Source: Streptomyces sp. S.PB5 (GTDB taxonomy: Bacteria; Actinomycetota; Actinomycetes; Streptomycetales; Streptomycetaceae). Taken from it: a DNA stretch of 64,000 nt. The stretch is from positions 868,001-932,000 of the forward strand of contig NZ_JAQMWP010000001.1 of the NCBI RefSeq assembly GCF_030403745.1, read 5' to 3'. Made by a program: the position numbers and the translations under genes. The notes under the pieces are model-generated. The model saw nothing but the letters and a program-made list of their open reading frames with translations, had not been told where the DNA came from and searched no databases. Of the stretch, positions 1-64,000 are shown in pieces (position 1 is the stretch's first letter; every line of letters starts with the position of its first letter).

Positions 1-20
1 ATGCATGGAAGGATCGGCCC

Positions 21-1010
21 ATGGCGATGACGGCAGCGGTGAAGGACGAGATCTCCCGGCTCCCCGTCACCCGGACCTGCTGCAGAAAGGCGGAGGTCTC
101 CGCCATCCTGCGGTTCGCCGGCGGCCTTCACCTGGTGAGCGGGCGCATCGTGATCGAGGCGGAGCTGGACACCGCGATGGCGGCCCGGCGGCTCAAGCGG
201 GACATCCTGGAGATCTTCGGCCACAGCTCGGAGCTGATCGTGATGGCACCGGGCGGACTGCGCCGCGGTTCGCGTTACGTGGTGCGCGTGGTCGCCGGCG
301 GTGACCAGCTGGCCCGGCAGACCGGACTGGTGGACGGACGGGGCCGCCCGATCCGGGGGCTGCCCCCGCAGGTCGTCTCCGGGGCCACCTGTGACGCGGA
401 GGCCGCCTGGCGCGGGGCCTTCCTGGCGCACGGCTCGCTGACCGAGCCCGGCCGTTCCTCCTCCCTGGAGGTGACCTGTCCGGGTCCGGAAGCCGCGCTC
501 GCCCTGGTCGGCGCCGCCCGCCGGCTCTCCATCGCCGCGAAGGCCCGTGAGGTCCGCGGGGTGGACCGGGTGGTGGTCCGCGACGGCGACGCGATCGGCG
601 CGCTGCTCACCCGGCTCGGCGCCCATGAGTCGGTGCTGGCCTGGGAGGAGCGCAGGATGCGCCGCGAGGTCCGCGCGACGGCGAACCGTCTCGCCAACTT
701 CGACGACGCCAACCTGCGCCGCTCGGCTCGCGCGGCCGTCGCCGCCGGAGCCCGGGTGCAGCGCGCCCTGGAGATCCTCGCCGACGACGTGCCCGAGCAC
801 CTCGCCGCCGCCGGCCGGCTGCGCATGGATCACAAGCAGGCCTCCCTGGAGGAGCTGGGCGCGCTCGCCGACCCGCCGCTGACCAAGGACGCCGTGGCCG
901 GCCGTATCCGTCGGCTGCTGGCGATGGCCGACAAGCGGGCCCAGGATCTCGGCATCCCGGGCACCGAGTCCAGCATCACCGAGGAGATGGCCGACAACCT
1001 CGTGGGCTGA
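21..1010 (+). CDS. whiA: Sporulation transcription regulator WhiA
   Basis: WhiA is the DNA-binding regulator that, with WhiB, commits aerial hyphae to sporulation septation. The 329-residue product has the usual actinobacterial length. It has an N-terminal LAGLIDADG-like body (about 1-220) and a C-terminal helix-turn-helix region (about 274-305, around [13 protein letters not shown]). The start is the ATG at 21, with GGAAGG 7 bases upstream. In actinobacteria it normally ends a uvrC-rapZ-yvcK-whiA group, which would lie to the left, outside the window. A strong hairpin follows the gene, so it is probably the last gene of its transcript. Identification is by family recognition of the whole sequence. 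Confidence 0.97.
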
Positions 1011-1036
1011 AAAGCCTGGTTGACGAACCGTCACCA

Positions 1037-1075
1037 CGCCGGTGCCGATGCTCCATCGGAGTGTCGGTACCGGCG
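1037..1075 (+). terminator. Hairpin terminator after whiA
   Basis: Arms 1037-1048 (CGCCGGTGCCGA) and 1064-1075 pair over 12 positions with one G-T wobble. An inner CTCC/GGAG stem closes the loop. There is no T tail, which is common for Streptomyces terminators. Confidence 0.7.
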
Positions 1076-1169
1076 TCGGTCTGTGTTTGGGGCCCCCTTG
1101 ACTGGATCATGAACTGTCATGAGCCTGGCATGTGTTCGCTGCTGTGGCGGACAAACGCAAGGGGGGCAC

Positions 1170-4127
1170 ATGAGACGAAGAGCGAGACCGATCCTCGCCG
1201 TTGGTGCACTTCTCCTGGGCGGCGCGGGCCTCGCGCCCATCGCCCAGGCCGCGGAGAGCGCGGCCTCTCCCGAACCCGACGAGATCAAGGTCTTCCGCGC
1301 CGAGGTCACCAACAAGCAGGTACCCCTGCTGCTGGCGGCCGGCCAGGACGGCCATGAACTGAGCGAGCAGGTACCCGCCAAGGGCACCGCGACGGTCGAG
1401 GTCTACCTCACCGACAAACAGGCCGACAAGCTGGAGAAACAGGGCGTCGAGCTTACTGAGCACACCCTCTCCGCCAAGGCCGAGGCCCGGGTCGACGCCG
1501 CCGCCGACGGGGTGTTCCGCCCGTACAGCGGGGCCGGCAACATCAAGGAGGAGATCCTCCGCACCGGCCGGCAGAACCCGGGCCTCACCAAGGTCGTGTC
1601 CATCGGGAAGACGGTCAACGGCCAGGACATCCTCGCGCTCAAACTGACCAAGAACGCGAAGAAGACCAAGGACGGCGCCAAACCCTCGGTCCTCTATCTG
1701 TCCAACCAGCACGCGCGCGAGTGGATCACGCCGGAGATGACCAGGCGACTGCTCCACCACTACGTCGACAACTACAGGACCGACAAGCGCATCAAGAAGA
1801 TCGTCGACTCCACCGAGCTGTGGTTCGTCATCTCGGCCAACCCCGACGGCTACGACCACACCTTCCGGAGCGACGACACCCGTCTGTGGCGCAAGAACCT
1901 GCGCGACAACAACGGCGACGGGAGCATCGCCGTCGGTGACGGTGTCGACCTCAACCGCAACTTCTCCTACAAGTGGGGCTACGACAACGAGGGTTCGTCG
2001 CCCAACCCCACCAGTGAGACCTACCGCGGCGCGGGCCCGGCCTCCGAGCCCGAGACCAAGGCCCTGGACGCCCTCCAGAAGCGGATCGGCTTCACGTACG
2101 GCATCAACTACCACTCCGCCGCCGAACTCCTCCTTTACGGGGTCGGCTGGCAGGTGGCCACCGACACCCCCGACGACGTCCTCTACAAGGCGCTCGCCGG
2201 CACCCCGGACAACTCCGCGGTCCCGGGCTACCGGCCGCAGGTCTCCTCGGAGCTGTACACCACCAACGGCGAGGCGGACGGCCACGCGTCGAACGTCAAC
2301 GGCCTGGCGATGTTCACCCCCGAGATGTCGACCTGCCAGACCGTGTCGAACCTCTACCCGGACGACCAGTGGAACGCGGCCGACTGCCAGTCGGTCTTCA
2401 ACTTCCCGGACGACGAGAAGCTGATCCAGGCGGAGTTCGAGAAGAACATCCCCTTCGCGCTCTCCGTCGCCGAGTCCGCCGGGCGGCCCGACCAGCCGAA
2501 GTCCGCGCTCGGTCTCAAGGCCGCCGACTTCACCCCGAAGACGTTCGCCACGTCGTACTCGCGCGGCGCGGACCAGGAAGTCTCCGTCGTCGTACGCAAG
2601 TCCGTGCGCGACAAGGAGCTCAAGTACCGCGTCAACGGCGGCCGGGTCGAGGACATGGCGCTGAGGGCCTGGAAGGGCGGCGAGACCTTCGGCGGTGAGG
2701 ACAACCTCTACTTCGACGAGTACCGCGCCAAGGTCGCCGACGGTGATCCGGGCGACAAGGTCGAGGTGTGGTTCACCGGCGAGACGCGCGGCGGAAAGCC
2801 CACTTCCAGCGAGCACTTCACGTACACGGTCGCCGAACGGCCGCGCGCGGACACGCTCGTGGTCGCCGAGGAGGGCGCGACCGCCACACAGGCGCAGACC
2901 TACGTCGACGCGCTGAAGGCCAACGGCCGCAAGGCGGTCGTCTGGGACGTCGCCGCCCAGGGCGCGCCGGACGCGCTCGGTGTGCTGAAGCACTTCAAGA
3001 CGGTCGTCCACTACACGGGCGCGAGCGTCCCGGGCAACGCCACCCAGCTCCAGCTGCGCGCGTTCCTCAACGAGGGCGGCAAGCTGATCGAGGCGGGCGA
3101 ACGGGCCGGAGGCAGCGTCGACCTCGGCGGGGGCACCCTGTCGAACGACTTCAGCCAGTACTACCTCGGCGCCTTCACCCGCACGTCCCTGCCGGGCGTC
3201 ACCGCCTTCCAGGGCTCGGGCAAGCTCGCCGGAGCCGGTGGACCGCTCGGGGCGGCCCCGGGCAACCCGCTCGACACGGCCGGGTCGTTCAGCGTCACCT
3301 CGGACACCCTGCCGGTCGCCGGCTTCCCGCAGTTCGCGAGCGCGGGCGCGGGCTTCTACCCGGGCACGGCCAACCCGTACGGCCCGTACGAGGGTTCCTC
3401 CATGGCCGCCGTCACGCACAGCGACTACGCCTGGAACCGCCTCACCCGCACCATCGACCTCACCTCGGTGACCGCCGCGCAGGCACCCACGCTCAGCACC
3501 CGCCTGCTGTGGAACACCGAGGAGGGATACGACCACGCGGTGCTGGAGGCGCACACGGCCGGGGCGGACGACTGGACCACGCTGCCGGAGAAGAACGGCA
3601 AGACCAGCACCGCCGTTCCAGTGGAGTGCGAGGCCGGGTACTTCATCGCGGCCCACCCCGCGCTCAAGCGGTATCTGACCCTCGGCGACGGCGACGGCGC
3701 CTGCACGGCCACCGGCACCAGCGGTCAGTGGAACAGCTTCACCGGGGCCTCGGCCGGCTGGCAGCCGGTCGAGTTCGACCTCTCCGCCTACGCGGGCAAG
3801 ACGGTCGAGATCTCCCTCAGCTACATCACCGACCCCGGATCCGGCGGCCGCGGCGTCCTCGCCGACAACGCGTCCGTCGTCATCGGCGGCAACGCCACCG
3901 AGGCCGAGGGCTTCGAGACGTCGCTGGGCGCCTGGAGCGTCCCCGGACCGCCCGCCGGCAGCCCGGCGGTCGTACGGGACTGGGCGCGCACCGGAGAGCT
4001 GTTCAAGACCTACGGCGCGGTCACCACGGACGACACCGTGCTCCTCGGCTTCGGCCTGGAGCACGTCACCGCGGCGGCCGACCGCAAGGCACTGTTCGGA
4101 AAGGCGCTCGCCGCACTCGGCCGGTGA
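1170..4127 (+). CDS. Secreted M14-family zinc carboxypeptidase
   Basis: This encodes a 985-residue exported metallocarboxypeptidase that would trim C-terminal residues from extracellular peptides. The start ATG at 1170 follows an AAGGGGGG ribosome site and gives a clean signal peptide (Arg-rich start, hydrophobic core 9-20, Ala-x-Ala near 26-28). Carboxypeptidase A-type residues are visible: H181 and E184 in HAREW, the NRNF arginine near 263, H315 in INYHS, and the catalytic glutamate E385 in FTPEMS. The M14 domain covers about 115-450. The C-terminal half is beta-rich and probably an accessory or adhesion domain. The gene is alone between two hairpins. A longer upstream start at 1119 is unlikely because it would put a Cys-rich stretch before the signal peptide. 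Confidence 0.93.
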   Translation: MRRRARPILAVGALLLGGAGLAPIAQAAESAASPEPDEIKVFRAEVTNKQVPLLLAAGQDGHELSEQVPAKGTATVEVYLTDKQADKLEKQGVELTEHTLSAKAEARVDAAADGVFRPYSGAGNIKEEILRTGRQNPGLTKVVSIGKTVNGQDILALKLTKNAKKTKDGAKPSVLYLSNQHAREWITPEMTRRLLHHYVDNYRTDKRIKKIVDSTELWFVISANPDGYDHTFRSDDTRLWRKNLRDNNGDGSIAVGDGVDLNRNFSYKWGYDNEGSSPNPTSETYRGAGPASEPETKALDALQKRIGFTYGINYHSAAELLLYGVGWQVATDTPDDVLYKALAGTPDNSAVPGYRPQVSSELYTTNGEADGHASNVNGLAMFTPEMSTCQTVSNLYPDDQWNAADCQSVFNFPDDEKLIQAEFEKNIPFALSVAESAGRPDQPKSALGLKAADFTPKTFATSYSRGADQEVSVVVRKSVRDKELKYRVNGGRVEDMALRAWKGGETFGGEDNLYFDEYRAKVADGDPGDKVEVWFTGETRGGKPTSSEHFTYTVAERPRADTLVVAEEGATATQAQTYVDALKANGRKAVVWDVAAQGAPDALGVLKHFKTVVHYTGASVPGNATQLQLRAFLNEGGKLIEAGERAGGSVDLGGGTLSNDFSQYYLGAFTRTSLPGVTAFQGSGKLAGAGGPLGAAPGNPLDTAGSFSVTSDTLPVAGFPQFASAGAGFYPGTANPYGPYEGSSMAAVTHSDYAWNRLTRTIDLTSVTAAQAPTLSTRLLWNTEEGYDHAVLEAHTAGADDWTTLPEKNGKTSTAVPVECEAGYFIAAHPALKRYLTLGDGDGACTATGTSGQWNSFTGASAGWQPVEFDLSAYAGKTVEISLSYITDPGSGGRGVLADNASVVIGGNATEAEGFETSLGAWSVPGPPAGSPAVVRDWARTGELFKTYGAVTTDDTVLLGFGLEHVTAAADRKALFGKALAALGR

Positions 4128-4188
4128 ACACCGGTCAACGGTGACCGACTCTCCGTAACCGATTCGAGCGACAGGGTCTTTCGACCCG

Positions 4189-4224
4189 GGCGGTCCGTAC
4201 CCCTACTGGCGGGTACGGACCGCC
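4189..4224 (+). terminator. Hairpin terminator after the carboxypeptidase
   Basis: Perfect 14-base arms, GGCGGTCCGTACCC at 4189-4202 and its complement at 4211-4224, are separated by an 8-base loop. Confidence 0.8.
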
Positions 4225-4252
4225 TGCCCGTGTATGCGGCATCTCGATGTCA

Positions 4253-4278
4253 CTCAGGGAGCCTCAGGGAGGTAGGGT
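4253..4278 (+). promoter_or_regulatory. gap promoter: TAGGGT -10 box and a direct repeat
   Basis: TAGGGT at 4273-4278 matches the housekeeping -10 pattern TAGRRT and would start transcription near 4285, about 70 bases before gap. Immediately upstream, CTCAGGGAG occurs twice (4253-4261 and 4264-4272), 11 bases apart. This is one helical turn and lies between the expected -35 and -10 boxes, so a regulator may bind there. The binding role is inferred. Confidence 0.5.
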
Positions 4279-4326
4279 CGTAGGCGGTCGGGGACATCCC
4301 AAACAGAGCTCGCCGGCACCGCATAG

Positions 4327-5364
<1,038 letters not shown>

Positions 5365-5400
5365 TCGCCGGAGCAGGAGCAGACAGCTCGATGTGAGTGA

Positions 5401-5438
5401 AGGGCCCGGTCGGCGCAGGGACGCGCCCGCCGGGCCCT
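5401..5438 (+). terminator. Hairpin between gap and pgk
   Basis: AGGGCCCGG (5401-5409) pairs perfectly with CCGGGCCCT (5430-5438), and GC-rich inner bases extend the stem. It lies 37 bases after the gap stop and 72 before the pgk start. It is either a partial terminator or an mRNA-processing or stability element. Confidence 0.55.
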
Positions 5439-5510
5439 ACTCACGCAGCGAACGGCCCTCTTAGGATCACCAGCGATCCGAGTATCAAACCCTCCTCGGG
5501 AGTCCCCTTA

Positions 5511-6734
5511 ATGAAGACGATCGACGAACTTCTCGCCGAAGGCGTCGCAGGCAAGCGGGTCTTCGTCCGCGCCGACCTCAACGTGCCGCTGGAAAACGGC
5601 ACCGCCACTGTGAAAATCGCTGACGACGGCCGTATCCGCGCCGTGCTGCCCACCGTCAAGGCGCTGGCCGAGGCGGGCGCCCGCGTGGTCGTCGCCTCCC
5701 ATCTGGGCCGCCCCAAGGGCGCCCCGGACCCGGCCTTCTCCCTCGCGCCCGCCGCCGCGCGCCTGGGCGAGCTGCTCGGCGCCGACGTCGCCTTCGCCAC
5801 CGACACGGTCGGCGAGTCCGCCACCGCCACCGTCGCGGGACTCGCCGACGGTCAGGTCGCGGTCATCGAGAACCTGCGTTTCAACGCCGGCGAGACGTCC
5901 AAGGACGACGCCGAGCGGGGCGCCTTCGCCGACCAGCTGGCCGCCCTCGCCGACGTCTACGTCGGCGACGGCTTCGGCGCGGTGCACCGGGGGCACGCCT
6001 CGGTCCTCGACCTGCCGGCCAAGCTGCCGCACTACGCCGGCTACCTCATCGCGGGCGAGGTCGCCGTCCTCAAGAAGCTGACCGACGAGGTCCGGCGTCC
6101 GTACGTCGTCGCCCTCGGCGGCGCCAAGGTCTCCGACAAGCTCGCCGTCATCGACCAGCTGCTCGGCAAGGCCGACCGCCTGCTCATCGGCGGCGGCATG
6201 GCGTACACCTTCCTCAAGGCCAAGGGCCACGAGGTCGGCATCTCCCTCCTCCAGGAGGACCAGGTCCCGGCAGTCAAGGAGTACATCGAGCGCGCGGAGA
6301 AGAACGGCGTCGAGCTGGTCCTGCCCGTCGACGTCCTGGTCGCCGGGGAGTTCCCGGACCTGAAGACGAAGGCCCCGGCCAACCCCACCACCGTCGCCGC
6401 GGACGCCATCCCGGCCGACCAGGAGGGCCTGGACATCGGTCCGGAGACCCGCAAGCTGTACGCCTCGAAGCTCGCCGACGCCGCGACCGTCTTCTGGAAC
6501 GGCCCCATGGGCGTCTTCGAGCACCCCGACTACGCCGAGGGCACCAAAGCCGTTGCCCAGGCCCTCCTCGACTCCCCGGGCTTCACCGTGGTCGGCGGTG
6601 GCGACTCCGCCGCGGCCGTCCGCATCCTGGGCTTCGACGAGAACGCGTTCGGCCACATCTCGACCGGCGGCGGCGCCTCCCTCGAATACCTCGAGGGCAA
6701 GACGCTCCCCGGCCTCGCCGCACTGGAGGACTGA
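5511..6734 (+). CDS. pgk: Phosphoglycerate kinase
   Basis: This enzyme transfers phosphate from 1,3-bisphosphoglycerate to ADP, the first ATP-yielding step of glycolysis. It has 407 residues, close to the usual 390-415. The substrate loop RADLNVP (residues 17-23) and the nucleotide-binding GGGDSAAA motif near the C-terminus are present. I chose ATG 5511 (MKTIDEL), not the in-frame start at 5397, because the added N-terminus would cover the gap-pgk hairpin and has no homology. The stop is 6 bases before tpiA, so the two are co-transcribed. Confidence 0.97.
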
Positions 6735-6740
6735 CCCCGC

Positions 6741-7517
6741 ATGACCACTCGCACGCCGATCATGGCGGGTAACTGGAAGATGAACCTCAACCACCTCGAG
6801 GCCATCGCACACGTCCAGAAGCTCGCCTTCGCCCTCGCGGACAAGGACTACGAGGCCGTCGAGGTCGCCGTCCTGCCCCCCTTCACCGACCTGCGCTCCG
6901 TGCAGACCCTGGTCGACGGCGACAAGCTGAAGATCAAGTACGGCGCCCAGGACATCTCGGCCCAGGACTCCGGCGCCTACACCGGCGAGATCTCCGGCGC
7001 CATGCTGGCCAAGCTGAAGTGCACGTACGTGGCGATCGGCCACTCCGAGCGCCGCCAGTACCACGCCGAGACCGACGAGATCGTCAATGCCAAGGTCAAG
7101 GCCGCCTACAAGCACGGCCTCACCCCGATCCTGTGCGTCGGCGAGGAACTGGACGTCCGCGAGGCGGGCAACCACGTCTCCCACACCCTCGCCCAGGTCG
7201 AGGGCGGTCTGAAGGACCTCCCGGCCGAGCAGGCCGAGTCGATCGTGATCGCCTACGAGCCCGTGTGGGCCATCGGCACCGGCAAGGTCTGCGGCGCCGA
7301 GGACGCCCAGGAGGTCTGCGCCGCGATCCGTGGCAAGATCGCCGAGCTGTACACCCAGGAGCTGGCCGACCAGGTCCGCATCCAGTACGGCGGCTCCGTG
7401 AAGTCCGGCAACGTCGCCGAGATCATGGCGCAGGCCGACATCGACGGGGCGCTCGTGGGCGGTGCGTCGCTCGATGCCGACGAGTTCGTCAAGATCGTGC
7501 GCTTCCGCGACCAGTAA
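6741..7517 (+). CDS. tpiA: Triosephosphate isomerase
   Basis: TpiA interconverts dihydroxyacetone phosphate and glyceraldehyde 3-phosphate. At 258 residues it has the usual TIM-barrel length. It shows GNWKMN near the N-terminus (substrate Asn/Lys), the catalytic histidine in IGHSERR, the glutamate in [11 protein letters not shown] and the phosphate loop YGGSVK. It starts 6 bases after pgk and a terminator hairpin follows. Confidence 0.98.
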
Positions 7518-7551
7518 GTATGCGGTAGCGGCGATCCGTCGTACCCTTGCG

Positions 7552-7577
7552 GGGGCACAGCCCAGTGGCTGTGCCCC
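7552..7577 (+). terminator. Hairpin terminator after tpiA
   Basis: GGGGCACAGCC (7552-7562) and GGCTGTGCCCC (7567-7577) form a perfect 11-base stem with a CAGT loop, ending the gap-pgk-tpiA transcript before secG. Confidence 0.8.
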
Positions 7578-7613
7578 TGTCGTCCATCCAGATCCGAGGA
7601 AGTTGGTCCAGCC

Positions 7614-7850
7614 GTGGTTATGGGGTTCTCGATCGCCCTGATCGTCTTCAGCGGGCTGCTGATGCTGCTGGTGCTGATGCACAAGGGCAAGGGCGGCGGC
7701 CTGTCCGACATGTTCGGTGGCGGTATGCAGTCCTCCGTCGGCGGCTCCTCGGTCGCCGAGCGCAACCTCGACCGGATCACCGTCGTGGTCGGTCTGCTGT
7801 GGTTCGCGTGCATCATCGTGCTCGGCCTTCTCATGAAGGTGAACAACTGA
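7614..7850 (+). CDS. secG: Preprotein translocase subunit SecG
   Basis: SecG is the small membrane subunit of the SecYEG channel that assists preprotein translocation. The 78-residue product has two hydrophobic helices (about 3-22 and 54-74) joined by a Gly-rich loop (KGKGGGLSDMFGG), the family signature. GTG 7614 is used behind GAGGAAG. Its position directly after tpiA is conserved in many Gram-positive and actinobacterial genomes. Confidence 0.95.
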   Translation: MVMGFSIALIVFSGLLMLLVLMHKGKGGGLSDMFGGGMQSSVGGSSVAERNLDRITVVVGLLWFACIIVLGLLMKVNN

Positions 7851-7867
7851 CCGGCACGCACAATCCG

Positions 7868-7979
7868 TACGTAAGGCCCCATGTTCGGTACGCGCACCTG
7901 AGCGCGGCCTATCATGGGGCTTGCGTCTAGGTGTGGGGGCTGTAACTCCAATCACTGGACGCGCGTTGGGCCTTACGTA
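7868..7979. repeat. Inverted repeats between secG and the rbpA-like gene
   Basis: TACGTAAGGCCC (7868-7879) recurs inverted at 7968-7979. Nested inside, GCCCCATG (7876-7883) pairs with CATGGGGC (7913-7920). The inner pair probably ends the secG transcript. The right-hand outer arm overlaps a promoter-like TAGACT (7978-7983), so the outer repeat could be an operator or an alternative fold. Confidence 0.5.
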
Positions 7980-8050
7980 GACTGAGGCGCTCGCAACGAA
8001 GCGACAACGCCGACTCGCTTCGCGGCACCATCACGCAGGGAGTTACGACC

Positions 8051-8386
8051 GTGGCAAGTGGCAACGCGATCCGAGGAAGCCGGGTCGGGGCGGGGCCGAT
8101 GGGCGAGGCCGAGCGGGGCGAGTCCGCGCCCCGGCTGCGCATCTCCTTCTGGTGCTCCAACGGGCACGAGACGCAGCCCAGCTTCGCCAGCGACGCGCAG
8201 GTTCCCGAGACCTGGGACTGTCCGCGCTGCGGCTTCCCCGCCGGACAGGACCGGGACAACCCGCCGGACCCGCCGCGCACCGAGCCGTACAAGACGCACC
8301 TCGCGTATGTACGGGAGCGGCGCAGCGATGCGGACGGCGAGGCGATCCTCGCCGAGGCGCTCGCCAAACTGCGGGGCGAGATCTAG
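8051..8386 (+). CDS. rbpA: RbpA-family RNA polymerase-binding protein
   Basis: RbpA proteins bind the principal sigma factor and RNA polymerase in actinobacteria, stabilise the open complex and lower rifampicin sensitivity. This 111-residue protein has the zinc site C-x3-H (CSNGH) plus C-x2-C (CPRCG), followed by a basic linker (PPRTEPYKTHLAYVRERR) and a C-terminal helix of the sigma-interacting type. It starts at GTG 8051. Streptomycetes can encode more than one RbpA-like protein. As I remember the classical S. coelicolor RbpA, it differs in its N-terminus and C-terminal tail, so this may be the second paralogue, and the symbol rbpA is provisional. Confidence 0.85.
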   Translation: MASGNAIRGSRVGAGPMGEAERGESAPRLRISFWCSNGHETQPSFASDAQVPETWDCPRCGFPAGQDRDNPPDPPRTEPYKTHLAYVRERRSDADGEAILAEALAKLRGEI

Positions 8387-8396
8387 GAATCGACAG

Positions 8397-8426
8397 CCGG
8401 CCGGGCACCGACAGGTGCCTGGCCGG
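8397..8426 (+). terminator. Hairpin terminator after the rbpA-like gene
   Basis: CCGGCCGGGCACC (8397-8409) pairs with 8414-8426 over 13 positions with one wobble, around a GACA loop. Confidence 0.8.
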
Positions 8427-8546
8427 AGCTGTATTCGCCTGTCCACAGCCCCGCATCGCAGGTTGTCCACAGGCCCACCGCATTGTCAGTGGTGGCCTTT
8501 ACGGTTTGTGCATCGCTGCAGAGCGAGCGAATCGTGAGGGGGAGCT

Positions 8547-9815
8547 GTGGCTGTGGTCGAGGCTGCGGGCGTGCGTGCGCCCGCGTGGCGCGGGGGGTTC
8601 GGGCGGCTGTGGAGCGCCGCCGTGCTCTCGAGTTTCGGTGATGCGCTGCGGACGGCGGCGCTGCCCCTGCTGGCCGTCACCCTGACCGACGAGCCCCTGG
8701 CCATAGCGGCCGTCACCGCCTGCGGCTATCTGCCCTGGCTCGTCTTCGGACTGCTCGGCGGAGCCGTCGCCGACCGTGTGGACCAGCGGCGCGCGATGTG
8801 GACCGTGGACGCGGTACGAGGCCTGCTCGTCGTCTGCTTCGCCGTCGCCGTGGCGCTCGGGCACGCCTCCATCGGACTGCTGATCGCGCTGGCCTTCGCG
8901 CTGACCACCCTGCAGACCCTCTTCGACAACGCGTCCACCGCCCTGCTGCCCGCCCTGGTCGACGGCGAGGCCCTCGGCAGCGCCAACGCCCGCCTGATGA
9001 CCGGGCAGAAGATCGCGGGCGGACTCCTGGGCGCCCCCGTCGTGCCCCTGCTGCTGGCGGCGGGCGCGGCCGTGCCCTTCGTGGCCGACGCGGCGACCTT
9101 CCTGGTGGCGGCCGCGCTGGTGGCCTCGCTGCGCACCGCAGTGCCCGCACGGAAGCCGAGACCGGCGGGCAGCACCCTGCGCCGGGAGATCGCCGAGGGG
9201 CTGCGCACCCTCGGCCGCGACCGGGCCCTGCGCGGCCTGTGCGCGGCGACCGCCCTGTGCAACGTCGGCGTGGGCGCCCTCATCGCCACCATGGTGCTGC
9301 TGGTGACCGGCTGGACGGGCGCGAGCAGCGCCGGGTACGCGGCGGCGACGACCGGCTACACCGTCGGCTCGCTGGCCGGCGGAGTACTCAACCTGCTGCT
9401 CGTCTCCCGCATAGGGCGAGTGCGGTCGGTGCTGCTCGCCGGGAGCGTGCAGATCGGGGCGCTCGTGGTGATGGGGTCGGTGCGCAGCCTGCCCGTGCTG
9501 GTGGCCGCGATGGCCGTCTTCGGGCTCATGGGCATGGTGTGGAACGTCAACACCACGACCCTGATGCAGGAGCGCAGCCCCGCCGAGATGCTGGGCCGGG
9601 TCAGCTCGGCCTTCCGGACGCTGGCCGTGGCCGGGGCACCCCTCGGTGCACTGCTCGGCGGCGCGGTCGCCACGGCCTGGGGCCTCAACACCCCGGCACT
9701 GCTCGCGGCCGGTTTCTTCGTCCTGTCCGTCGCCTCGTTGACACCTGCGCTCAAGCGGGACGTATCTGTTGACGCACCCGAGGACAGCGCCACGGCAGCT
9801 CATGTCACGCGCTGA
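8547..9815 (+). CDS. MFS transporter, drug-exporter-like
   Basis: This 422-residue integral membrane protein has about 12 hydrophobic segments. It carries the MFS loop 2-3 motif ([14 protein letters not shown] near residue 72), a proton-coupled efflux-type signature. The start is GTG 8547 with GGGGGAG just upstream; a second GTG two codons later is also possible. It stands alone between the rbpA-like gene and pgi. The substrate cannot be read from the sequence. The family is firm, but drug export is inferred. Confidence 0.9.
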
Positions 9816-9867
9816 TCAACTAGGTTGGACCAGCTGGGACAGGTACGGAAGAAGGCTGAAGTCGGAC

Positions 9868-11520
9868 ATGAACGCAGACGCTCGTACGAGGCTCAACCAG
9901 ACGCCCGAGTGGACCGCTCTGACCAAGCACAGCGAGGAACTCGGCGAAGTGCGGCTGCGCGAGCTGTTCGTCGCCGACCCGGACCGCGGCACCGGGTACA
10001 CGCTCCAGGTCGGGGACCTGCACATCGACTACTCCAAGCACCTCGTCACCGACGAGACACTGCGGCTGTTGCGCGAACTGGCGGCGGCGACGGACGTGTT
10101 CGGGCTGCGGGACGCCATGTTCCGCGGCGAGAAGATCAACACCACCGAGGACCGGGCCGTACTGCACACCGCGCTGCGGGCGGCGCGGGACACGGTGGTC
10201 GAGGTCGACGGGGAGAACGTCGTGCCGGCGGTGCACACGGTCCTCGACAAGATGGCCGGCTTCGCCGAGCGCGTCCGCTCGGGGGAGTGGAAGGGCCACA
10301 CGGGCAAGCGCATCAGGAACGTCGTCAACGTCGGCATCGGCGGCTCCGACCTCGGCCCCGCGATGGCGTACGAGGTGCTGCGCGCCTACACCGACCGCGA
10401 CCTCACACTGCGGTTCGTGTCCAACGTGGACGGCGCCGACCTGCACGAGGCGACACGCGACCTGGACCCGGCCGAGACGCTGTTCATCATCGCGTCCAAG
10501 ACGTTCACCACCATCGAGACGATCACCAACGCCACCTCGGCCCGGCAGTGGGTGCTGGACGCGCTCGGTGACGAGGCCGCCGTCGCCAAGCACTTCGTGG
10601 CACTGTCGACCAACGCCGGGAAGGTGTCGGACTTCGGCATCGACACGGCCAACATGTTCGAGTTCTGGGACTGGGTCGGCGGCCGCTACTCCTACGACTC
10701 GGCGATCGGCCTCTCCCTGATGATCGCCATCGGCCCGGACCGCTTCCGGGAGATGCTCGACGGCTTCCGCATCGTCGACGAGCACTTCAGGACCGCACCC
10801 GCCGAGTCCAACGTGCCTTTGCTGCTGGGCCTGTTGGGCATCTGGTACGGCAACTTCCTGGGTGCCCAGTCGCACGCGGTGCTGCCCTACAGCCACTACC
10901 TGTCCAAGTTCACCGCCTATCTCCAGCAGCTGGACATGGAGTCCAACGGCAAGTACGTCGGACGCGACGGCATTCCGGTGGAGTGGCAGACGGGTCCGGT
11001 GGTGTGGGGCACGCCCGGCACCAACGGGCAGCACGCGTACTACCAGTTGATCCACCAGGGCACCAAGCTGATCCCGGCGGACTTCATCGGCTTCGCCGAG
11101 CCGGTCGCCGAGCTCAGCGACGAACTCAAGGCGCAGCACGACCTGTTGATGGCCAACTTCTTCGCGCAGACGCAGGCGTTGGCCTTCGGCAAGACGCCGG
11201 AGGAGGTGCGAGCCGAGGGGGTGCCGGAGGAGCTGGTGAGCCACAAGACGTTCCGGGGCAACCACCCGACGACGACGATCCTAGCGAAGGAGCTGACCCC
11301 GTCGGTCCTCGGTCAGCTGGTCGCGCTGTACGAGCACAAGGTGTTCGTCCAGGGTGCGGTGTGGAACATCGACTCCTTCGACCAGTGGGGTGTGGAGCTC
11401 GGCAAGGTGCTGGCCAAGCGGGTCGAGCCGGCGCTCACCGAGGGCGCCGACGTCCCGGGGCTCGATCGGTCCACCCAGGCGCTGGTCGCCAAGTACCGGG
11501 AGCTGCGCGGTCGTTCGTGA
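9868..11520 (+). CDS. pgi: Glucose-6-phosphate isomerase
   Basis: Pgi interconverts glucose 6-phosphate and fructose 6-phosphate, linking glycolysis to the pentose-phosphate operon on the other strand nearby. It has 550 residues, as usual for the bacterial enzyme. Visible motifs are [30 protein letters not shown] and the C-terminal PGI signature [17 protein letters not shown] 9868 (MNADART) is chosen over an upstream in-frame start at 9769, which would overlap the end of the MFS gene. Confidence 0.97.
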
Positions 11521-11554
11521 CCGCTGATGTCCCCGAGGGCTGATGTCCCCGATG

Positions 11555-11590
11555 CGGGAAAGCGGGCGGCGCATGGCCGTCCGCTTCCCG
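11555..11590 (+). terminator. Hairpin terminator after pgi
   Basis: Bases 11555-11570 pair with 11576-11590 through about 15 positions, with one bulged A and one wobble. Just before it, the 14-mer GCTGATGTCCCCGA is tandemly duplicated, starting at 11523 and 11539. Confidence 0.7.
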
Positions 11591-11636
11591 TAGACTCCCC
11601 GGCGATCATGGAGGCCATGGCTCGGGGGAGTGCGAA

Positions 11637-12587
11637 GTGGCTGGTTCGCAAGGCAGTTGGACGGGCGGCGCGCTGTCGGCGGGGTCGCTGTGGCGGCCGA
11701 AGTACGCGGCGCGCGCCATGTTCCATCCGGCGTGGATCCCGGAGTCGGTGGACCCGGCGGTGGAGCAGCTCAAGAAGGCGCGGCTCATCGCCGGGACGGT
11801 CGCCGCGGTCGGCGTCTACACCTTCGTCGAGGGCGGCTTCGCCTTCGACGAGATGCTGGAGAACATGCTGACGGCGTCCGTCGTCCTGCTGTTCATCACA
11901 CCGCTGACGGTCGGCATCATGCTCGGCGTGTGGGGGCGGAGCGGCTCGGTCAGCGCGCTGAAGCCGTCGCTGTTCAACTCGCTGAAGCTGCTGCTGCTCT
12001 TCGTGGGGACGATCGTGCTCACGGTCGTGCTCCTGCAGTCGGCCGGTGGCGCGGGGTTCTTCATCCTGGTCCTCGGGCCGATCGTGCTCTGGCTGATCGG
12101 CTTCGTGGCCCGCGGCGCCTGGCACGTGGGCGCGAACTTCTTCGGCACCGCGGGCGTCCACCGCTGTCTGCCGCCGCTGCTCGCCACCGTGACGACCTGG
12201 CTGATGGCCCTCCCCGACCTCTTCACGGGCGATCTGCACGGGCTCGGCCTGGGGCTGGGCATCCTCTTCATCCTGGGCGCCCCGATCACGGTCACCGGGA
12301 TCGCCTGGCTGGAGCTGCGGCGCCTGGAGCAGCGCTACGGCCTTCGCCTCGCCGCCCACCCGGCGACCCAGCCGCGGTTCGCTCCAGCGCCCCCGCCGAT
12401 GCCCCCGAACGCCCCGCCGATGCCGCCGGGCGCGCCCCCGTACCTCCCGCCGCAGGGGAATCCGTACGGCAACCCGTACGGGCCCGGCCCGGGGCAGCCC
12501 TACAACCCCGGCAGTCCGTACGGCCCGTCGGCGGGGAACCCCTACAACCAGGGCAATCCCTACGGCTCGGGCCCGTACGCCGGATGA
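11637..12587 (+). CDS. Multi-pass membrane protein with a Pro/Tyr/Asn-rich tail
   Basis: I cannot assign a function. The 316-residue product has a soluble N-terminus, then about six hydrophobic segments (roughly residues 48-65, 78-100, 118-140, 145-160, 180-200 and 205-225). From about 243 there is a low-complexity tail of PPxPPNAPPMPP and repeated NPYG/GNPYG units, likely disordered and cytoplasmic. The start is GTG 11637 behind GGGGGAG. Similar tails occur on streptomycete membrane proteins of unknown role. The gene faces the pgl end of the pentose-phosphate operon across a shared terminator. Confidence 0.8.
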   Translation: MAGSQGSWTGGALSAGSLWRPKYAARAMFHPAWIPESVDPAVEQLKKARLIAGTVAAVGVYTFVEGGFAFDEMLENMLTASVVLLFITPLTVGIMLGVWGRSGSVSALKPSLFNSLKLLLLFVGTIVLTVVLLQSAGGAGFFILVLGPIVLWLIGFVARGAWHVGANFFGTAGVHRCLPPLLATVTTWLMALPDLFTGDLHGLGLGLGILFILGAPITVTGIAWLELRRLEQRYGLRLAAHPATQPRFAPAPPPMPPNAPPMPPGAPPYLPPQGNPYGNPYGPGPGQPYNPGSPYGPSAGNPYNQGNPYGSGPYAG

Positions 12588-12641
12588 AATTCCGGCAGGG
12601 GGATGGAAAGTGCCGCGCCTTTGTGACGGAGTCCGAGAAAG

Positions 12642-12683
12642 CCTCTGGGGCAGGCCGGCAAGGATCCCGGCCTGCCCCAGAGG
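12642..12683. terminator. Bidirectional terminator between convergent genes
   Basis: A perfect 17-base inverted repeat (12642-12658 with 12667-12683, beginning CCTCTGGGGCAGG) sits between the membrane-protein stop and the pgl stop, and would serve both strands. Confidence 0.85.
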
Positions 12684-12702
12684 ATGGGCTTCTGAGCGAC
12701 GC

Positions 12703-13485
12703 TCAGGGCGACGCCGGCGGATACAGCGACCGCGGCAGCTGTGAGGCCGCCGCCGAGTCCAGCAGCCACAGGGTGCGCTGCCGGCCGTGCGCGCCCGCCG
12801 CCGGGGCCTGGATCTCACCGGCACCCGACAGGGCGATCGCCGCGGCCTGTGCCTTGTCCTCGCCGGCCGCCAGGAGCCAGACCTCGCGGGCGGCCCGGAT
12901 GGCGGGGAGCGTGAGGGTCACGCGGGTCGGCGGGGGCTTCGGGGCGCCGCGGACGCCGACCACCGTGCGCTCGGTCTCGCGGACCGCCGGGAGCTCCGGG
13001 AACAGCGAGGCCACGTGGGTGTCCGGGCCGACGCCCAGCATCAGGACGTCGAAGGTCGGCACCGAGCCATGGTTCTCCGGGCCCGCCGCAAGGGCGAGTT
13101 CCTCGGCGTAGGAAGCCGCCGCCGCGTCCACGTCCTCCCCATGCGGACCGTCCGAGGCGGGCATGGCGTGCACCCGCTTCGGGTCGAGCGGCACCGCGTC
13201 GAGCAGGGCCTCACGGGCCTGGGTGACATTGCGGTCCGCGTCGCCCTCGGGCAGGAAGCGCTCGTCGCCCCACCACAGGTCGAGCCGGCCCCAGTCGATC
13301 GCGTCCCGCGCGGGTGCGGCGGCCAGCGCGGCCAGCAGGCCGTTGCCGTTGCGGCCACCGGTGAGGACCACGGAGGCGTAGCCCCGGGAGGCCTGCGCGT
13401 CCACGATCTTCGTGATGAGGCGGGCCGCGGCGGCCTGCGCCATCAGCTCCTTGTCGTGGTGCACGACCAGCTGCGGAGTGCTCAC
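12703..13485 (-). CDS. pgl: 6-phosphogluconolactonase
   Basis: This enzyme hydrolyses 6-phosphogluconolactone, the product of Zwf. It has 260 residues and belongs to the DevB/NagB-like family, with TGGRNG near the N-terminus, the WWGDERF motif and GVGPDTHVASLFP. GTG 13485 overlaps the opcA stop (GTGA), so translation is coupled. Longer upstream in-frame readings run through opcA in another frame and are shadows. It is the last gene of the tkt-tal-zwf-opcA-pgl operon. Confidence 0.95.
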   Translation of the reverse strand: MSTPQLVVHHDKELMAQAAAARLITKIVDAQASRGYASVVLTGGRNGNGLLAALAAAPARDAIDWGRLDLWWGDERFLPEGDADRNVTQAREALLDAVPLDPKRVHAMPASDGPHGEDVDAAAASYAEELALAAGPENHGSVPTFDVLMLGVGPDTHVASLFPELPAVRETERTVVGVRGAPKPPPTRVTLTLPAIRAAREVWLLAAGEDKAQAAAIALSGAGEIQAPAAGAHGRQRTLWLLDSAAASQLPRSLYPPASP

Positions 13486-14513
13486 TTCGCCGCCGCCTTC
13501 TTCACCGGGCCGGGCTTGGCCGTCACTTTGTTCACGGGAGCCTTCGCGGCCTCCTCGACCGGCACGGGCGTCTCGGCGACGGCCGGCGCCGGATTCAGCC
13601 GCTCCACCCCGAACCGCAGCGCGGACGCGTATGTGTCGTCCGGGTCGAGCCGCCGCAGCTCCTCCGCGATCAGCTCGGCCGTGTCGCGCCGCTTGAGCGC
13701 CACCGCACGGTCCGGCTGGCCCTGGATGGACAGCGTCGCGAGGGAGCCGTCGGCGCGGTCCAGGACGATCGGGCCGTGGTTGGTGTCCATGCGGACGGCG
13801 GTCAGGCCGGGGCCGCTGGACAGGGACCGCTTGACCGGGACGTCCAGCCGGTCCGCGAGCCACATCGCGAGGAGCTCGCAGCTCGGGTTGAACTCCTCGC
13901 CCTCCACCTCGACGGCGTTGACGTCGACGGTGACCTGGTCGAGGGCCGCGGCCAGCATCGAGCGCCACGGCGTGATGCGGGTCCAGGACAGGTCGGTGTC
14001 GCCGGGCGTGTAGGTGTCGGCGCGGGCACCGAGGTCCCGTACCGGCTGCTCGGAGGCGTAGGTGTCGGTGACCCGGCGCTGGGCCAGGGCGCCCAGCGGG
14101 TCGCTCGCCGGGTCGAGCGGCGCGTCCACCGGCCACCAGACGACCACGGGGGCGTCGGGCAGCAGCAGCGGGAGCACGACCGACTGGGCGTGGTTGACGA
14201 CTTCGCCGTACAGCCGCAGGACGACCGTCTCGCCGGTGCCCGCGTCCGCGCCCACGCGCACCTCGGCGTCGAGGCGGGACTGGGTGCGGTCGCGGGGGGT
14301 GCGGGAGACGCGCTTGACGACCACGAGCGTGCGCGAGGGGTGCTCGCGCGAGGCGTCGTTGGCGGCCTTCAGGGCGTCGTAGGCGTTCTCCTCGTCCGTG
14401 ACGATGACCAGGGTGAGCACCATGCCGACGGCCGGTGTGCCGATGGCCCGGCGGCCCTTGACCAGCGCCTTGTTGATCTTGCTGGCGGTGGTGTCCGTGA
14501 GGTCTATCTTCAT
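13482..14513 (-). CDS. opcA: Glucose-6-phosphate dehydrogenase assembly protein OpcA
   Basis: OpcA is needed for full activity and redox control of glucose-6-phosphate dehydrogenase in cyanobacteria and actinobacteria. The 343-residue product starts MKIDLTDTTASKINKAL, contains VVWWPVDAP in the middle and ends in an Ala/Lys/Pro-rich tail. Its ATG overlaps the zwf stop (14510-14513) and its stop overlaps the pgl start. This tight coupling fits stoichiometric production with Zwf. Confidence 0.95.
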   Translation of the reverse strand: MKIDLTDTTASKINKALVKGRRAIGTPAVGMVLTLVIVTDEENAYDALKAANDASREHPSRTLVVVKRVSRTPRDRTQSRLDAEVRVGADAGTGETVVLRLYGEVVNHAQSVVLPLLLPDAPVVVWWPVDAPLDPASDPLGALAQRRVTDTYASEQPVRDLGARADTYTPGDTDLSWTRITPWRSMLAAALDQVTVDVNAVEVEGEEFNPSCELLAMWLADRLDVPVKRSLSSGPGLTAVRMDTNHGPIVLDRADGSLATLSIQGQPDRAVALKRRDTAELIAEELRRLDPDDTYASALRFGVERLNPAPAVAETPVPVEEAAKAPVNKVTAKPGPVKKAAAK

Positions 14514-16048
14514 GGCCGGCGCCAGCTCCGTCCCTCTCGTGCGAGCATTTCGTCCGCCTCGACCGGGCCCCAGGTGCCGGACGGGTACTGGGCGGGCTTG
14601 CCGTGCTTGTCCCAGTACTGCTCGATCGGGTCGAGGATCTTCCAGGACAGCTCGACCTCCTCGGTGCGCGGGAAGAGGTTCGAGTCGCCGAGCAGCACGT
14701 CGAGGATCAGCCGCTCGTACGCCTCGGGCGAGGACTCCGTGAAGGACTCGCCGTAGGCGAAGTCCATCGACACGTCCCGGATCTCCATCGAGGTGCCCGG
14801 CACCTTGGAGCCGAAGCGGACCGTGACGCCCTCGTCCGGCTGGACGCGGATGACGATGGCGTTCTGCCCGAGCTCCTCGGTGGCCGTCGTGTCGAAGGGG
14901 GAGTGCGGCGCCCGCTGGAACACCACCGCGATCTCGGTGACCCGGCGGCCGAGCCGCTTGCCGGTGCGCAGATAGAAGGGCACGCCCGCCCAGCGGCGGT
15001 TGTCGACCTCCAGCTTGATGGCCGCGTACGTGTCCGTCTTGGACTTGGGGTCGATGCCCTCCTCCTGGAGGTAACCGACCGCCTTCTCGCCGCCCTGCCA
15101 GCCCGCCGCGTACTGCCCGCGCACGGTGTCCCGGCCCAGGTCCTTCGGCAGCTTCACCGCGCCGAGCACCTTGGTCTTCTCGGCGGCCAGCGCGTCCGCG
15201 TCGAAGGAGGACGGCTCCTCCATGGCGGTCAGCGCCATGAGCTGGAGCAGGTGGTTCTGGATGACGTCACGGGCGGCGCCGATGCCGTCGTAGTACCCGG
15301 CACGGCCGCCGACGCCGATGTCCTCCGCCATGGTGATCTGCACATGGTCCACGAAGGACCGGTTCCAGATCGGCTCGAACATCTGGTTGGCGAAGCGGAG
15401 CGCCAGGATGTTCTGGACGGTCTCCTTGCCCAGGTAGTGGTCGATACGGAAGACCTGGTCGGGGGCGAAGACCTCGTGGACGACCTTGTTGAGCTCCTCG
15501 GCCGACTTCAGGTCGTGGCCGAAGGGCTTCTCGATGACCGCGCGGCGCCAGGAGCCCGAGCTCTGGTCGGTCAGCCCGTGCTTCTTCAGCTGCTGGATGA
15601 CCACGGGGAAGGAGCGCGGCGGCACCGACAGGTAGAAGGCGAAGTTGCCGCCCGTGCCCTGCGCCTTGTCGAGCTCCTCGATGGTGCCGCGCAGCCGCTC
15701 GAACGCGTCGTCGTCGTCGAAGGTGCCCTGGACGAAGCGCATCCCCTGGATGAGCTGCTGCCAGACCTCCTCGCGGAACGGCGTGCGTGCGTGCTCCTTG
15801 ACGGCGTCGTGGACCTCCTGCGCGAAGTCCTCGTTCTGCCATTCGCGGCGGGCGAAGCCGACCAGCGAGAAGCCCGGCGGCAGCAGACCCCGGTTCGCGA
15901 GGTCGTACACGGCGGGCATCAGCTTCTTGCGGGAGAGATCGCCGGTGACGCCGAAGATGACCAGGCCCGACGGCCCCGCGATACGCGGGAGCCGTCGGTC
16001 GGCGGGGTCACGAAGCGGGTTCGCTCCGGTACCGGAAAAGGCTGGCAA
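14510..16048 (-). CDS. zwf: Glucose-6-phosphate 1-dehydrogenase
   Basis: Zwf is the NADP-dependent entry enzyme of the oxidative pentose-phosphate pathway. It has 512 residues, a standard length. The nucleotide-binding GVTGDLSRKKLMPA is near residue 33, and the catalytic RIDHYLGKETVQN is near 200. The start appears to be TTG 16048. A GGAGGG ribosome site lies about 8 bases upstream, inside the tal end, and no ATG or GTG fits the conserved N-terminus. It starts 3 bases after the tal stop, and opcA follows with a 4-base overlap. Confidence 0.96.
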   Translation of the reverse strand: MPAFSGTGANPLRDPADRRLPRIAGPSGLVIFGVTGDLSRKKLMPAVYDLANRGLLPPGFSLVGFARREWQNEDFAQEVHDAVKEHARTPFREEVWQQLIQGMRFVQGTFDDDDAFERLRGTIEELDKAQGTGGNFAFYLSVPPRSFPVVIQQLKKHGLTDQSSGSWRRAVIEKPFGHDLKSAEELNKVVHEVFAPDQVFRIDHYLGKETVQNILALRFANQMFEPIWNRSFVDHVQITMAEDIGVGGRAGYYDGIGAARDVIQNHLLQLMALTAMEEPSSFDADALAAEKTKVLGAVKLPKDLGRDTVRGQYAAGWQGGEKAVGYLQEEGIDPKSKTDTYAAIKLEVDNRRWAGVPFYLRTGKRLGRRVTEIAVVFQRAPHSPFDTTATEELGQNAIVIRVQPDEGVTVRFGSKVPGTSMEIRDVSMDFAYGESFTESSPEAYERLILDVLLGDSNLFPRTEEVELSWKILDPIEQYWDKHGKPAQYPSGTWGPVEADEMLAREGRSWRRP

Positions 16049-16051
16049 GGT

Positions 16052-17170
16052 TTAGCCCTCCGAGGGTGCGAGGCGCTCCAGCTCCGCCTCGGTCGACTTG
16101 AGCAGGTCGTTCCAGGACGCCTCGAACTTCTCGACGCCCTCGTCCTCCAGCAGCTGCACGACGTCGTCGTACGAGATCCCGAGCTTCTCGACGGCGTCGA
16201 GCTCCGCGCGGGACTGCTCGTACGTGCCCGCGATGGCGTTGCCGCGGATCTCGCCGCTGTCCTCGGTGGCCTGGAGCGTCGCCTCCGGCATGGTGTTCAC
16301 CGTGTTCGGCGCCACCAGCTCGTCGACGTAGAGGGTCGCCTTGTAGGCGGGGTCCTTCACTCCGGTCGAGGCCCACAGCGGGCGCTGCTTGTTGGCCTGC
16401 GCCTTGTCGAGGGCCGCCCAGCGGTCGGAGGAGAAGACCTCCTCGTACGCCTCGTAGGCGAGCCGCGCGTTGGCGACGCCGGCCTTGCCGCGGGCGGCCT
16501 TGGCCTCGTCGGTGCCGAGCGCGTCGAGCCGCTTGTCGATCTCGGTGTCCACGCGGGACACGAAGAAGGAGGCCACGGAGTGGATCAGGGAGAGGTCGAG
16601 GCCCTTGGCCTTGGCCTTCTCCAGACCCGCGAGGTAGGCGTCCATGACCTCGCGGTAGCGCTCCAGGGAGAAGATCAGCGTGACGTTGACGCTGATGCCG
16701 TTGCCGATCACCTCGGTGATGGCCGGCAGGCCCGCCTTGGTGGCCGGGATCTTGATGAGGGTGTTCGGACGGTCCACCAGCCAGGCCAGCTGCTTGGCCT
16801 CGGCGACGGTCGCCGCCGTGTTGTGCGCCAGCCGCGGGTCGACCTCGATCGACACCCGGCCGTCCTGACCGCCGGTGGCGTCGAAGACCGGGCGCAGGAT
16901 GTCGGCGGCGTCACGGACGTCCGCCGTCGTGATCATGCGGATCGCCTCTTCGACGGTGACCTTGCGGGCGGCGAGGTCGGCGACCTGCTGCTCGTAGCCG
17001 TCGCCGCTGCTGATCGCCTTCTGGAAGATCGACGGGTTGGTCGTGACGCCCACGACGTGCTGCTGGTCGATCAGCTCGGCGAGGTTGCCGGACGTGATCC
17101 GCTTGCGCGACAGGTCGTCCAGCCAGATCGCGACGCCTTCTTCGGAGAGGCGCTTGAGTGCGTCTGTCAT
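16052..17170 (-). CDS. tal: Transaldolase
   Basis: Transaldolase moves a dihydroxyacetone unit between sedoheptulose 7-phosphate and glyceraldehyde 3-phosphate in the non-oxidative pentose-phosphate pathway. The 372-residue product belongs to the longer actinobacterial/cyanobacterial transaldolase group. It has [13 protein letters not shown] near residue 41 and the Schiff-base lysine in [18 protein letters not shown] 17170 lies 33 bases after tkt, and the last codons carry the zwf ribosome site. Confidence 0.96.
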
Positions 17171-17203
17171 GGAATTACATCTCCTACGTGTCGTATGTGA
17201 GCG

Positions 17204-19291
17204 TCAGCGTCGGGCGTCGGCGAGAGATTCCTTCGCCTTCGCGGCCACGTTCTCGGCAGTGAAGCCGAACTCCCGGAAGAGGACCTTGCCGTCGGCCGAA
17301 GCACCGAAGTGCTCCAGGGAAACGATGCGGCCGGCGTCCCCGACGTACTTGTGCCACGTGAGACCGATGCCCGCCTCGACCGCGACACGAGCCTTGACGG
17401 AGGGCGGCAGAACGCTGTCCCGGTACCCCTGGTCCTGCTCCTCGAACCACTCCACGGACGGCATGGACACGACGCGCGTCGGCACACCGTCGGCCTCCAG
17501 CGCCTCGCGCGCCTCGACGGCGACGTGCACCTCGGAACCGGTGGCGATGAGGACGACCTCGGGGGCGCCGTTCGACGCCTCGAAGAGGACGTAACCACCC
17601 TTGGCGGCATCCTCGTCGGGCTCGTACGTCGGCACGCCCTGACGGGTCAGCGCGAGGCCGTGCGGGGCACCCTTGCCGAAGACCTTGGTGTAGCGCTTGA
17701 GGATCTCGCGCCACGCGATCGCGGTCTCGTTGGCGTCGGCCGGGCGGACCACGTTCAGGCCCGGGATCGCGCGCAGGGACGCGAGGTGCTCGACCGGCTG
17801 GTGGGTCGGGCCGTCCTCGCCGAGGCCGATGGAGTCGTGCGTCCACACATACGTCACCGGCAGGTGCATCAGCGCCGACAGACGCACGGCGTTGCGCATG
17901 TAGTCGGAGAACACGAGGAACGTGCCGCCGTAGATACGGGTGTTGCCGTGCAGCGCGATGCCGTTCATCTCCGCGGCCATGGAGTGCTCGCGGATACCGA
18001 AGTGGATCGTGCGGCCGTACGGCTGGGCCTCGGGCAGCGGGTTGTCGGCCGGCAGGAACGAGCTGTTCTTGTCGATCGTCGTGTTGTTCGAGCCGGCGAG
18101 GTCGGCGGAACCGCCCCACAGCTCGGGGATGACCGCGCCGAGCGCCTGGAGCACCTTGCCGGACGCGGCACGCGTGGCGACACCCTTGCCGGGCTCGAAG
18201 ACGGGGAGCTTGTCCTCCCAGCCCTTGGGCAGCTCGCCCGCGACGATGCGGTCGAACTCGGCGGCGCGCTCGGTGTTGTTGTCGCGCCACTCCTGGAGCT
18301 GCTTCTCCCACTCGGCCTTGGCCTCACGGCCGCGGTCGAGGGCCTGCCGGGTGTGGGCGATGACCTCGCCTGCGACCTCGAAGGTCTGCTCCGGGTCGAA
18401 GCCGAGGACGCGCTTGGTGGCCGCCACCTCGTCGTCGCCGAGCGCCGAGCCGTGGGCGGCCTCGGTGTTCTGGGCGTTCGGGGCGGGCCATGCGATGATC
18501 GAGCGCATCGCGATGAAGGACGGCTTGTCCGTCACCTGCTTCGCGGCCTCGATGGCGTTGTAGAGGGCGTGCGGGTCGAGGTCGCCGTCCGGCTTCGGGG
18601 CGACGCGCTGGACGTGCCAGCCGTACGCCTCGTACCGCTTGACGGTGTCCTCGGAGACGGCCGTCTCGGTGTCGCCCTCGATCGAGATGTGGTTGTCGTC
18701 CCACAGCAGGACCAGGTTGCCGAGCTTCTGGTGGCCGGCCAGCGAGGACGCCTCGGCGGAGATGCCCTCCTGGAGGCAGCCGTCACCGGCGATGACGTAC
18801 ACGAAGTGGTCGAACGGCGACTCGCCCTGGGCGGCCTCCGGGTCGAACAGACCGCGCTCGTAGCGGGCGGCCATGGCCATGCCGACGGCGTTGGCGACAC
18901 CCTGGCCCAGCGGGCCGGTCGTCGTCTCGACGCCCTTGGTGTGGCCGTACTCCGGGTGGCCCGGGGTCTTCGAGCCCCAGGTCCTGAATGCCTTGAGGTC
19001 GTCCAGCTCCAGGCCGAAGCCGGCCAGGTACAGCTGGGTGTAGAGGGTCAGGGACGAATGGCCCGCGGACAGCACGAAGCGGTCACGGCCCACCCACTCG
19101 GGGTCGGCGGGGTCGTGCCGCATCACCTTCTGGAAGAGGGTGTAGGCGGCGGGCGCGAGGCTCATCGCCGTACCCGGATGGCCGTTGCCGACCTTCTGTA
19201 CGGCGTCGGCGGCCAGGACGCGGGCGGTGTCGACGGCCCGCTGGTCCAACTCGGTCCAGTCGAGGTCTGTGGTGGTCGGCTTGGTGCTCAC
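17204..19291 (-). CDS. tkt: Transketolase
   Basis: This thiamine-diphosphate enzyme moves two-carbon ketol units in the pentose-phosphate pathway. It has 695 residues. The substrate histidines are in the N-terminal domain ([10 protein letters not shown]), and the ThDP/metal motif runs from GDGCLQEG to DDNHIS. A pyrimidine domain with GIREHSMA and a C-terminal domain follow. GTG 19291 is the start. It is the first gene of the minus-strand operon. Its promoter should lie in the 397-base divergent gap shared with ctaB. Confidence 0.97.
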
Positions 19292-19688
19292 CCTGGGTCA
19301 GGGCTCCTCTCCACATGTCAGGCATGTCGAAAATGCCGGTGCACGGGGCGCCCCGGCCGTTGTCGAGCCTACCCCCGTAAGTACGTGCGTTTTTTCGCGT
19401 CATTCCAGACTGCCGGGAGTGATGACGATCCGCCTCCTGACTGGGCGGATTCGCCATTCGGCAACTGAATACGGACGCGCTCGTTCGAGTGCTCAACCGA
19501 GTGTCGGGCGGCTCGTCCGGGGGGTGCCCCGGGGGGTGCCGATCAGCCCTTCCGGGGGTGCTCTCCAACACGACCCCACCCCCGCGAATGTCGGGGTATG
19601 GGCAACGTCTACAGTGGCGTGGTACGCGCGGGCCTTTACCGGGACTTCACACGGGGAGGCTTGCTGGGATGTCTCTGTAGGGGTGTGC
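19292..19688. promoter_or_regulatory. Divergent intergenic region between tkt and ctaB
   Basis: No gene is seen in these 397 bases. It must hold the promoters for the tkt operon (minus) and ctaB (plus). It contains a 7-base hairpin ATCCGCC/GGCGGAT (19428-19434 with 19444-19450), a run of six T at about 19390-19395 and a perfect 12-base tandem duplication CCGGGGGGTGCC at 19517-19540. I could not place -35/-10 boxes with confidence. Confidence 0.5.
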
Positions 19689-20636
19689 GTGACGGCCGTC
19701 GAATCCCGTCCAGCCGGGGTGCTGGGGGAGAGCAAGAGCTCGAGTCACCGGCCGTTCGGGGCCCGTGTCAAGGCATTCGTGGCGCTGACGAAGCCCCGGA
19801 TCATCGAGCTGCTGCTGATCACCACCGTGCCGGTGATGTTCCTCGCCGAGCAGGGTGTTCCGGATCTGACGCTGGTGCTGCTCACCTGCGTCGGCGGCTA
19901 CCTCTCCGCGGGCGGCGCCAACGCGCTGAACATGTACATCGACCGCGACATCGACGCGCTGATGGACCGCACCTCGCAGAGACCGCTGGTCACCGGCATG
20001 GTCTCGCCGCGCGAGTGCCTGGCCTTCGGCATCACCCTCGCCGTCGTCTCCACGCTCCTGTTCGGCCTCGCCGTCAACTGGCTGTCCGCGTGGCTGTCCC
20101 TCGGGGCGCTCCTCTTCTACGTCGTCGTCTACACGATGATCCTCAAGCGCCGCACCTCCCAGAACATCGTGTGGGGCGGCATCGCCGGCTGTCTGCCGGT
20201 GCTGATCGGCTGGTCGGCCGTCACCAACTCGATGTCGTGGGCGCCGGTCATCCTCTTCCTCGTCATGTTCTTCTGGACGCCGCCGCACTACTGGCCGCTG
20301 TCCATGAAGGTGAAAGAGGACTACGCGCGCGTGGGCGTCCCGATGCTGCCGGTCGTCGCCTCCAACAAGGTGGTCGCCAAGCAGATCGTGATCTACAGCT
20401 GGGTCATGGTCGCCGTCTCCCTGCTCCTGACCCCCCTCGGCTACACGGGCTGGTTCTACACGCTCGTGGCGCTGCTGGCCGGCGGCTTCTGGCTCTGGGA
20501 GGCCCACGGCCTGCAGAACCGGGCCAAGGCCGAGGTGACGGGCGCGAAGCTCAAGGAGATGCGCCTGTTCCACTGGTCGATCACCTATGTGTCGATCCTC
20601 TTCCTGGCGATCGCGGTGGACCCCTTCCTCCGTTAG
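19689..20636 (+). CDS. ctaB: Protoheme IX farnesyltransferase (heme O synthase)
   Basis: CtaB adds a farnesyl group to heme B, making heme O for cytochrome oxidase. The 315-residue protein is a UbiA-family prenyltransferase with about nine membrane helices. The first Asp-rich motif is [15 protein letters not shown], and the second region reads [18 protein letters not shown] 19689 is preceded by a GGGG stretch. The longer in-frame reading from 19185 starts antisense to tkt and is rejected. The heme A synthase gene ctaA lies 3 kb downstream on the other strand. Confidence 0.95.
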
Positions 20637-20670
20637 TCCTCCGCCAGCCCTTCTCCGGTTGTCGGGCATG

Positions 20671-20708
20671 CGGCCGGGGTGCGTGGCCAAGGCCACGCAC
20701 CCCGGCCG
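20671..20708 (+). terminator. Hairpin terminator after ctaB
   Basis: A perfect 18-base inverted repeat (20671-20688 with 20691-20708, beginning CGGCCGGGGTGCGTGG) leaves only a two-base loop. It is one of the strongest stems in the window. Confidence 0.8.
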
Positions 20709-20744
20709 TCGCCGTTTGATCTACCCGTCGGTAGCATCCTGGCC

Positions 20745-21089
20745 ATGGCAGACACGCAGCAGGTTGACGCGAAGGCCGCGGAGAAGGCGGACCGCAAGGC
20801 GGCCAAGCTCGCCAAGCAGATCGGCGCCTTCTCCAAGGCACACGGCGGCGCCGAGGGCCAGGTGGCCTACCTCGGTCAGCGCGGCGCCCGGATCGCCCTC
20901 GTCGGCGAGGACGGCGAATGGGGCAACCTTGTGGCCCCCACCTACGACATCGCCCAGAAGGCGGTCGAGAAGTCGGGCATCACGGTCCACGAGGACTTCG
21001 ACGGCGAGTTCGCGGCGAAGGTGAGGACGGGCCGGTACGAGTGGACCCGGATGGCGGGCATCCAGGTCGGCGGCCCGAGCAACACGTGA
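20745..21089 (+). CDS. Conserved hypothetical protein, 114 residues
   Basis: I do not recognise a characterised family. The soluble product has a charged Ala/Lys-rich N-terminal helix (residues 1-35) and a compact C-terminal part with YLGQRGARIALVGEDGEWGN and RTGRYEWTRMAGIQ. It has no cysteines, signal peptide or membrane segment. I chose ATG 20745, downstream of the ctaB terminator, and not the in-frame start at 20679, which lies in that hairpin. Codon use is typical of the neighbours, so it is likely a real single-gene unit. Confidence 0.75.
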   Translation: MADTQQVDAKAAEKADRKAAKLAKQIGAFSKAHGGAEGQVAYLGQRGARIALVGEDGEWGNLVAPTYDIAQKAVEKSGITVHEDFDGEFAAKVRTGRYEWTRMAGIQVGGPSNT

Positions 21090-21192
21090 GTTTTTTCGGC
21101 TTTTCGCACGGGGTGTGTGCGAGCAACACCTGATACCCCGTTCACCCGTTAGGCCCCGTGGAAGAAGACACGGTCCAGCCACGGGAGTCCGG

Positions 21193-22299
21193 ATGATCGA
21201 AACGCCGTCCCTCGTGGACCAGTACTGCCACGGCGTACTGAGAACAGAGCTGGGCCTCGGCACCTTCGAGGCCCAGCTGGCCCGCACCGAGGGGCCGCCC
21301 GCCGCCGGTACGACCCTCTTCGACACCCAGACGGGCTTCGCCGTACGACGATGGTGTCCCCCTCTCCTCGGCCTGGAACCGCACTGCGCGCCCGCCCGCT
21401 ATCTCGCCCGGCGCCGCGAGCTCGGCGTACTGGAGGCGGGCCGCCGGCTGCTGCGGGGCAGCGGCATCACGACGTACCTCGTCGACACGGGCCTGCCCGG
21501 CGATCTGACCGGCCCCGGCGAGATGGCCGCCGCCTCGGACGCCCAGGCCCGCGAGATCGTCCGCCTCGAACTCCTCGCCGAACAGGTCGCCGACACCTCC
21601 GGCACGGTGGAGTCCTTCCTCGCCAATCTCGCCGAGTCCGTGCACGGGGCGGCGGTGAGCTCCGTCGCCTTCACCTCGGTGGCGGGCGTACGGCACGGCC
21701 TGGCGCTGGCGCCCGAGCCGCCGGGGCCGGGAGAGGTACGGGGCGCGGCGGGGCGCTGGCTGGCGGGGCGCAGGGTGGGAGGGGAGCTGTCGGACCCCGT
21801 CCTCCTGCGGCATCTGCTGTGGATCGCGGTCGCGTCCGGACTGCCGCTTCAGCTGCACGCGGGGCTCGGTGAACCGGGGCTGCGGATCGACCGTACGGAC
21901 CCGGTCCTGCTCACCGACTTCGTCCGCGCGACCGCGGGCCTCGGCACCGACCTGGTCCTCCTGCACGGCTACCCGTACCACCGCCACGCCGCCCACCTCG
22001 CCGGCGTCTTCCCGCACGTCTACACCGACTCCGGTGCCGCTCTCGTCCGTACGGGCGCTCGCGCGGCGACCGTCCTGGCGGAGATCCTGGAACTCGCCCC
22101 CTTCGGCAAGATCCTCTTCTCCAGCGGCGCCCAGGGCCTTCCCGAACTGCACGTGGTCGGCGCGCGGCTGTTCCGGGAGGCGCTGGCGCGGGTGCTGGGC
22201 AACTGGGTCGCGGAGGGGGCGTGGTCGCTGGCGGACGCACAGCGGGTGGCCGGGCTGATCGCGGCGGGGAACGCCCGCAGGGTGTACGGGCTGGAGTGA
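21193..22299 (+). CDS. Amidohydrolase-superfamily protein, probably inactive
   Basis: The 368-residue product resembles the TIM-barrel Amidohydro_2/FluG-like group. QLHAGLG, LLHGYPYHRHAAHLAGVFPHVY and a C-terminal FGKILFSS...GLPELH segment are in the family order. Two expected metal or catalytic positions look altered. The N-terminal His-x-His reads YCH (VDQYCHGV), and the late SSD reads SSG (FSSGAQ). It may therefore be a non-catalytic relative or work without the usual metal site. It starts at ATG 21193 behind GGAGTCCGG. No operon partner is evident. Confidence 0.8.
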   Translation: MIETPSLVDQYCHGVLRTELGLGTFEAQLARTEGPPAAGTTLFDTQTGFAVRRWCPPLLGLEPHCAPARYLARRRELGVLEAGRRLLRGSGITTYLVDTGLPGDLTGPGEMAAASDAQAREIVRLELLAEQVADTSGTVESFLANLAESVHGAAVSSVAFTSVAGVRHGLALAPEPPGPGEVRGAAGRWLAGRRVGGELSDPVLLRHLLWIAVASGLPLQLHAGLGEPGLRIDRTDPVLLTDFVRATAGLGTDLVLLHGYPYHRHAAHLAGVFPHVYTDSGAALVRTGARAATVLAEILELAPFGKILFSSGAQGLPELHVVGARLFREALARVLGNWVAEGAWSLADAQRVAGLIAAGNARRVYGLE

Positions 22300-22370
22300 A
22301 CCCGGTGGACAGCGCGTGTGCTGCACGTGAGCGGGGTGTACGGCGCGCGCGTGCTGTACAGGATGGGGAC

Positions 22371-23111
22371 ATGCAGACGGACGCCTTACTCGACCGCTTC
22401 CTGTCCGGCCTCGCCCCGCTCGATCCCCTCGCCGTCTGGGCGCACGGGTCGCTCGCCGGCGGGGACTACCAGGAGGGCCGTAGCGACCTCGACCTGATCG
22501 CCGTACTGGATGCCCCGATCACATCTCGAACGGTCTGGCGATTGGCCAAGTCGCACGCACGGTTGCGGAACGAGCCGCTCGCCGGGAAGCTGCACTGCAC
22601 CTATCTGACGCCGGACGCTGTCGAAGACTCCCGGCGCTCCCATCTGACCTGGGCGCACGAACAGCTGTTCAAGCGGCCGGTCACCCCCGTGACGCGGCGG
22701 GAACTGCACACCTTCGGGCGGGTGCTGCACGGGAAGGCCCCGGCCGGGCTGTTGCCGCCGGTACCGGACCTTGAGCTGGACGAGTTCGTCGTACGGGACC
22801 AGCGTGACTTCTGGCGGCCCAAGCTCGCGAAGCCGGAGCGGTGGCGGCAGGACCCTTGGGTCGACGTGGGCCTGACGACCTTCGCCCGCGCGACCGCCAC
22901 CCTGCGCGACGGACGGCTCATCACCAAACGGGAGGCGCTGGAGCTGCTGCCGGAACTCGGGGCGCCCGTCGAGGTGGTCGACGACATCCGCAGACGGCGG
23001 TACGACGAACGGCCGGCGCCGTCCACCGGGGAGTGGACGGCGCGCAGGGGCGAGCTGACCCGGGGTTACCTGGGTCCGGCGATCGACGAGCTCGTGGCGG
23101 CGTACGCCTGA
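22371..23111 (+). CDS. Nucleotidyltransferase-domain protein with a TTA codon
   Basis: The 246-residue protein begins with a minimal nucleotidyltransferase fold. HGSLAGGDYQEGRSDLDLIAV (about residues 24-44) gives the GS-x(n)-D-x-D signature of aminoglycoside adenylyltransferase-like and related enzymes. The rest is a helical C-terminal domain. The substrate is unknown, and resistance is possible but unproven. Codon 6 is TTA (22386-22388), so translation should need the developmental tRNA encoded by bldA. Its 3' end overlaps the convergent ctaA by 46 bases. Confidence 0.82.
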   Translation: MQTDALLDRFLSGLAPLDPLAVWAHGSLAGGDYQEGRSDLDLIAVLDAPITSRTVWRLAKSHARLRNEPLAGKLHCTYLTPDAVEDSRRSHLTWAHEQLFKRPVTPVTRRELHTFGRVLHGKAPAGLLPPVPDLELDEFVVRDQRDFWRPKLAKPERWRQDPWVDVGLTTFARATATLRDGRLITKREALELLPELGAPVEVVDDIRRRRYDERPAPSTGEWTARRGELTRGYLGPAIDELVAAYA

Positions 23112-24085
23112 TCCGGGAGCTGCACCTCGGCCTCGGGGCGCTCGCGCAGGGCCAGCAGGACGCGCAGGACCGCGATCCAGACCAGGCAGGAGCCGAACAT
23201 GTGCAGGCCGACCAGGACCTCGGGGAGGTCGGTGAAGTACTGCACGTAGCCGATGACGCCCTGGGCGAGGAGGACCAGGAAGAGGTCGCGGGTGCGGTCC
23301 AGCGGGCCCTTGGGGGCGTCGACCGCCTTGAGGACGAACCACAGGGCGAAGGTCAGCGTCACCACGATCCAGGCCAGTACGGCGTGCAGCTTGCTGACCG
23401 TCTCCCAGTCCAGCGGCATCCGCTCGACCTCGCTGGAGTCACCCGCGTGCGGGCCGGACCCGGTCACCACGGTGCCCACCGCGATCAGCAGCACGGACGC
23501 GGCGACCATGCACCACACCAGCTGCTGCACCGACCTGCCGACCAGCGGACGCGGCTCGGCGTCGCCCTCGCGGGTGCGCTGCCACATGACGGTGGCCACC
23601 GCGATCAGCGCCGTCGACAGCAGGAAGTGCGCGGCGACCGTGTACGGGTTGAGGCCGACCAGCACGACGATGCCGCCGAGGATCGCGTTGCCCATCACGA
23701 CCCAGAACTGCGCCCAGCCCAGCCGGGTCAGGCTGCGCCGGTACGGCTTCTGCGAGCGCGCGGCGATGATCGCCCAGCCGACGGCGGCACACAGCACGTA
23801 TGTCAGCATGCGGTTGCCGAACTCGATCACGCCGTGCACGCCCATGGCGCTCGTGGTGGTGAGCGAGTCGTCGGTGCACTTGGGCCAGGTCGGGCAGCCG
23901 AGCCCCGACCCGGTGAGCCGCACCGCGCCTCCGGTGACCACGATGACCACCGACATGACGAGCGCGGCGAGTGCCGCCCGCTGCACCGTCCGGGGGTCCG
24001 GGGTCCAGCGCGCGGCGATGAAGGCGAGGGGGTTGCGCACGGCGGCGGTGGCGTCGGCGCGGGTCATCTTTGGCACGGGGTCCAT
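23066..24085 (-). CDS. ctaA: Heme A synthase (COX15/CtaA family)
   Basis: CtaA oxidises the C8 methyl of heme O to make heme A for the aa3 oxidase, acting after CtaB. It has about 339 residues and eight hydrophobic segments. Conserved features include GGAVRLTGSGLGCPTWPKC with the paired cysteines, and later histidine-bearing helices (GVIEFGNRM, AAHFLL, KLHAVLAW, GLHMFG). Starts at 24106, 24085, 24076 or 24067 are all possible and none has a clear ribosome site; I give 24085. The 3' end overlaps the nucleotidyltransferase gene tail-to-tail. Confidence 0.9.
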   Translation of the reverse strand: MDPVPKMTRADATAAVRNPLAFIAARWTPDPRTVQRAALAALVMSVVIVVTGGAVRLTGSGLGCPTWPKCTDDSLTTTSAMGVHGVIEFGNRMLTYVLCAAVGWAIIAARSQKPYRRSLTRLGWAQFWVVMGNAILGGIVVLVGLNPYTVAAHFLLSTALIAVATVMWQRTREGDAEPRPLVGRSVQQLVWCMVAASVLLIAVGTVVTGSGPHAGDSSEVERMPLDWETVSKLHAVLAWIVVTLTFALWFVLKAVDAPKGPLDRTRDLFLVLLAQGVIGYVQYFTDLPEVLVGLHMFGSCLVWIAVLRVLLALRERPEAEVQLPDQAYAATSSSIAGPR

Positions 24086-24173
24086 CGTAGGGGGCCGCTT
24101 GTGCATGAATTCACGTGGGTGTGTGTCGGGCTCGCCACGTGTGACTCACGTCCGGTCCCGCCTGGTCCCGGTG

Positions 24174-26795
24174 TCAGAGGGAACGCCGGATGCCGTCCGC
24201 GAGGGCCCTGCGGCGTACGGCTTCCTCGTGGTCGCCCCGGTCCGCGGCGCAGTCGGCGAGGTGTTCGTGGACGGCGATGAGGGCCGGGTGGGATTCTCCG
24301 AGCGCCTCGTGGAAGATCCGCTCGGCCTTGCGCAGCACTTCCTCCGCGCCCGGACCGTCGCCCTCGGCGCGCAGTACCGGGCCGAGCCGGGTGAGGGACT
24401 TGGCCCGGTAGTAGTGCTCCGGGCCGTAGCGGCGCTGGTAGATCCCGTCCGCCTGTTCCAGCACCTGGCGCGCCTCGGCGGTCCGGCCCTGCGCGAGCCG
24501 CAGCGACCCCAGTTTGTTGAGACAGGCGGCGTATTTGTGCTCTTCGGCCGCGCTGCGCTTGCTGTGCAGCTCCACCACCGGAACCAGGATCCGGTCGGCG
24601 CGCATCAGTTCCGCACGGGCCTTGCGCCACAGGTCGACCCGGTGCAGCAACCGCAGGGTGCGGCGGGCCCGCGCCCGGTGCAGCTCGCTGCGGCGCCGCA
24701 GTACGTCGGCCAGGAACTTGCAGATCTGGGCCGTCTCGAAGTCCTCCGGTCCGCGGTGCGTCCGGAACACCGACAGGGCCAGCGACAGTTCGCGTTCGGC
24801 GCGCTCCAGATCGCCGCGGTCCTGGGCGACGATGCCCAGGTCGCGCTGGAGCATGGCGCGGAAGAGCGTGTACTCGGGCGGTTCCTGGCTGCCGCGGCTG
24901 GGGATGCGCTTCTCGGCCCGCTCGTAGTGCAGCACGGCCTGGGTGAGCTGGCCGGCGTTGCGGTGGATGAGGCCGATCTCCTGCTCGGCGACGGCCCAGT
25001 CGAGGCTGTCCTCCCGCCAGACCTGGGCCTCGTAGATCCCGACCGCCGTCCGCACGGCCCGCAGCGCCTCGGGGAAGTCGTTGCGCTCGCGCATGATGCC
25101 GCCCAGCTGCCGCTGGCACTGTGCGCGCAGCCGCAGGAATGCCTCCTCCCCGCGGTCCGCGCACAGCTCCAGGGCGCGCCTGCACTCCTCCTCGGCGGCG
25201 TCCAGCGTCGCCAGCTCGTAGTACTGGCGGGCCACCGCGGTACGGGCGGTGGCGCGGGCGAGTTCGTCGTTGTCCCCGATCTCGCGGAGGGCGGCCTCCT
25301 GCTCGAAGAAGTCCAGCGCCCGCACCCAGTCGCAGCGGGTTTCCTGGTAGGTGCCCACGCGGTGCAGCAGCCGGGCCAGCGCCGCGAAGTCCTGTGAGGC
25401 GCCGAGCCCGCCGCCGATGTCGTCCCCCCAGGCTCGTTCGTCGATCACGGCCTCGACATGGGGCATCAGCCGCTCGCACAGCGGCCGTGACGCCAGCAGG
25501 TCCGGGGTCGTGGGGAAGCAGGCCTCCATCAGCCGAACCGCCGCCTGGGACCACTCCAGGCGCTGCTCCACACGCAACTCCTCGTGGATCAGTATCCGGA
25601 CCCTGGGGTGCATGCCGTACACGGCGGAGCCGTCGCGCCAGTCGCCGTTGCGGGTCAGCAGGGAGTGGTCCACCAGGAGCAGCACCTCGCGATTGAAGGT
25701 GATCGGGTTGGTCATGACCGTGCGCAGACGGGCCGGCAGCACCGACCGGTGCAGGGTCAGCGTCGTCTTCTGCACGTCCTCCGACGCCAGGAAGGCGAGC
25801 AGCCGCAGCAGGTCCACGGCGGCGGGCGAGGCCTCCGAGACCCTCGTGATCGACCGCCTGAAGACCTCCTCGACGGAAGCGCCGCTGGGCAGGTCGCGCA
25901 GGTACTCGGCCACAGTGATCTCGGCCTGCACGATGTAGGCGGCGGCTTGTTCGAGGGCCAGCGGCAGCCAGCCGAGCTGGCGGCCCAGCGCGGTCATGGC
26001 GCGCCTGATGCCGTCGGTGAGGCGCTCGGGGGCGATGTCGAGGCGGCGGCCCAGAAATTCGATCCCCTCCTGCTCGGGAAAGGCTCGCAGCTCGATCGGG
26101 GTCGCGGACAGGCCGGTCCAGCCGTGATGCTGCTGCGTGGTGATCAGCACCTCGCCATCACCCTCGGAGGGCAGCAGGCCGCGAAGCGAGTCGTCGTACG
26201 CCGGGCAGCCGTCGTATACCAACAGCCAGCCGCGCTGCTCGCGCAGACGGCTCCACAGGTTCATCAGGACGACGTTCTTGCTCTTCTGCTCGGGGATGCC
26301 GACGTACTTCGCGAACTCCAGCAGCTGGGCGCGCAATGCGTCGGGGCGGGAGGCGTCGAGCCACCAGGTCAGAGAGTGCCGGGGCAGCTGCCGGTACGCG
26401 TAGTCCACGGCGAGCTGCGACTTGCCTGCGCCGGTCGCCCCGTACAGGACGCAGACCCGGGGGGCGGGGCGCTCGCCCCTGCGACGGCGGCGCGTGGGAC
26501 CGCGCAGTGCGCGCACGATGCGCTCCCTCTCCGCCGTGCGCCCCGTGAAGTACATACTGAGCACCGGGAGGTTGTGCGGGGGGCCCGATAAGGGTCCCGT
26601 GGTCGCCTCGGGCTGGGGCGGCTTACGGGCGACGTGCGTGGCGATCGCGGCGGTCAGCGCGGCCACCGTCGCTGCGCCGAGGGCGAGCCACCACAGGAAC
26701 GTGCCGGTGGATTCGGCGGCCTTCACCGCCAACGGGGCCCCGGCGGCCACGCCGGCCCCCACGCCGGCCGAGACGGTGATCACCCAAGCACGCAT
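24174..26795 (-). CDS. Membrane-anchored STAND (NB-ARC-like) ATPase with TPR repeats
   Basis: This is a large signalling-type P-loop ATPase of 873 residues. Two N-terminal membrane segments (about 4-27 and 32-55) are followed by an NTPase: Walker A GATGAGKS at 119-126, Walker B-like GWLLVYDG near 190, LITT near 217-220 and the GLPL-type motif GWLPLAL at 275-281. A winged-helix-like part follows, then from about 490 a long alpha-helical TPR array to the C-terminus. The start ATG 26795 follows GGGGGAA. Codon 69 is TTA (26589-26591). It diverges from a GT4 glycosyltransferase. STAND proteins sense ligands or stress, but the ligand here is unknown. Confidence 0.88.
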   Translation of the reverse strand: MRAWVITVSAGVGAGVAAGAPLAVKAAESTGTFLWWLALGAATVAALTAAIATHVARKPPQPEATTGPLSGPPHNLPVLSMYFTGRTAERERIVRALRGPTRRRRRGERPAPRVCVLYGATGAGKSQLAVDYAYRQLPRHSLTWWLDASRPDALRAQLLEFAKYVGIPEQKSKNVVLMNLWSRLREQRGWLLVYDGCPAYDDSLRGLLPSEGDGEVLITTQQHHGWTGLSATPIELRAFPEQEGIEFLGRRLDIAPERLTDGIRRAMTALGRQLGWLPLALEQAAAYIVQAEITVAEYLRDLPSGASVEEVFRRSITRVSEASPAAVDLLRLLAFLASEDVQKTTLTLHRSVLPARLRTVMTNPITFNREVLLLVDHSLLTRNGDWRDGSAVYGMHPRVRILIHEELRVEQRLEWSQAAVRLMEACFPTTPDLLASRPLCERLMPHVEAVIDERAWGDDIGGGLGASQDFAALARLLHRVGTYQETRCDWVRALDFFEQEAALREIGDNDELARATARTAVARQYYELATLDAAEEECRRALELCADRGEEAFLRLRAQCQRQLGGIMRERNDFPEALRAVRTAVGIYEAQVWREDSLDWAVAEQEIGLIHRNAGQLTQAVLHYERAEKRIPSRGSQEPPEYTLFRAMLQRDLGIVAQDRGDLERAERELSLALSVFRTHRGPEDFETAQICKFLADVLRRRSELHRARARRTLRLLHRVDLWRKARAELMRADRILVPVVELHSKRSAAEEHKYAACLNKLGSLRLAQGRTAEARQVLEQADGIYQRRYGPEHYYRAKSLTRLGPVLRAEGDGPGAEEVLRKAERIFHEALGESHPALIAVHEHLADCAADRGDHEEAVRRRALADGIRRSL

Positions 26796-26971
26796 GCGAT
26801 TCCCCCGAAGTCGCGCCGCTGTCGCGCGGGGGTTCCCGTCCCTCGCGTTCAGGGCGAATATTGTGCTCTTCCTTTTTCCCTTCTTCTCTGTTGTGCAACC
26901 AATCGGAAACCGTTTCGTTGGAATCCATGAGTGGAGGGCGGGAGACCGGATCATCGATTACCATCCCGGCA
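26796..26971. promoter_or_regulatory. Divergent promoter region, unusually AT-rich
   Basis: The 176 bases between the STAND ATPase and the glycosyltransferase include a pyrimidine-rich, low-GC stretch (about 26861-26915) unlike the surrounding DNA. Both genes must start here. I do not see a convincing operator. Confidence 0.45.
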
Positions 26972-28246
26972 ATGAGTCAGGAGTCCCGGCGAAAGACCCG
27001 GAAAACGCGCGACATCGCACTGGTCCACTGGGCCTACCCGCCCACGGTCGGCGGCGTGGAGTCGTATCTGTGGAACTGCTCCCGGCTGCTGGCCCGGGCC
27101 GGGCACCGGGTGACGGTGTTCACCGGGACGCGCGAGGCTCGGAAGCCTCCGGAGGGCGGGGTCGAGGTGCTGTGGCATCCGGGACTGGACCTGTCCCGGG
27201 TGACGGGGGAGGAGGCCGAGCGGGACGCCCTGCGGGAGTGGTTCGGTGACGAACTGGAGCGGCGGCGCATCCACTTGGTGCACGGCCACAACCTCCACCA
27301 CTTCTCCCCGGCGCCGGCCGAGGCGCTGCTCGCGCTCCGTGACCGCCTGGGACTGGTGCTGCTGCACACGTACCACAGCATCTGGAGCGAGCCCGAGAGC
27401 GTCGCCATCGCGGAGTCCTGTCGGCGGTTCGACGCGCACTTCGCCGTCTCCGAATTCCTCCGCGGCGCCTGCGCGGACGTGCTGCGGTTGACAGATGTGC
27501 AACCCATGTATCTGGGTATCGACACGGAGAGCTTTCTGGCCGTTCCCGAACTCGCGGATCCGCAGCCGAAAGAGGAAGCGATCGTTCTTCTGCCGGCCCG
27601 CCTCATTCCAGACAAAGGGGCCAAGACGGCTATCGAGGCCATGGCCAAGGTCATTTCCGAAGATCCCCCGGTGCGGCCGCGTCTGATTCTCATGAACACG
27701 CCCAATTCGGTCGACTTCCATGGCGAAAAGGTCGGATTCCGAGGCGATATGAATCTCCTCGCGAAGAACCAGCATATGGACGACTGCGTGGACTTCCTGC
27801 AGGCCGGTGTGGACGCGATGCCCGACTTCTACCGCCGGGCCCGCGTGGTCATCTGCCCGTCCAGATTCGCTGAGCCGATGGGACTCGCCGCGCTGGAGGC
27901 GATGTGCTCGGCGCGGCCCGTGATCGCCAGCGATGTCGGGGGGCTCGCCGAAGGGGTCGGACGGGACGGTTCGGCCGGCTTCCTCGTGCCCGCCGACGAC
28001 AGCGACGCCCTCGCGGCACAGATCGTCAGACTGCTCAGCGACCCGGCACTGGCCCGGTCGGTCGGCAACGCGGCGCGGAAGCGCGTCGTCGCCGAGTTCG
28101 ACCTGGCGGGCCATTGTCTGCCGCTGACCCTCAAGGCTTACGAGCGCTGTCTGCGCACCGCCTTCCTCCGCGTCCTGCGCGCCCGCCTGACCCGGCGGCT
28201 CACCCGGTGGAACAGCGCCATCCGGCAGGCAGTGACTCGACGCTGA
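26972..28246 (+). CDS. GT4-family glycosyltransferase
   Basis: The product is a 424-residue retaining glycosyltransferase of the GT-B fold. WAYPPTVGGVESYLWNCSRLLARAGH (18-43) forms the acceptor-side Gly-rich loop. In the C-terminal donor domain, LLPARLIPDKG and RFAEPMGLAALEAMCSARPVIASDVGG carry the E-x7-E motif that binds the sugar nucleotide. A basic amphipathic tail follows from about 390. The start ATG 26972 lacks a strong ribosome site; ATG 26927 is an alternative. The donor and acceptor are unknown. The 3' end overlaps the convergent debranching-enzyme gene by 47 bases. Confidence 0.88.
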   Translation: MSQESRRKTRKTRDIALVHWAYPPTVGGVESYLWNCSRLLARAGHRVTVFTGTREARKPPEGGVEVLWHPGLDLSRVTGEEAERDALREWFGDELERRRIHLVHGHNLHHFSPAPAEALLALRDRLGLVLLHTYHSIWSEPESVAIAESCRRFDAHFAVSEFLRGACADVLRLTDVQPMYLGIDTESFLAVPELADPQPKEEAIVLLPARLIPDKGAKTAIEAMAKVISEDPPVRPRLILMNTPNSVDFHGEKVGFRGDMNLLAKNQHMDDCVDFLQAGVDAMPDFYRRARVVICPSRFAEPMGLAALEAMCSARPVIASDVGGLAEGVGRDGSAGFLVPADDSDALAAQIVRLLSDPALARSVGNAARKRVVAEFDLAGHCLPLTLKAYERCLRTAFLRVLRARLTRRLTRWNSAIRQAVTRR

Positions 28247-30365
28247 CCCCCGTTGCTGGGTCCACGCGGATCGACAGGGGACGGCCCGCGAGCCGCATCC
28301 CCTCGACCTCGACGATCATCGGGCCCGCGTCCTTCGCCCGCACCGGCATCGGAGCGACCCGGAGGGTCCGGGTGGGCACGTGGGGGCGCAGGCCCAGAAG
28401 GGCGCCGAGTACGGCGACGCCGGATGCCGCGGACCAGCCCTGGGGGCGGCAGGCGGCGGGATAGGCGAGGGGGGCCGGTGAGTCGGGGGTGCGGGCGTCG
28501 CCGCCGTACAACTCCGGCATCCGGTACTCGAAGTGGCTCGCCGCGTCCAGCAGGCCGTTCGCCAGATGGTGGGCCGCCTCGTGGCAGCCCGCGGCGCACA
28601 GGCCCTGGACGGCTATCGCCGTGTCGTGCGTCCACACCGAACCGCCGTGGTAGCTCAGCGGGTTGAAGCCGGGCAGGTCGGCGGAGCGGCTGCGCAGGCC
28701 CCAGCCGGAGTTGAGTTCGGGGGAGGCCAGCCAGGCTGCGACGGTGCGGCAGCCGTCCGGGTCCAGGATGCCCGTGGACAGGAGTTGGCCCATGTTGGAG
28801 GCCGGTCCGCTGACCGCCTTCAGGTCCCGGCCGACGGCGATGGCCACGTAGCGGTCGGCGGGGCCGTGTGGTGAGGACAGCCAGAAGGCGTCTGAGAAGC
28901 GTTTGCGCAGCGCCTCGGCCCAGGTCTGCAGTCGTTCCGCGCGGTCGTGGCGGCCGCGGGTCCGCAGCAGTTCGGCCAGGCCGGTCGCGGCCTCGTAGGC
29001 GTAGCCCTGCACCTCGCAGAGGGCCAGCGGCGGTTCGATGCGGCGCCCGGCGGCGTCGCGTACCGCGTCCTCGCTGTCCTTCCAGGACTGATGGCGCAGG
29101 CCGCCCTGGCGCGGGTAGTAGCGCAGCAAACCGTCCTCATCGGCGGCGCTGGTCCCCACCACCCAGTCCATCGCGCGTTCCGCGTACGGCAGCAGCGCGT
29201 CCACCTCGGTGTCCGGCAGGCCCCAGTGCCAGGCCTCCACCAGCAGGGTCACGAACAGCGGGGTGGCATCGACCGAACCGTAGTAACGCGAGGGCAGGAA
29301 GAGGCCGTTGCCGTGGTCGACGTCCGCGGGGCGCAGTTCGTGCAGGATGCGGCCGGGCGCCTCCTCACGGAACACGTCGTGGGCGGTGCCCTGCCGGCGG
29401 GCCAGCGCCCACAGGGTGCCGCGGGCCAGGTCGGTGCCGAGCGGCAGCAGCATCCGGGCCGACCAGATGGAGTCCCGGCCGAAGAGGGTCAGGTACCAGG
29501 GGCAGCCCGCCGCGATGAACTGGTCCTCGGGGCCTTCGGGGTCGGTGCGTTCCGGATCCGCCAGGCGGAGCGAGCGCAGGTCGCCCAGGCCCTGGCGTAC
29601 CAACGCGACCAGTCGCCGGTCGCCCCGCACGACGGGCTCGGACCAGACGGCCGGGGCGGTCGGGGCGCGGGGGTGGCCGGGCGGATCGGGGACCGCGCTG
29701 CCCGACACCGTCAGCCGGATCTGCCGGCTCTCGCCGGGCAACAGCCGCATCCACGGCCAGGTCAGGGTGCCGCCCTCGGGGCCGTCGGTGATCTCGGGGA
29801 CGGGGGCCGGGCCCGTCACCCGGACGTGTGCGCGGCCAGTGCGGGAGCGCCAGTCCAGTCCCGGGGGATCGGGTACGGCGGTGCAGTGGACCGTCGTGCC
29901 GGTCAGCCCCTGTTTGACGTCCGCGATGTCCGCGAGGTCGGTCGCGAGGGCCAGCTCCACATGTAATCGACGGGTGACCGTGCCGACGTTGCGCAGGAGG
30001 ATGCTCTCGCCCTCGCCCGCGCTGCGTACTCGTTCGATGATCACCGTTGGGTCGTTCGTGCGGTCGCCGGGATACCGGTGCACGGAGGTGAACCGGACAT
30101 GGTCGGGCCCGAGCGGCTGCACGCCGATCGGTTCGGGTTCACGTCCGTCGATCAGCAGGCACGCCGTGTGCAGCAGTCTGCGGTCGTGGCCGTAGAAACC
30201 CGCCGCGCTCAGACCCCGCAGCTGCCCGTCCCTGGGGGAAGCGGCGAACGACGGGGCCGCGACGCACATCACCACGTCGTGGAGCAGTGGTTGCAGAGCA
30301 CGCACACTCGGCGAATCCGCGGACTCGTACACGGGACGTTTCTTCCCGCTCCGTACGAACGTCAC
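28200..30365 (-). CDS. Glycogen-debranching-type alpha-glucosidase (amylo-alpha-1,6-glucosidase family)
   Basis: The 721-residue protein has an N-terminal beta domain of the glycogen-debranching N-terminal type (about 30-230) and an (alpha/alpha)6 barrel with LFGRDSIWSARMLLP, HGNGLFLPSRYYGSVDATPLF and a late YHGGSVWTHDTAIA segment. Members remove alpha-1,6 branches or act on related glucans in the cytoplasm; there is no signal peptide. GTG 30365 is the start. Codon 134 is TTA (29964-29966), so expression may depend on bldA. It starts 33 bases after the ABC permease stop and may be the last gene of the aac-ABC operon. Confidence 0.88.
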   Translation of the reverse strand: MTFVRSGKKRPVYESADSPSVRALQPLLHDVVMCVAAPSFAASPRDGQLRGLSAAGFYGHDRRLLHTACLLIDGREPEPIGVQPLGPDHVRFTSVHRYPGDRTNDPTVIIERVRSAGEGESILLRNVGTVTRRLHVELALATDLADIADVKQGLTGTTVHCTAVPDPPGLDWRSRTGRAHVRVTGPAPVPEITDGPEGGTLTWPWMRLLPGESRQIRLTVSGSAVPDPPGHPRAPTAPAVWSEPVVRGDRRLVALVRQGLGDLRSLRLADPERTDPEGPEDQFIAAGCPWYLTLFGRDSIWSARMLLPLGTDLARGTLWALARRQGTAHDVFREEAPGRILHELRPADVDHGNGLFLPSRYYGSVDATPLFVTLLVEAWHWGLPDTEVDALLPYAERAMDWVVGTSAADEDGLLRYYPRQGGLRHQSWKDSEDAVRDAAGRRIEPPLALCEVQGYAYEAATGLAELLRTRGRHDRAERLQTWAEALRKRFSDAFWLSSPHGPADRYVAIAVGRDLKAVSGPASNMGQLLSTGILDPDGCRTVAAWLASPELNSGWGLRSRSADLPGFNPLSYHGGSVWTHDTAIAVQGLCAAGCHEAAHHLANGLLDAASHFEYRMPELYGGDARTPDSPAPLAYPAACRPQGWSAASGVAVLGALLGLRPHVPTRTLRVAPMPVRAKDAGPMIVEVEGMRLAGRPLSIRVDPATGVSVESLPAGWRCSTG

Positions 30366-30398
30366 TCACGCGGCGTACGCCGGTGTGTCACGCCGTGC

Positions 30399-31175
30399 TC
30401 ACTCCCAGCGGAAGAACTTCCCGGCGGCCGCCAGCCCCACGACCCCCCACACCGCCAGAATCCCCAGGTCGCCCCACGGCATCCCGGCCCCGTGCTGCAG
30501 CACGTCCCGAAGGCCGTCCGACAACGCCGAGATGGGCAGCAGTCCGAGCACGTCCTGGGCGCCGGAGGGGAACTTGTCCAGCGGGACGATGACCCCGCCG
30601 CCGACGAGGAGGAGCAGGAAGACGAGGTTGGCGGCGGCGAGTGTCGCCTCGGCCTTGAGGGTGCCCGCCATCAGGAGGCCGAGGCCCGAGAACGCGGCCG
30701 TGCCGAGGATCAGCAGGAGCAGGACGGCGAAGGGGTTGCCCTGCGGATCCCAGCCCAGGGCGAAGGCGATCACCGTCAGGAGGGCGATCTGGAGGATCTC
30801 CGTGACCAGGACCGAGGCCGTCTTGGCCGTCATCAGGCCCCAGCGGGGGAGCGGGGAGGCGGCGAGGCGCTTCAGGACGCCGTAGCGGCGCTCGAAGCCC
30901 GTCGCGATGGCCTGGCCGGTGAAGGCCGTCGACATGACCGCGAGCGCGAGGATGCCGGGGGTCAGGAAGTCCACCGCCTTGCCCGCGCCCGTGTCGACGA
31001 TGTCGACCGAGCTGAAGAGGACGAGGAGGAGGGTCGGGATCACGACGGTCAGCAGGAGCTGTTCGCCGTTGCGGAGCAGCATCTTCGTCTCGAGTGCCGC
31101 CTGGGCCGCGATCATGCGCCCCAGGGGGGCCGCGCCCGGCTTCGGGGCGTACACACCAGTGCCCGCGGTCGTCAT
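30399..31175 (-). CDS. ABC-2-type transporter permease
   Basis: This 258-residue membrane protein has six hydrophobic segments (roughly 45-65, 75-100, 115-140, 145-168, 175-195 and 230-250). It belongs to the DrrB/ABC-2 exporter permeases. Its ATG overlaps the ATPase stop (ATGA at 31172-31175), so the two subunits are made together. Longer upstream readings are shadows of the ATPase gene. The exported substrate is unknown. Confidence 0.92.
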   Translation of the reverse strand: MTTAGTGVYAPKPGAAPLGRMIAAQAALETKMLLRNGEQLLLTVVIPTLLLVLFSSVDIVDTGAGKAVDFLTPGILALAVMSTAFTGQAIATGFERRYGVLKRLAASPLPRWGLMTAKTASVLVTEILQIALLTVIAFALGWDPQGNPFAVLLLLILGTAAFSGLGLLMAGTLKAEATLAAANLVFLLLLVGGGVIVPLDKFPSGAQDVLGLLPISALSDGLRDVLQHGAGMPWGDLGILAVWGVVGLAAAGKFFRWE

Positions 31176-32095
31176 GAGCGCAACTCCTTGCCCGTGAGCT
31201 CCAGGAACACGTCTTCGAGCGTGTGCCGTTCGACGGAGATCTTCTCCGGCATCACGCCGTGCTGCGCACACCAGGAGGTGACGGTGGCGAGCAGCTGCGG
31301 GTCGACCTTGCCGCCGATCCGGTACGAGCCTGGCGTCAGCTCCGCGGCCGTGCAGTCCGCCGGGAGCGCCTTCAGCAGGGAGCCCACGTCCAGGCCCGGG
31401 CGGCCGGTGAAACGCAGCGTGTTCTCGGCGCCGCCTCGGCACAGCTCCTCGGGGGAGCCCTGGGCGATGACCTTGCCCGCGTCGATGATCGCGACGTCGT
31501 CGGCGAGCTGTTCGGCCTCGTCCATGTAGTGGGTGGTGAGGATCACGGAGGCGCCGTCGGCGCGCAGGTCGCGGACCAGGTCCCAGGTCGCGTGGCGGGC
31601 CTGCGGGTCGAGACCGGCGGTCGGTTCGTCGAGGAAGACGAGCTCCGGACGGCCCACGACGGCCATGGCGAGCGCGAGACGCTGCTGCTGGCCGCCGGAG
31701 AGACGGCGGTACGTCGTCCGGCCGCAACTGCCGAGACCCAGGCGCTCTATGAGCGCGTCCACGTCCAGCGGGTGCGCGTGCAGCCTGGCGACATGGCGCA
31801 GCATCTCGTCCGCGCGGGCGCCCGAGTAGACGCCGCCGGACTGGAGCATCACGCCGATCCGGGTGTGCAGTTCGCGGGACTGCCGGACCGGGTCGAGGCC
31901 CAGGACGCGCACCGTGCCGGAGTCCGGCTTCCGGTACCCCTCGCAGGTCTCGACCGTGGTCGTCTTGCCCGCCCCGTTGGGACCGAGTACGGCGGTCACC
32001 CCCGCCGTGGCCACCAGGTCGAGGCCGTTCACCGCGGTCTTCGTGCCGTACCGCTTCACCAGGGCCTGGACCTGGACCACGGGCTCACTTCGCAT
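31172..32095 (-). CDS. ABC transporter ATP-binding protein, DrrA-like
   Basis: This is the ATPase subunit of the exporter, 307 residues. It has Walker A GPNGAGKT at 38-45, the signature LSGGQQQRLALA, Walker B LVFLDEPTAGLD and the switch histidine in LTTHYMDEAEQLADD. A C-terminal extension of about 90 residues ends in ISVERHTLEDVFLELTGKEL, as in drug-resistance exporters of the DrrA group. It starts at 32095, 31 bases after the acetyltransferase-like gene, in an apparent operon. Confidence 0.93.
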   Translation of the reverse strand: MRSEPVVQVQALVKRYGTKTAVNGLDLVATAGVTAVLGPNGAGKTTTVETCEGYRKPDSGTVRVLGLDPVRQSRELHTRIGVMLQSGGVYSGARADEMLRHVARLHAHPLDVDALIERLGLGSCGRTTYRRLSGGQQQRLALAMAVVGRPELVFLDEPTAGLDPQARHATWDLVRDLRADGASVILTTHYMDEAEQLADDVAIIDAGKVIAQGSPEELCRGGAENTLRFTGRPGLDVGSLLKALPADCTAAELTPGSYRIGGKVDPQLLATVTSWCAQHGVMPEKISVERHTLEDVFLELTGKELRS

Positions 32096-32126
32096 GGCTC
32101 AAGAGTCTAGGTACGCGCTCGGCTTC

Positions 32127-32939
32127 TCAGGCGGGCGGGTGCAGGATCTCCTCCTCACGGGGACGGTGCAGCGCCAGCCACCGCTCCGCGTACGCCACCG
32201 CGTCGGCCACCGGGAACAGCCGTGCGTCGGCCGCGCCCACCTTCCCCCGGACGACCGGACGGTCCCGCTCGAAGTCGTGCCCCAGCTCGTCGAAGCGGTC
32301 CGAGGTGATCGACACCTCGGTCACCGTCTCCCAGCCGAACGGGCCCGGGCGGCCGACCTTCACCAGGGGCGACGGGATGCGGTACTCGGCGAGATGGAAG
32401 GCCGTGCAGGAGTCGTAGCCGGCGCCGAGGAGCAGCACGCGCGCGTGGAGCGCTTCGAGGCGGGCCAGGGGGCTCTGCTCGCCGAGGCGGCAGTCGGTGG
32501 CGTGGCCGTCGACGACCTCACGTGCGCGTGCCCCGATCGCCGCGAACGACGTCTGGGGATGCGCGCTGCGCAGGGCGCCGGGCCAGGTGCGTACGGTCTC
32601 CGGGATCGCGCCGACCCCTCGGGAAGGGGTGGTCTGAGGGTCGTACGCGGGCATGGAGAGCCGGATCGGGGCCCACCACTCCTCGGGCACCGGCGGGTGG
32701 GCCCACAGGGCGGGGTCCGAGAGGTCGCCGCTCTGGGTGGGGACCACGAGGGTGCCGTCCGGGCCGAGGGCGTCGAGAAATCCCTGGACGACGGCCACAG
32801 GACCGCCACAGACCCAGCCGAGCGACTTCAGTGAGGAGTGGACGAGGAGGGTCTCGCCGTCCTGGACACCCAGTTCGCGCAGCTGTGCGGCGACTGTCCC
32901 GCGGGTGACAAGAGGGCCGGTCGGAGGGGGTAAGGGCAT
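32127..32939 (-). CDS. Aminoglycoside N(3)-acetyltransferase family protein
   Basis: The 270-residue product matches the AAC(3) antibiotic acetyltransferase family: LLVHSSLKSLGWVCGG near the N-terminus, GTLVVPTQSGDLSDP, YDPQTTPSRGVGAIPETVR and HPQTSFAAIGARA are in the expected order. Such enzymes acetylate aminoglycosides from acetyl-CoA, though chromosomal streptomycete members can have other acceptors. ATG 32939 is chosen. It makes codon 3 a TTA (32931-32933), suggesting bldA control. A longer TTG-initiated form from 32993 is less likely. It heads a minus-strand group with the ABC exporter. Confidence 0.85.
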   Translation of the reverse strand: MPLPPPTGPLVTRGTVAAQLRELGVQDGETLLVHSSLKSLGWVCGGPVAVVQGFLDALGPDGTLVVPTQSGDLSDPALWAHPPVPEEWWAPIRLSMPAYDPQTTPSRGVGAIPETVRTWPGALRSAHPQTSFAAIGARAREVVDGHATDCRLGEQSPLARLEALHARVLLLGAGYDSCTAFHLAEYRIPSPLVKVGRPGPFGWETVTEVSITSDRFDELGHDFERDRPVVRGKVGAADARLFPVADAVAYAERWLALHRPREEEILHPPA

Positions 32940-32981
32940 GGTTTTGGAGTGTCCCGGAAGGGTGCTCGGAATGCCACCGAA

Positions 32982-32993
32982 TTGATCGATCAA
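32982..32993. promoter_or_regulatory. Perfect 12-base palindrome TTGATCGATCAA
   Basis: The palindrome lies between the acetyltransferase-like gene and sufR, in an AT-rich stretch that must hold both divergent promoters. It could be an operator for either side. No regulator can be assigned. Confidence 0.4.
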
Positions 32994-33009
32994 AGATCGT
33001 TTCCGCAGG

Positions 33010-33028
33010 TCAGGTTAGCTTTACCTAA
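33010..33028. promoter_or_regulatory. Iron-box-like operator upstream of the suf operon
   Basis: TCAGGTTAGCTTTACCTAA agrees at 15 of 19 positions with the DmdR1/IdeR-type iron box as I remember it (TTAGGTTAGGCTCACCTAA). It lies about 75-90 bases before the sufR start. Iron control of an Fe-S assembly operon makes sense, but binding is inferred from sequence only. Confidence 0.55.
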
Positions 33029-33064
33029 GTGACGCACTGCACCGTTGATCGGTCCGGGCGCGGC

Positions 33065-33101
33065 TTGCCCGGCTCTGAGGAATTACGCAACAATGGCGTT
33101 G
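33065..33101 (+). promoter_or_regulatory. SufR-type operator and leaderless sufR promoter
   Basis: CAAC-AATGGC-GTTG at 33088-33101 matches the CAAC-N6-GTTG palindrome reported for Streptomyces SufR. Its last base is the first base of the sufR GTG. TTGCCC (33065-33070) and AACAAT (33089-33094) are 18 bases apart and would place the transcript start at or next to the start codon. There is no ribosome site. Bound SufR would therefore block the -10 box directly. Confidence 0.65.
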
Positions 33102-33844
33102 TGAAAAACGTCGACGAGGCTCGGGAGACCCCCACGGGGACCCCTCAGGAGGAGCTCGCGACCGGGGAGCGGTCCACCCGCAACCGCGTCGCGCGATCCA
33201 TCCTGGACCACGGGCCGTCGACCGTCGCCGAGCTGGCCGGCCGCCTCGGCCTGACCCAGGCCGCCGTACGCCGTCATCTCGACGCACTGGTCGCCGACGA
33301 CGTCGTGGAGGCTCGCGAGCAGAAGGTCTACGGGGCGCGCACACGCGGTCGTCCCGCGAAGGTCTTCGCGCTCACCGACTGCGGCCGGGACGCCTTCGAC
33401 CAGTCCTACGACAAGCTCGCCGCGGACGCCCTCAACTTCATCCGGGAGCGGTTCGGCGGGGACGAGGCCGTCGTCGCCTTCGCGCGCGCCAGGATCGCCG
33501 AGCAGGCGACCGCGTACCGTCGGGCCATCGAGTCGGCCGCCCCCGAGGAGCGCACCGAAGCCCTGGCCAAGGCCTTGAGCGCGGACGGGTACGCTGCTAC
33601 GGCGCGCAGCGCACCGGTCGGCGAGCAGCTGTGCCAGCACCACTGCCCCGTCGCCCATGTCGCGGAAAAGTTCCCCCAGCTCTGCGAGGCGGAGACCGAG
33701 ATCTTCTCCCAGCTGCTCGGAACGCACGTCCAGCGACTGGCGACCATCGCGCACGGTGACGGCGTCTGCACGACGTTCATCCCAAAGATTTCCCACACCA
33801 CACATAACGCATCTGCAAGCACGGCCGGGAGGAACCCCGCATGA
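33101..33844 (+). CDS. sufR: SufR, iron-sulfur-sensing repressor of the suf operon
   Basis: SufR is an ArsR/DeoR-like winged-helix repressor that carries an Fe-S cluster and turns the SUF operon on when clusters run short. The 247-residue product has the helix-turn-helix at about 25-80 ([24 protein letters not shown]). Four C-terminal cysteines, C178, C182, C195 and C223, are the likely cluster ligands. GTG 33101 fits the conserved N-terminus. An earlier in-frame GTG at 33029 would span the promoter and operator. The stop overlaps the sufB start (ATGA). Confidence 0.93.
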
Positions 33845-35265
33845 CTCTCCCCATCGAGGAGACTGCCCACCCCGAGCTCGAGGGCCTGGGTAAGTACGAA
33901 TACGGCTGGGCGGACTCCGACGAGGCCGGCGCCTCTGCCAAGCGTGGTCTGAGCGAAGAGGTCGTCCGCGACATCTCCGCGAAGAAGTCCGAGCCGGAGT
34001 GGATGACCAAGCTCCGTCTCAAGGGCCTTCGCCTGTTCGACAAGAAGCCCATGCCGAACTGGGGCTCGGACCTGTCGGGCATCGACTTCGACAACATCAA
34101 GTACTTCGTGCGCTCCACGGAGAAGCAGGCGGAGTCCTGGGAGGACCTGCCCGAGGACATCAAGAACACGTACGACAAGCTCGGCATCCCGGAGGCGGAG
34201 AAGCAGCGCCTCGTCGCCGGTGTCGCGGCCCAGTACGAGTCCGAGGTCGTCTACCACCAGATCCGCGAGGACCTGGAGGAGCAGGGCGTCATCTTCCTCG
34301 ACACCGACACCGCTCTGAAGGAGCACCCGGAGCTCTTCAAGGAGTACTTCGGCACCGTCATCCCGGTTGGCGACAACAAGTTCGCGTCGCTGAACACCGC
34401 GGTGTGGTCCGGCGGCTCCTTCATCTACGTGCCGCCGGGCGTCCACGTGGAGATCCCGCTCCAGGCCTACTTCCGTATCAACACGGAGAACATGGGCCAG
34501 TTCGAGCGGACCCTGATCATCGTCGACGAGGGTGCCTACGTGCACTACGTCGAGGGTTGTACGGCCCCGATCTACAAGTCGGACTCGCTGCACTCCGCGG
34601 TCGTCGAGATCATCGTCAAGAAGAACGCCCGCTGCCGCTACACGACCATCCAGAACTGGTCGAACAACGTCTACAACCTGGTCACCAAGCGCGCCGTGGC
34701 GTACGAGGGCGCGACCATGGAGTGGATCGACGGCAACATCGGCTCCAAGGTGACGATGAAGTACCCGGCCGTCTACCTGATGGGCGAGCACGCCAAGGGC
34801 GAGACCCTCTCCATCGCCTTCGCGGGCGAGGGCCAGCACCAGGACGCCGGCTCCAAGATGGTCCACATGGCGCCGAACACCTCCTCCAACATCGTCTCCA
34901 AGTCGGTGGCGCGCGGCGGTGGCCGTACCTCCTACCGCGGTCTCGTCGAGATCGGCGAGGGTGCCCACGGCTCCAAGTCCAACGTGCTGTGCGACGCGCT
35001 GCTCGTCGACACCATCTCCCGCTCCGACACGTACCCCTATGTGGACGTCCGCGAGGACGACGTGTCCATGGGCCATGAGGCGACCGTCTCCAAGGTCTCC
35101 GAGGACCAGCTCTTCTACCTGATGAGCCGTGGTCTGAGCGAGTTCGAGGCGATGGCCATGATCGTGCGCGGCTTCGTCGAGCCCATCGCCAAGGAGCTGC
35201 CCATGGAGTACGCGCTGGAACTCAACCGGCTGATCGAGCTCCAGATGGAGGGTGCGGTCGGTTAA
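33841..35265 (+). CDS. sufB: Fe-S cluster assembly scaffold SufB
   Basis: SufB is the scaffold subunit of the SufBCD complex, on which clusters are built from SufS/SufU sulfur. It has 474 residues, the usual length, with the long parallel beta-helix core and the conserved VEGCTAPIY and NVLCDALL cysteine regions. The ATG overlaps the sufR stop by four bases, which couples repressor and scaffold synthesis. sufD follows after 59 bases. Confidence 0.97.
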
Positions 35266-35324
35266 CACCGGCCCACGCCCCCGTCGTAAGTCTTACAAGT
35301 CAGGAAGAGAGCAGACCGACAGCC

Positions 35325-36506
35325 ATGGCTGAGGCTCAGAACATCCCGGTGGGGTCCACCACCGCCGGCGCGGTGGCCGTTGCCGCCGAGTCGACCGTCG
35401 CGACGCGCATGAGCGCGCCCCCGTCCTTCGACGTGGCGGACTTCCCGGTCCCGCACGGCCGCGAGGAGGAGTGGCGGTTCACCCCGCTGGAGCGCCTGCG
35501 CGGGCTGCACGACGGCACCGCCGTCGCCACCGACGAGGGCCTGAAGGTCGAGGTGCAGGTCCCCGAGGGCGTCACCGTCGAGACCGTCGGCCGCGACGAC
35601 GCGCGGCTCGGCAAGGCCGGCACCCCGGTGGACCGCATCGCCGCCCAGGCCTACTCGGCGTTCGAGAAGGCCGGTGTGATCACCGTCCCCAAGGAGACGG
35701 TCCTCACCGAGCCCATCCGGATCGCCGTGCACGGCGAGGGCGGCACCGCCTTCGCCCACCAGGTCGTCGAACTGGGTGCCTTCGCCGAGGCCGTCGTCGT
35801 CATCGACCACACCGGTGACGCGGTCCTCGCCGCCAACGTCGACTACGTGCTCGGCGACGGCGCCAAGCTGACCGTCGTCTCCGTGCAGGACTGGGACGAC
35901 AAGGCCGTGCACGTGGCGCAGCACAACGCGCTCATCGGCCGGGACGCCTCGTTCAAGTCCGTGGTCGTCACCTTCGGCGGCGACGTCGTACGCCTCCACC
36001 CGCGCGTGACCTACGCCGGTACCGGTGGTGAGGCCGAGCTGTTCGGGCTGTACTTCACGGACGCCGGCCAGCACCAGGAGCACCGCCTCCTGGTCGACCA
36101 CAACGTCCCGCACTGCAAGTCCAACGTCGTGTACAAGGGCGCGCTCCAGGGCGACAGCGCCCACGCGGTGTGGATCGGCGACGTGCTCATCGAGGCCAAG
36201 GCCGAGGGCACGGACACCTACGAGATGAACCGCAACCTGGTGCTGACCGACGGCGCCCGCGTCGACTCCGTGCCGAACCTGGAGATCGAGACCGGCGAGA
36301 TCGTCGGCGCCGGGCACGCCTCGGCGACCGGTCGCTTCGACGACGAGCAGCTCTTCTACCTGATGGCCCGCGGCATCCCGGCCGACGAGGCCCGTCGTCT
36401 GGTGGTCCGCGGCTTCTTCGCCGAGCTGGTCCAGCAGATCGGCGTCGAGGACATCGAGGCGCGGCTGCTCGAGAAGATCGAGGCCGAGCTGGAGGCCACC
36501 GTCTAA
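35325..36506 (+). CDS. sufD: Fe-S cluster assembly protein SufD
   Basis: SufD is the paralogous partner of SufB in the SufBCD complex. The 393-residue product has REEEWRFTPLERLRGL near the N-terminus, the beta-helix core and a C-terminal ARGIPADEARRLVVRGFFAE that mirrors the SufB end. ATG 35325 follows AGGAAGAG. Its TAA shares a base with the next ATG (TAATG), so translation of the Rieske protein is coupled. Confidence 0.96.
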   Translation: MAEAQNIPVGSTTAGAVAVAAESTVATRMSAPPSFDVADFPVPHGREEEWRFTPLERLRGLHDGTAVATDEGLKVEVQVPEGVTVETVGRDDARLGKAGTPVDRIAAQAYSAFEKAGVITVPKETVLTEPIRIAVHGEGGTAFAHQVVELGAFAEAVVVIDHTGDAVLAANVDYVLGDGAKLTVVSVQDWDDKAVHVAQHNALIGRDASFKSVVVTFGGDVVRLHPRVTYAGTGGEAELFGLYFTDAGQHQEHRLLVDHNVPHCKSNVVYKGALQGDSAHAVWIGDVLIEAKAEGTDTYEMNRNLVLTDGARVDSVPNLEIETGEIVGAGHASATGRFDDEQLFYLMARGIPADEARRLVVRGFFAELVQQIGVEDIEARLLEKIEAELEATV

Positions 36507-36823
36507 TGGCTTTCGTACGCGCCTGTGGGCTGAGCGAGCTGGAGGAGGACACCCCGAAGCGGGTGGAACTCGACGGCACGCCGGTCTCGGTCGTGCAGAC
36601 CGAGGGCGAGGTGTTCGCGATCCACGACATCTGCTCCCACGCGAACGTCTCCCTCTCCGAGGGCGAGGTGGAGGACTGTCAGATCGAGTGCTGGCTGCAC
36701 GGCTCCGCGTTCGACCTCCGCACCGGCAAGCCGTCCGGCCTTCCCGCGACGCGCCCCGTCCCCGTATACCCCGTAAAGATCGAAGGGGACGACGTGCTCG
36801 TCTCCCTCACCCAGGAGTCCTGA
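36506..36823 (+). CDS. Rieske-type [2Fe-2S] ferredoxin of the suf operon
   Basis: The 105-residue protein has the Rieske ligands C-x-H (CSHANVS, about 43-45) and C-x2-H (CWLHGSAF, about 62-65), and resembles the ferredoxin subunits of non-heme iron oxygenases. Embedded in actinobacterial suf operons between sufD and sufC, it probably supplies electrons for cluster assembly. That role is inferred from context. It ends 7 bases before sufC. Confidence 0.92.
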   Translation: MAFVRACGLSELEEDTPKRVELDGTPVSVVQTEGEVFAIHDICSHANVSLSEGEVEDCQIECWLHGSAFDLRTGKPSGLPATRPVPVYPVKIEGDDVLVSLTQES

Positions 36824-36830
36824 GGCACCC

Positions 36831-37595
36831 ATGGCAACGCTTGAAATCCGAGACCTGCACGTCACCGTCGAGGCCGACAACGCCACGAAGGAGATCCTCA
36901 AGGGCGTCGACCTGACCGTGAAGCAGGGCGAGACGCACGCCATCATGGGCCCCAACGGCTCCGGCAAGTCGACCCTCGCCTACTCGCTCGCGGGTCACCC
37001 GAAGTACACGATCACCGGCGGCACCGTCACCCTCGACGGCGAGGACGTCCTGGAGATGGAGGTCGACGAGCGCGCCCGCGCCGGCGTCTTCCTCGCCATG
37101 CAGTACCCGGTCGAGGTCCCCGGCGTCTCGGTCTCCAACTTCCTGCGCACCTCCGCCACCGCGATCCGCGGCGAGGCCCCCAAGCTGCGCACCTGGGTCA
37201 AGGAGGTCAAGGAGGCCATGGAGCGCCTCAACATGGACCCCTCCTTCGCCGAGCGCAACGTCAACGAGGGCTTCTCCGGCGGTGAGAAGAAGCGCCACGA
37301 GATCCTCCAGCTGGAGCTCCTCAAGCCGAAGATCGCGATCCTCGACGAGACGGACTCCGGTCTGGACGTCGACGCGCTCCGCATCGTCTCCGAGGGCGTC
37401 AACCGCGTCCGCGAGACCGGCGAGGTCGGCACCCTGCTGATCACGCACTACACGCGCATCCTGCGCTACATCAAGCCCGACCACGTGCACGTGTTCGCCA
37501 ACGGCAAGATCGTCGAGTCGGGTGGCCCCGAGCTCGCCGACAAGCTGGAGGCCGAGGGCTACGAGGCTTACACGAAGGGTGGCGCATCCGCGTGA
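36831..37595 (+). CDS. sufC: Fe-S cluster assembly ATPase SufC
   Basis: SufC is the ABC-type ATPase of SufBCD. It has 254 residues, with Walker A GPNGSGKST near residue 43, the signature FSGGEKKRHEILQ and Walker B IAILDETDSGLDVDAL, followed by the switch region LITHYTRIL. The DETDSGLD form is typical of SufC and differs from transporter ATPases. The stop overlaps the sufS GTG. Confidence 0.97.
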   Translation: MATLEIRDLHVTVEADNATKEILKGVDLTVKQGETHAIMGPNGSGKSTLAYSLAGHPKYTITGGTVTLDGEDVLEMEVDERARAGVFLAMQYPVEVPGVSVSNFLRTSATAIRGEAPKLRTWVKEVKEAMERLNMDPSFAERNVNEGFSGGEKKRHEILQLELLKPKIAILDETDSGLDVDALRIVSEGVNRVRETGEVGTLLITHYTRILRYIKPDHVHVFANGKIVESGGPELADKLEAEGYEAYTKGGASA

Positions 37596-38863
37596 CACAG
37601 CTGCCGGGCCTCCTCACTGAGTCCAATCTTCTTGGCGAGGCGATCCGCAAGGACTTCCCCATCCTGGACCGCCAGGTCCACGACGGTAAGAAGCTCGTGT
37701 ACCTGGACAACGCGGCGACCTCGCAGAAGCCGCGCCAGGTGCTGGACGCCCTGAGTGAGTACTACGAGCGCTACAACGCCAACGTCCACCGCGGTGTGCA
37801 TGTGCTCGCCGAGGAGGCCACGGCGCTGTACGAGGGCGCGCGCGACAAGGTCGCGGCGTTCATCAACGCGCCCTCACGCGACGAGGTGATCTTCACCAAG
37901 AACGCCTCCGAGTCGCTCAACCTCGTGGCGAACATGCTGGGCTGGGCCGACGAGCCCTACCGCGTGGACCACGAGACCGAGATCGTCATCACGGAGATGG
38001 AGCACCACTCCAACATCGTGCCGTGGCAGCTGCTCGCGCAGCGCACGGGCGCGAAGCTGAAGTGGTTCGGTCTGACCGACGACGGCCGTCTCGACCTGTC
38101 GAACATCGACGAGATCATCACCGAGAAGACGAAGATCGTCTCCTTCGTGCTGGTGTCGAACATCCTCGGCACGATCAACCCGGTCGAGGCGATAGTGCGC
38201 CGGGCGCAGGAGGTCGGCGCCCTGGTCTGCATCGACGCCTCGCAGGCCGCGCCGCACATGCCGCTGGACGTGCAGTCGCTCCAGGCCGACTTCGTGGCCT
38301 TCACCGGCCACAAGATGTGCGGTCCGACGGGCATCGGCGTGCTCTGGGGCCGCCAGGAGCTCCTGGAGGACCTGCCCCCGTTCCTGGGCGGCGGCGAGAT
38401 GATCGAGACGGTGTCGATGCACTCCTCGACCTACGCGCCGGCTCCGCACAAGTTCGAGGCGGGCACCCCGCCGATCGCGCAGGCGGTCGGTCTGGGCGCG
38501 GCGATCGACTACCTGACCTCGATCGGCATGGACAAGATCCTCGCCCATGAGCACGCGATCACCGAGTACGCGGTCAAGCGTCTCAGCGAGGTCCCTGACC
38601 TGAAGATCATCGGCCCGACGACGGCCGAGGACCGCGGTGCGGCGATCTCCTTCACGCTCGGCGACATCCACCCGCACGACGTGGGCCAGGTACTGGACGA
38701 GCAGGGCATCGCGGTCCGCGTGGGTCACCACTGCGCCCGCCCGGTCTGCCTCCGGTACGGAATTCCTGCGACCACGAGAGCGTCGTTCTATCTGTACTCC
38801 ACGCCGGCCGAGATCGACGCTCTGGTCGACGGTCTGGAGCACGTACGGAACTTCTTCGGCTGA
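37592..38863 (+). CDS. sufS: Cysteine desulfurase SufS
   Basis: This PLP enzyme removes sulfur from cysteine and passes it to SufU. The 423-residue product has the PLP lysine in FTGHKMCGPTGIG and the persulfide cysteine in RVGHHCARPVC, the group II (SufS) form with a short active-site loop. GTG 37592 overlaps the sufC stop by four bases. sufU starts 16 bases after the stop. Confidence 0.97.
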   Translation: MTQLPGLLTESNLLGEAIRKDFPILDRQVHDGKKLVYLDNAATSQKPRQVLDALSEYYERYNANVHRGVHVLAEEATALYEGARDKVAAFINAPSRDEVIFTKNASESLNLVANMLGWADEPYRVDHETEIVITEMEHHSNIVPWQLLAQRTGAKLKWFGLTDDGRLDLSNIDEIITEKTKIVSFVLVSNILGTINPVEAIVRRAQEVGALVCIDASQAAPHMPLDVQSLQADFVAFTGHKMCGPTGIGVLWGRQELLEDLPPFLGGGEMIETVSMHSSTYAPAPHKFEAGTPPIAQAVGLGAAIDYLTSIGMDKILAHEHAITEYAVKRLSEVPDLKIIGPTTAEDRGAAISFTLGDIHPHDVGQVLDEQGIAVRVGHHCARPVCLRYGIPATTRASFYLYSTPAEIDALVDGLEHVRNFFG

Positions 38864-38879
38864 GGGGCGTGCTGAAACC

Positions 38880-39347
38880 GTGAAGCTGGACTCCATGTAC
38901 CAGGAAGTCATCCTGGACCACTACAAGCACCCGCACGGGCGTGGTCTTCGGGATGGCGACGCCGAGGTGCACCACGTCAACCCGACGTGCGGCGACGAGA
39001 TCACGCTGCGCGTGAAGTACGACGGCGAGCAGATCGCGGACATCTCGTACGAGGGTCAGGGCTGCTCGATCAGCCAGGCCAGCGCGTCCGTGCTGAACGA
39101 CCTCCTCGTCGGCAAGGAGCTCACCGAGGCGCAGAGGATCCAGGAGACCTTCCTGGAGCTGATGCAGTCCAAGGGGAAGATCGAGCCCGACGACGCCATG
39201 GAGGAGGTGCTGGAGGACGCGGTCGCGTTCGCCGGTGTCTCCAAGTACCCGGCCCGGGTCAAGTGCGCCCTCCTCAGCTGGATGGCGTGGAAGGACGCGA
39301 CGGCCCAGGCCCTGGGCGGGGCCGACGCCGAAAGGAAGACGGCATGA
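38880..39347 (+). CDS. sufU: SufU sulfur-transfer protein (NifU/IscU-like)
   Basis: SufU is the zinc-dependent sulfur acceptor for SufS. It has 155 residues and three metal-site cysteines in NPTCGDE, GQGCSISQAS and VKCALLSW. It also has the insert of about 20 residues that distinguishes SufU from IscU. GTG 38880 is chosen; ATG 38895 is a shorter alternative. Its stop overlaps the next start. Confidence 0.95.
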   Translation: MKLDSMYQEVILDHYKHPHGRGLRDGDAEVHHVNPTCGDEITLRVKYDGEQIADISYEGQGCSISQASASVLNDLLVGKELTEAQRIQETFLELMQSKGKIEPDDAMEEVLEDAVAFAGVSKYPARVKCALLSWMAWKDATAQALGGADAERKTA

Positions 39348-39676
39348 GCGAGACGCTTGAGATGAAGCCGGCCTCGGAGGAGGAGATCCGCGAGGCGCTG
39401 TACGACGTCGTCGACCCGGAACTGGGCATCGACGTCGTCAACCTCGGTCTGATCTACGGCATCCACATCGACGACGCGAACATCGCGACGATCGACATGA
39501 CCCTGACGTCGGCGGCCTGTCCGCTGACCGATGTCATCGAGGACCAGGCCAAGTCCGCCACGGACGGCCTCGTCAACGAGCTGCGCATCAACTGGGTCTG
39601 GATGCCGCCGTGGGGCCCGGACAAGATCACGGACGACGGGCGCGAGCAGCTTCGGGCGCTCGGGTTCAACGTCTGA
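39344..39676 (+). CDS. sufT: SufT-like MIP18/DUF59 metal-sulfur assembly factor
   Basis: This 110-residue DUF59 protein has VVDPELGIDVVNLGLIY and the conserved cysteine in LTSAACPLTDVIEDQ. Relatives (SufT, PaaD, MIP18) help load Fe-S clusters onto client proteins. ATG 39344 overlaps the sufU stop. It is the last gene of the operon and a T-tailed terminator follows within 50 bases. Confidence 0.92.
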   Translation: MSETLEMKPASEEEIREALYDVVDPELGIDVVNLGLIYGIHIDDANIATIDMTLTSAACPLTDVIEDQAKSATDGLVNELRINWVWMPPWGPDKITDDGREQLRALGFNV

Positions 39677-39719
39677 CAGCGACACTGTCTGCCAGCGACA
39701 CCGTCTGACAGAGATACGA
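39672..39719 (+). repeat. Three tandem imperfect 16-base repeats at the sufT stop
   Basis: TCTGACAGCGACACTG, TCTGCCAGCGACACCG and TCTGACAGAGATACGA follow one another. The first begins inside the last sense codon and contains the stop. Confidence 0.75.
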
Positions 39720-39722
39720 CGA

Positions 39723-39760
39723 ACGGCGGTGCCCCTTGCGAGGGGGCGCCGCCGTTTTTT
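39723..39760 (+). terminator. Rho-independent terminator of the suf operon
   Basis: ACGGCGGTGCCCC (39723-39735) pairs with 39743-39755 over 13 positions with one wobble, and six T follow. It is the most classical terminator in the window. Confidence 0.92.
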
Positions 39761-39775
39761 CCTGCCCGGAGTTCC

Positions 39776-40600
39776 TCAGGCCAGCCCGTCCACCAACCAG
39801 AACGCCGAGTCCCGGCGGTACAGGTCGCTCTGCTGGTACGGCTCCAGTTTCAGCTGGAAGTTCTGGTGGCGCAGGAAGCGGCCGGGGTAGTTGACCGACT
39901 CCAGCATGGTCGCGCCGTAGACGGAGGACGTGCGGGGGCAGAACGTGGCGTCCTGCTTGAAGAGGGACGAGCCGTCGCCGGTGTCGGCGATGAGGACGAA
40001 GCTGCGGTGGCGGAGGTACTTGCCGTCATGGGTGGCGAACGAGTAACAGGCGCTGTTCGCAAGGCCCTTGACGAGTTTGAAGGTGGAGTCCTCGCGGGAT
40101 TCCGAGCCACCGACCCGGTCCAGCTTCACGTAGCCGCCGTTGACGTGCCAGTAGCGGTCGGGGTAGTTCGCCGAGCGGATCGAGCGCCATTTGACCGGCG
40201 GCTTCGGGGGCGACGAACTCGGTTTGGACGAAGGGGACTTGGAGGTCGCAGCGGGGACCGGGGCGGGGGAGTTGCCCTGTTGGGCCGGGGCGGCGGAAGC
40301 GGATTCCTCCGAAGTGGCCAGGCCGCTCTTGCCCTTGGGCGGGAGCGTCGTGGTGTCGGAGGGGCTGGCGTAGCCGGCCAGACCCGGCAGCGTCCCGGCG
40401 TCCGTGGGCGGTGCCGACTTCGACACGGCGTCAGGAGTGCCGTCCGTCATGGATATTGCCGTCACACAGGCGACGACGGTGGCCACGGCGAGGGCGCCCG
40501 CGAGATACAGGCGGCGGGTTCCCGGTGCCCGGGATGTGTCGGGTGCCCAGCCGGTCTCCCACGGGCGGTCCTGCGGGGGCTGGGACTTGTCTTGTGGCAT
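39776..40600 (-). CDS. Membrane-anchored AbfB-domain protein
   Basis: The 274-residue product has a short cytoplasmic start, one membrane helix (about 30-50) and a Ser/Pro/Ala-rich spacer to about 135. The C-terminal beta-trefoil resembles the arabinofuranosidase B (AbfB) sugar-binding domain: SIRSANYPDRYWHVNG, ATHDGKYLRHRSF and ESVNYPGRFLRHQNF are its three repeats. No catalytic domain is present, so it probably binds arabinose-containing polymers at the cell surface. ATG 40600 follows AGAGGAA. Longer upstream readings have no support. Confidence 0.85.
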   Translation of the reverse strand: MPQDKSQPPQDRPWETGWAPDTSRAPGTRRLYLAGALAVATVVACVTAISMTDGTPDAVSKSAPPTDAGTLPGLAGYASPSDTTTLPPKGKSGLATSEESASAAPAQQGNSPAPVPAATSKSPSSKPSSSPPKPPVKWRSIRSANYPDRYWHVNGGYVKLDRVGGSESREDSTFKLVKGLANSACYSFATHDGKYLRHRSFVLIADTGDGSSLFKQDATFCPRTSSVYGATMLESVNYPGRFLRHQNFQLKLEPYQQSDLYRRDSAFWLVDGLA

Positions 40601-40815
40601 GCGCGGTTCCTCTGGCGGAGCCCATGGGGGAGGCCGCAGCCGTGACGGCGCGGTAGATGAACGGTGAAGCAGGTTGGCACAGTAGTGGACTCGGCCCTCA
40701 TCAAGCAGCCGTTTGGGAGAGCGGTTTCCACATCGATCTCGCAGCGACACCCAAAGAAGATCGTGCGCCCCCGATCGCGGCCTCGGCCGCTGTCGTGGCC
40801 GCTGTTGCGGCGCTG

Positions 40816-40853
40816 TTGTGTACGGCCGTACGCATGGTGTGTACACTCGTACA
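40816..40853. promoter_or_regulatory. Operator-like palindromes and leaderless promoter before the SMR pump
   Basis: GTACGGCCGTAC (40820-40831) is a perfect 12-base palindrome and GTGTACAC lies at 40839-40846. TACACT (40842-40847) is a good -10 box ending 7 bases before the ATG at 40855, and no ribosome site is seen. The downstream TetR protein is the natural candidate to bind here. Confidence 0.55.
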
Positions 40854-40854
40854 T

Positions 40855-41175
40855 ATGGGATACCTACTGCTCGCCGGCGCCATCGCCGCCGAGGTGGCCG
40901 CGACGACCGCGATGAAGTACAGCGACGGCTTCAGCAGACTGCTGCCGTCGCTGCTGACCCTGCTCGGGTACGCGCTGGCGTTCGTGCTGCTCGCACAGAC
41001 GCTGAAGACCGTGTCGGTCGGCACGGCCTATGCGATCTGGGCGGGCGTCGGCACCGCGGTGATCGCCACGATCGGGGTCACGTTCCTGGGCGAGGGGATG
41101 AACCTCGCCAAAGCCACCGGGATCGTGCTGATCATCGCCGGGGTGGTCGTGCTGAACCTGGGCGGTGCGCACTGA
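40855..41175 (+). CDS. SMR-family multidrug efflux protein
   Basis: The 106-residue protein has four membrane helices. The conserved glutamate in the first helix (AGAIAAEVAATTAMKYSDGF, E14) couples proton entry to drug export, and YAIWAGVGTA and GEGMNLAKATGIVLI are also EmrE/QacE-like. The stop overlaps the tetR ATG by one base (TGATG), giving a pump-regulator pair. Confidence 0.95.
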   Translation: MGYLLLAGAIAAEVAATTAMKYSDGFSRLLPSLLTLLGYALAFVLLAQTLKTVSVGTAYAIWAGVGTAVIATIGVTFLGEGMNLAKATGIVLIIAGVVVLNLGGAH

Positions 41176-41711
41176 TGGCCCGGAGGTACGACCCCGAGCG
41201 ACGGCAGCGGATCATCGACGCGGCGATCCGGGTCGTGGGACGCCAGGGGCTCGCTGGGCTGAGCCACCGGTCCGTCGCCGCCGAGGCCGATGTGCCGCTC
41301 GGCTCGACGACGTACCACTTCACGACCCTCGACGAGCTGATCGTCGCGGCGCTGCGGCAGGCGAACGAGGGGTTCGCCAAGGTGATCGCCGCGCATGGCG
41401 CCCTTGAGGATCCCGAGGGGGACGTGGCCGCCGATCTCGCCCGGATCCTGGGGGAGTGGCTGAGCGGCGACGCCACGGGGGTCGAGCTGGAGTACGAGCT
41501 CTATCTCGCCGCCCTGCGCCGGCCCGCGCTCCGGCCGGTCGCCGCCGAGTGGTGCGAGGAGCTGGCCGCACCCCTGATCCGGCGCACCGATCCGGAGACG
41601 GCTCGGGGGCTCGTCGCGATGATGGACGGGATCTGTCTGCAGGTGCTGCTGACGGGGAGGCCGTACGACGAGGTGTATGCGCGGGAGATGCTGGGGCGGG
41701 TGATCGGCTGA
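41175..41711 (+). CDS. TetR-family repressor, likely of the SMR pump
   Basis: The 178-residue protein has the TetR N-terminal helix-turn-helix: RQRIIDAAIRVVGRQGLAGLSHRSVAAEADVPLGSTTYHF covers residues 9-48. The C-terminal domain is helical and ligand-binding. It is translationally coupled to the pump, a common autoregulated arrangement, and the palindromes in front of the pump are its probable sites. Confidence 0.93.
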   Translation: MARRYDPERRQRIIDAAIRVVGRQGLAGLSHRSVAAEADVPLGSTTYHFTTLDELIVAALRQANEGFAKVIAAHGALEDPEGDVAADLARILGEWLSGDATGVELEYELYLAALRRPALRPVAAEWCEELAAPLIRRTDPETARGLVAMMDGICLQVLLTGRPYDEVYAREMLGRVIG

Positions 41712-41807
41712 CGCGCGCCCGGTCCTTCCCGTCGGGCCGTGAACCCTTTCCCGCCCATCGGGGAACAGGGGGTGACAGCACACGGACCGAGGGACCCAGG
41801 GGGACTT

Positions 41808-42446
41808 GTGAGCGGACCACCGCCGTCCATGGCGCGGGCGGGGGACGACGGGGACGTCGTCGCGCAGTCGTTGGAGCAACCGGAGCTGTTCGCCCGGCTC
41901 TACGACCGGTACGCGCCCGACATCCACCGGTACGCGGCCAGGCGTCTCGGTGACAGCGCGGCCGACGACTCCCCCACGCTCGAATGCGCTCGCGCGGGGG
42001 GACCCCCATCCGCGGACACCTTCCTGGTCGCCTTCCGCACCCGCTCCCGCTACGACGTGACGCGTTCCAACGCCCGCCCCTGGCTGTACGGCATCGCGGG
42101 CAACCTCATCGGCAAACAGCGCCGCGCGGAGATACGGGCGTTACGGGCGCTGGCCCGCAGTGGGCACGACCCGGTGGCCGAGTCCTGGTCGGAGCGGGCC
42201 GACGCCCGGGTCACCGCACAGGCGGCGCACGCCCCGCTCGCCGGTGCGCTGGCCGGACTGTCCGCGGGGGACCGGCATGTGCTGCTGCTCGTGGCCTGGG
42301 CGGAGCTGACGTACCCCGAGGTCGCGGAGGCGCTCGGGATTCCGGTGGGTACCGTCCGCTCCCGGCTCAACCGGGCCCGCCGCAAGGTCCGTTCGGCGCT
42401 CGGCGCCGACCCCGCATTCACGCTGGACGCCACGGAGGTGGTCTGA
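41808..42446 (+). CDS. ECF-type RNA polymerase sigma factor with an in-frame repeat insertion
   Basis: The 212-residue product has sigma region 2 (LYDRYAPDIHRYAARRLGD ... FLVAFRTRSRYD) and region 4 (AGDRHVLLLVAWAELTYPEVAEALGIPVGTVRSRL). Between them, at residues about 55-67, 13 residues (SPTLECARAGGPP) interrupt the expected region 2.1/2.2 junction. They are encoded by a palindromic repeat (41969-42009). Codon 112 is TTA (42141-42143). The start GTG 41808 follows AGGGGGA closely; ATG 41829 is an alternative. The next gene is probably its membrane partner. Confidence 0.88.
   Translation: MSGPPPSMARAGDDGDVVAQSLEQPELFARLYDRYAPDIHRYAARRLGDSAADDSPTLECARAGGPPSADTFLVAFRTRSRYDVTRSNARPWLYGIAGNLIGKQRRAEIRALRALARSGHDPVAESWSERADARVTAQAAHAPLAGALAGLSAGDRHVLLLVAWAELTYPEVAEALGIPVGTVRSRLNRARRKVRSALGADPAFTLDATEVV
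41969..42009 (+). repeat. Palindromic repeat element inside the sigma-factor gene
   Basis: The stretch starts CTCCCCCACGCTCG and ends GGGGGGACCCCCAT, with C and G runs that pair. Elements of this form occur between genes in many Streptomyces genomes as I remember them. Here it is read in frame, adding 39 bases. Confidence 0.65.
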
Positions 42447-42448
42447 CC

Positions 42449-43375
42449 ATGGACGAGATGACGGTGCTCCGTGAACTGCGGGCCGAGGCCCCCGACGCGT
42501 CGCGCGCACAGCTGGCGGCCGGGCGGCAGCGGCTGTTGGGCGAGGCGGCGGCCCGGGGCGGCCGCCGGTACGGGGTGCGGGTCAGCCGGCGGTTCGTGGT
42601 GGCCGGGGCCGCCGCCGCGATCACCGGGGTCGCGGTGCTCGGCACCCAGGTCCTGGGCGGTGCCGAACGCGTCCAGCCGGGCGCCGGGCAGGCCCGCACC
42701 TATGAGCTGGGCAGCGCGAAGGATCTCCTGAACGAGGCCGCGGACGCGATCGAGGCCGGTCCCGCGGTCACGGCCCGCAACGGGCAGTGGATCTACATGA
42801 GGACCGTCGAGACGAACATGACGGACGACGAGCGGCCCGGACCGCGGACCAGCGAGGAGTGGGAGCGGTACGCCGATCCGGCCATGGAGGGCGGACGGGC
42901 CGGCGACGACCGTTCGCCGCGGGAGCAGTACGAGTTCCTGCGGAGCCTCCCGGACGACCTGGCGAAGGTACGGGCGAAGGCACGCGCCTTCTACTACGCC
43001 ACCGACCCCTCCGAGACCCGTACGGAACACGAGTACCGGGCGCTCACCGTGGTCCTCAGCCGTGCCTACGTCTACGACCCCGAGGGGCTCGCTAAGATCT
43101 ACCGGGCCCTGGCCACGATTCCCGGCGTACGGGCCGCGCAGGTCGAGGACGCGGCAGGGCGGGACGCCATCGCGCTGTATCTGAAGGGCGACGACTCGGC
43201 CCGGTTCCGGAACGAGACCCTGCTCGACCCGGGCACCTACCTTTGCACCGGGTTCCGGGACGTGGCCCTGAGCGGCCCCACGGACTCGGGGACGGAGTGG
43301 AAGAAGGGCGACGCGATCATCAGCGGCGCCCGGGTCGCCCTCGCCGTGGTGGACGACAAGGGCGAACGGCCCTGA
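42449..43375 (+). CDS. CU044_5270-family membrane protein paired with the sigma factor
   Basis: The 308-residue protein has a cytoplasmic N-terminus (MDEMTVLRELRAEAPD), one membrane helix (about 50-68, RFVVAGAAAAITGVAVLG) and a large extracellular domain with NGQWIYMRTVET and LSRAYVYDPEGLAKIYRALATIPGVRAA. This architecture is called the CU044_5270 family and regularly follows ECF sigma genes, suggesting an anti-sigma or sensor role. That role is inferred from context. It starts 2 bases after the sigma stop. Confidence 0.85.
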   Translation: MDEMTVLRELRAEAPDASRAQLAAGRQRLLGEAAARGGRRYGVRVSRRFVVAGAAAAITGVAVLGTQVLGGAERVQPGAGQARTYELGSAKDLLNEAADAIEAGPAVTARNGQWIYMRTVETNMTDDERPGPRTSEEWERYADPAMEGGRAGDDRSPREQYEFLRSLPDDLAKVRAKARAFYYATDPSETRTEHEYRALTVVLSRAYVYDPEGLAKIYRALATIPGVRAAQVEDAAGRDAIALYLKGDDSARFRNETLLDPGTYLCTGFRDVALSGPTDSGTEWKKGDAIISGARVALAVVDDKGERP

Positions 43376-43383
43376 GCCGTCCC

Positions 43384-43414
43384 GTGCGCCCGGTACCTGA
43401 GACGCCGGGCGCAC
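43384..43414 (+). terminator. Hairpin terminator before dapD
   Basis: GTGCGCCCGG (43384-43393) and CCGGGCGCAC (43405-43414) form a perfect 10-base stem. Confidence 0.7.
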
Positions 43415-43442
43415 CGGTTCGCCCGCGCGGGCCCCGCCAAGT

Positions 43443-43448
43443 TAGGTT
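43443..43448 (+). promoter_or_regulatory. Leaderless dapD promoter, TAGGTT -10 box
   Basis: TAGGTT ends 6 bases before the dapD ATG and there is no ribosome site, so transcription probably starts at the A of ATG. The -35 box is unclear; TTCGCC at 43418-43423 is the best candidate. Confidence 0.5.
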
Positions 43449-43454
43449 TCCCCT

Positions 43455-44444
43455 ATGACCGACACGACTGCACCCCGCACCACCGGCGCCGTTGCCGCCG
43501 GGCTCGCCACCGTCACCGCCGACGGCACCGTTCTCGACACCTGGTTCCCCGCGCCCGAGCTCGTCGCCGAGGCGGGTCCGTCCGGCACCGAGCGGCTGTC
43601 CGCCGAGAAGGCCGTGGAGCTCCTCGGCGAGGGTGCCGCGAAGGCGATCGGTCCGGACGCCCGGCGTGGCGTCGAGGTGGTCGCGGTCCGTACGGTCATC
43701 TCCTCGCTCGACGAGAAGCCGCTGGACACGCACGACGCCTATCTCCGCCTCCACCTGCTCTCCCACCGCCTGGTCAAGCCGCACGGCCAGAGCCTGGACG
43801 GCATCTTCGGCCTCCTCGCCAACGTGGCCTGGACCTCGCTCGGCCCGGTGGCGGTCGACGACATCGAGAAGGTACGGCTGAACGCCCGTGCCGAGGGTCT
43901 GCACCTCTCGGTGACCTCGATCGACAAGTTCCCGCGCATGACGGACTACGTCGCGCCGAAGGGTGTCCGGATCGCCGACGCCGACCGTGTCCGCCTCGGC
44001 GCGCACCTCGCCGAGGGCACCACCGTCATGCACGAGGGCTTCGTCAACTTCAACGCCGGCACCCTCGGCACCTCCATGGTCGAGGGCCGCATCTCCGCCG
44101 GCGTCATCGTCGGCGACGGCTCCGACATCGGCGGCGGCGCGTCGACGATGGGCACGCTCTCCGGCGGCGGCAACGTCATCATCTCCATCGGCGAGCGGTG
44201 CCTGATCGGCGCCGAGGCGGGCGTGGGGATCGCGCTGGGCGACGAGTGCGTGGTCGAGGCGGGCCTGTACGTCACCGCCGGCACCCGCGTCACCATGCCC
44301 GACGGCCAGATCGTCAAGGCCCGCGAACTCTCCGGCGCCTCCAACATCCTCTTCCGCCGCAACTCGGTCACCGGCACGGTGGAGGCCCGCCCGAACAACG
44401 CGGTCTGGGGCGGCCTGAACGAGATTCTGCACAGCCACAACTGA
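43455..44444 (+). CDS. dapD: Tetrahydrodipicolinate N-succinyltransferase
   Basis: DapD succinylates tetrahydrodipicolinate in the lysine/diaminopimelate pathway that feeds peptidoglycan. The 329-residue product is the actinobacterial form. After an N-terminal helical domain, a left-handed beta-helix of hexapeptide repeats covers about 165-290 ([33 protein letters not shown]...). dapA, for an earlier step, lies 5.5 kb downstream on the other strand. A strong hairpin follows. Confidence 0.95.
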
Positions 44445-44498
44445 CCGCGAGGCCGCGCGTTGCGGCCGCCGACCGGACCGCCGGCGCCCGTCGGCATC

Positions 44499-44540
44499 GA
44501 GCGCCCTCCCACTGCCTGAGAACGGCCCGGGAGGGCGCTC
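44499..44540. terminator. Hairpin terminator after dapD
   Basis: GAGCGCCCTCCC (44499-44510) and GGGAGGGCGCTC (44529-44540) pair perfectly over 12 bases with an 18-base loop. Confidence 0.75.
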
Positions 44541-44559
44541 ACGCGTGGACCGGCCCCGG

Positions 44560-44797
44560 CGTCCCGCCATCCTCCCTCCGGCTCTTTCATGGCCGCGTCA
44601 TGGAAGAGGGCCGCGAGCCGGCGACGATGCTCCGGGGCGAGGCGGTCGAAGAGGTGTGCCAGGTATTCGAACCAGGTCGAGGACGCGTCCGGCGAGGCTT
44701 GCCCGTCCGTGCTGGTGTCGATCGCGACCGGACGTGACCGGGCAGGTCGGCGATGGTTCGGGAGTCGTACCAGCGTCTTGCCGTTGCGGTCTTCCAC
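44560..44797 (-). other. Coding-like stretch on the minus strand, possible gene remnant
   Basis: Within the 437-base gap after dapD, one minus-strand frame reads like real protein: VEDRNGKTLVRLPNHRR, then SSTWFEYLAHLFDRLAPEH and RRRLAALFHDAAMKE, with mostly G or C at third positions. It runs on without a stop into antisense dapD, and stops exist only in neighbouring frames. It may be a frameshifted or truncated gene. No family is recognised. Confidence 0.3.
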
Positions 44798-44881
44798 ATG
44801 GACGACCAGGGTCGAGAGGTACGAGTCCCGGCGATCTTTATTGGGTTGCCGTTCGTCCTGGCGTTCGGATAGGAAGCCTGC

Positions 44882-45427
44882 ATGCTGAAGGGTGTGAAGG
44901 TCGGGCTCAGGGCTCGGCATGAAGAGGACATTCCGATCCTGCAGGCCGGGCTGTACGACGACGTGGTCAACGGGTCGCGTGCCGAGGCCCGGCCGTGGCG
45001 GCCGCTCACGCCCGGTTCGAAGGCCCTGCCGCTGTGGACGGACGACGAGGAGGACGGGCATGTCCCGTTCTCGGTGGTGGAGTTGGACGGGGGCGCGCTG
45101 GTCGGGACCGCGACGCTCTGGGGGATCGATCTGCACCACCGGGCCGCGCACATCGGGCTCGGGCTGCTGCCCTCCGCCCGCGGCAAGGGGTACGGCACGG
45201 ACGTCGTCGGGGTCCTGTGCCACTACGCGTTCGTCGTACGCGGCCTGCAGCGGCTGCAGATCGAGACGCTGGCGGACAACGCCGCGATGCTGGGCTCCGC
45301 CGAACGCAACGGCTTCGTCCGCGAGGGTGTGCTGCGTTCCGCGGCCTGGGTGATGGGCGAGTTCCTGGACGAGGTGGTCCTCGGACTGCTCGCGCAGGAC
45401 TGGAAGCCGGCTTCGCGGGCCCGGTGA
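44882..45427 (+). CDS. GNAT-family N-acetyltransferase
   Basis: The 181-residue protein has the RimJ/RimL-like GNAT fold. IGLGLLPSARGKGYGTDVVGVLCHYAF (about 92-118) contains the acetyl-CoA loop R-G-K-G-Y-G. The C-terminal ETLADNAAMLGSAERNGFVREGVLR is the usual alpha4/beta region. The acceptor is unknown. ATG 44882 follows AGGAAG. It is a single gene. Confidence 0.92.
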   Translation: MLKGVKVGLRARHEEDIPILQAGLYDDVVNGSRAEARPWRPLTPGSKALPLWTDDEEDGHVPFSVVELDGGALVGTATLWGIDLHHRAAHIGLGLLPSARGKGYGTDVVGVLCHYAFVVRGLQRLQIETLADNAAMLGSAERNGFVREGVLRSAAWVMGEFLDEVVLGLLAQDWKPASRAR

Positions 45428-45462
45428 AACGGGAGGTCACGGCCGCCGAATGATCAGAGTGA

Positions 45463-45960
45463 TCAGAGCTGCGCCGCGAACCCCGCCAGCGCCTTGAAGT
45501 CCGCCTCCCGCAGACCGACCCGCGGATCGACGTGGTGCAGGAGCGCTGCGCCCGGGTGACGGGCCGTCACATACGTCTCGTCCGCCGGGCTCTGTTCGTC
45601 GTCCACCCACGCGAAGGAACGGCCCTCGGCGTACGCCACGATCGCCTCCGTCTTCCAGTGGACCCCGTCGGGGCGGTGGGCGAACAGGGAGTCGCCGAAG
45701 TCGACGTACGGGAGCGGGGGCAGGCCGACGACCGGGCCGATCCAGCGGTTGGCGGCGTCCATCCAGGTGGTCGCCCAGCACAGGTCGTAGGGGAGGGCGA
45801 GCAGCGCCGGGCCGTGCGACGGGTTGAGCCATACCCGCAGCGGAGTGCCCGGGCGCAGGGCCACGCGGATGGTCGTGTAACCCTCGGGCCGGCGCTGCGG
45901 CTTGGCCGCGTACGGGTTGAGCGGGCCGTCGACGTCGAGGAAGAGGAGGGGGCGGCTCAT
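45463..45960 (-). CDS. HAD-like domain protein
   Basis: The 165-residue protein starts MSRPLLFLDVDGPLNP, the DxDG motif I of haloacid-dehalogenase-like enzymes, and continues with CWATTWMDAAN (motif II region) and FAWVDDEQSPAD (motif IV acidic pair). It matches the small HAD domain found in nucleic-acid repair and conflict contexts, but the substrate is unknown. ATG 45960 is preferred over the long reading from 46056. Confidence 0.82.
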   Translation of the reverse strand: MSRPLLFLDVDGPLNPYAAKPQRRPEGYTTIRVALRPGTPLRVWLNPSHGPALLALPYDLCWATTWMDAANRWIGPVVGLPPLPYVDFGDSLFAHRPDGVHWKTEAIVAYAEGRSFAWVDDEQSPADETYVTARHPGAALLHHVDPRVGLREADFKALAGFAAQL

Positions 45961-46094
45961 CGGGTCACCGTACGACAGCGGCCCCGAGCGGTTCCGTCGA
46001 TTTTCTTCGCGCACACAGGCATAGCGGCTCATGGCCGTGCACGTCACAAGGGGCACAGGGGGCGGACACCGGGTCCGCCCCGGGGGAAGAGAAG

Positions 46095-46661
46095 GTGACG
46101 ATGGATGCCGAAGCGCAGGACAGCTTCCGGGAATTCGTGGAGCACCGGTCGTCCGCGCTGCTGAAGACGGCCGTGCTGCTCAGCGGCGGCGACCGGCACA
46201 CCGCCGAGGACCTGCTGCAGAACGCGCTGATCAAGGCGGCCGGCCGCTGGCACCGCATCGACGAACCCGAGGCGTACGTACGGCAGATCCTCTACCGGCA
46301 GCAGATCAGCCGCTGGCGGCTGAAGTGGCCCCGACGCGAGCTGAGTGTCGCCGAGCCACCCGAGGGCCGGGCCGACGCGGACGCCTCGTCCGCCGCCGAG
46401 CTGCGGCTCGTGATGCGCGGCGCGCTCGCCCGGCTCACCCCGCGCCAGCGCACCGTGCTGGTGCTGCGCTACTTCGAGGACCTGCCCGAGGCCGACGTGG
46501 CCCGCATCCTGGGCTGCTCCGTCGGCACCGTACGGTCCACCGCCCACCGCTCGCTCGCCCGGCTGCGCACGCTCGCGCCCGAACTGGCCGCGCTGAGCGG
46601 CGGCGAGGACGACCGGACGGCGTCGGCCCCTGACTACACACCCGTGGAGGTACGTCCGTGA
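46095..46661 (+). CDS. SigE-family ECF sigma factor
   Basis: The 188-residue sigma factor has region 2 (FREFVEHRSSALLKTAVLLSGG ... AEDLLQNALIKAAGRW) and region 4 (LTPRQRTVLVLRYFEDLPEADVARILGCSVGTVRSTAHRSL), the SigE-family pattern of actinobacteria. GTG 46095 or ATG 46101 could start it; both have a purine-rich site in GGGGGAAGAGAAGG. Its stop overlaps the next GTG by four bases, so it is coupled to its probable partner. Confidence 0.92.
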   Translation: MTMDAEAQDSFREFVEHRSSALLKTAVLLSGGDRHTAEDLLQNALIKAAGRWHRIDEPEAYVRQILYRQQISRWRLKWPRRELSVAEPPEGRADADASSAAELRLVMRGALARLTPRQRTVLVLRYFEDLPEADVARILGCSVGTVRSTAHRSLARLRTLAPELAALSGGEDDRTASAPDYTPVEVRP

Positions 46662-47908
46662 ACGTCGAGGAACTCGTGCGCGACTCCCTGCGGGCGCTGG
46701 CCGACGAGGACGTGTCAGCGGGCCCGGGGCTCGCCGACCGGGTGCTGGCCGTGCGCCGGCGCCGCCGTAACCGTCGGCTCGTGTCCGTCGCCGTCAGCAC
46801 CGCGGCCGTGGTCGCCGTCGGCGTGGCGGTGCCGATGCTGAACCAGGGGCGGGACGACGTACGTCCCGCACGGGTCACGCAGCAGGACAGGATCAGCGCC
46901 CACCCCGACCAGTCACCGCCGAGCGGCCTGATCGCGGCCGGACGGTCGGTGCTCGCCGCCTACTACACGACGGCGACCGTGGCGAAGAACGAGAAGGAGG
47001 CGACCTTCGAGCGGACCTACTGGCTGCTCGATCCCGGCACCGGCAAGTACCGGAAGGACACCCGGTGGTCCTTCGTCGCCGTGGCACCCGGCCTGAAGAC
47101 CGCCGCCGTGCTGGAGCGGACCCTGCCCGCCGACCGGATCGGACTGCTCGACCTCGCGACGGGGGAGGTCGAGCGGTGGATCCCGGTCGGGAAGGGGGTC
47201 GCCGGGCTGGCGTTCTCCGACGACGGCACCGAGCTGGTCGCCACGACGTACTCCGAGCACCCCGACGCGCTCGACAGGCTCGGCAACGGCGAAGCGGGCG
47301 AGGACGCGTGGACGTCCATGAACAGGGTGGGCCGGACCGGGTTCCTCCTCCTGGACCCGGCCGGGAAGGGCGGGGATGTCTGGCACCCGGTCACGGGTTC
47401 CTCCACGGGCGGCCGCGCCGACTTCGCCTTCACTCGTGACGGCGAGCACCTGTCCGCGGCCGGCGGAGGTCTCGACTCCCTCGTGCGGCCGAAGTTCTAC
47501 GACCTGTCGGGCAAGGAGAGTGCCGTGCCCGCGAACGAGAAGCACCTGCGGTGGGACGTGCCCGCGCGGCTGTCCCCGAACGGCAAGCTGGCCGCCCTGG
47601 GCCTGGCCGAGGAGGTCGTGGCCCCCGTCGCCCCGGAGGCCGGGTCGCTGCCCGCGAAGTCGTACTCCTTCATCGGTGATCCCCTCTCCGGCAAGGAGAT
47701 CACCAAGGTCCGCGGCGCCGAACTGCTCACCTGGGTCGACGACCAGCGGCTCATCGCCTGGGAGCGGACCACCGGTAAGGACGAGACGTACAAGGACCGG
47801 CTCGTGCTGGTCACGATCGGCAGCGACAAGGTCGTACCGCTGAGCGGCGAGCGTGAGCATTCGGAGACCGGACAGGAGCCGTGGGAGCCCGTCTTCGCCG
47901 ACCGGTGA
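46658..47908 (+). CDS. Membrane protein with beta-propeller-like domain, probable sigma partner
   Basis: The 416-residue product has a cytoplasmic N-terminus (EELVRDSLRALADED), one membrane helix (about 44-62) and an extracellular beta-rich domain with WD40-like stretches (GLAFSDDGTELVATTY, FAFTRDGEHLSAAGG, ARLSPNGKLAALG). GTG 46658 overlaps the sigma stop. By position it is likely an anti-sigma or sensor for the SigE-type factor; no zinc anti-sigma motif is seen. Function is inferred. Confidence 0.82.
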   Translation: MNVEELVRDSLRALADEDVSAGPGLADRVLAVRRRRRNRRLVSVAVSTAAVVAVGVAVPMLNQGRDDVRPARVTQQDRISAHPDQSPPSGLIAAGRSVLAAYYTTATVAKNEKEATFERTYWLLDPGTGKYRKDTRWSFVAVAPGLKTAAVLERTLPADRIGLLDLATGEVERWIPVGKGVAGLAFSDDGTELVATTYSEHPDALDRLGNGEAGEDAWTSMNRVGRTGFLLLDPAGKGGDVWHPVTGSSTGGRADFAFTRDGEHLSAAGGGLDSLVRPKFYDLSGKESAVPANEKHLRWDVPARLSPNGKLAALGLAEEVVAPVAPEAGSLPAKSYSFIGDPLSGKEITKVRGAELLTWVDDQRLIAWERTTGKDETYKDRLVLVTIGSDKVVPLSGEREHSETGQEPWEPVFADR

Positions 47909-48014
47909 TGTGTCGGACCGTCAAGTGTGGCCGGAACTACGCCCATTGAGCGATGTCACGAAGAGTGAGGGGTGTCATGCTTCTCGCCACTCTCCGCGAT
48001 TTCGAGGGTGGGTG

Positions 48015-49943
48015 GTGGCGATGGCGACGGGGGCGACAGGGCCGACGGCCGGGCGGGATGCGGCCATTGCCGGGGCGAGTGCCCATGTGGCAGGGCAGCG
48101 GGTCCGCCATCACCTGCTGGTCGGTGTGGTGGTCTGCGTGGCGCTGCTCGACGCCGGGCTGATCGCCACCGTCGTGGCGGGGGTCGCCGGTTTCGGCAAG
48201 GCCGGGCTCGTCATCCTGGTGATGGTCGGCTGTGCCGTCGCGGTGACCTGCGTCGTGGTGCAGGCCCAGGTGTCCGGCGCCGTCGAGGCCGCCGAGGACG
48301 GGGAGTGGCGCCGGCGTCCGACGGAGGCCGTCGGACGACTGGCGCCGCTGCTCGGGATGCGGGTGCCCCGGGTGCGGGTGGTCGCCGAGGAGACGCCGTA
48401 CGCGTTCGTCTGCGGGTACGGCGCCGGCGCCACCGTCGTCTTCAGCTCGGGCCTCGTCGAACTCTGCGGGGACGACGAGGCCCGTCTGGAGGCGATCACC
48501 GCGCACGAACTGGCCACACTGGCGGGGCGCGGCGCCACGCTGACCCGGCTGTCGTACTGCCTGCTGGGGTGGGCGCTGTTCGCCGCCCACCTCGCTCGAC
48601 GGCTGGTGACCGGTCTGCATGTCTCGGGGAGGAGCTTGCGGGGTTCGGCCTCCGAGGCGGCCGACCGGATCCATCGGTACGACGGGCAGACCCAGGACGA
48701 CTACCTCGTCACGAAGGGCAGCGTCTTCCTGATCACCAAGGCCATCGGGGTCGCTCTCCACCTCGCCGCGCTCTGTCTCCTGGTGTTCTGCGGGGTGCCC
48801 TGGTTGATCGCCGGCGTGACCCGGCGGGCGACGGTGGGCCGGCGGGTGCTGGACGCCGACGCGATCTCCGTCCGACTGACCGGCGACAAGCAGGCGTTGA
48901 TCGATGTCCTGGCCCTCCTCGGGGCGCACGGAGCGCCCCGGGAGCCCGCTCGCGGCGGTCGGATCGTCCAGGAACTGAGCTTCCTCGGACCGTCCGAGCC
49001 GCAGCACGTGTACTGGCCGGACCGGCTGCCGCCGTACCCCGATGTCGACGTACGGATCGCCGAACTCCGCGCCCTCGACGACCGCGAGCCGCTCGTCGGC
49101 GTCCCAGTGGCCGCAACGGTGGTCGTGGGGCTCCTGCTGCTCGCCCTGCTCGGCGGCCTCGGCCTCTTCGGCGTACGCCTGCCGTTCGAGGAACCTCGCG
49201 GAGGGGGGTCGGTGGCGCAGGCGCCTGTGAGGGCCGAACCGGCGCTCACGCAGACGGCGGACCCTCGGCTTCAGCAGGGGGTGCCCGGCCCTACCGAGAC
49301 GCAGGGCGGCCCGACGACCGGAACATCTCCGGCCGCGCCACGACAGGAGACGACCACCGGCACGACCTCCGTGCCGCGGGACCCGGTGACCGACACGACC
49401 ACCGTCGTCCAGCCGCCGGACGTGCCGGACGATGACGACCCTCCACAGCCGCCCGACCCGCTGCCTCCCCCGGCCCGCACCGAGCTGAACACCCTCTCCG
49501 AGGCACGCTGGAACGACTTCTGCGGCCGGAAGTTCGGCGCCGCCGCCCGCTTCGGACAGAACGCGTACGACGTGGGCTGCGTGGGCGTGGACCGACCCTT
49601 CGGCACCGTCACGGAGGTGTGCGACTTCGAGTTCCCGGACGCACAGCCGAACGTGGACCGGCTGGGCGACTTCCACAACCCCCGCTCCTGGGGCTGTATC
49701 GCCGGTGCGCAGCTTCTCGGTTCCTTCCAGCTCTCCGTGCAGGTGCTGGAGGAGCAGACCGGTCGCGCGGTCGTCTACCACGAGAACACCGACCCGCGCG
49801 CCTACGGCTACACGTACGCGGACGGCTCGGGCATATCGCTCTCCGGTGTGTGCGGGAAGATGTACGGCAGCGGGGCCGTGGACCGGCTGCTGGACGTCCA
49901 CAACGCCCACTCCGTCGTGGAGTGCTACCGGTCCGCTTCCTGA
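48015..49943 (+). CDS. M48-like membrane protein with altered HExxH and a secreted C-terminal domain
   Basis: The 642-residue protein has paired N-terminal membrane segments (about 35-85), then an M48-peptidase-like part with PYAFVCGYGAGATVVFSSGL and AITAHELATLAGRG. The zinc motif reads HELAT where HExxH is expected, so the second histidine is missing. More membrane helices follow (about 245-270 and 370-390), then a Pro/Thr-rich linker (about 400-500) and a C-terminal domain with paired cysteines (NDFCGRKFG, GCVGVDRPFG, SWGCIAG, SGVCGKMYG). The start is uncertain: GTG 48012, GTG 48015 or ATG 48021. Function is unknown. Confidence 0.78.
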   Translation: MAMATGATGPTAGRDAAIAGASAHVAGQRVRHHLLVGVVVCVALLDAGLIATVVAGVAGFGKAGLVILVMVGCAVAVTCVVVQAQVSGAVEAAEDGEWRRRPTEAVGRLAPLLGMRVPRVRVVAEETPYAFVCGYGAGATVVFSSGLVELCGDDEARLEAITAHELATLAGRGATLTRLSYCLLGWALFAAHLARRLVTGLHVSGRSLRGSASEAADRIHRYDGQTQDDYLVTKGSVFLITKAIGVALHLAALCLLVFCGVPWLIAGVTRRATVGRRVLDADAISVRLTGDKQALIDVLALLGAHGAPREPARGGRIVQELSFLGPSEPQHVYWPDRLPPYPDVDVRIAELRALDDREPLVGVPVAATVVVGLLLLALLGGLGLFGVRLPFEEPRGGGSVAQAPVRAEPALTQTADPRLQQGVPGPTETQGGPTTGTSPAAPRQETTTGTTSVPRDPVTDTTTVVQPPDVPDDDDPPQPPDPLPPPARTELNTLSEARWNDFCGRKFGAAARFGQNAYDVGCVGVDRPFGTVTEVCDFEFPDAQPNVDRLGDFHNPRSWGCIAGAQLLGSFQLSVQVLEEQTGRAVVYHENTDPRAYGYTYADGSGISLSGVCGKMYGSGAVDRLLDVHNAHSVVECYRSAS

Positions 49944-49953
49944 CCTTGCGGCG

Positions 49954-50844
49954 TCAGGCGGTCAACTCTTCGTACGCGGCGAGCAGTTCGGCTGTTGTCT
50001 CCGGTGTCGCCGGAAGCAGGGGCGCGCGGACCGGGCCCGCGGGCAGGCCCAGGTCGTTGAGGAGGGCCTTCGCGGTGACCGTGCCGGGCAGGCCTGCCGA
50101 CATCATCAACTCGATGAGAAGCATGGCGCGTTGCTGGAGACGGGCGGCCCCCGTCGTGTCGCCCGCGTCGAACGCGTCCAGGACCGCGCGAAGTCGGGCG
50201 GGTGCGATGTTCGCGACGGTGCTCACGTACCCCGCCCCGCCGACCGCGTACAGCGCGAGGATGTGCTCGTCGCAGCCCGCGTAGTACGCCAACTCCGTGC
50301 GGGAGATGACCTTCTGGGCCGCGAGAAAGTCGTAGGAGCAGTCCTTCACCGCCACGATCCTCGGGTGTTCGGCGAGACGGATCAGGGTGTCGGGCTCGAT
50401 ACGGGTGCCGGTGCGGCCCGGGATGTCGTAGAGCGTGATCGGCACTCCGGTGGAGTCCGCGATCTGGCGGAAGTGGGCCTCGATCGCCTCCTGCGGGGGC
50501 TTGCTGTAGTACGGGCTGACCACCAACAGGCCGTCCGCGCCCGCCTTTTCGGCCTCCAGGGCGAGTTCGACGGTGTGCCGGGTGTCGGAGGTGCCGACGC
50601 CTGCCAGGATCGATGCCCGCCCACCCACCGCCTCCCGTACCGCCCGCACGAGGTCCGCCTTCTCGGCGTCCGTCGTCGTCGGCGACTCGCCCGTCGTACC
50701 GGAGAGCACGAGCCCGTCGCAGCCCTCGCCCACCAGCCGCTCGGCGAGCCGCTGCGCGCCGTCGAGGTCCAGGGCGCCGGCGTCGGTGAAGGGCGTGATC
50801 ATGGCGCAGAGGGCGCGGCCGAAGGGAGGGGAAGAGTACGTCAT
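49954..50844 (-). CDS. dapA: 4-hydroxy-tetrahydrodipicolinate synthase
   Basis: DapA condenses pyruvate with aspartate semialdehyde in diaminopimelate/lysine synthesis. The 296-residue product has GTTGESPTTTDAEK near residue 48, YDIPGRTG and the Schiff-base lysine in IVAVKDCSYD. ATG 50844 (MTYSSPPFG) is preferred; a GTG at 50880 adds 12 unconserved residues. Genomes of this group often carry several DapA-like proteins, so a related aldolase activity is possible. Confidence 0.9.
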   Translation of the reverse strand: MTYSSPPFGRALCAMITPFTDAGALDLDGAQRLAERLVGEGCDGLVLSGTTGESPTTTDAEKADLVRAVREAVGGRASILAGVGTSDTRHTVELALEAEKAGADGLLVVSPYYSKPPQEAIEAHFRQIADSTGVPITLYDIPGRTGTRIEPDTLIRLAEHPRIVAVKDCSYDFLAAQKVISRTELAYYAGCDEHILALYAVGGAGYVSTVANIAPARLRAVLDAFDAGDTTGAARLQQRAMLLIELMMSAGLPGTVTAKALLNDLGLPAGPVRAPLLPATPETTAELLAAYEELTA

Positions 50845-51020
50845 GGGGGTAGTCTCGGCGGGGTCATCGTGAAGCTCCACTTAATTCTTCTACGAGATAT
50901 CGATAAGGGATTCTGAGAGGTGGGTGGCGTCGGGCGGGCCGCCAGGCCCTATGTCCAAACCGGTACCTCATGGGTCACCATGGCCAGGACGGTCATCGGC
51001 CCCTGGTCATGGGAGGCGTC
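50845..51020. promoter_or_regulatory. Divergent region with a hairpin reaching a ribosome site
   Basis: An AT-rich stretch (50881-50915) with the palindrome TATCGATA likely holds the dapA promoter. On the right, CCATGGCCAGG (50978-50988) pairs with CCTGGTCATGG (51002-51012). The 3' arm ends in the first two G of the GGGAGG site for the 44-residue gene at 51021. Confidence 0.5.
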
Positions 51021-51155
51021 ATGAAGCTCGGCAAAGCACTCGCCACCGGAGTCGCGGAGGAGCGGCCGCAGGCGTACGAGGAAGAACCCGAACTCGAACT
51101 TCCCGCGGAGATCGGGGAACTGACGGCGCCCGAAGAGGTCCCGGCCGCCCGATGA
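51021..51155 (+). CDS. Small acidic protein, 44 residues
   Basis: I do not recognise the family. The product begins MKLGKALATGVAEER and then is strongly acidic (EEEPELELPAEIGE) with a Pro/Ala tail. ATG 51021 has a good GGGAGG site, partly within a hairpin. The stop overlaps the next ATG (ATGA at 51152-51155), so it is translated together with the Cys-rich protein and may act with it. Confidence 0.7.
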   Translation: MKLGKALATGVAEERPQAYEEEPELELPAEIGELTAPEEVPAAR

Positions 51156-51847
51156 GGCTGCGGCTTCCGGAGGAACGCCCGACGGAGCCGCCGACCGGAT
51201 ACAAGATCGCCCACCCGGTGCTGTCCCACGACGGCACCCGGGCCGGGTTCACCGGTGTGTCGCTGGGCGGCGCGCTGCCGTACGGAGTCCTGGCCGACGC
51301 GTCCTGCGTCTACGGGCTGCGGCACAAGGCACCGCACCGCCGCTGCGACTGCGGCTTCCACTGTGTGCACGACCGCTCGACGGCCGAGGCCCTGCTGTGC
51401 ACGGCCGAGCACCGGGCGGCCGTGCTGCTGGAGGTCTCGGTGATCGGCCGCTACCTCCGCTTCGAACTCGGCTACCGCTACGCCCGGCAGCGGATCCGCG
51501 TCGCCACCGTCGGCCCGTGCGGCTGCGGCACGGTGTCGACGGCCCTCGCTGACGCCGGGTGGGGACGCCCCGGCTGGCGCGCCCTCGCCCCCAGCTGCGC
51601 GGGGTGCCTGCGGGGCCGTACGTCCGTCTCCCTCGCCTCCTTCGCACGGCTGGCGGGGGAGGGGCTGCGGGTGGTGGCGGGGCGTGCGGCGACGGTGGCG
51701 GACGTGGCGGCGGATGCGGGGGCGGATGGCCTCGGCGTACCTGAACTGGCGGCGGAGGCGGCGCTGTTGCAGGCGCGGCTGGATTGGTTCCAGACGCAGT
51801 TGGCGAGGTTGGGGGAGCGGGGGAGTGACGGACCGGTGCCGTCCTGA
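51152..51847 (+). CDS. Cys-rich hypothetical protein, 231 residues
   Basis: I recognise no characterised family. The soluble protein has several metal-site-like cysteine groups: HRRCDCGFHCVHD (about 61-73), LLCTAEH (about 80), GPCGCGT (about 120) and PSCAGCL (about 149). A helical C-terminus follows (about 165-231, Ala/Leu/Gln-rich). It is coupled to the 44-residue acidic protein upstream. Zinc binding is an inference from the cysteine spacing. Confidence 0.75.
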   Translation: MRLRLPEERPTEPPTGYKIAHPVLSHDGTRAGFTGVSLGGALPYGVLADASCVYGLRHKAPHRRCDCGFHCVHDRSTAEALLCTAEHRAAVLLEVSVIGRYLRFELGYRYARQRIRVATVGPCGCGTVSTALADAGWGRPGWRALAPSCAGCLRGRTSVSLASFARLAGEGLRVVAGRAATVADVAADAGADGLGVPELAAEAALLQARLDWFQTQLARLGERGSDGPVPS

Positions 51848-51990
51848 GAGAGCGGCTCGGTAGCTTCAGATCTCCGCCCGCTGTCGCCCCGGCGACGACC
51901 CGGGCTTCCTCCACTGGAGTCGACGTGGCCGCGCTTGTCGGGGCCGCGCCTGGGTACCCGCACGTCCCGAACCGAGAGGAGGCGGACACC

Positions 51991-52398
51991 GTGACCGGGA
52001 CCACGGCTCCCCATCAGCATCATTCGGTCGGCGAACTCGTCGGCCAAGCCACCGAACAGCTTTCCCGACTCGTACGACAGGAAGTGGCCCTCGCCAAGGA
52101 CGAGCTCGCCGAGAAGGGGCGGCGTGCGGGTCGTGGCGGTGGCCTGCTCGGCGCGGCGGGAGCATTCGCGTACGCCGGGTTGCTCGGCCTCGCCGGTACG
52201 GCGACCGCCGCGCTCTCACTGGCGCTGGCCGTATGGGCCGCGGCGCTCATCGTGACGGCGGTGCTGTTCGTGATCGCGGCGGTGCTTGCCGCACGCGGCC
52301 GTGCTCAGCTGCGCCGGGCCGCACCCCCCACGCCCGAGGAGGCCCTCGGCAGCGTCAGGGCCGATGTCGAGGAGATCAGGGAAAGGGCACACCGATGA
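51991..52398 (+). CDS. Phage-holin-family (Holin-X) membrane protein
   Basis: The 135-residue protein has an amphipathic N-terminal helix (VGELVGQATEQLSRLVRQEVALAKDELAEKGR), a Gly-rich turn and two membrane helices (about 50-72 and 78-100). This is the actinobacterial holin-X/DUF1469-like architecture. Despite the name, no phage genes are near. With the DUF3618 gene it forms a common streptomycete envelope pair. GTG 51991 follows GAGAGGAGG. The stop overlaps the next ATG. Confidence 0.88.
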   Translation: MTGTTAPHQHHSVGELVGQATEQLSRLVRQEVALAKDELAEKGRRAGRGGGLLGAAGAFAYAGLLGLAGTATAALSLALAVWAAALIVTAVLFVIAAVLAARGRAQLRRAAPPTPEEALGSVRADVEEIRERAHR

Positions 52399-52823
52399 CG
52401 GACAAGGCAGCCGAGGGCGTGGCCGACGGGGCCAAGAGCCCTGAGGAACTGCGCCGGCAGATCGAAGAGACCAGGGGACAACTCGGCGACACAGTCGAGG
52501 AGTTGGCGGGGAAGGCGGATGTGAAGGGCCGTGCGATGGCCCGGGCCGCCGACCTCAAGGACAAGGCCGGGGCGATGACCGTGCAGCTGCGCAGCAGTGC
52601 GGCGCAGGCCGGTCATGCCGTTCAGGAGCGGGCGACCGGGGTCGGCCATACCGTTCACGACAAGGCCAGTCATGCGGGGCATGCGGTGGAGCACAGTGTG
52701 CCGCGGCCCGTGCGGACCGTCGTTCAGGCGGGGTTGCGTCATCCGCGGCCGGTGCTGGTCGTGGGGGCGGTGGTGGGGGTCGTGGTCGCGGAGGAGGTGC
52801 TGCGGCGGCGGAACGGGCGGTAA
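52395..52823 (+). CDS. DUF3618 protein
   Basis: The 142-residue protein starts with the DUF3618 motif SPEELRRQIEETRGQLGDTVEELAGKADVKGRA (about 15-47), then a long polar helix with HAV/HTV repeats. A short C-terminal membrane helix follows (VLVVGAVVGVVVAEEVL). It is co-translated with the holin-like protein (ATGA overlap). The role is unknown, probably envelope-associated or stress-related. Confidence 0.88.
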   Translation: MTDKAAEGVADGAKSPEELRRQIEETRGQLGDTVEELAGKADVKGRAMARAADLKDKAGAMTVQLRSSAAQAGHAVQERATGVGHTVHDKASHAGHAVEHSVPRPVRTVVQAGLRHPRPVLVVGAVVGVVVAEEVLRRRNGR

Positions 52824-53094
52824 GTAGGCAGGGAAGCGGGGGGTGCGGCGCCGGCCGGGCGGGAGCCTGGTCGGCGTCTGCGTGTCGGGTGGGTGGTGGG
52901 TGCTGCCGGGCTTTTCTCGCCCCCGCCGCCCCTACCCGTCCCGTCCCTGGGGGCTGCCGCCCCCAGACCCCCGCTGTCGGCCCCGAAAGGGCCTCGTCCT
53001 CAAACGCCGGACAGGCTGAAAAGCCCTACTCCCGCCTCGTCCTCAAACTCCCCCAGAGGGGGCACCCCAGACGGGCTGAAAAGATCCGGAACGC
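52824..53094. repeat. Intergenic region with two copies of a streptomycete repeat, one interrupted
   Basis: There is no gene here. GCCTCGTCCTCAAAC begins both 52991 and 53034. The first copy continues GCCGGACAGGCTGAAAAG to 53023. The second is interrupted by TCCCCCAGAGGGGGCACCCCA-like palindromic DNA before resuming GACGGGCTGAAAAG, ending at 53083. Repeats of this kind are scattered between genes in Streptomyces as I remember them. Confidence 0.7.
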
Positions 53095-54045
53095 CTACCC
53101 CTGCCTCGCCCTCCACTTCGGTGGCCACTTCCTCGTGTCCCGGGGCTCCACGTACGGTTCCTCCGTCGGCGGGCGGCCCTCGCTGATCGCCCGTTGGCGG
53201 GCCAGTTCCGCGTCGAACTCCAGGCCCAGGAGGATGGCGAGGTTGGAGAGCCAGAGCCAGACCAGGAAGACGATGGCGCCCGCGAGGGTGCCGTATGTCT
53301 TGTTGTACGAGCCGAAGTTGGCCGCGTAAACGGCGAAACCGGCGGAGGCGGCCAGCCAGACGAGGGTGGCCAGGCAGCTGCCGGGGGAGATCCAACGGAA
53401 GCCGCGGCCGCGGACGTTGGGGGCGGCCCAGTACAGCAGGCCGATCATCAGGATGACCAGGATCAGAAGCACCGGCCACTTCGCGACGCCCCATACCGCT
53501 ATCGCCGCGTCGCCCACTCCGATCGCCGTGCCGGCCCGTTCCGCCAACGGCCCCGTGAACACCACGATCACGGCACTCGCGGCGAGCATCACCATCAGGG
53601 CTATGGTCAACACCAGCCTGAGCGGCGTCAGTTTCCACACCGGGCGCCCCTCGGGGAGGTCGTACACCGCGTTGGACGTACGGATGAACGCGGCGACATA
53701 TCCGGACGCGGACCACAGTGCCGCCAGCAGGCCGACGATCGCCAGCACGCTTCCCGTGCCGCCCGTGTCGCCCAGCTGCACCACCGCGTCCCGCAGGATG
53801 TCCCGCGCCGGCCCCGGGGCCAGGTCTCCGATGTTGTCCAGGATCTTGTCGGTGGCGCTCTGGCCCACCACCCCCAGCAGCGACACCAGCACCAGCAGCG
53901 CGGGGAACAGCGACAGCACGCCGTAGTACGTCAACGCGGCCGCCCGGTCGGACAGTTCGTCGTCCTGGAACTCCTTGACCGTGCGGCGCAGTACCGCCCA
54001 CCAGGAACGCGGGGGCAACTCGGAGGGGCTGTCCTTCTCGTCCAT
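53095..54045 (-). CDS. YihY/BrkB-family membrane protein
   Basis: The 316-residue protein has about six membrane segments and the family signature near the N-terminus (DDELSDRAAALTYYGVLSLFPALLVLVSLLG). Later segments include FRWISPGSCLATLVWL and NKTYGTLAGAIVFLVWLWLSNLAILLG. Earlier names (BrkB, RNase BN) are misleading; transport or envelope roles are likely. ATG 54045 is used, and longer upstream readings are antisense to the next gene. Confidence 0.9.
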   Translation of the reverse strand: MDEKDSPSELPPRSWWAVLRRTVKEFQDDELSDRAAALTYYGVLSLFPALLVLVSLLGVVGQSATDKILDNIGDLAPGPARDILRDAVVQLGDTGGTGSVLAIVGLLAALWSASGYVAAFIRTSNAVYDLPEGRPVWKLTPLRLVLTIALMVMLAASAVIVVFTGPLAERAGTAIGVGDAAIAVWGVAKWPVLLILVILMIGLLYWAAPNVRGRGFRWISPGSCLATLVWLAASAGFAVYAANFGSYNKTYGTLAGAIVFLVWLWLSNLAILLGLEFDAELARQRAISEGRPPTEEPYVEPRDTRKWPPKWRARQG

Positions 54046-54150
54046 GACCGGGCGGGTCTCCCGAAAGCCCGCCGTAAATCTCGGGGTTGACCTGAATCTT
54101 GGTTGAGGTTGAAGGGTGGGGTGTACACCGAACCCGAGCAGGAGTACGCC

Positions 54151-54852
54151 ATGACCCGTCGCACCGACCACCACCCCGACCTCACCGACCCCCGCGTCGG
54201 CGCCCCCTTCTTCAGCACCTGGCGTGTGGGTACCCCCGAGCGGCAGCGGGAGACCGTCGAGGCCATCGCCCGTGCGTGGGAGCGCAGGCCCTGGCCGACA
54301 TCCGGGCTGCGGTCGTACCACGTGTACGCCGGAGAGGACGGCTCCACGCTCCTGCACCACTCGCAGTGGACGGGCGAGGCGGTGTACGAGGCCTTCGTCA
54401 AGGCGCATCGGCAGGAGCGGGTCGACGAGATCGACACCGCCGTGCCGGGCATCGAGCGGCTGTGGCTCGGGCGCTACCGGCGCTATCGCAGTGCCGCCGC
54501 GGAGGGCGACACACGTGTGCCGGGGTGCATCGTGATCGTCGACGTCGAGTTCGAGGGGTCCGATCCGGAGCGGCAGCGCGCCTGGGTGGACGCCGTCTTC
54601 GAGGCGCTGGAGAGCGAGTCCGACCCGCACCCCGGCGGTATCTCCGGCCACTTCCATGTGAGCACCGACGGCACCCGGGTGCTGAACTACGCGGAGTGGG
54701 AGAGCGCCCAGCACCACATCGACGCCATGGCCACGCCCGGGCGCGGCATCGGCTCGCCGTCCGCCCTCTGGGAGCGTGTCCACGGCTGGCCGGGGTTCAA
54801 GAGCAGCACGGTCAGCCGGTACGACCATGCGCTGGGGCTCGTTCCGGAGTGA
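54151..54852 (+). CDS. Antibiotic-biosynthesis-monooxygenase (ABM)-like protein
   Basis: The 233-residue soluble protein appears to hold two alpha-beta ABM-like repeats. The first has GLRSYHVYAGEDGSTLLHHSQWTGEAVYEAFVKAH (about 51-85). The second has GISGHFHVSTDGTRVLNYAEWESAQHHIDAM (about 163-193). Members are often co-factor-free monooxygenases or structural relatives. ATG 54151 has a clear AGGAG site 6 bases upstream. No biosynthetic genes are adjacent. Confidence 0.82.
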   Translation: MTRRTDHHPDLTDPRVGAPFFSTWRVGTPERQRETVEAIARAWERRPWPTSGLRSYHVYAGEDGSTLLHHSQWTGEAVYEAFVKAHRQERVDEIDTAVPGIERLWLGRYRRYRSAAAEGDTRVPGCIVIVDVEFEGSDPERQRAWVDAVFEALESESDPHPGGISGHFHVSTDGTRVLNYAEWESAQHHIDAMATPGRGIGSPSALWERVHGWPGFKSSTVSRYDHALGLVPE

Positions 54853-54898
54853 GACGTTCGTGGCCGGGGTGGCGCTCACCGGGACTCCGTCCGCTCGC

Positions 54899-54937
54899 CG
54901 AAAAATCCATCCTCCTGGACAAAAAAAGTTTTCGGTG
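54899..54937. repeat. Inverted repeat before the ArsR-type gene
   Basis: CCGAAAA (54899-54905) and TTTTCGG (54931-54937) flank an A-rich segment 14 bases before the start of the regulator. It could be its autoregulatory site or a short hairpin ending the upstream transcript. Confidence 0.4.
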
Positions 54938-54950
54938 AGATGGTGGACGC

Positions 54951-55547
54951 ATGCTGGACGTGACCGTGATCGAGGACCCTGAGGCGGCCGCCGTCTCCCT
55001 GGACCCCATAAGGGCCAGGCTGCTCGCCGAGCTCGCCGCCGGACCCGCGTCGGCGGCGATGCTCGCCGGCAAGGTCGGGCTGCCCCGGCAGAAGGTGAAC
55101 TATCACCTCAAGGCGCTGGAGCGGCACGGCCTGGTCGAGCTGGCCGGGGAGCGGCGCAAGGGCAATGTCACCGAGCGGCTGATGCGGGCGACCGCCGCGT
55201 CGTACGTCATCTCGCCGCTCGCGCTCGCCTCCGTGCAGCCGGACCCGGACCGGTTCCGGGACCAGCTGTCCGCGCGCTGGATGCTGGCGCTGGGTGCTCG
55301 GCTCGTGCGGGACGTCGGGCAGTTGATCACCGGCGCCACCAAGGCCCGCAAGGGGCTGGCCACTTACGCGCTCGACGGCGAGGTGCGGTTCGCCTCCGCA
55401 GCCGAACGGGCCGCGTTCGTGCAGGAGTTGACGGCCGGTGTCAGCGCGCTCATCCGCAAGTACGACGCACCCGGCGCCGAGGGCGGCCGGGACCACCGAA
55501 TCGTTGTAGCCGTACACCCCACGGTCAAGAAGACCGAGTCGGAATAG
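54951..55547 (+). CDS. ArsR-family winged-helix regulator
   Basis: The 198-residue protein has a winged helix-turn-helix (about 17-75: DPIRARLLAELAAGPASAAMLAGKVGLPRQKVNYHLKALERHGLVELAGERRKG). The C-terminal part is likely an effector or dimer domain. No cysteine metal site is visible. It lies 13 bases before an SRPBCC-family gene. ArsR-SRPBCC pairs are widespread, and the regulator probably controls both. Confidence 0.9.
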   Translation: MLDVTVIEDPEAAAVSLDPIRARLLAELAAGPASAAMLAGKVGLPRQKVNYHLKALERHGLVELAGERRKGNVTERLMRATAASYVISPLALASVQPDPDRFRDQLSARWMLALGARLVRDVGQLITGATKARKGLATYALDGEVRFASAAERAAFVQELTAGVSALIRKYDAPGAEGGRDHRIVVAVHPTVKKTESE

Positions 55548-55560
55548 CCAGGAGCCCACC

Positions 55561-56295
55561 ATGTCCAAGGAATTCGAGATCGCCCGCGAGTTCGAGGTCG
55601 ACGCCACCCCGCAGCAGGTGTGGGACGCCGTCACCACCGGTACCGACGGCTATCTGTGGCCGATGGAGCCGCCGGAGCCCAAGGTCGGCGGCAAGGGGCC
55701 CTTCGGGTCGACCGTCACCGTCTGGGATCCGCCGCACCGCTACACCAACCGCGTCGAGGACGTCGAGGGGATCGCCGAGCAGACCGCGAACCAGCTCGAC
55801 TACACGATCGAGCCGCGCGACGAGGGGCGCCGGGCCTGGGTGCGGTACGTGCACAGCGGGATCTTCGTCGACGACTGGGACAACCAGTACGACGGTGCCG
55901 CCAAGCACACCGACTTCTATATGCACACCCTGCGGGAGTACCTGGCCCACTTCGCGCCCCGGCCCGCCGCCTTCGCGGCCTTCGACGGACCTGAGGCGTC
56001 GAAGGCCGCGGACGCGCTGGAGGTCGTCGCGCGGGCGCTCGGGATCGGGGAGGGCGTGGCAGTCGGGACCTCGGTGCGGGTCCAGGGGCCCGACGCGTTC
56101 GACGCCGTCCTCGACTTCCGCGACCCCTACTTCATCGGGCTGCGCACCGACCGGAGTCTCACCCGGATCTTCGGGCGCAACCACTGGGGTCACCCGGTCG
56201 GCATCTCCCTGCACGACTTCGCGTCCGAGCAGGACATCGAGGAGTGCGAGGCCCAGTGGCAGAGCTGGCTGAACGGGGTGTTCAACCAGCCCTGA
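55561..56295 (+). CDS. SRPBCC (AHSA1-like) family protein
   Basis: The 244-residue protein starts with the START/AHSA1 fold signature EFEIAREFEVDATPQQVWDAVTTGTDGYLWPME and has a hydrophobic-cavity domain to about 135. A second, less regular domain follows (about 145-244, QGPDAFDAVLDFRDPYFIGLRTDRSLTRIFG). Such proteins bind small hydrophobic ligands. It is paired with the ArsR regulator, and the ligand is unknown. The stop is 23 bases before the convergent nuclease end. Confidence 0.88.
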   Translation: MSKEFEIAREFEVDATPQQVWDAVTTGTDGYLWPMEPPEPKVGGKGPFGSTVTVWDPPHRYTNRVEDVEGIAEQTANQLDYTIEPRDEGRRAWVRYVHSGIFVDDWDNQYDGAAKHTDFYMHTLREYLAHFAPRPAAFAAFDGPEASKAADALEVVARALGIGEGVAVGTSVRVQGPDAFDAVLDFRDPYFIGLRTDRSLTRIFGRNHWGHPVGISLHDFASEQDIEECEAQWQSWLNGVFNQP

Positions 56296-56318
56296 GCCGA
56301 CGGGACTTGCCGCAGGAG

Positions 56319-58148
56319 TTACGGCTTGAAGCGCAGCACCTGCGGGTCGTGGTCGCTGATCTGGTCGTTGAACTCCGCGTTGACGTGCACGCTGTCGTAC
56401 TCGAAGCCGCAGCCGCGCCGGATCGACGGGGAAACCAGGATCTGGTCCAGGACCTGGGCGTTGCCCTGGTAGACGTACGAGTAACGCTCGTTCCTCGGCA
56501 GCGACTTGATCGCCGACCACAGGGCGCCGTCGGACTCCAGGATCTTGGCGGTGCCGGAGAACTCGAAGTCGTTGATGTCGCCGAGGGCGACGACGTCCGC
56601 GTTCTTCTGGGTGTCCAGGATGTCCTTGACGAAGGCGTTGACCAGGCCGGCCTGCTTGTGGCGCTGGACCTCCGAGCTGCGCGGCACCGGCTGGGTCGCC
56701 GAGGTCAGGCCGTAGTCGCCGCCCTTGGAGTTGAAATGGTTGGCGATCACGAAGACCGTGCGGCCGCGGAAGACGAACTCGCCGACCAGCGGCTTGCGGC
56801 TCTTCGCCCAGGCCTCGTCGGCCGGGGCGATGCGACCGGGGGAGACCGTCAGGGCAGCCTTGCCGCGCTCCCTCGTCACACCGACGGCCGTGGTGGCGTC
56901 GCCGCCCGCGCGGTCGGTGAAGGAGACCCGCTCCGGGTTGAACAGGAACACCTGGCGGATGTTGCCGCCCGGCTCGCCGCCGTCGGCGCCGTCGACCGGG
57001 TCGATGGAGCGCCAGTCGTACGCCGGGCCGCCCGCGGCGACGATCGCGTCGATCAGCTTCTGGACCGTCTGGTCGGCGGCGACCGTACCGTCCTTGGTCG
57101 CGCCGTTGTTGTCCTGGATCTCCTCCAGGGACACGATGTCGGGCGACTGGAGGTTGTCCACGATCGCGGCGGCGTGCGCGGCGAAGGTGTCGTCGGACGG
57201 GTCGAGGTTCTCGACGTTGTACGTCGCGACCGCGAGCTCGCCGTTCTTCTGCTTCTCGGTCGTCTCGCGCGCGATGCCGTTGCTCTTCAGCGTGCCGATC
57301 GAGTTGGCGACCAGGGTGTAGCCGCCGAACTGGTTGAAGTCCAGCGGGCCGGCGGTGGCGCCCTCGAGGACGTCGCCGACGTTCGCCTCGGGGAAGGCGG
57401 AGGTCGGGCCCAGGGACTGGATCTGGAGGCGGCCGGTGTTCTGCGACTCGTAGGAGCCGTAGACCGTGCCGCCGCGGCGGTTGGCGTTCTCGTGCGGCTT
57501 CACCGTGACCCACAGCTCGGTGAACGGGTCGGTGGCGCCGACCACACGGGCGTCGGCGACCTGGACGTTCTCGCCCTCCAGGGACTCGTAGTAGTCCAGG
57601 GCGTACTTCGACGGCTCCAGGGTCAGGCCGTTGATCGAGTTGCCCGCGGCGCTGTCGCCCGCCGGGGCGTACGCGGCCGGGACCGACTTCGCGTCGATGA
57701 CCTGCGCGGCCGGGACGGCGTTGCCGCTGGAGACGACCGTGGTGGTCGGCTTGGTGATCTCGGTGATCGACTGGTTGCCGGAGGAGGAACCGCCCGGGAC
57801 GAACTCCGAGACCGTGCCGGACACCTTGACGAGGTCGCCGACCGCGACGCCCTTCGGGGCGGAGCTCGTGAAGACGAAGACGCCCTCACTGGTGGCCGGG
57901 TCGGAGTCCGGGTTGGGGTCCTGGATCCAGAAGCCCTTGGAGGAGCCGTAGGTGCGGATGCCGGTGACGATTCCGGACACATCCGTGACGGCCTTGCCCG
58001 CGTACGGGGATATGCGCGTGGTGCCCTGAATGTCGTGGATGGCCACGGAGTCCGCGTGCGCGGGAGAGGTCAGGACGATGGTGGACGCCGCGGAACACAC
58101 GGCGGCGACGGTGAGCGCGGCGAGGCGCGCAGAGGACTTGCTCGGCAA
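56319..58148 (-). CDS. Secreted ExeM/NucH-like endonuclease
   Basis: The product is a 609-residue exported nuclease. A signal peptide (about 1-32, ending SPAHA) is followed by an OB-fold-like domain (about 35-130, IHDIQGTTRISPYAGK ... VKVSGTVSEF). The C-terminal endonuclease/exonuclease/phosphatase domain (about 320-609) has ATYNVENLDPSDD, SLEEIQDNNG, FVIANHFNSKGGD, GDINDFE and ISDHDPQVL, the metal and catalytic positions. The start is TTG 58148, because GGAGGG lies 6 bases upstream and the signal peptide starts there. It likely degrades extracellular DNA for phosphate. Confidence 0.9.
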   Translation of the reverse strand: MPSKSSARLAALTVAAVCSAASTIVLTSPAHADSVAIHDIQGTTRISPYAGKAVTDVSGIVTGIRTYGSSKGFWIQDPNPDSDPATSEGVFVFTSSAPKGVAVGDLVKVSGTVSEFVPGGSSSGNQSITEITKPTTTVVSSGNAVPAAQVIDAKSVPAAYAPAGDSAAGNSINGLTLEPSKYALDYYESLEGENVQVADARVVGATDPFTELWVTVKPHENANRRGGTVYGSYESQNTGRLQIQSLGPTSAFPEANVGDVLEGATAGPLDFNQFGGYTLVANSIGTLKSNGIARETTEKQKNGELAVATYNVENLDPSDDTFAAHAAAIVDNLQSPDIVSLEEIQDNNGATKDGTVAADQTVQKLIDAIVAAGGPAYDWRSIDPVDGADGGEPGGNIRQVFLFNPERVSFTDRAGGDATTAVGVTRERGKAALTVSPGRIAPADEAWAKSRKPLVGEFVFRGRTVFVIANHFNSKGGDYGLTSATQPVPRSSEVQRHKQAGLVNAFVKDILDTQKNADVVALGDINDFEFSGTAKILESDGALWSAIKSLPRNERYSYVYQGNAQVLDQILVSPSIRRGCGFEYDSVHVNAEFNDQISDHDPQVLRFKP

Positions 58149-58434
58149 CGGAATCCCTCCGGGGACGTACTTGGGCGCCGGGACGAGGGTGAAACGTGTG
58201 AGGAGCCGAACCGGTGGGGCGGTGCGACGCGCGTAGAAAATACAGTGAACAGGTGTCCAGCAGATTTCTACGCGCGTAATCTCCTGCCTGGTCAGGCCGC
58301 TTGTCAAGGTTTCGGCCAGGTACGGGGCCTGACGACGAGATGAACCGGGCGGCATGGGTGGAAATCCGTCTAGGCTGAGCGGCTGAGTGGTTCAGCCGCT
58401 GAGTCGTACGACGCGTCTCTAGGAGAAACAGCCG
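58149..58434. promoter_or_regulatory. Divergent region with a long inverted repeat
   Basis: ACGCGCGTAGAAA (58227-58239) and TTTCTACGCGCGT (58265-58277) are a perfect 13-base inverted repeat with a 25-base spacer. The right half contains the 10-base palindrome TACGCGCGTA. The two ACGCGCGT cores are 43 bases apart, about four helical turns. It probably controls the nuclease gene, the 478-residue gene or both. Confidence 0.55.
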
Positions 58435-59871
58435 ATGTCAGACAGCTCCCCCTTGCCGCCGGTGCGGCTGCACCCCGAAGCGGAGCTGGCGCGGGACGCG
58501 CTGTCCACGCCGTTGTTGTCCCGGGCCGCCCGGCTCGCCCGCTGGGCCGGCCCCGCCACCCGCGTCGACGCGGGCGGCGGGCTCCTGGAGGAACAGCTGC
58601 CCGCCGCCGCCGAGGCGCTGGGCCTGACCGGGGACGACGCCGCCGCGTTCACGAGCGAGGCCTGGCGGGTCGCCGTCGACACCGGGCTCGTTGAGATCAC
58701 CGACGAGGACGAGGGCACCGTCGCCGCGGGCGAGGACCTCGCCCTGCTCACCGGCGGCACCCCGCACGACGTGCTCGCCGTATGGCGGACGGCCCTCGAG
58801 ACGGTCCTCGCGGACGCGAGCGTCCCGGACCTCGACGACCTGGTCGAGGCCATGAACCCGGAAGAGGGTGCCGGCGAGATCGACCTCTCCTCCATGGACT
58901 GGGACCCGGAGGCCGAGGCGGAGTTCCTCGACGGGGTCCTCGGCAACCTGTATCTGCTCACCGTCAACGAGGAGGGCCCCGGCGACGGGCCCGTGCCGCT
59001 CCCCGCGCTCGCCGCGTCCATGATCGTCCCCAGTGACATGGGGGAACCCACCAACGACATCCTGGAGCAGGTCTCCGACGCGATGATGCGCCTCGACGAC
59101 CAGTTCCGGCTCCTGGAACCGGTCGGGCTCGTCGAGTACCAGCCCGTCGACGAGGCCCTCATGGCCGACACCGACGAGGAGCCCGCCGCGCCCGTCGACG
59201 ACACCGACGTCTCCCGGTACGGCATGGTCCGCCTCACCCCGCTCGGCCTGTACGGGCTGCGGGCGCGGCTCCTCGAGGCCGGCTTCCCGGCGCCCGCGGT
59301 CGGGGACCTCGCCGACAAGGGCGCGGACGTGCTGCTCGACGGCACCGCCCACTTCCCGCCGGCCGCCGCACAGGCCGAGACCGAGCAGTGGCTGGACCGG
59401 CGCGAACCCCTCGCCGCGGCACGGGAGTTGCTGGCCGCGGCCCGGGGCAGCGACTCGGGTGCGCCGCTGCGCAGGCTGCGCTGCCAGCAGGCGCTGTCGT
59501 TGGTGGGCGCCGCCGCCGAGCCCGCCCTGCGGGAAGTGCTCGACGACGCGGAGCTCGGAGGTCTGGCCCGGGTCTGGCTGAGCGAACAGGGCGCGGCCGA
59601 CGTACCGCCGCCGTCCGAGGCGATGATCTTCTGGCTGACGATCGACACGGTCGCCGCGCAGCTCGCCGCCGAAGGGAACTCCGACGAGCTCCAGTCACTG
59701 GTCGAGGGGCTCGCGCAGCAGCACAGCGGGTTCTTCGCGGCGGCCTGGCGGGTGGAGCATCCGGCGACCGCGGATGTGCTGGAGGCGATGGGACGGCTGC
59801 ATCCGGACAAGCGGATCGCGAAGGAGGCCAGGAAGGCCGCCTTCAAAGCCCGTTCGCAGCAAGGGAACTGA
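58435..59871 (+). CDS. Hypothetical protein, 478 residues, helical
   Basis: I recognise no family. The soluble acidic protein is almost wholly alpha-helical by composition. The N-terminal part (about 1-110) resembles a helical repeat or winged-helix bundle (LARDALSTPLLSRAARLARWAGPATRVD). An acidic stretch lies at 115-165, and YGMVRLTPLGLYGLRARL near 262 looks like a winged-helix wing. The C-terminal half has HEAT-like repeats (LRRLRCQQALSLVGAAAEPALREVLDDAEL...). It is a single gene ending at a bidirectional terminator. Confidence 0.8.
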   Translation: MSDSSPLPPVRLHPEAELARDALSTPLLSRAARLARWAGPATRVDAGGGLLEEQLPAAAEALGLTGDDAAAFTSEAWRVAVDTGLVEITDEDEGTVAAGEDLALLTGGTPHDVLAVWRTALETVLADASVPDLDDLVEAMNPEEGAGEIDLSSMDWDPEAEAEFLDGVLGNLYLLTVNEEGPGDGPVPLPALAASMIVPSDMGEPTNDILEQVSDAMMRLDDQFRLLEPVGLVEYQPVDEALMADTDEEPAAPVDDTDVSRYGMVRLTPLGLYGLRARLLEAGFPAPAVGDLADKGADVLLDGTAHFPPAAAQAETEQWLDRREPLAAARELLAAARGSDSGAPLRRLRCQQALSLVGAAAEPALREVLDDAELGGLARVWLSEQGAADVPPPSEAMIFWLTIDTVAAQLAAEGNSDELQSLVEGLAQQHSGFFAAAWRVEHPATADVLEAMGRLHPDKRIAKEARKAAFKARSQQGN

Positions 59872-59875
59872 CGGG

Positions 59876-59910
59876 GCGTCGCGACCCGCGCCGGGCGCGG
59901 GTCGCGACGC
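59876..59910. terminator. Bidirectional terminator between convergent genes
   Basis: GCGTCGCGACCCGCG (59876-59890) and its perfect 15-base complement (59896-59910) enclose a CCGGG loop. The stem serves the genes on both sides. Confidence 0.85.
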
Positions 59911-59918
59911 TCACCGGT

Positions 59919-60371
59919 TCAGCAGTGGTAGATCGTCGTGTGCTTGAACGACGACGTCGCCCCGTTGAAGCCGTACGTCCCCCGGTACGCCGGCGGGTTC
60001 TGGTACTCGCCGATCAGGGTGAGCGTCGCGGCACAACCGCCGCCGCTGCCCGCGTTCTTGGCGTCCAGGCGGATCGTCTGGCCCAGGAAACCGCCGGTGA
60101 TGTCCCAGGTGCCGCCGCAGATCGTGCCGGTGATCCGGCCGCCCACGACGACGTACGGGTAGGTGTTGGGGTTGTAGTTGACCTCCACCTGCCAGGTCAC
60201 CGAAGCCCCGTTGTGCAGCTCCAGCTTCGCCGACGTCGCCAGCGCCTCCGGGGAGACGCCCAGCTCGGTGGCGAAGGCCTCGTCGCGGGTCTTGACCTCC
60301 GCGCCCTGCGCGTTGTGGAAGCGGTGCTCGGACGCGCTCGCGCCCTTCTTCTTCTGTGCCTGGGTGGTCAT
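59919..60371 (-). CDS. Hypothetical protein, 150 residues, protease-cluster partner
   Basis: I recognise no family. The charged N-terminus (MTTQAQKKKGASASEHRF) is followed by a beta-rich domain with YPYVVVGGRITGTICGG and TWDITGGFLGQTIRL, then TLTLIGEYQNPPAYRGTYGF and a C-terminal cysteine. The pattern suggests a small beta-barrel, but no template is certain. ATG 60371 follows AAGGAG. It starts 37 bases after the trypsin-like protease in the same direction and may be its substrate, partner or effector. That link is inferred. Confidence 0.75.
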   Translation of the reverse strand: MTTQAQKKKGASASEHRFHNAQGAEVKTRDEAFATELGVSPEALATSAKLELHNGASVTWQVEVNYNPNTYPYVVVGGRITGTICGGTWDITGGFLGQTIRLDAKNAGSGGGCAATLTLIGEYQNPPAYRGTYGFNGATSSFKHTTIYHC

Positions 60372-60408
60372 GGGAACACTCCTTCTCCCATCCGGAATCG
60401 ATTGACCG

Positions 60409-61569
60409 TCAGGCCAGTTGCTCGGCGATCTCGATGCGCAGCAGCGCACGGACGTTCTCGATGTGGTTGGCGACCGTCACCACCGAGGACCCGGCGAACA
60501 GCAGTCCCACCGCGACGTTGTCGAGCGAGGTGACCAGCGAACCGGAGTCGCCGCCCGCCGAGATGTTCGTCGTGAGGATCTGGTCCTTGAAGCGGGCCGT
60601 GCCCGCCGTGCCGTAGTTGACGTCGATCGTCGCGTCGACCGAGATGACCCGGCCGAAGCTGATGTTGGTGGTCCGGCCGGTCTTCTTCACCAGGTCCCCG
60701 ACCGACACCTTGGACCTGCGCCGCCAGGCCCGCGGCGCCCCGCTGAAGTACTGCTCGCGGGTGGCGTCCTGGAAGTCCACCGAGGCCAGTGCCGCGTCCA
60801 CCACGTTGTCGTGCCGCTCCAGCGGGATCTGCGGAGCGAACTGGATCGGGATGAACCGCTCCAGGGTCGCGATCCGGTCCGCCGGGTCCGTGCCGCCGTC
60901 GAAGGCCCCCGGCTGCAGGATCGGGCTGCCCAGCTGCGCCCGGTTGGAGTCGGCCAGGACGTGGTTGTTGGACAGGATGTAGAACTTCGACGGTACGCCC
61001 AGACCCGCGCCCGGCGGATCGACCGTGGCGGTCGGCAGGAAGTCGTACACCACACTGCCGAGCGTCCCCGCCGTCACCCGTACGTTGCCGACCGAGAACC
61101 CCGAGGGGCACGGCCGCATCCGGCGCCGCAGGAGCTGCGGCTCGAAGGCGGCCGGACCGCCCATCTCCTCCAGCAACGGCTGGGAGAGGCGCGCCAGTTG
61201 GTCCTCCACACTGCCGTCGGCGCCGTACTGGCCCCCGCGCCGCTCCTCGCGCCGGACCTGCTGCCGCTGCTGGCGCTGGGCCGCGACATGGCCGACCGCC
61301 ACCACATCGGTGGGCGTGCCGTCGTCCATCTGATACGGGATCACATCCCGTTCGGGCAGCATCGACTCCGGGACCTTCTGGGTCACGAACACCAACACGG
61401 CCTGCTCGCCGGTCGGTTGCCCCTCGATCCACTTCACGCCGTGGCCGAAGCCGACCACGTTCGCCAGCGGCTGCTCGCGCCGCAGGAAGTCCGACAACGC
61501 CTGCCGGCGTGAGCTGTCGCTCAGCTGCCCGCCGGTGGGCCCTCGCATCAGTTCGGGCTGGCTCGTCAC
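60409..61569 (-). CDS. Trypsin-like (S1) serine protease with Nal1-like N-terminal domain
   Basis: This 386-residue protein has no signal peptide. The N-terminal domain (about 35-95: FGHGVKWIEG...VLVFVTQKVP...ERDVIPYQMDD) is found in front of plant Nal1-type and bacterial proteases. A Gln/Arg-rich linker follows, then a trypsin-like domain with H203 (ILSNNHVLA), D258 (VVDAALAS) and S342 (SAGGDSGSLV), a complete catalytic triad. GTG 61569 follows GAGAAGG. The gene upstream encodes the N-terminal domain alone. Confidence 0.85.
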   Translation of the reverse strand: MTSQPELMRGPTGGQLSDSSRRQALSDFLRREQPLANVVGFGHGVKWIEGQPTGEQAVLVFVTQKVPESMLPERDVIPYQMDDGTPTDVVAVGHVAAQRQQRQQVRREERRGGQYGADGSVEDQLARLSQPLLEEMGGPAAFEPQLLRRRMRPCPSGFSVGNVRVTAGTLGSVVYDFLPTATVDPPGAGLGVPSKFYILSNNHVLADSNRAQLGSPILQPGAFDGGTDPADRIATLERFIPIQFAPQIPLERHDNVVDAALASVDFQDATREQYFSGAPRAWRRRSKVSVGDLVKKTGRTTNISFGRVISVDATIDVNYGTAGTARFKDQILTTNISAGGDSGSLVTSLDNVAVGLLFAGSSVVTVANHIENVRALLRIEIAEQLA

Positions 61570-61618
61570 GGCCAGACCACCTTCTCTCCCGGATCGGCGC
61601 GGTTCCGGGGCACGCGGC

Positions 61619-61849
61619 CTACTCCGGTGCGGAGACCTCGCCGATCGCGAGCACGCGCACGGGTACGCCCTCGAGCTCGTCCGGAACCACGTCCTCGTCC
61701 CTGAGCCGGTCCCGGGGCACCTTACGGGTCACGAAGACGATGACGACGTCCTCGCCCGAGTGCTCGTCCTTCCCGGTCCCGACCCCCGTCACATGGGGCA
61801 GGCCCATCAGCCGGCCCTCGTGGAGGCTGCGCGCCCGACGTGCGTCCAC
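61619..61849 (-). CDS. Stand-alone copy of the protease N-terminal domain, 76 residues
   Basis: GVGTGKDEHSGEDVVIVFVTRKVP, then RDEDVVPDELEGVPVRVLAIGEV, aligns along its whole length with residues about 38-95 of the neighbouring protease (VLVFVTQKVP, ERDVIPYQMDDGTPTDVVAVGHV). GTG 61849 has AGGGAGG 8 bases upstream. It ends 49 bases before the protease start. A free pro-domain could inhibit, chaperone or target the protease; this is inferred. The sequence similarity is seen directly. Confidence 0.78.
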   Translation of the reverse strand: MDARRARSLHEGRLMGLPHVTGVGTGKDEHSGEDVVIVFVTRKVPRDRLRDEDVVPDELEGVPVRVLAIGEVSAPE

Positions 61850-62160
61850 CTCGGCTCGCCTCCCTGGGTGTTTCAGGTAGTTGGGTGTCTATGGCAATGG
61901 ACACCGGCGGTCAAGGCGTTCCGCCGTAAATCATGGGCTTACGGATGATCCGCACCGGATGACCTTCTTTACGAAGATTCGTCCGACCAATTTCCAGGGC
62001 GCGAGAGCCTCCTGGTCCCCGTGGGCCAGGCCGTACGGATTCACGGAAGCGGGCCGCAGGGCGTCGCCCGGTGTTCAGCTCGCGTTCAGGCACGGGCGGG
62101 ACGGTGGCGCCGACCCGAGGTCCCCCACCCTCCAGGCCCCACACCGTCACAGGAGACACC
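61850..62160. promoter_or_regulatory. Divergent region with a PHO box for phoX
   Basis: GTTCAGCTCGC (62073-62083) and GTTCAGGCACG (62084-62094) are adjacent 11-base direct repeats of the PhoP-binding PHO-box type (GTTCA at 11-base spacing), about 70 bases before phoX. Further left are short hairpins GGTGTC/GACACC (61884-61905) and CCGTAA/TTACGG (61924-61944), probably belonging to the minus-strand protease cluster promoter. Confidence 0.65.
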
Positions 62161-63615
62161 ATGTCGCTCACCCGCAGGGACTTCGCCGCGAAAACCGCGC
62201 TCACCGGCGCCGGCGTCGCGCTGGCCGGCAGCGTAGGCGCCCTCGCCACCGCGCCGAACGCGCTCGCCGCCGCCGACATCGAGAGCGAGGGCGAGGAGTC
62301 GGACATCGCACGCGGCCACGGCGGTGTCGGCTACGGGCCCCTGATCCCCGACCCCGACGGCATCCTCGCGCTGCCCGCCGGGTTCAAGTACCGCGTCATC
62401 ACCTACAGCGGCAGGACCAAGCTGGAGTCGGGCGAGATCACCCCGTCCAACCACGACGGCACCGCCGCCTTCGACGGCCCCCGCGGCACCACCCTCCTCG
62501 TCAACAACCACGAGCTGAAGGGCCCGCGCGCCAACTGGAAGTACCCCGTCCCGCTCACCGAGGGCCTCGTCTACGACCCCGCCGCGGCCGGCGGCTGCAC
62601 CGTCGTCGAGGTCCGCCCCGACGGACGCGTCGCCGAGTGGGTCGGCATCGCCGGCACCTCCACCAACTGCGCGGGCGGCCGCACCCCTTGGGGCACCTGG
62701 CTCACCTGCGAGGAGAACTCCGACAAGGCCGGCGTCAACGGCATGACCAAGGACCACGGCTACGTCTTCGAGGTCGACCCGTCCGACCGCCGCGCCAACC
62801 GCAACCCCAAGCCGCTGAAGTTCTTCGGCCGTTACGACCACGAGGCCGTCGTCATCGACCCCAAGCGCGGCCACGCCTACCTCACCGAGGACGCCGCCTC
62901 GCCCAACGGCCTGCTCTTCCGCTGGACCCCGCCCAAGGGCTTCGAGTACGGCCGCGGCAGGTTCCGCACCCTCGCCGACGACGCCGGCGCCCTCCAGGCC
63001 TTCAAGTGCTTCGACTCCGGCGGCAAGTTCGTCGACGACCTCTCCCGCGCCACGAAGATCGGCACCGTCTACGGCGTCGACTGGGTGGACGTCCCCGACC
63101 GCGACGCCAGGACCGTCGCCGTCCGCAAGCAGTTCACCGACGGCCAGGTCACCCGCGCCCGCAAGCTGGAGGGCATGTGGTGGGGCGACGGCGGCGCCTA
63201 CATCGTCTCCTCCTACGCCCGCGCCGAGAGCCCCGTCCAGCACGACGGCCAGGTCTGGTTCTACGACCCCAAGCGCCGCACCCTGACGCTCAAGGTCCTG
63301 CTGGGCGTCAACCCGGACCCCTCCGTCGACGGCGCCTTCGACGGCCCCGACAACATCACCGTCTCCCCCTACGGCGGCCTCGTCATCGCCGAGGACGGCG
63401 AGGGCATCCAGCACCTCTTCGGCGCCACCGACAGCGGCCGCACCTACCCGATCGCCCGCAACGAACTCAACATCGGCACCGAAGAGGAGCCGGAGTACAG
63501 CGAGTTCGCCGGCGTCACCTTCTCCTGCGACGGCCGGACCCTTTACGCCAGCATCCAGACGCCCGGAATCATGCTCGCCATCACCGGCCCCTGGAAGCGG
63601 CAGAAGAAGAACTGA
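62161..63615 (+). CDS. phoX: PhoX-family alkaline phosphatase, Tat-exported
   Basis: The 484-residue protein belongs to the DUF839/PhoX family of calcium-iron phosphatases, which release phosphate from organic phosphates outside the cell. A twin-arginine signal (TRRDFAAKTALTGAGVALAGS, about 4-24) ends at NALAAAD. The body is a beta-propeller with NNHELKGPR, TPWGTWLTCEEN, YDHEAVVIDP and FDGPDNITVSPYGGLVIAEDGEG. ATG 62161 follows AGGAGA. The PHO box in front points to PhoP control at phosphate limitation. Confidence 0.92.
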   Translation: MSLTRRDFAAKTALTGAGVALAGSVGALATAPNALAAADIESEGEESDIARGHGGVGYGPLIPDPDGILALPAGFKYRVITYSGRTKLESGEITPSNHDGTAAFDGPRGTTLLVNNHELKGPRANWKYPVPLTEGLVYDPAAAGGCTVVEVRPDGRVAEWVGIAGTSTNCAGGRTPWGTWLTCEENSDKAGVNGMTKDHGYVFEVDPSDRRANRNPKPLKFFGRYDHEAVVIDPKRGHAYLTEDAASPNGLLFRWTPPKGFEYGRGRFRTLADDAGALQAFKCFDSGGKFVDDLSRATKIGTVYGVDWVDVPDRDARTVAVRKQFTDGQVTRARKLEGMWWGDGGAYIVSSYARAESPVQHDGQVWFYDPKRRTLTLKVLLGVNPDPSVDGAFDGPDNITVSPYGGLVIAEDGEGIQHLFGATDSGRTYPIARNELNIGTEEEPEYSEFAGVTFSCDGRTLYASIQTPGIMLAITGPWKRQKKN

Positions 63616-63631
63616 CGGGCCGGTTAATTCG

Positions 63632-63661
63632 TTCGACCGTCCCGCGGCATGCCTCCTACAG
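63632..63661 (+). promoter_or_regulatory. Promoter-like sequence before the permuted tRNA pair
   Basis: TTCGAC (63632-63637) and TACAGT (63656-63661) are 18 bases apart and would start RNA near 63668, just at the small hairpin that precedes the first tRNA-like unit. This is a sequence match only. Confidence 0.45.
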
Positions 63662-63669
63662 TGAAGAAC

Positions 63670-63697
63670 GTCCAGGTGCGAAGGCAGGACCTACTTC
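63670..63697 (+). ncRNA. Conserved structured element before permuted tRNA 1
   Basis: GGTGCGAAGGC (63675-63685) sits in a loop closed by GTCC (63670-63673) and GGAC (63687-63690), and TACTTC follows (63692-63697). The same arrangement occurs before the second unit. Confidence 0.5.
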
Positions 63698-63775
63698 CAC
63701 TCATAATGGGGCGGCCGCGGGTTCGAGTCCCGCCACCGGTACAACGCGCCGGTGTAGCTCAGGGGTTAGAGCACC
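63695..63775 (+). tRNA. Circularly permuted tRNA-like gene 1, anticodon CAT
   Basis: The parts of a class I tRNA appear in reversed half order. First comes the anticodon arm TTCCA-CTCATAA-TGGGG (63695-63711; anticodon CAT at 63702-63704). A 5-base variable loop and the T arm GCGGG-TTCGAGT-CCCGC (63717-63733) follow, then the acceptor 3' strand CACCGGT (63734-63740). After a 7-base linker comes the acceptor 5' strand GCCGGTG (63748-63754), which pairs with CACCGGT (six Watson-Crick pairs, one G-T). Then come TA and a canonical D arm GCTC-AGGGGTTA-GAGC (63757-63772). No usual 5' half lies before 63695 and no T arm follows 63775. If CC (63774-63775) joined CCA (63697-63699), the anticodon stem would be perfect. 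CCA is not encoded. Confidence 0.6.
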
Positions 63776-63871
63776 TAATGTCGGTTCCGCCGACCTGAAC
63801 TCTGGACACCACAACTTCATGCACCTCCCGGTGCGAGTCTTTTGAACTCGGGAGGCGCAGCTCATGGTGGG

Positions 63872-63899
63872 TGCCCGGTGCGCAGGCGGCGGATACTTC
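63872..63899 (+). ncRNA. Conserved structured element before permuted tRNA 2
   Basis: GGTGCGCAGGC (63877-63887) lies in a loop closed by TGCC (63872-63875) and GGCG (63888-63891), and TACTTC follows (63894-63899). Over 23 positions 17 match the first copy, and the stem bases differ but still pair. Confidence 0.5.
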
Positions 63900-64000
63900 G
63901 GGAGCTGGTGGGGGCCTGACCCTCTTGCGGGTTCGAATCCCGTCATCGACCCAAGGTCGATGTGGCGGAATGGAAGACGCGCCAGTCATAAGCACCGCAG
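63897..64000 (+). tRNA. Circularly permuted tRNA-like gene 2, class II (Leu-like), runs to the window edge
   Basis: Again the 3' half comes first: an anticodon-stem strand GCTGG (63904-63908), a long variable arm GGGGG-CCTGA-CCCTC (63910-63924), the T arm GCGGG-TTCGAAT-CCCGT (63927-63943) and the acceptor 3' strand CATCGAC (63944-63950). After a 5-base linker comes the perfectly complementary acceptor 5' strand GTCGATG (63956-63962), then TG and a Leu-type D arm GCG-GAATGGAAGA-CGC (63965-63980). CCAGT (63982-63986) pairs with GCTGG. The anticodon is uncertain: TTCGGGA precedes GCTGG, whereas TCATAA follows CCAG. The 5' half or its flank may continue beyond 64000. Confidence 0.55.

What the first reader, a model, noticed from the sequence alone, without database searches (positions are those of the whole stretch)
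63660..64000. Two tandem circularly permuted tRNA-like genes in a Streptomyces
Seen directly: twice in 340 bases a T arm plus acceptor 3' strand is followed, after only 7 or 5 bases, by the matching acceptor 5' strand plus D arm. The acceptor pairs are CACCGGT/GCCGGTG in unit 1 and CATCGAC/GTCGATG in unit 2, so the bases differ between units while pairing is kept. T arms (TTCGAGT, TTCGAAT loops) and D arms are canonical for class I and Leu-type class II tRNAs. No conventional partner halves lie at normal spacing. Established knowledge: permuted tRNA genes are known from red and green algae and some archaea, where the precursor is circularised and then cut by RNase P and tRNase Z. I do not know of them in Streptomyces. 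Inference: these are functional permuted tRNAs, or tRNA-shaped RNAs with closed acceptor ends.
Basis: partly seen in the sequence, partly recalled or inferred. Interest (0 to 1): 0.95.

Follow-up and report, generated by a model that had tools for sequence, protein, structure and literature searches.

The report
Tandem tRNA-mimic Y RNAs in Streptomyces
Two neighbouring sequences shaped like tRNAs read in rotated order sit just ahead of a Ro60-family (TROVE) gene in a Streptomyces genome; they are most likely a divergent, tandem form of the known bacterial 'Y RNAs', which imitate tRNA, rather than tRNA genes that would be used for making protein.

Summary
In detail: two modules in T arm - acceptor 3' - short loop - acceptor 5' - D arm order, acceptors 7/7 paired, with no tRNA called in the window. 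They are best explained as YrlA-type Y RNAs. Each module tips a ~140-150-nt RNA closed by a conserved basal stem; the next gene (window 64076 on) has the Ro60/Rsr TROVE domain. Orthologous units match Rfam YrlA at E down to 2.5e-12, yet 0 of 61 Streptomyces genomes pass Rfam's cut-off. Base pairs covary. A unit-2 model matches below E 1e-9 in 75 of 81 TROVE-bearing and 1 of 69 TROVE-less genomes. Acceptor caps are 3-9 nt in 103 of 104 called units, 21 being C(UUCG)G, and 13 acceptors have 5 bp: against processing into tRNA. Additions that I saw no account of: a tRNA-less third stem between the two (truncated here), giving a T-S-T array; an anticodon-arm-like, covarying hairpin in unit 1; unit 2 alternating between Leu-like and class I mimicry. 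No RNA evidence was available.

The parts
63657..63662 (+). promoter -10-like hexamer TACAGT (TANNNT), 7 nt upstream of the first paired base of the unit-1 basal stem
   Evidence: TANNNT in the 18 nt up to the stem in 49 of 49 unit-1 sequences (own included); 9 of 980 control windows of the same size further upstream. Predicted only; no transcript data.
63668..63809 (+). unit 1: Y RNA with circularly permuted tRNA-like tip (basal stem + anticodon-like hairpin + T arm + closed acceptor + D arm)
   Evidence: 35 pairs, 99.6% of cells paired, 13 pairs with two-sided changes, 0/500 shuffles as good; R2 80.6 bits; Rfam YrlA 35 bits, below the 69-bit cut-off
63670..63675 (+). unit 1 outer basal stem, 5' strand GTCCAG (pairs with 63802-63807 CTGGAC)
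   Evidence: 100% paired in 49 sequences, one pair with a two-sided change
63683..63691 (+). unit 1 inner basal helix 5' strand GGCAGGACC (pairs with 63783-63791, one A.C mismatch)
   Evidence: 98.7% paired, 4 of 8 pairs with two-sided changes
63695..63711 (+). unit 1 anticodon-arm-like hairpin TTCCA-CTCATAA-TGGGG
   Evidence: 99.6% paired; C-G to G-C in 6 sequences and A-U to G-C in 1 of 49; Fitch count of 5 label changes on the TROVE tree, one of them (L054) an indel and not a compensatory change
63717..63733 (+). unit 1 T arm (loop TTCGAGT)
63734..63754 (+). unit 1 acceptor stem, 7 bp, closed by 7-nt loop ACAACGC
   Evidence: 4 of 7 pairs with two-sided changes
63757..63772 (+). unit 1 D arm
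   Evidence: invariant stem in 49 sequences, so no covariation test possible
63823..63856 (+). middle element: truncated tRNA-less Y-like stem (outer stem kept, inner helix and loop lost; 34 nt here against 70-78 nt in the 69 aligned relatives)
   Evidence: stem-only elements with the same motif in relatives, 6 of 18 pairs with two-sided changes; 34 nt also in L026 and L031, 32 nt in L072
63870..64000 (+). unit 2 (third RNA of the array), cut by the window end; full extent G000:C1:931870-932021 = window 63870-64021; Leu-type tRNA-like tip with a class II-like variable arm (63910-63924)
   Evidence: R2 123.1 bits, E 3.7e-24; 20 of 36 pairs with two-sided changes in 56 sequences; variable arm read by eye
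63927..63962 (+). unit 2 T arm (63927-63943) and acceptor stem CATCGAC/GTCGATG closed by CCAAG

Best explanation
The two permuted tRNA-like sequences are most likely the tRNA-mimicking tips of two tandem Y RNAs of the YrlA kind, which lie just upstream of a TROVE (Ro60/Rsr-family) gene and are predicted to act as noncoding partners of that protein rather than as tRNAs. Shown by sequence: each unit is a ~140-150-nt module in which a two-part basal stem carries T arm, closed acceptor and D arm in rotated order; base pairs covary; the module co-occurs with TROVE and usually lies beside it; a third, tRNA-less stem lies between the two. Inferred: transcription starts at the basal stem of unit 1 from the conserved -10-like site; the transcript is cut into separate RNAs; the basal stem binds the TROVE ring; the tRNA-like end recruits a tRNA-binding partner or PNPase, as described for other bacteria, tuning decay or repair of structured RNAs. 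The rotated order arises because the RNA's two ends leave the tRNA fold on the anticodon side and the acceptor end is capped by a loop.
For: Downstream gene is TROVE (Pfam E 2.2e-13; two PDB chains named TROVE domain-containing protein at about 1e-27). Orthologous units match Rfam YrlA over model positions 1-114 at 54.3 bits (E 4.7e-10) and 59 bits (E 2.5e-12). Covariation: unit 1, 13 of 35 pairs; unit 2, 20 of 36 pairs; for both, no shuffle of 500 reached the observed value on any of the five measures. R2 match with E below 1e-9 in 75 of 81 TROVE-bearing genomes and 1 of 69 TROVE-less ones (my count, by reading, from the tables; the best match may lie away from the TROVE gene, as in G081 and G123); the one exception, G125, keeps a fragmentary TROVE gene beside the RNA. 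In named Streptomyces, 77 of 80 TROVE loci have a unit 2 upstream and 52 of 80 a unit 1 (some of these genomes also supplied the models). The 6 loci fetched of 13 matching genomes outside the genus all have TROVE beside the RNA. Closed, short-capped acceptors. Literature: YrlA has a basal stem plus tRNA-like domain, is a substrate of DusA and TruB, and Rsr, Y RNA and PNPase form RYPER (PMC8394870, passages); Y RNA 6CU1 superposes on tRNA with circular permutation (PMC11472068, passages).
Against: No expression or binding data. Our own unit 1 scores only 35 bits with Rfam YrlA, and adjacent ordinary tRNA-Asn genes score 39.3 and 41.3 bits at the two places checked, so that hit alone is not specific. 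Free folding is not decisive: the MFE of unit 1 forms the outer stem, hairpin, T arm, acceptor and D arm but not the conserved inner helix, and is no more stable than shuffles (z -0.61, 53 of 200 as good; conserved fold -48.1, MFE -54.4 kcal/mol); the MFE of unit 2 keeps the acceptor stem but not the T arm (z -0.83 and -1.98 for two stretches). The anticodon-stem helix of unit 2 pairs in only 88.1% of cells. The Pfam TROVE match covers 62 of 442 profile positions. No RtcB match lies on the window's contig; the three matches are on other contigs. Six TROVE-bearing genomes lack an R2 match below 1e-9 (G038, G041, G055, G069, G143, G147); in four of these (G038, G041, G143, G147) the only TROVE hit is of a paralogue type without a called unit upstream.
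Confidence: 0.93

Rival explanations
1. Functional permuted tRNA genes: the precursor would be circularised and the acceptor loop cut out by RNase P and tRNase Z to give charged tRNAs.
For: Correct permuted order and intact tRNA arms; unit 1 even has an anticodon-like 7-nt loop CTCATAA; 10 of 49 unit-1 sequences have N-CCA after the acceptor.
Confidence: 0.02
2. Debris of ordinary tRNA genes (adjacent tRNA halves, deletion or misassembly).
For: Unit 2's D arm is nearly that of tRNA-Leu; adjacent tRNA-Asn genes do produce a false permuted hit.
Against: Same order in dozens of separate assemblies with compensatory changes; no complete tRNA nearby.
Confidence: 0.01
3. Cis-acting tRNA-like leader of the TROVE mRNA (a regulatory 5' UTR, possibly autoregulated by the protein) rather than free Y RNAs.
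For: Units lie upstream of the TROVE gene on the same strand, with a conserved -10-like site before unit 1; the three elements are tightly spaced (10-14 nt between first and second in 29 of 32 T-S-T arrays, 9-14 nt between second and third in 32 of 32).
Against: Units matching the same model, with a similar basal stem, also occur away from TROVE: G000:C1:257383-257522 (81.3 bits) and 17 fetched places in other genomes with no TROVE hit within the ~3-kb stretch. The two are not exclusive: a leader could be processed into Y RNAs.
Confidence: 0.04

Closest known systems
YrlA Y RNA (Rfam RF02553; Salmonella rsr-yrlBA-rtcBA operon; PDB 6CU1)
   Same: Basal stem plus T arm - closed acceptor - D arm tip; adjacent Ro60/Rsr-family gene; in unit 2 the anticodon stem runs on toward the basal stem.
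   Different: No match above Rfam's cut-off in any of 61 Streptomyces genomes; tandem with a tRNA-less stem between; unit 1 closes its own anticodon-like hairpin; no RtcB match on the same contig; Leu-like D arm in 13 of 57 unit-2 copies.
Deinococcus radiodurans Y RNA with Rsr and PNPase (RYPER)
   Same: Y RNA partnered with a TROVE protein; predicted tethering role.
   Different: Sequence not compared here; known from passages only.
Permuted tRNA genes of algae and archaea
   Same: Circularly permuted order of the arms.
   Different: Those have a processed intervening segment and yield tRNAs (recalled, no call); here the acceptor is capped by a short loop and the module stands on a basal stem.

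Membership tests
YrlA-type bacterial Y RNA | 5' and 3' ends pair in a basal stem | tested here: met
   Outer and inner helices conserved with two-sided changes
YrlA-type bacterial Y RNA | tRNA-like tip with T arm, D arm and closed acceptor in permuted order | tested here: met
YrlA-type bacterial Y RNA | encoded with or near a Ro60/Rsr (TROVE) gene | tested here: met
YrlA-type bacterial Y RNA | score above Rfam RF02553 gathering cut-off (69 bits) | tested here: not met
   35 bits here; best 59 bits in 61 Streptomyces genomes. A detection threshold and not a biological criterion; the filing rests on the other features.
YrlA-type bacterial Y RNA | RNA is made, bound by Rsr, and modified by DusA/TruB | not testable with these tools
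   needs RNA and protein experiments
Permuted tRNA gene | yields a mature aminoacylatable tRNA with 3' CCA and anticodon | tested here: inconclusive
   sequence argues against (caps, 5-bp acceptors; no anticodon loop in unit 2), but no RNA data
Permuted tRNA gene | processable intervening segment between acceptor 3' and 5' strands (criterion recalled) | tested here: not met
   3-9 nt caps in 103 of 104 called units (one of 17 nt), 21 of them C(UUCG)G
Ro60/Rsr protein (downstream gene) | TROVE domain | tested here: met
   Pfam PF05731 50.6 bits over cut-off 23, 62 of 442 profile positions; PDB TROVE chains E about 1e-27

The most novel reading that the evidence does not exclude
Streptomyces Ro60 loci encode a three-RNA set: a complete four-arm permuted tRNA mimic with its own anticodon arm, a tRNA-less Y RNA, and a second mimic whose tRNA identity (Leu-like or class I) is swapped again and again. 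This would make one TROVE ring able to choose among several tRNA-binding partners, or make the RNAs decoys for tRNA-cleaving enzymes.
Probability: 0.35. Interest if true: 0.6.

Novelty: new variant of a known kind. Interest (0 to 1): 0.42.

Why it matters
It explains away an apparent case of permuted tRNA genes in Streptomyces and shows that a branch of tRNA-mimicking Y RNAs falls below the cut-off of the standard family model. The T-S-T arrays, the anticodon-arm-bearing mimic and the frequent change of mimicked tRNA type would give a tractable system, in easily grown bacteria, for asking what the tRNA-like end of Y RNAs is for, which the passages I could read leave open.

Tried and rejected
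Rejected: functional permuted tRNA genes, tRNA debris and misassembly (see rivals). A weak R2 hit (52.9 bits, E about 3e-8) seen in TROVE-less genomes looked like Y RNA; at the two places checked (L097, L098) it is a pair of adjacent tRNA-Asn genes, so I counted only E below 1e-9 as strong. The other weak hits (for example around E 7e-5) were not checked. ARAGORN calls a tRNA-Lys, a tRNA-Cys and a tRNA-Asp overlapping three of the off-site units (L104, L107, L110). Thermodynamic folding alone did not support the fold. For the middle element the controls are weaker than for the two units: 1 of 500 shuffles reached the observed number of pair types, and sliding the partner by -2 gives nearly the same covariation score (0.075 against 0.078), though pairing drops to 51%. 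The search for homologous proteins and structure prediction were not used. Papers: the primary YrlA papers (Chen 2014, Wang 2018, Sim and Wolin 2018) could not be opened and are known to me only through citing papers and recall. Searches in whose listings I saw no account of Streptomyces Y RNAs: (open-licence library only; listings seen, most listed papers not opened; one search listed 20 of 64).

Rows dropped and other counts: alignment A2 used 56 of the 57 unit-2-type sequences (L069 left out as its outer stem differs); A3 used the 69 stem elements of 61-79 nt out of 77 called S elements. Two of 57 unit-2 sequences (L018, L076) could not be called. L052 lacks the DNA upstream of TROVE. A stricter scan found two permuted modules in 34, one in 31 and none in 24 of the same 89 loci. 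The caller undercounts: some loci called TS have a unit 2. One search evaluated unit 1 with coordinates one base off; its energy is not used and was redone.

Full report
WHAT IS THERE. The window ends inside the feature. The window is G000:C1:868001-932000, so I fetched the DNA to its right. Two modules in the order T arm, acceptor 3' strand, short loop, acceptor 5' strand, D arm lie at 63717-63772 and 63927-63980. Both acceptor stems pair 7 of 7 and the loops are 7 and 5 nt. ARAGORN calls no tRNA in the window or in an 18-kb stretch around its end. A scan for the permuted pattern gave 10 hits in 1.23 Mb of mononucleotide-shuffled sequence, so two in 340 bases is far beyond chance.

WHAT THEY BELONG TO. 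At window coordinate 64076, 76 nt past the window end, a frame of 526 codons starts (L004 2076-3656) whose protein has the TROVE domain of Ro60/Rsr (Pfam 50.6 bits against a cut-off of 23, over 62 of 442 profile positions) and matches two PDB chains named TROVE domain-containing protein at E about 1e-27. Each module is the tip of a longer RNA: unit 1 is closed by GTCCAG/CTGGAC and GGCAGGACC/GGTTCCGCC (63668-63809), unit 2 by GGTGCCCG/CGGGCACC and GGCGGCGG/CCGCAGCC (63870-64021). The order basal stem - T arm - capped acceptor - D arm - basal stem is that of the bacterial Y RNA YrlA, which has a basal stem and a tRNA-like domain (PMC8394870, passages) and superposes on tRNA with a circular permutation (PMC11472068, passages).

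TESTS. Rfam's YrlA model hits unit 1 at 35 bits (cut-off 69). That alone is weak, because adjacent ordinary tRNA-Asn genes reach 39.3 and 41.3 bits at the two places checked. Orthologous units do better and over the full model: 54.3 bits, E 4.7e-10 and up to 59 bits, E 2.5e-12. None of 61 Streptomyces genomes has a match above the cut-off. I took 89 TROVE loci from the 150-genome sample (81 of 150 genomes have TROVE) and called stem-closed units upstream with a pattern rule: T-S-T 32, S-T 21, T-S 15, T 3, S 3, S-S 2, S-S-T 1, T-T 1, none 11 (T = with tRNA-like tip, S = stem only). These are lower bounds. Of the 11 without a call, L052 lacks upstream DNA and 9 of the other 10 give weak R2 hits of S size (27-34.5 bits).

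COVARIATION. Unit 1, 49 sequences: 99.6% of cells paired, 13 of 35 pairs with changes on both sides, 0 of 500 shuffles as good on any measure; sliding the partner drops pairing to at most 46.6%. Unit 2, 56 sequences: 96.5% paired, 20 of 36 pairs with two-sided changes, again 0 of 500 on every measure; slid versions reach at most 52.4%. Middle S element, 67 distinct sequences: 96.2% paired, 6 of 18 pairs with two-sided changes; here 1 of 500 shuffles reached the number of pair types and one slid version nearly equals the covariation score; its small apical hairpin is the weak part (84.5% paired, no two-sided change). The structures were derived from members of the alignments, which favours the pairing percentage; the two-sided changes are less exposed to this.

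LINKAGE. A covariance model of unit 2 (R2) gives a match below E 1e-9 in 75 of 81 TROVE-bearing genomes and 1 of 69 TROVE-less genomes of the same sample (my count, by reading, from the tables). In some genomes the best listed match lies on another contig than the TROVE gene (G081, G123). The exception, G125, retains only pieces of a TROVE gene beside the RNA. In the class, 23 of 197 genomes match at E 1e-9 or better, in 10 of 90 genera; the 6 loci fetched, of 13 matching genomes outside the genus, all carry TROVE next to the RNA. Among the 80 named TROVE loci kept of 247, all Streptomyces, 77 have a unit 2 (over 100 bits) and 52 a unit 1 (over 150 bits) upstream; one of the rest, L217, has no upstream DNA. 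Some of these genomes also contributed to the models, so this is a replication in named strains and not a fully independent test.

WHY NOT tRNA GENES. In 49 unit-1 and 55 called unit-2 sequences (2 of 57 not callable) the acceptor cap is 3-9 nt, with one exception of 17 nt; 21 caps are C(UUCG)G; 13 unit-2 acceptors have only 5 bp; N-CCA follows the acceptor in 10 of 49 and 0 of 55. In unit 2 the anticodon-stem strands pair across the module and run on toward the basal stem (helix 3, all 5 pairs with two-sided changes, 88.1% of cells paired), so there is no anticodon loop.

WHAT IS DIFFERENT FROM THE KNOWN KIND. (a) Between the units lies a stem with the same CCCGGTGCG...CTCGGG signature but no tRNA-like tip, 70-78 nt in the 69 aligned relatives and cut down to 34 nt in this genome, L026 and L031. 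In this genome the stretch around it folds more stably than shuffles (z -3.70). (b) Unit 1 has a hairpin TTCCA-CTCATAA-TGGGG just before the variable loop and T arm, where an anticodon arm would be; it pairs in 99.6% of cells, with C-G to G-C in 6 and A-U to G-C in 1 of 49; a Fitch count on a TROVE tree gives 5 label changes, one of them (L054) an indel. So unit 1 reads as a permuted tRNA mimic with all four arms. The triplet in the loop varies (CAT, CTT, GAT, GTT and others), which argues against decoding. (c) Unit 2 has a Leu-type D arm in 13 of 57, a class I type in 41 and another in 3, with 12 inferred switches on the TROVE tree against a mean of 14.8 for shuffled labels (minimum 10), i.e. 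mimicry type is nearly independent of the protein's phylogeny; the tree is a quick one and this is suggestive only. A pattern of our unit 2's D arm matches elsewhere in the genome only at two tRNA-Leu(GAG) genes. (d) Similar units also occur away from TROVE, including G000:C1:257383-257522 (81.3 bits) and a stem-only copy at G000:C10:195690-195765 (40.2 bits) in this genome, and 17 fetched places in other genomes.

HOW IT PROBABLY WORKS. Shown: anatomy, conservation, covariation, linkage. Predicted: a TANNNT -10-like site lies in the 18 nt before unit 1's stem in 49 of 49 sequences against 9 of 980 control windows, so transcription likely starts at the basal stem, and the array is likely cut into separate Y RNAs. 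Inferred from other bacteria: the basal stem binds the TROVE ring and the tRNA-like tip engages a partner such as PNPase, which this genome has (one match); the Salmonella authors also raise the possibility that YrlA acts as a competitive inhibitor of an anticodon nuclease (PMC7790460, passages). RtcB-family matches are in the genome but on other contigs. An alternative that I cannot exclude is that the array also acts as a leader of the TROVE mRNA.

LIMITS. No expression, binding or processing data. Free folding of single sequences does not favour the conserved fold. The primary Y RNA papers could not be opened here, so whether Streptomyces Y RNAs were already listed in them is unknown to me; in the listings of my searches of the open library I saw no such account. 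YrlA has been predicted in some mycobacteria and in one Mycolicibacterium prophage (PMC9569102, PMC8190616; passages), and a TROVE protein is reported in M. smegmatis (PMC8628891, passage).

Noticed in passing
G000:C1:257383-257522 (-) (L002/L118): An off-site Y RNA-like unit with stem GTTCAG/CTGAAC beside a tRNA-Val gene; no TROVE hit in the fetched stretch.
   Followed up: partly
G000:C10:195690-195765 (-) (L121 1501-1576): A stem-only Y-like element away from TROVE in the same genome, with the same GTTCAG/CTGAAC stem.
   Followed up: partly
L005-L009, L011, L012, L016, L017, L019: A second TROVE paralogue type in some Streptomyces has no called tRNA-like unit upstream, but 9 of these 10 loci give a weak stem-size model hit.
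   Followed up: partly
L104 1433-1506, L107 1478-1547, L110 1607-1684: ARAGORN calls tRNA-Lys, tRNA-Cys and tRNA-Asp overlapping Y RNA-like units; such calls may stand in public annotation as odd extra tRNAs (not checked).
   Followed up: no
L099 (G125:C2:134800-139500): A TROVE gene reduced to fragments next to a stem element and a high-scoring unit 2: a locus apparently being lost.
   Followed up: partly
L004 6896-10198 (-): A 1100-aa open frame with TIR-like start, NTPase-like and tetratricopeptide-like look (by eye, no family search), about 3 kb beyond the TROVE gene.
   Followed up: no
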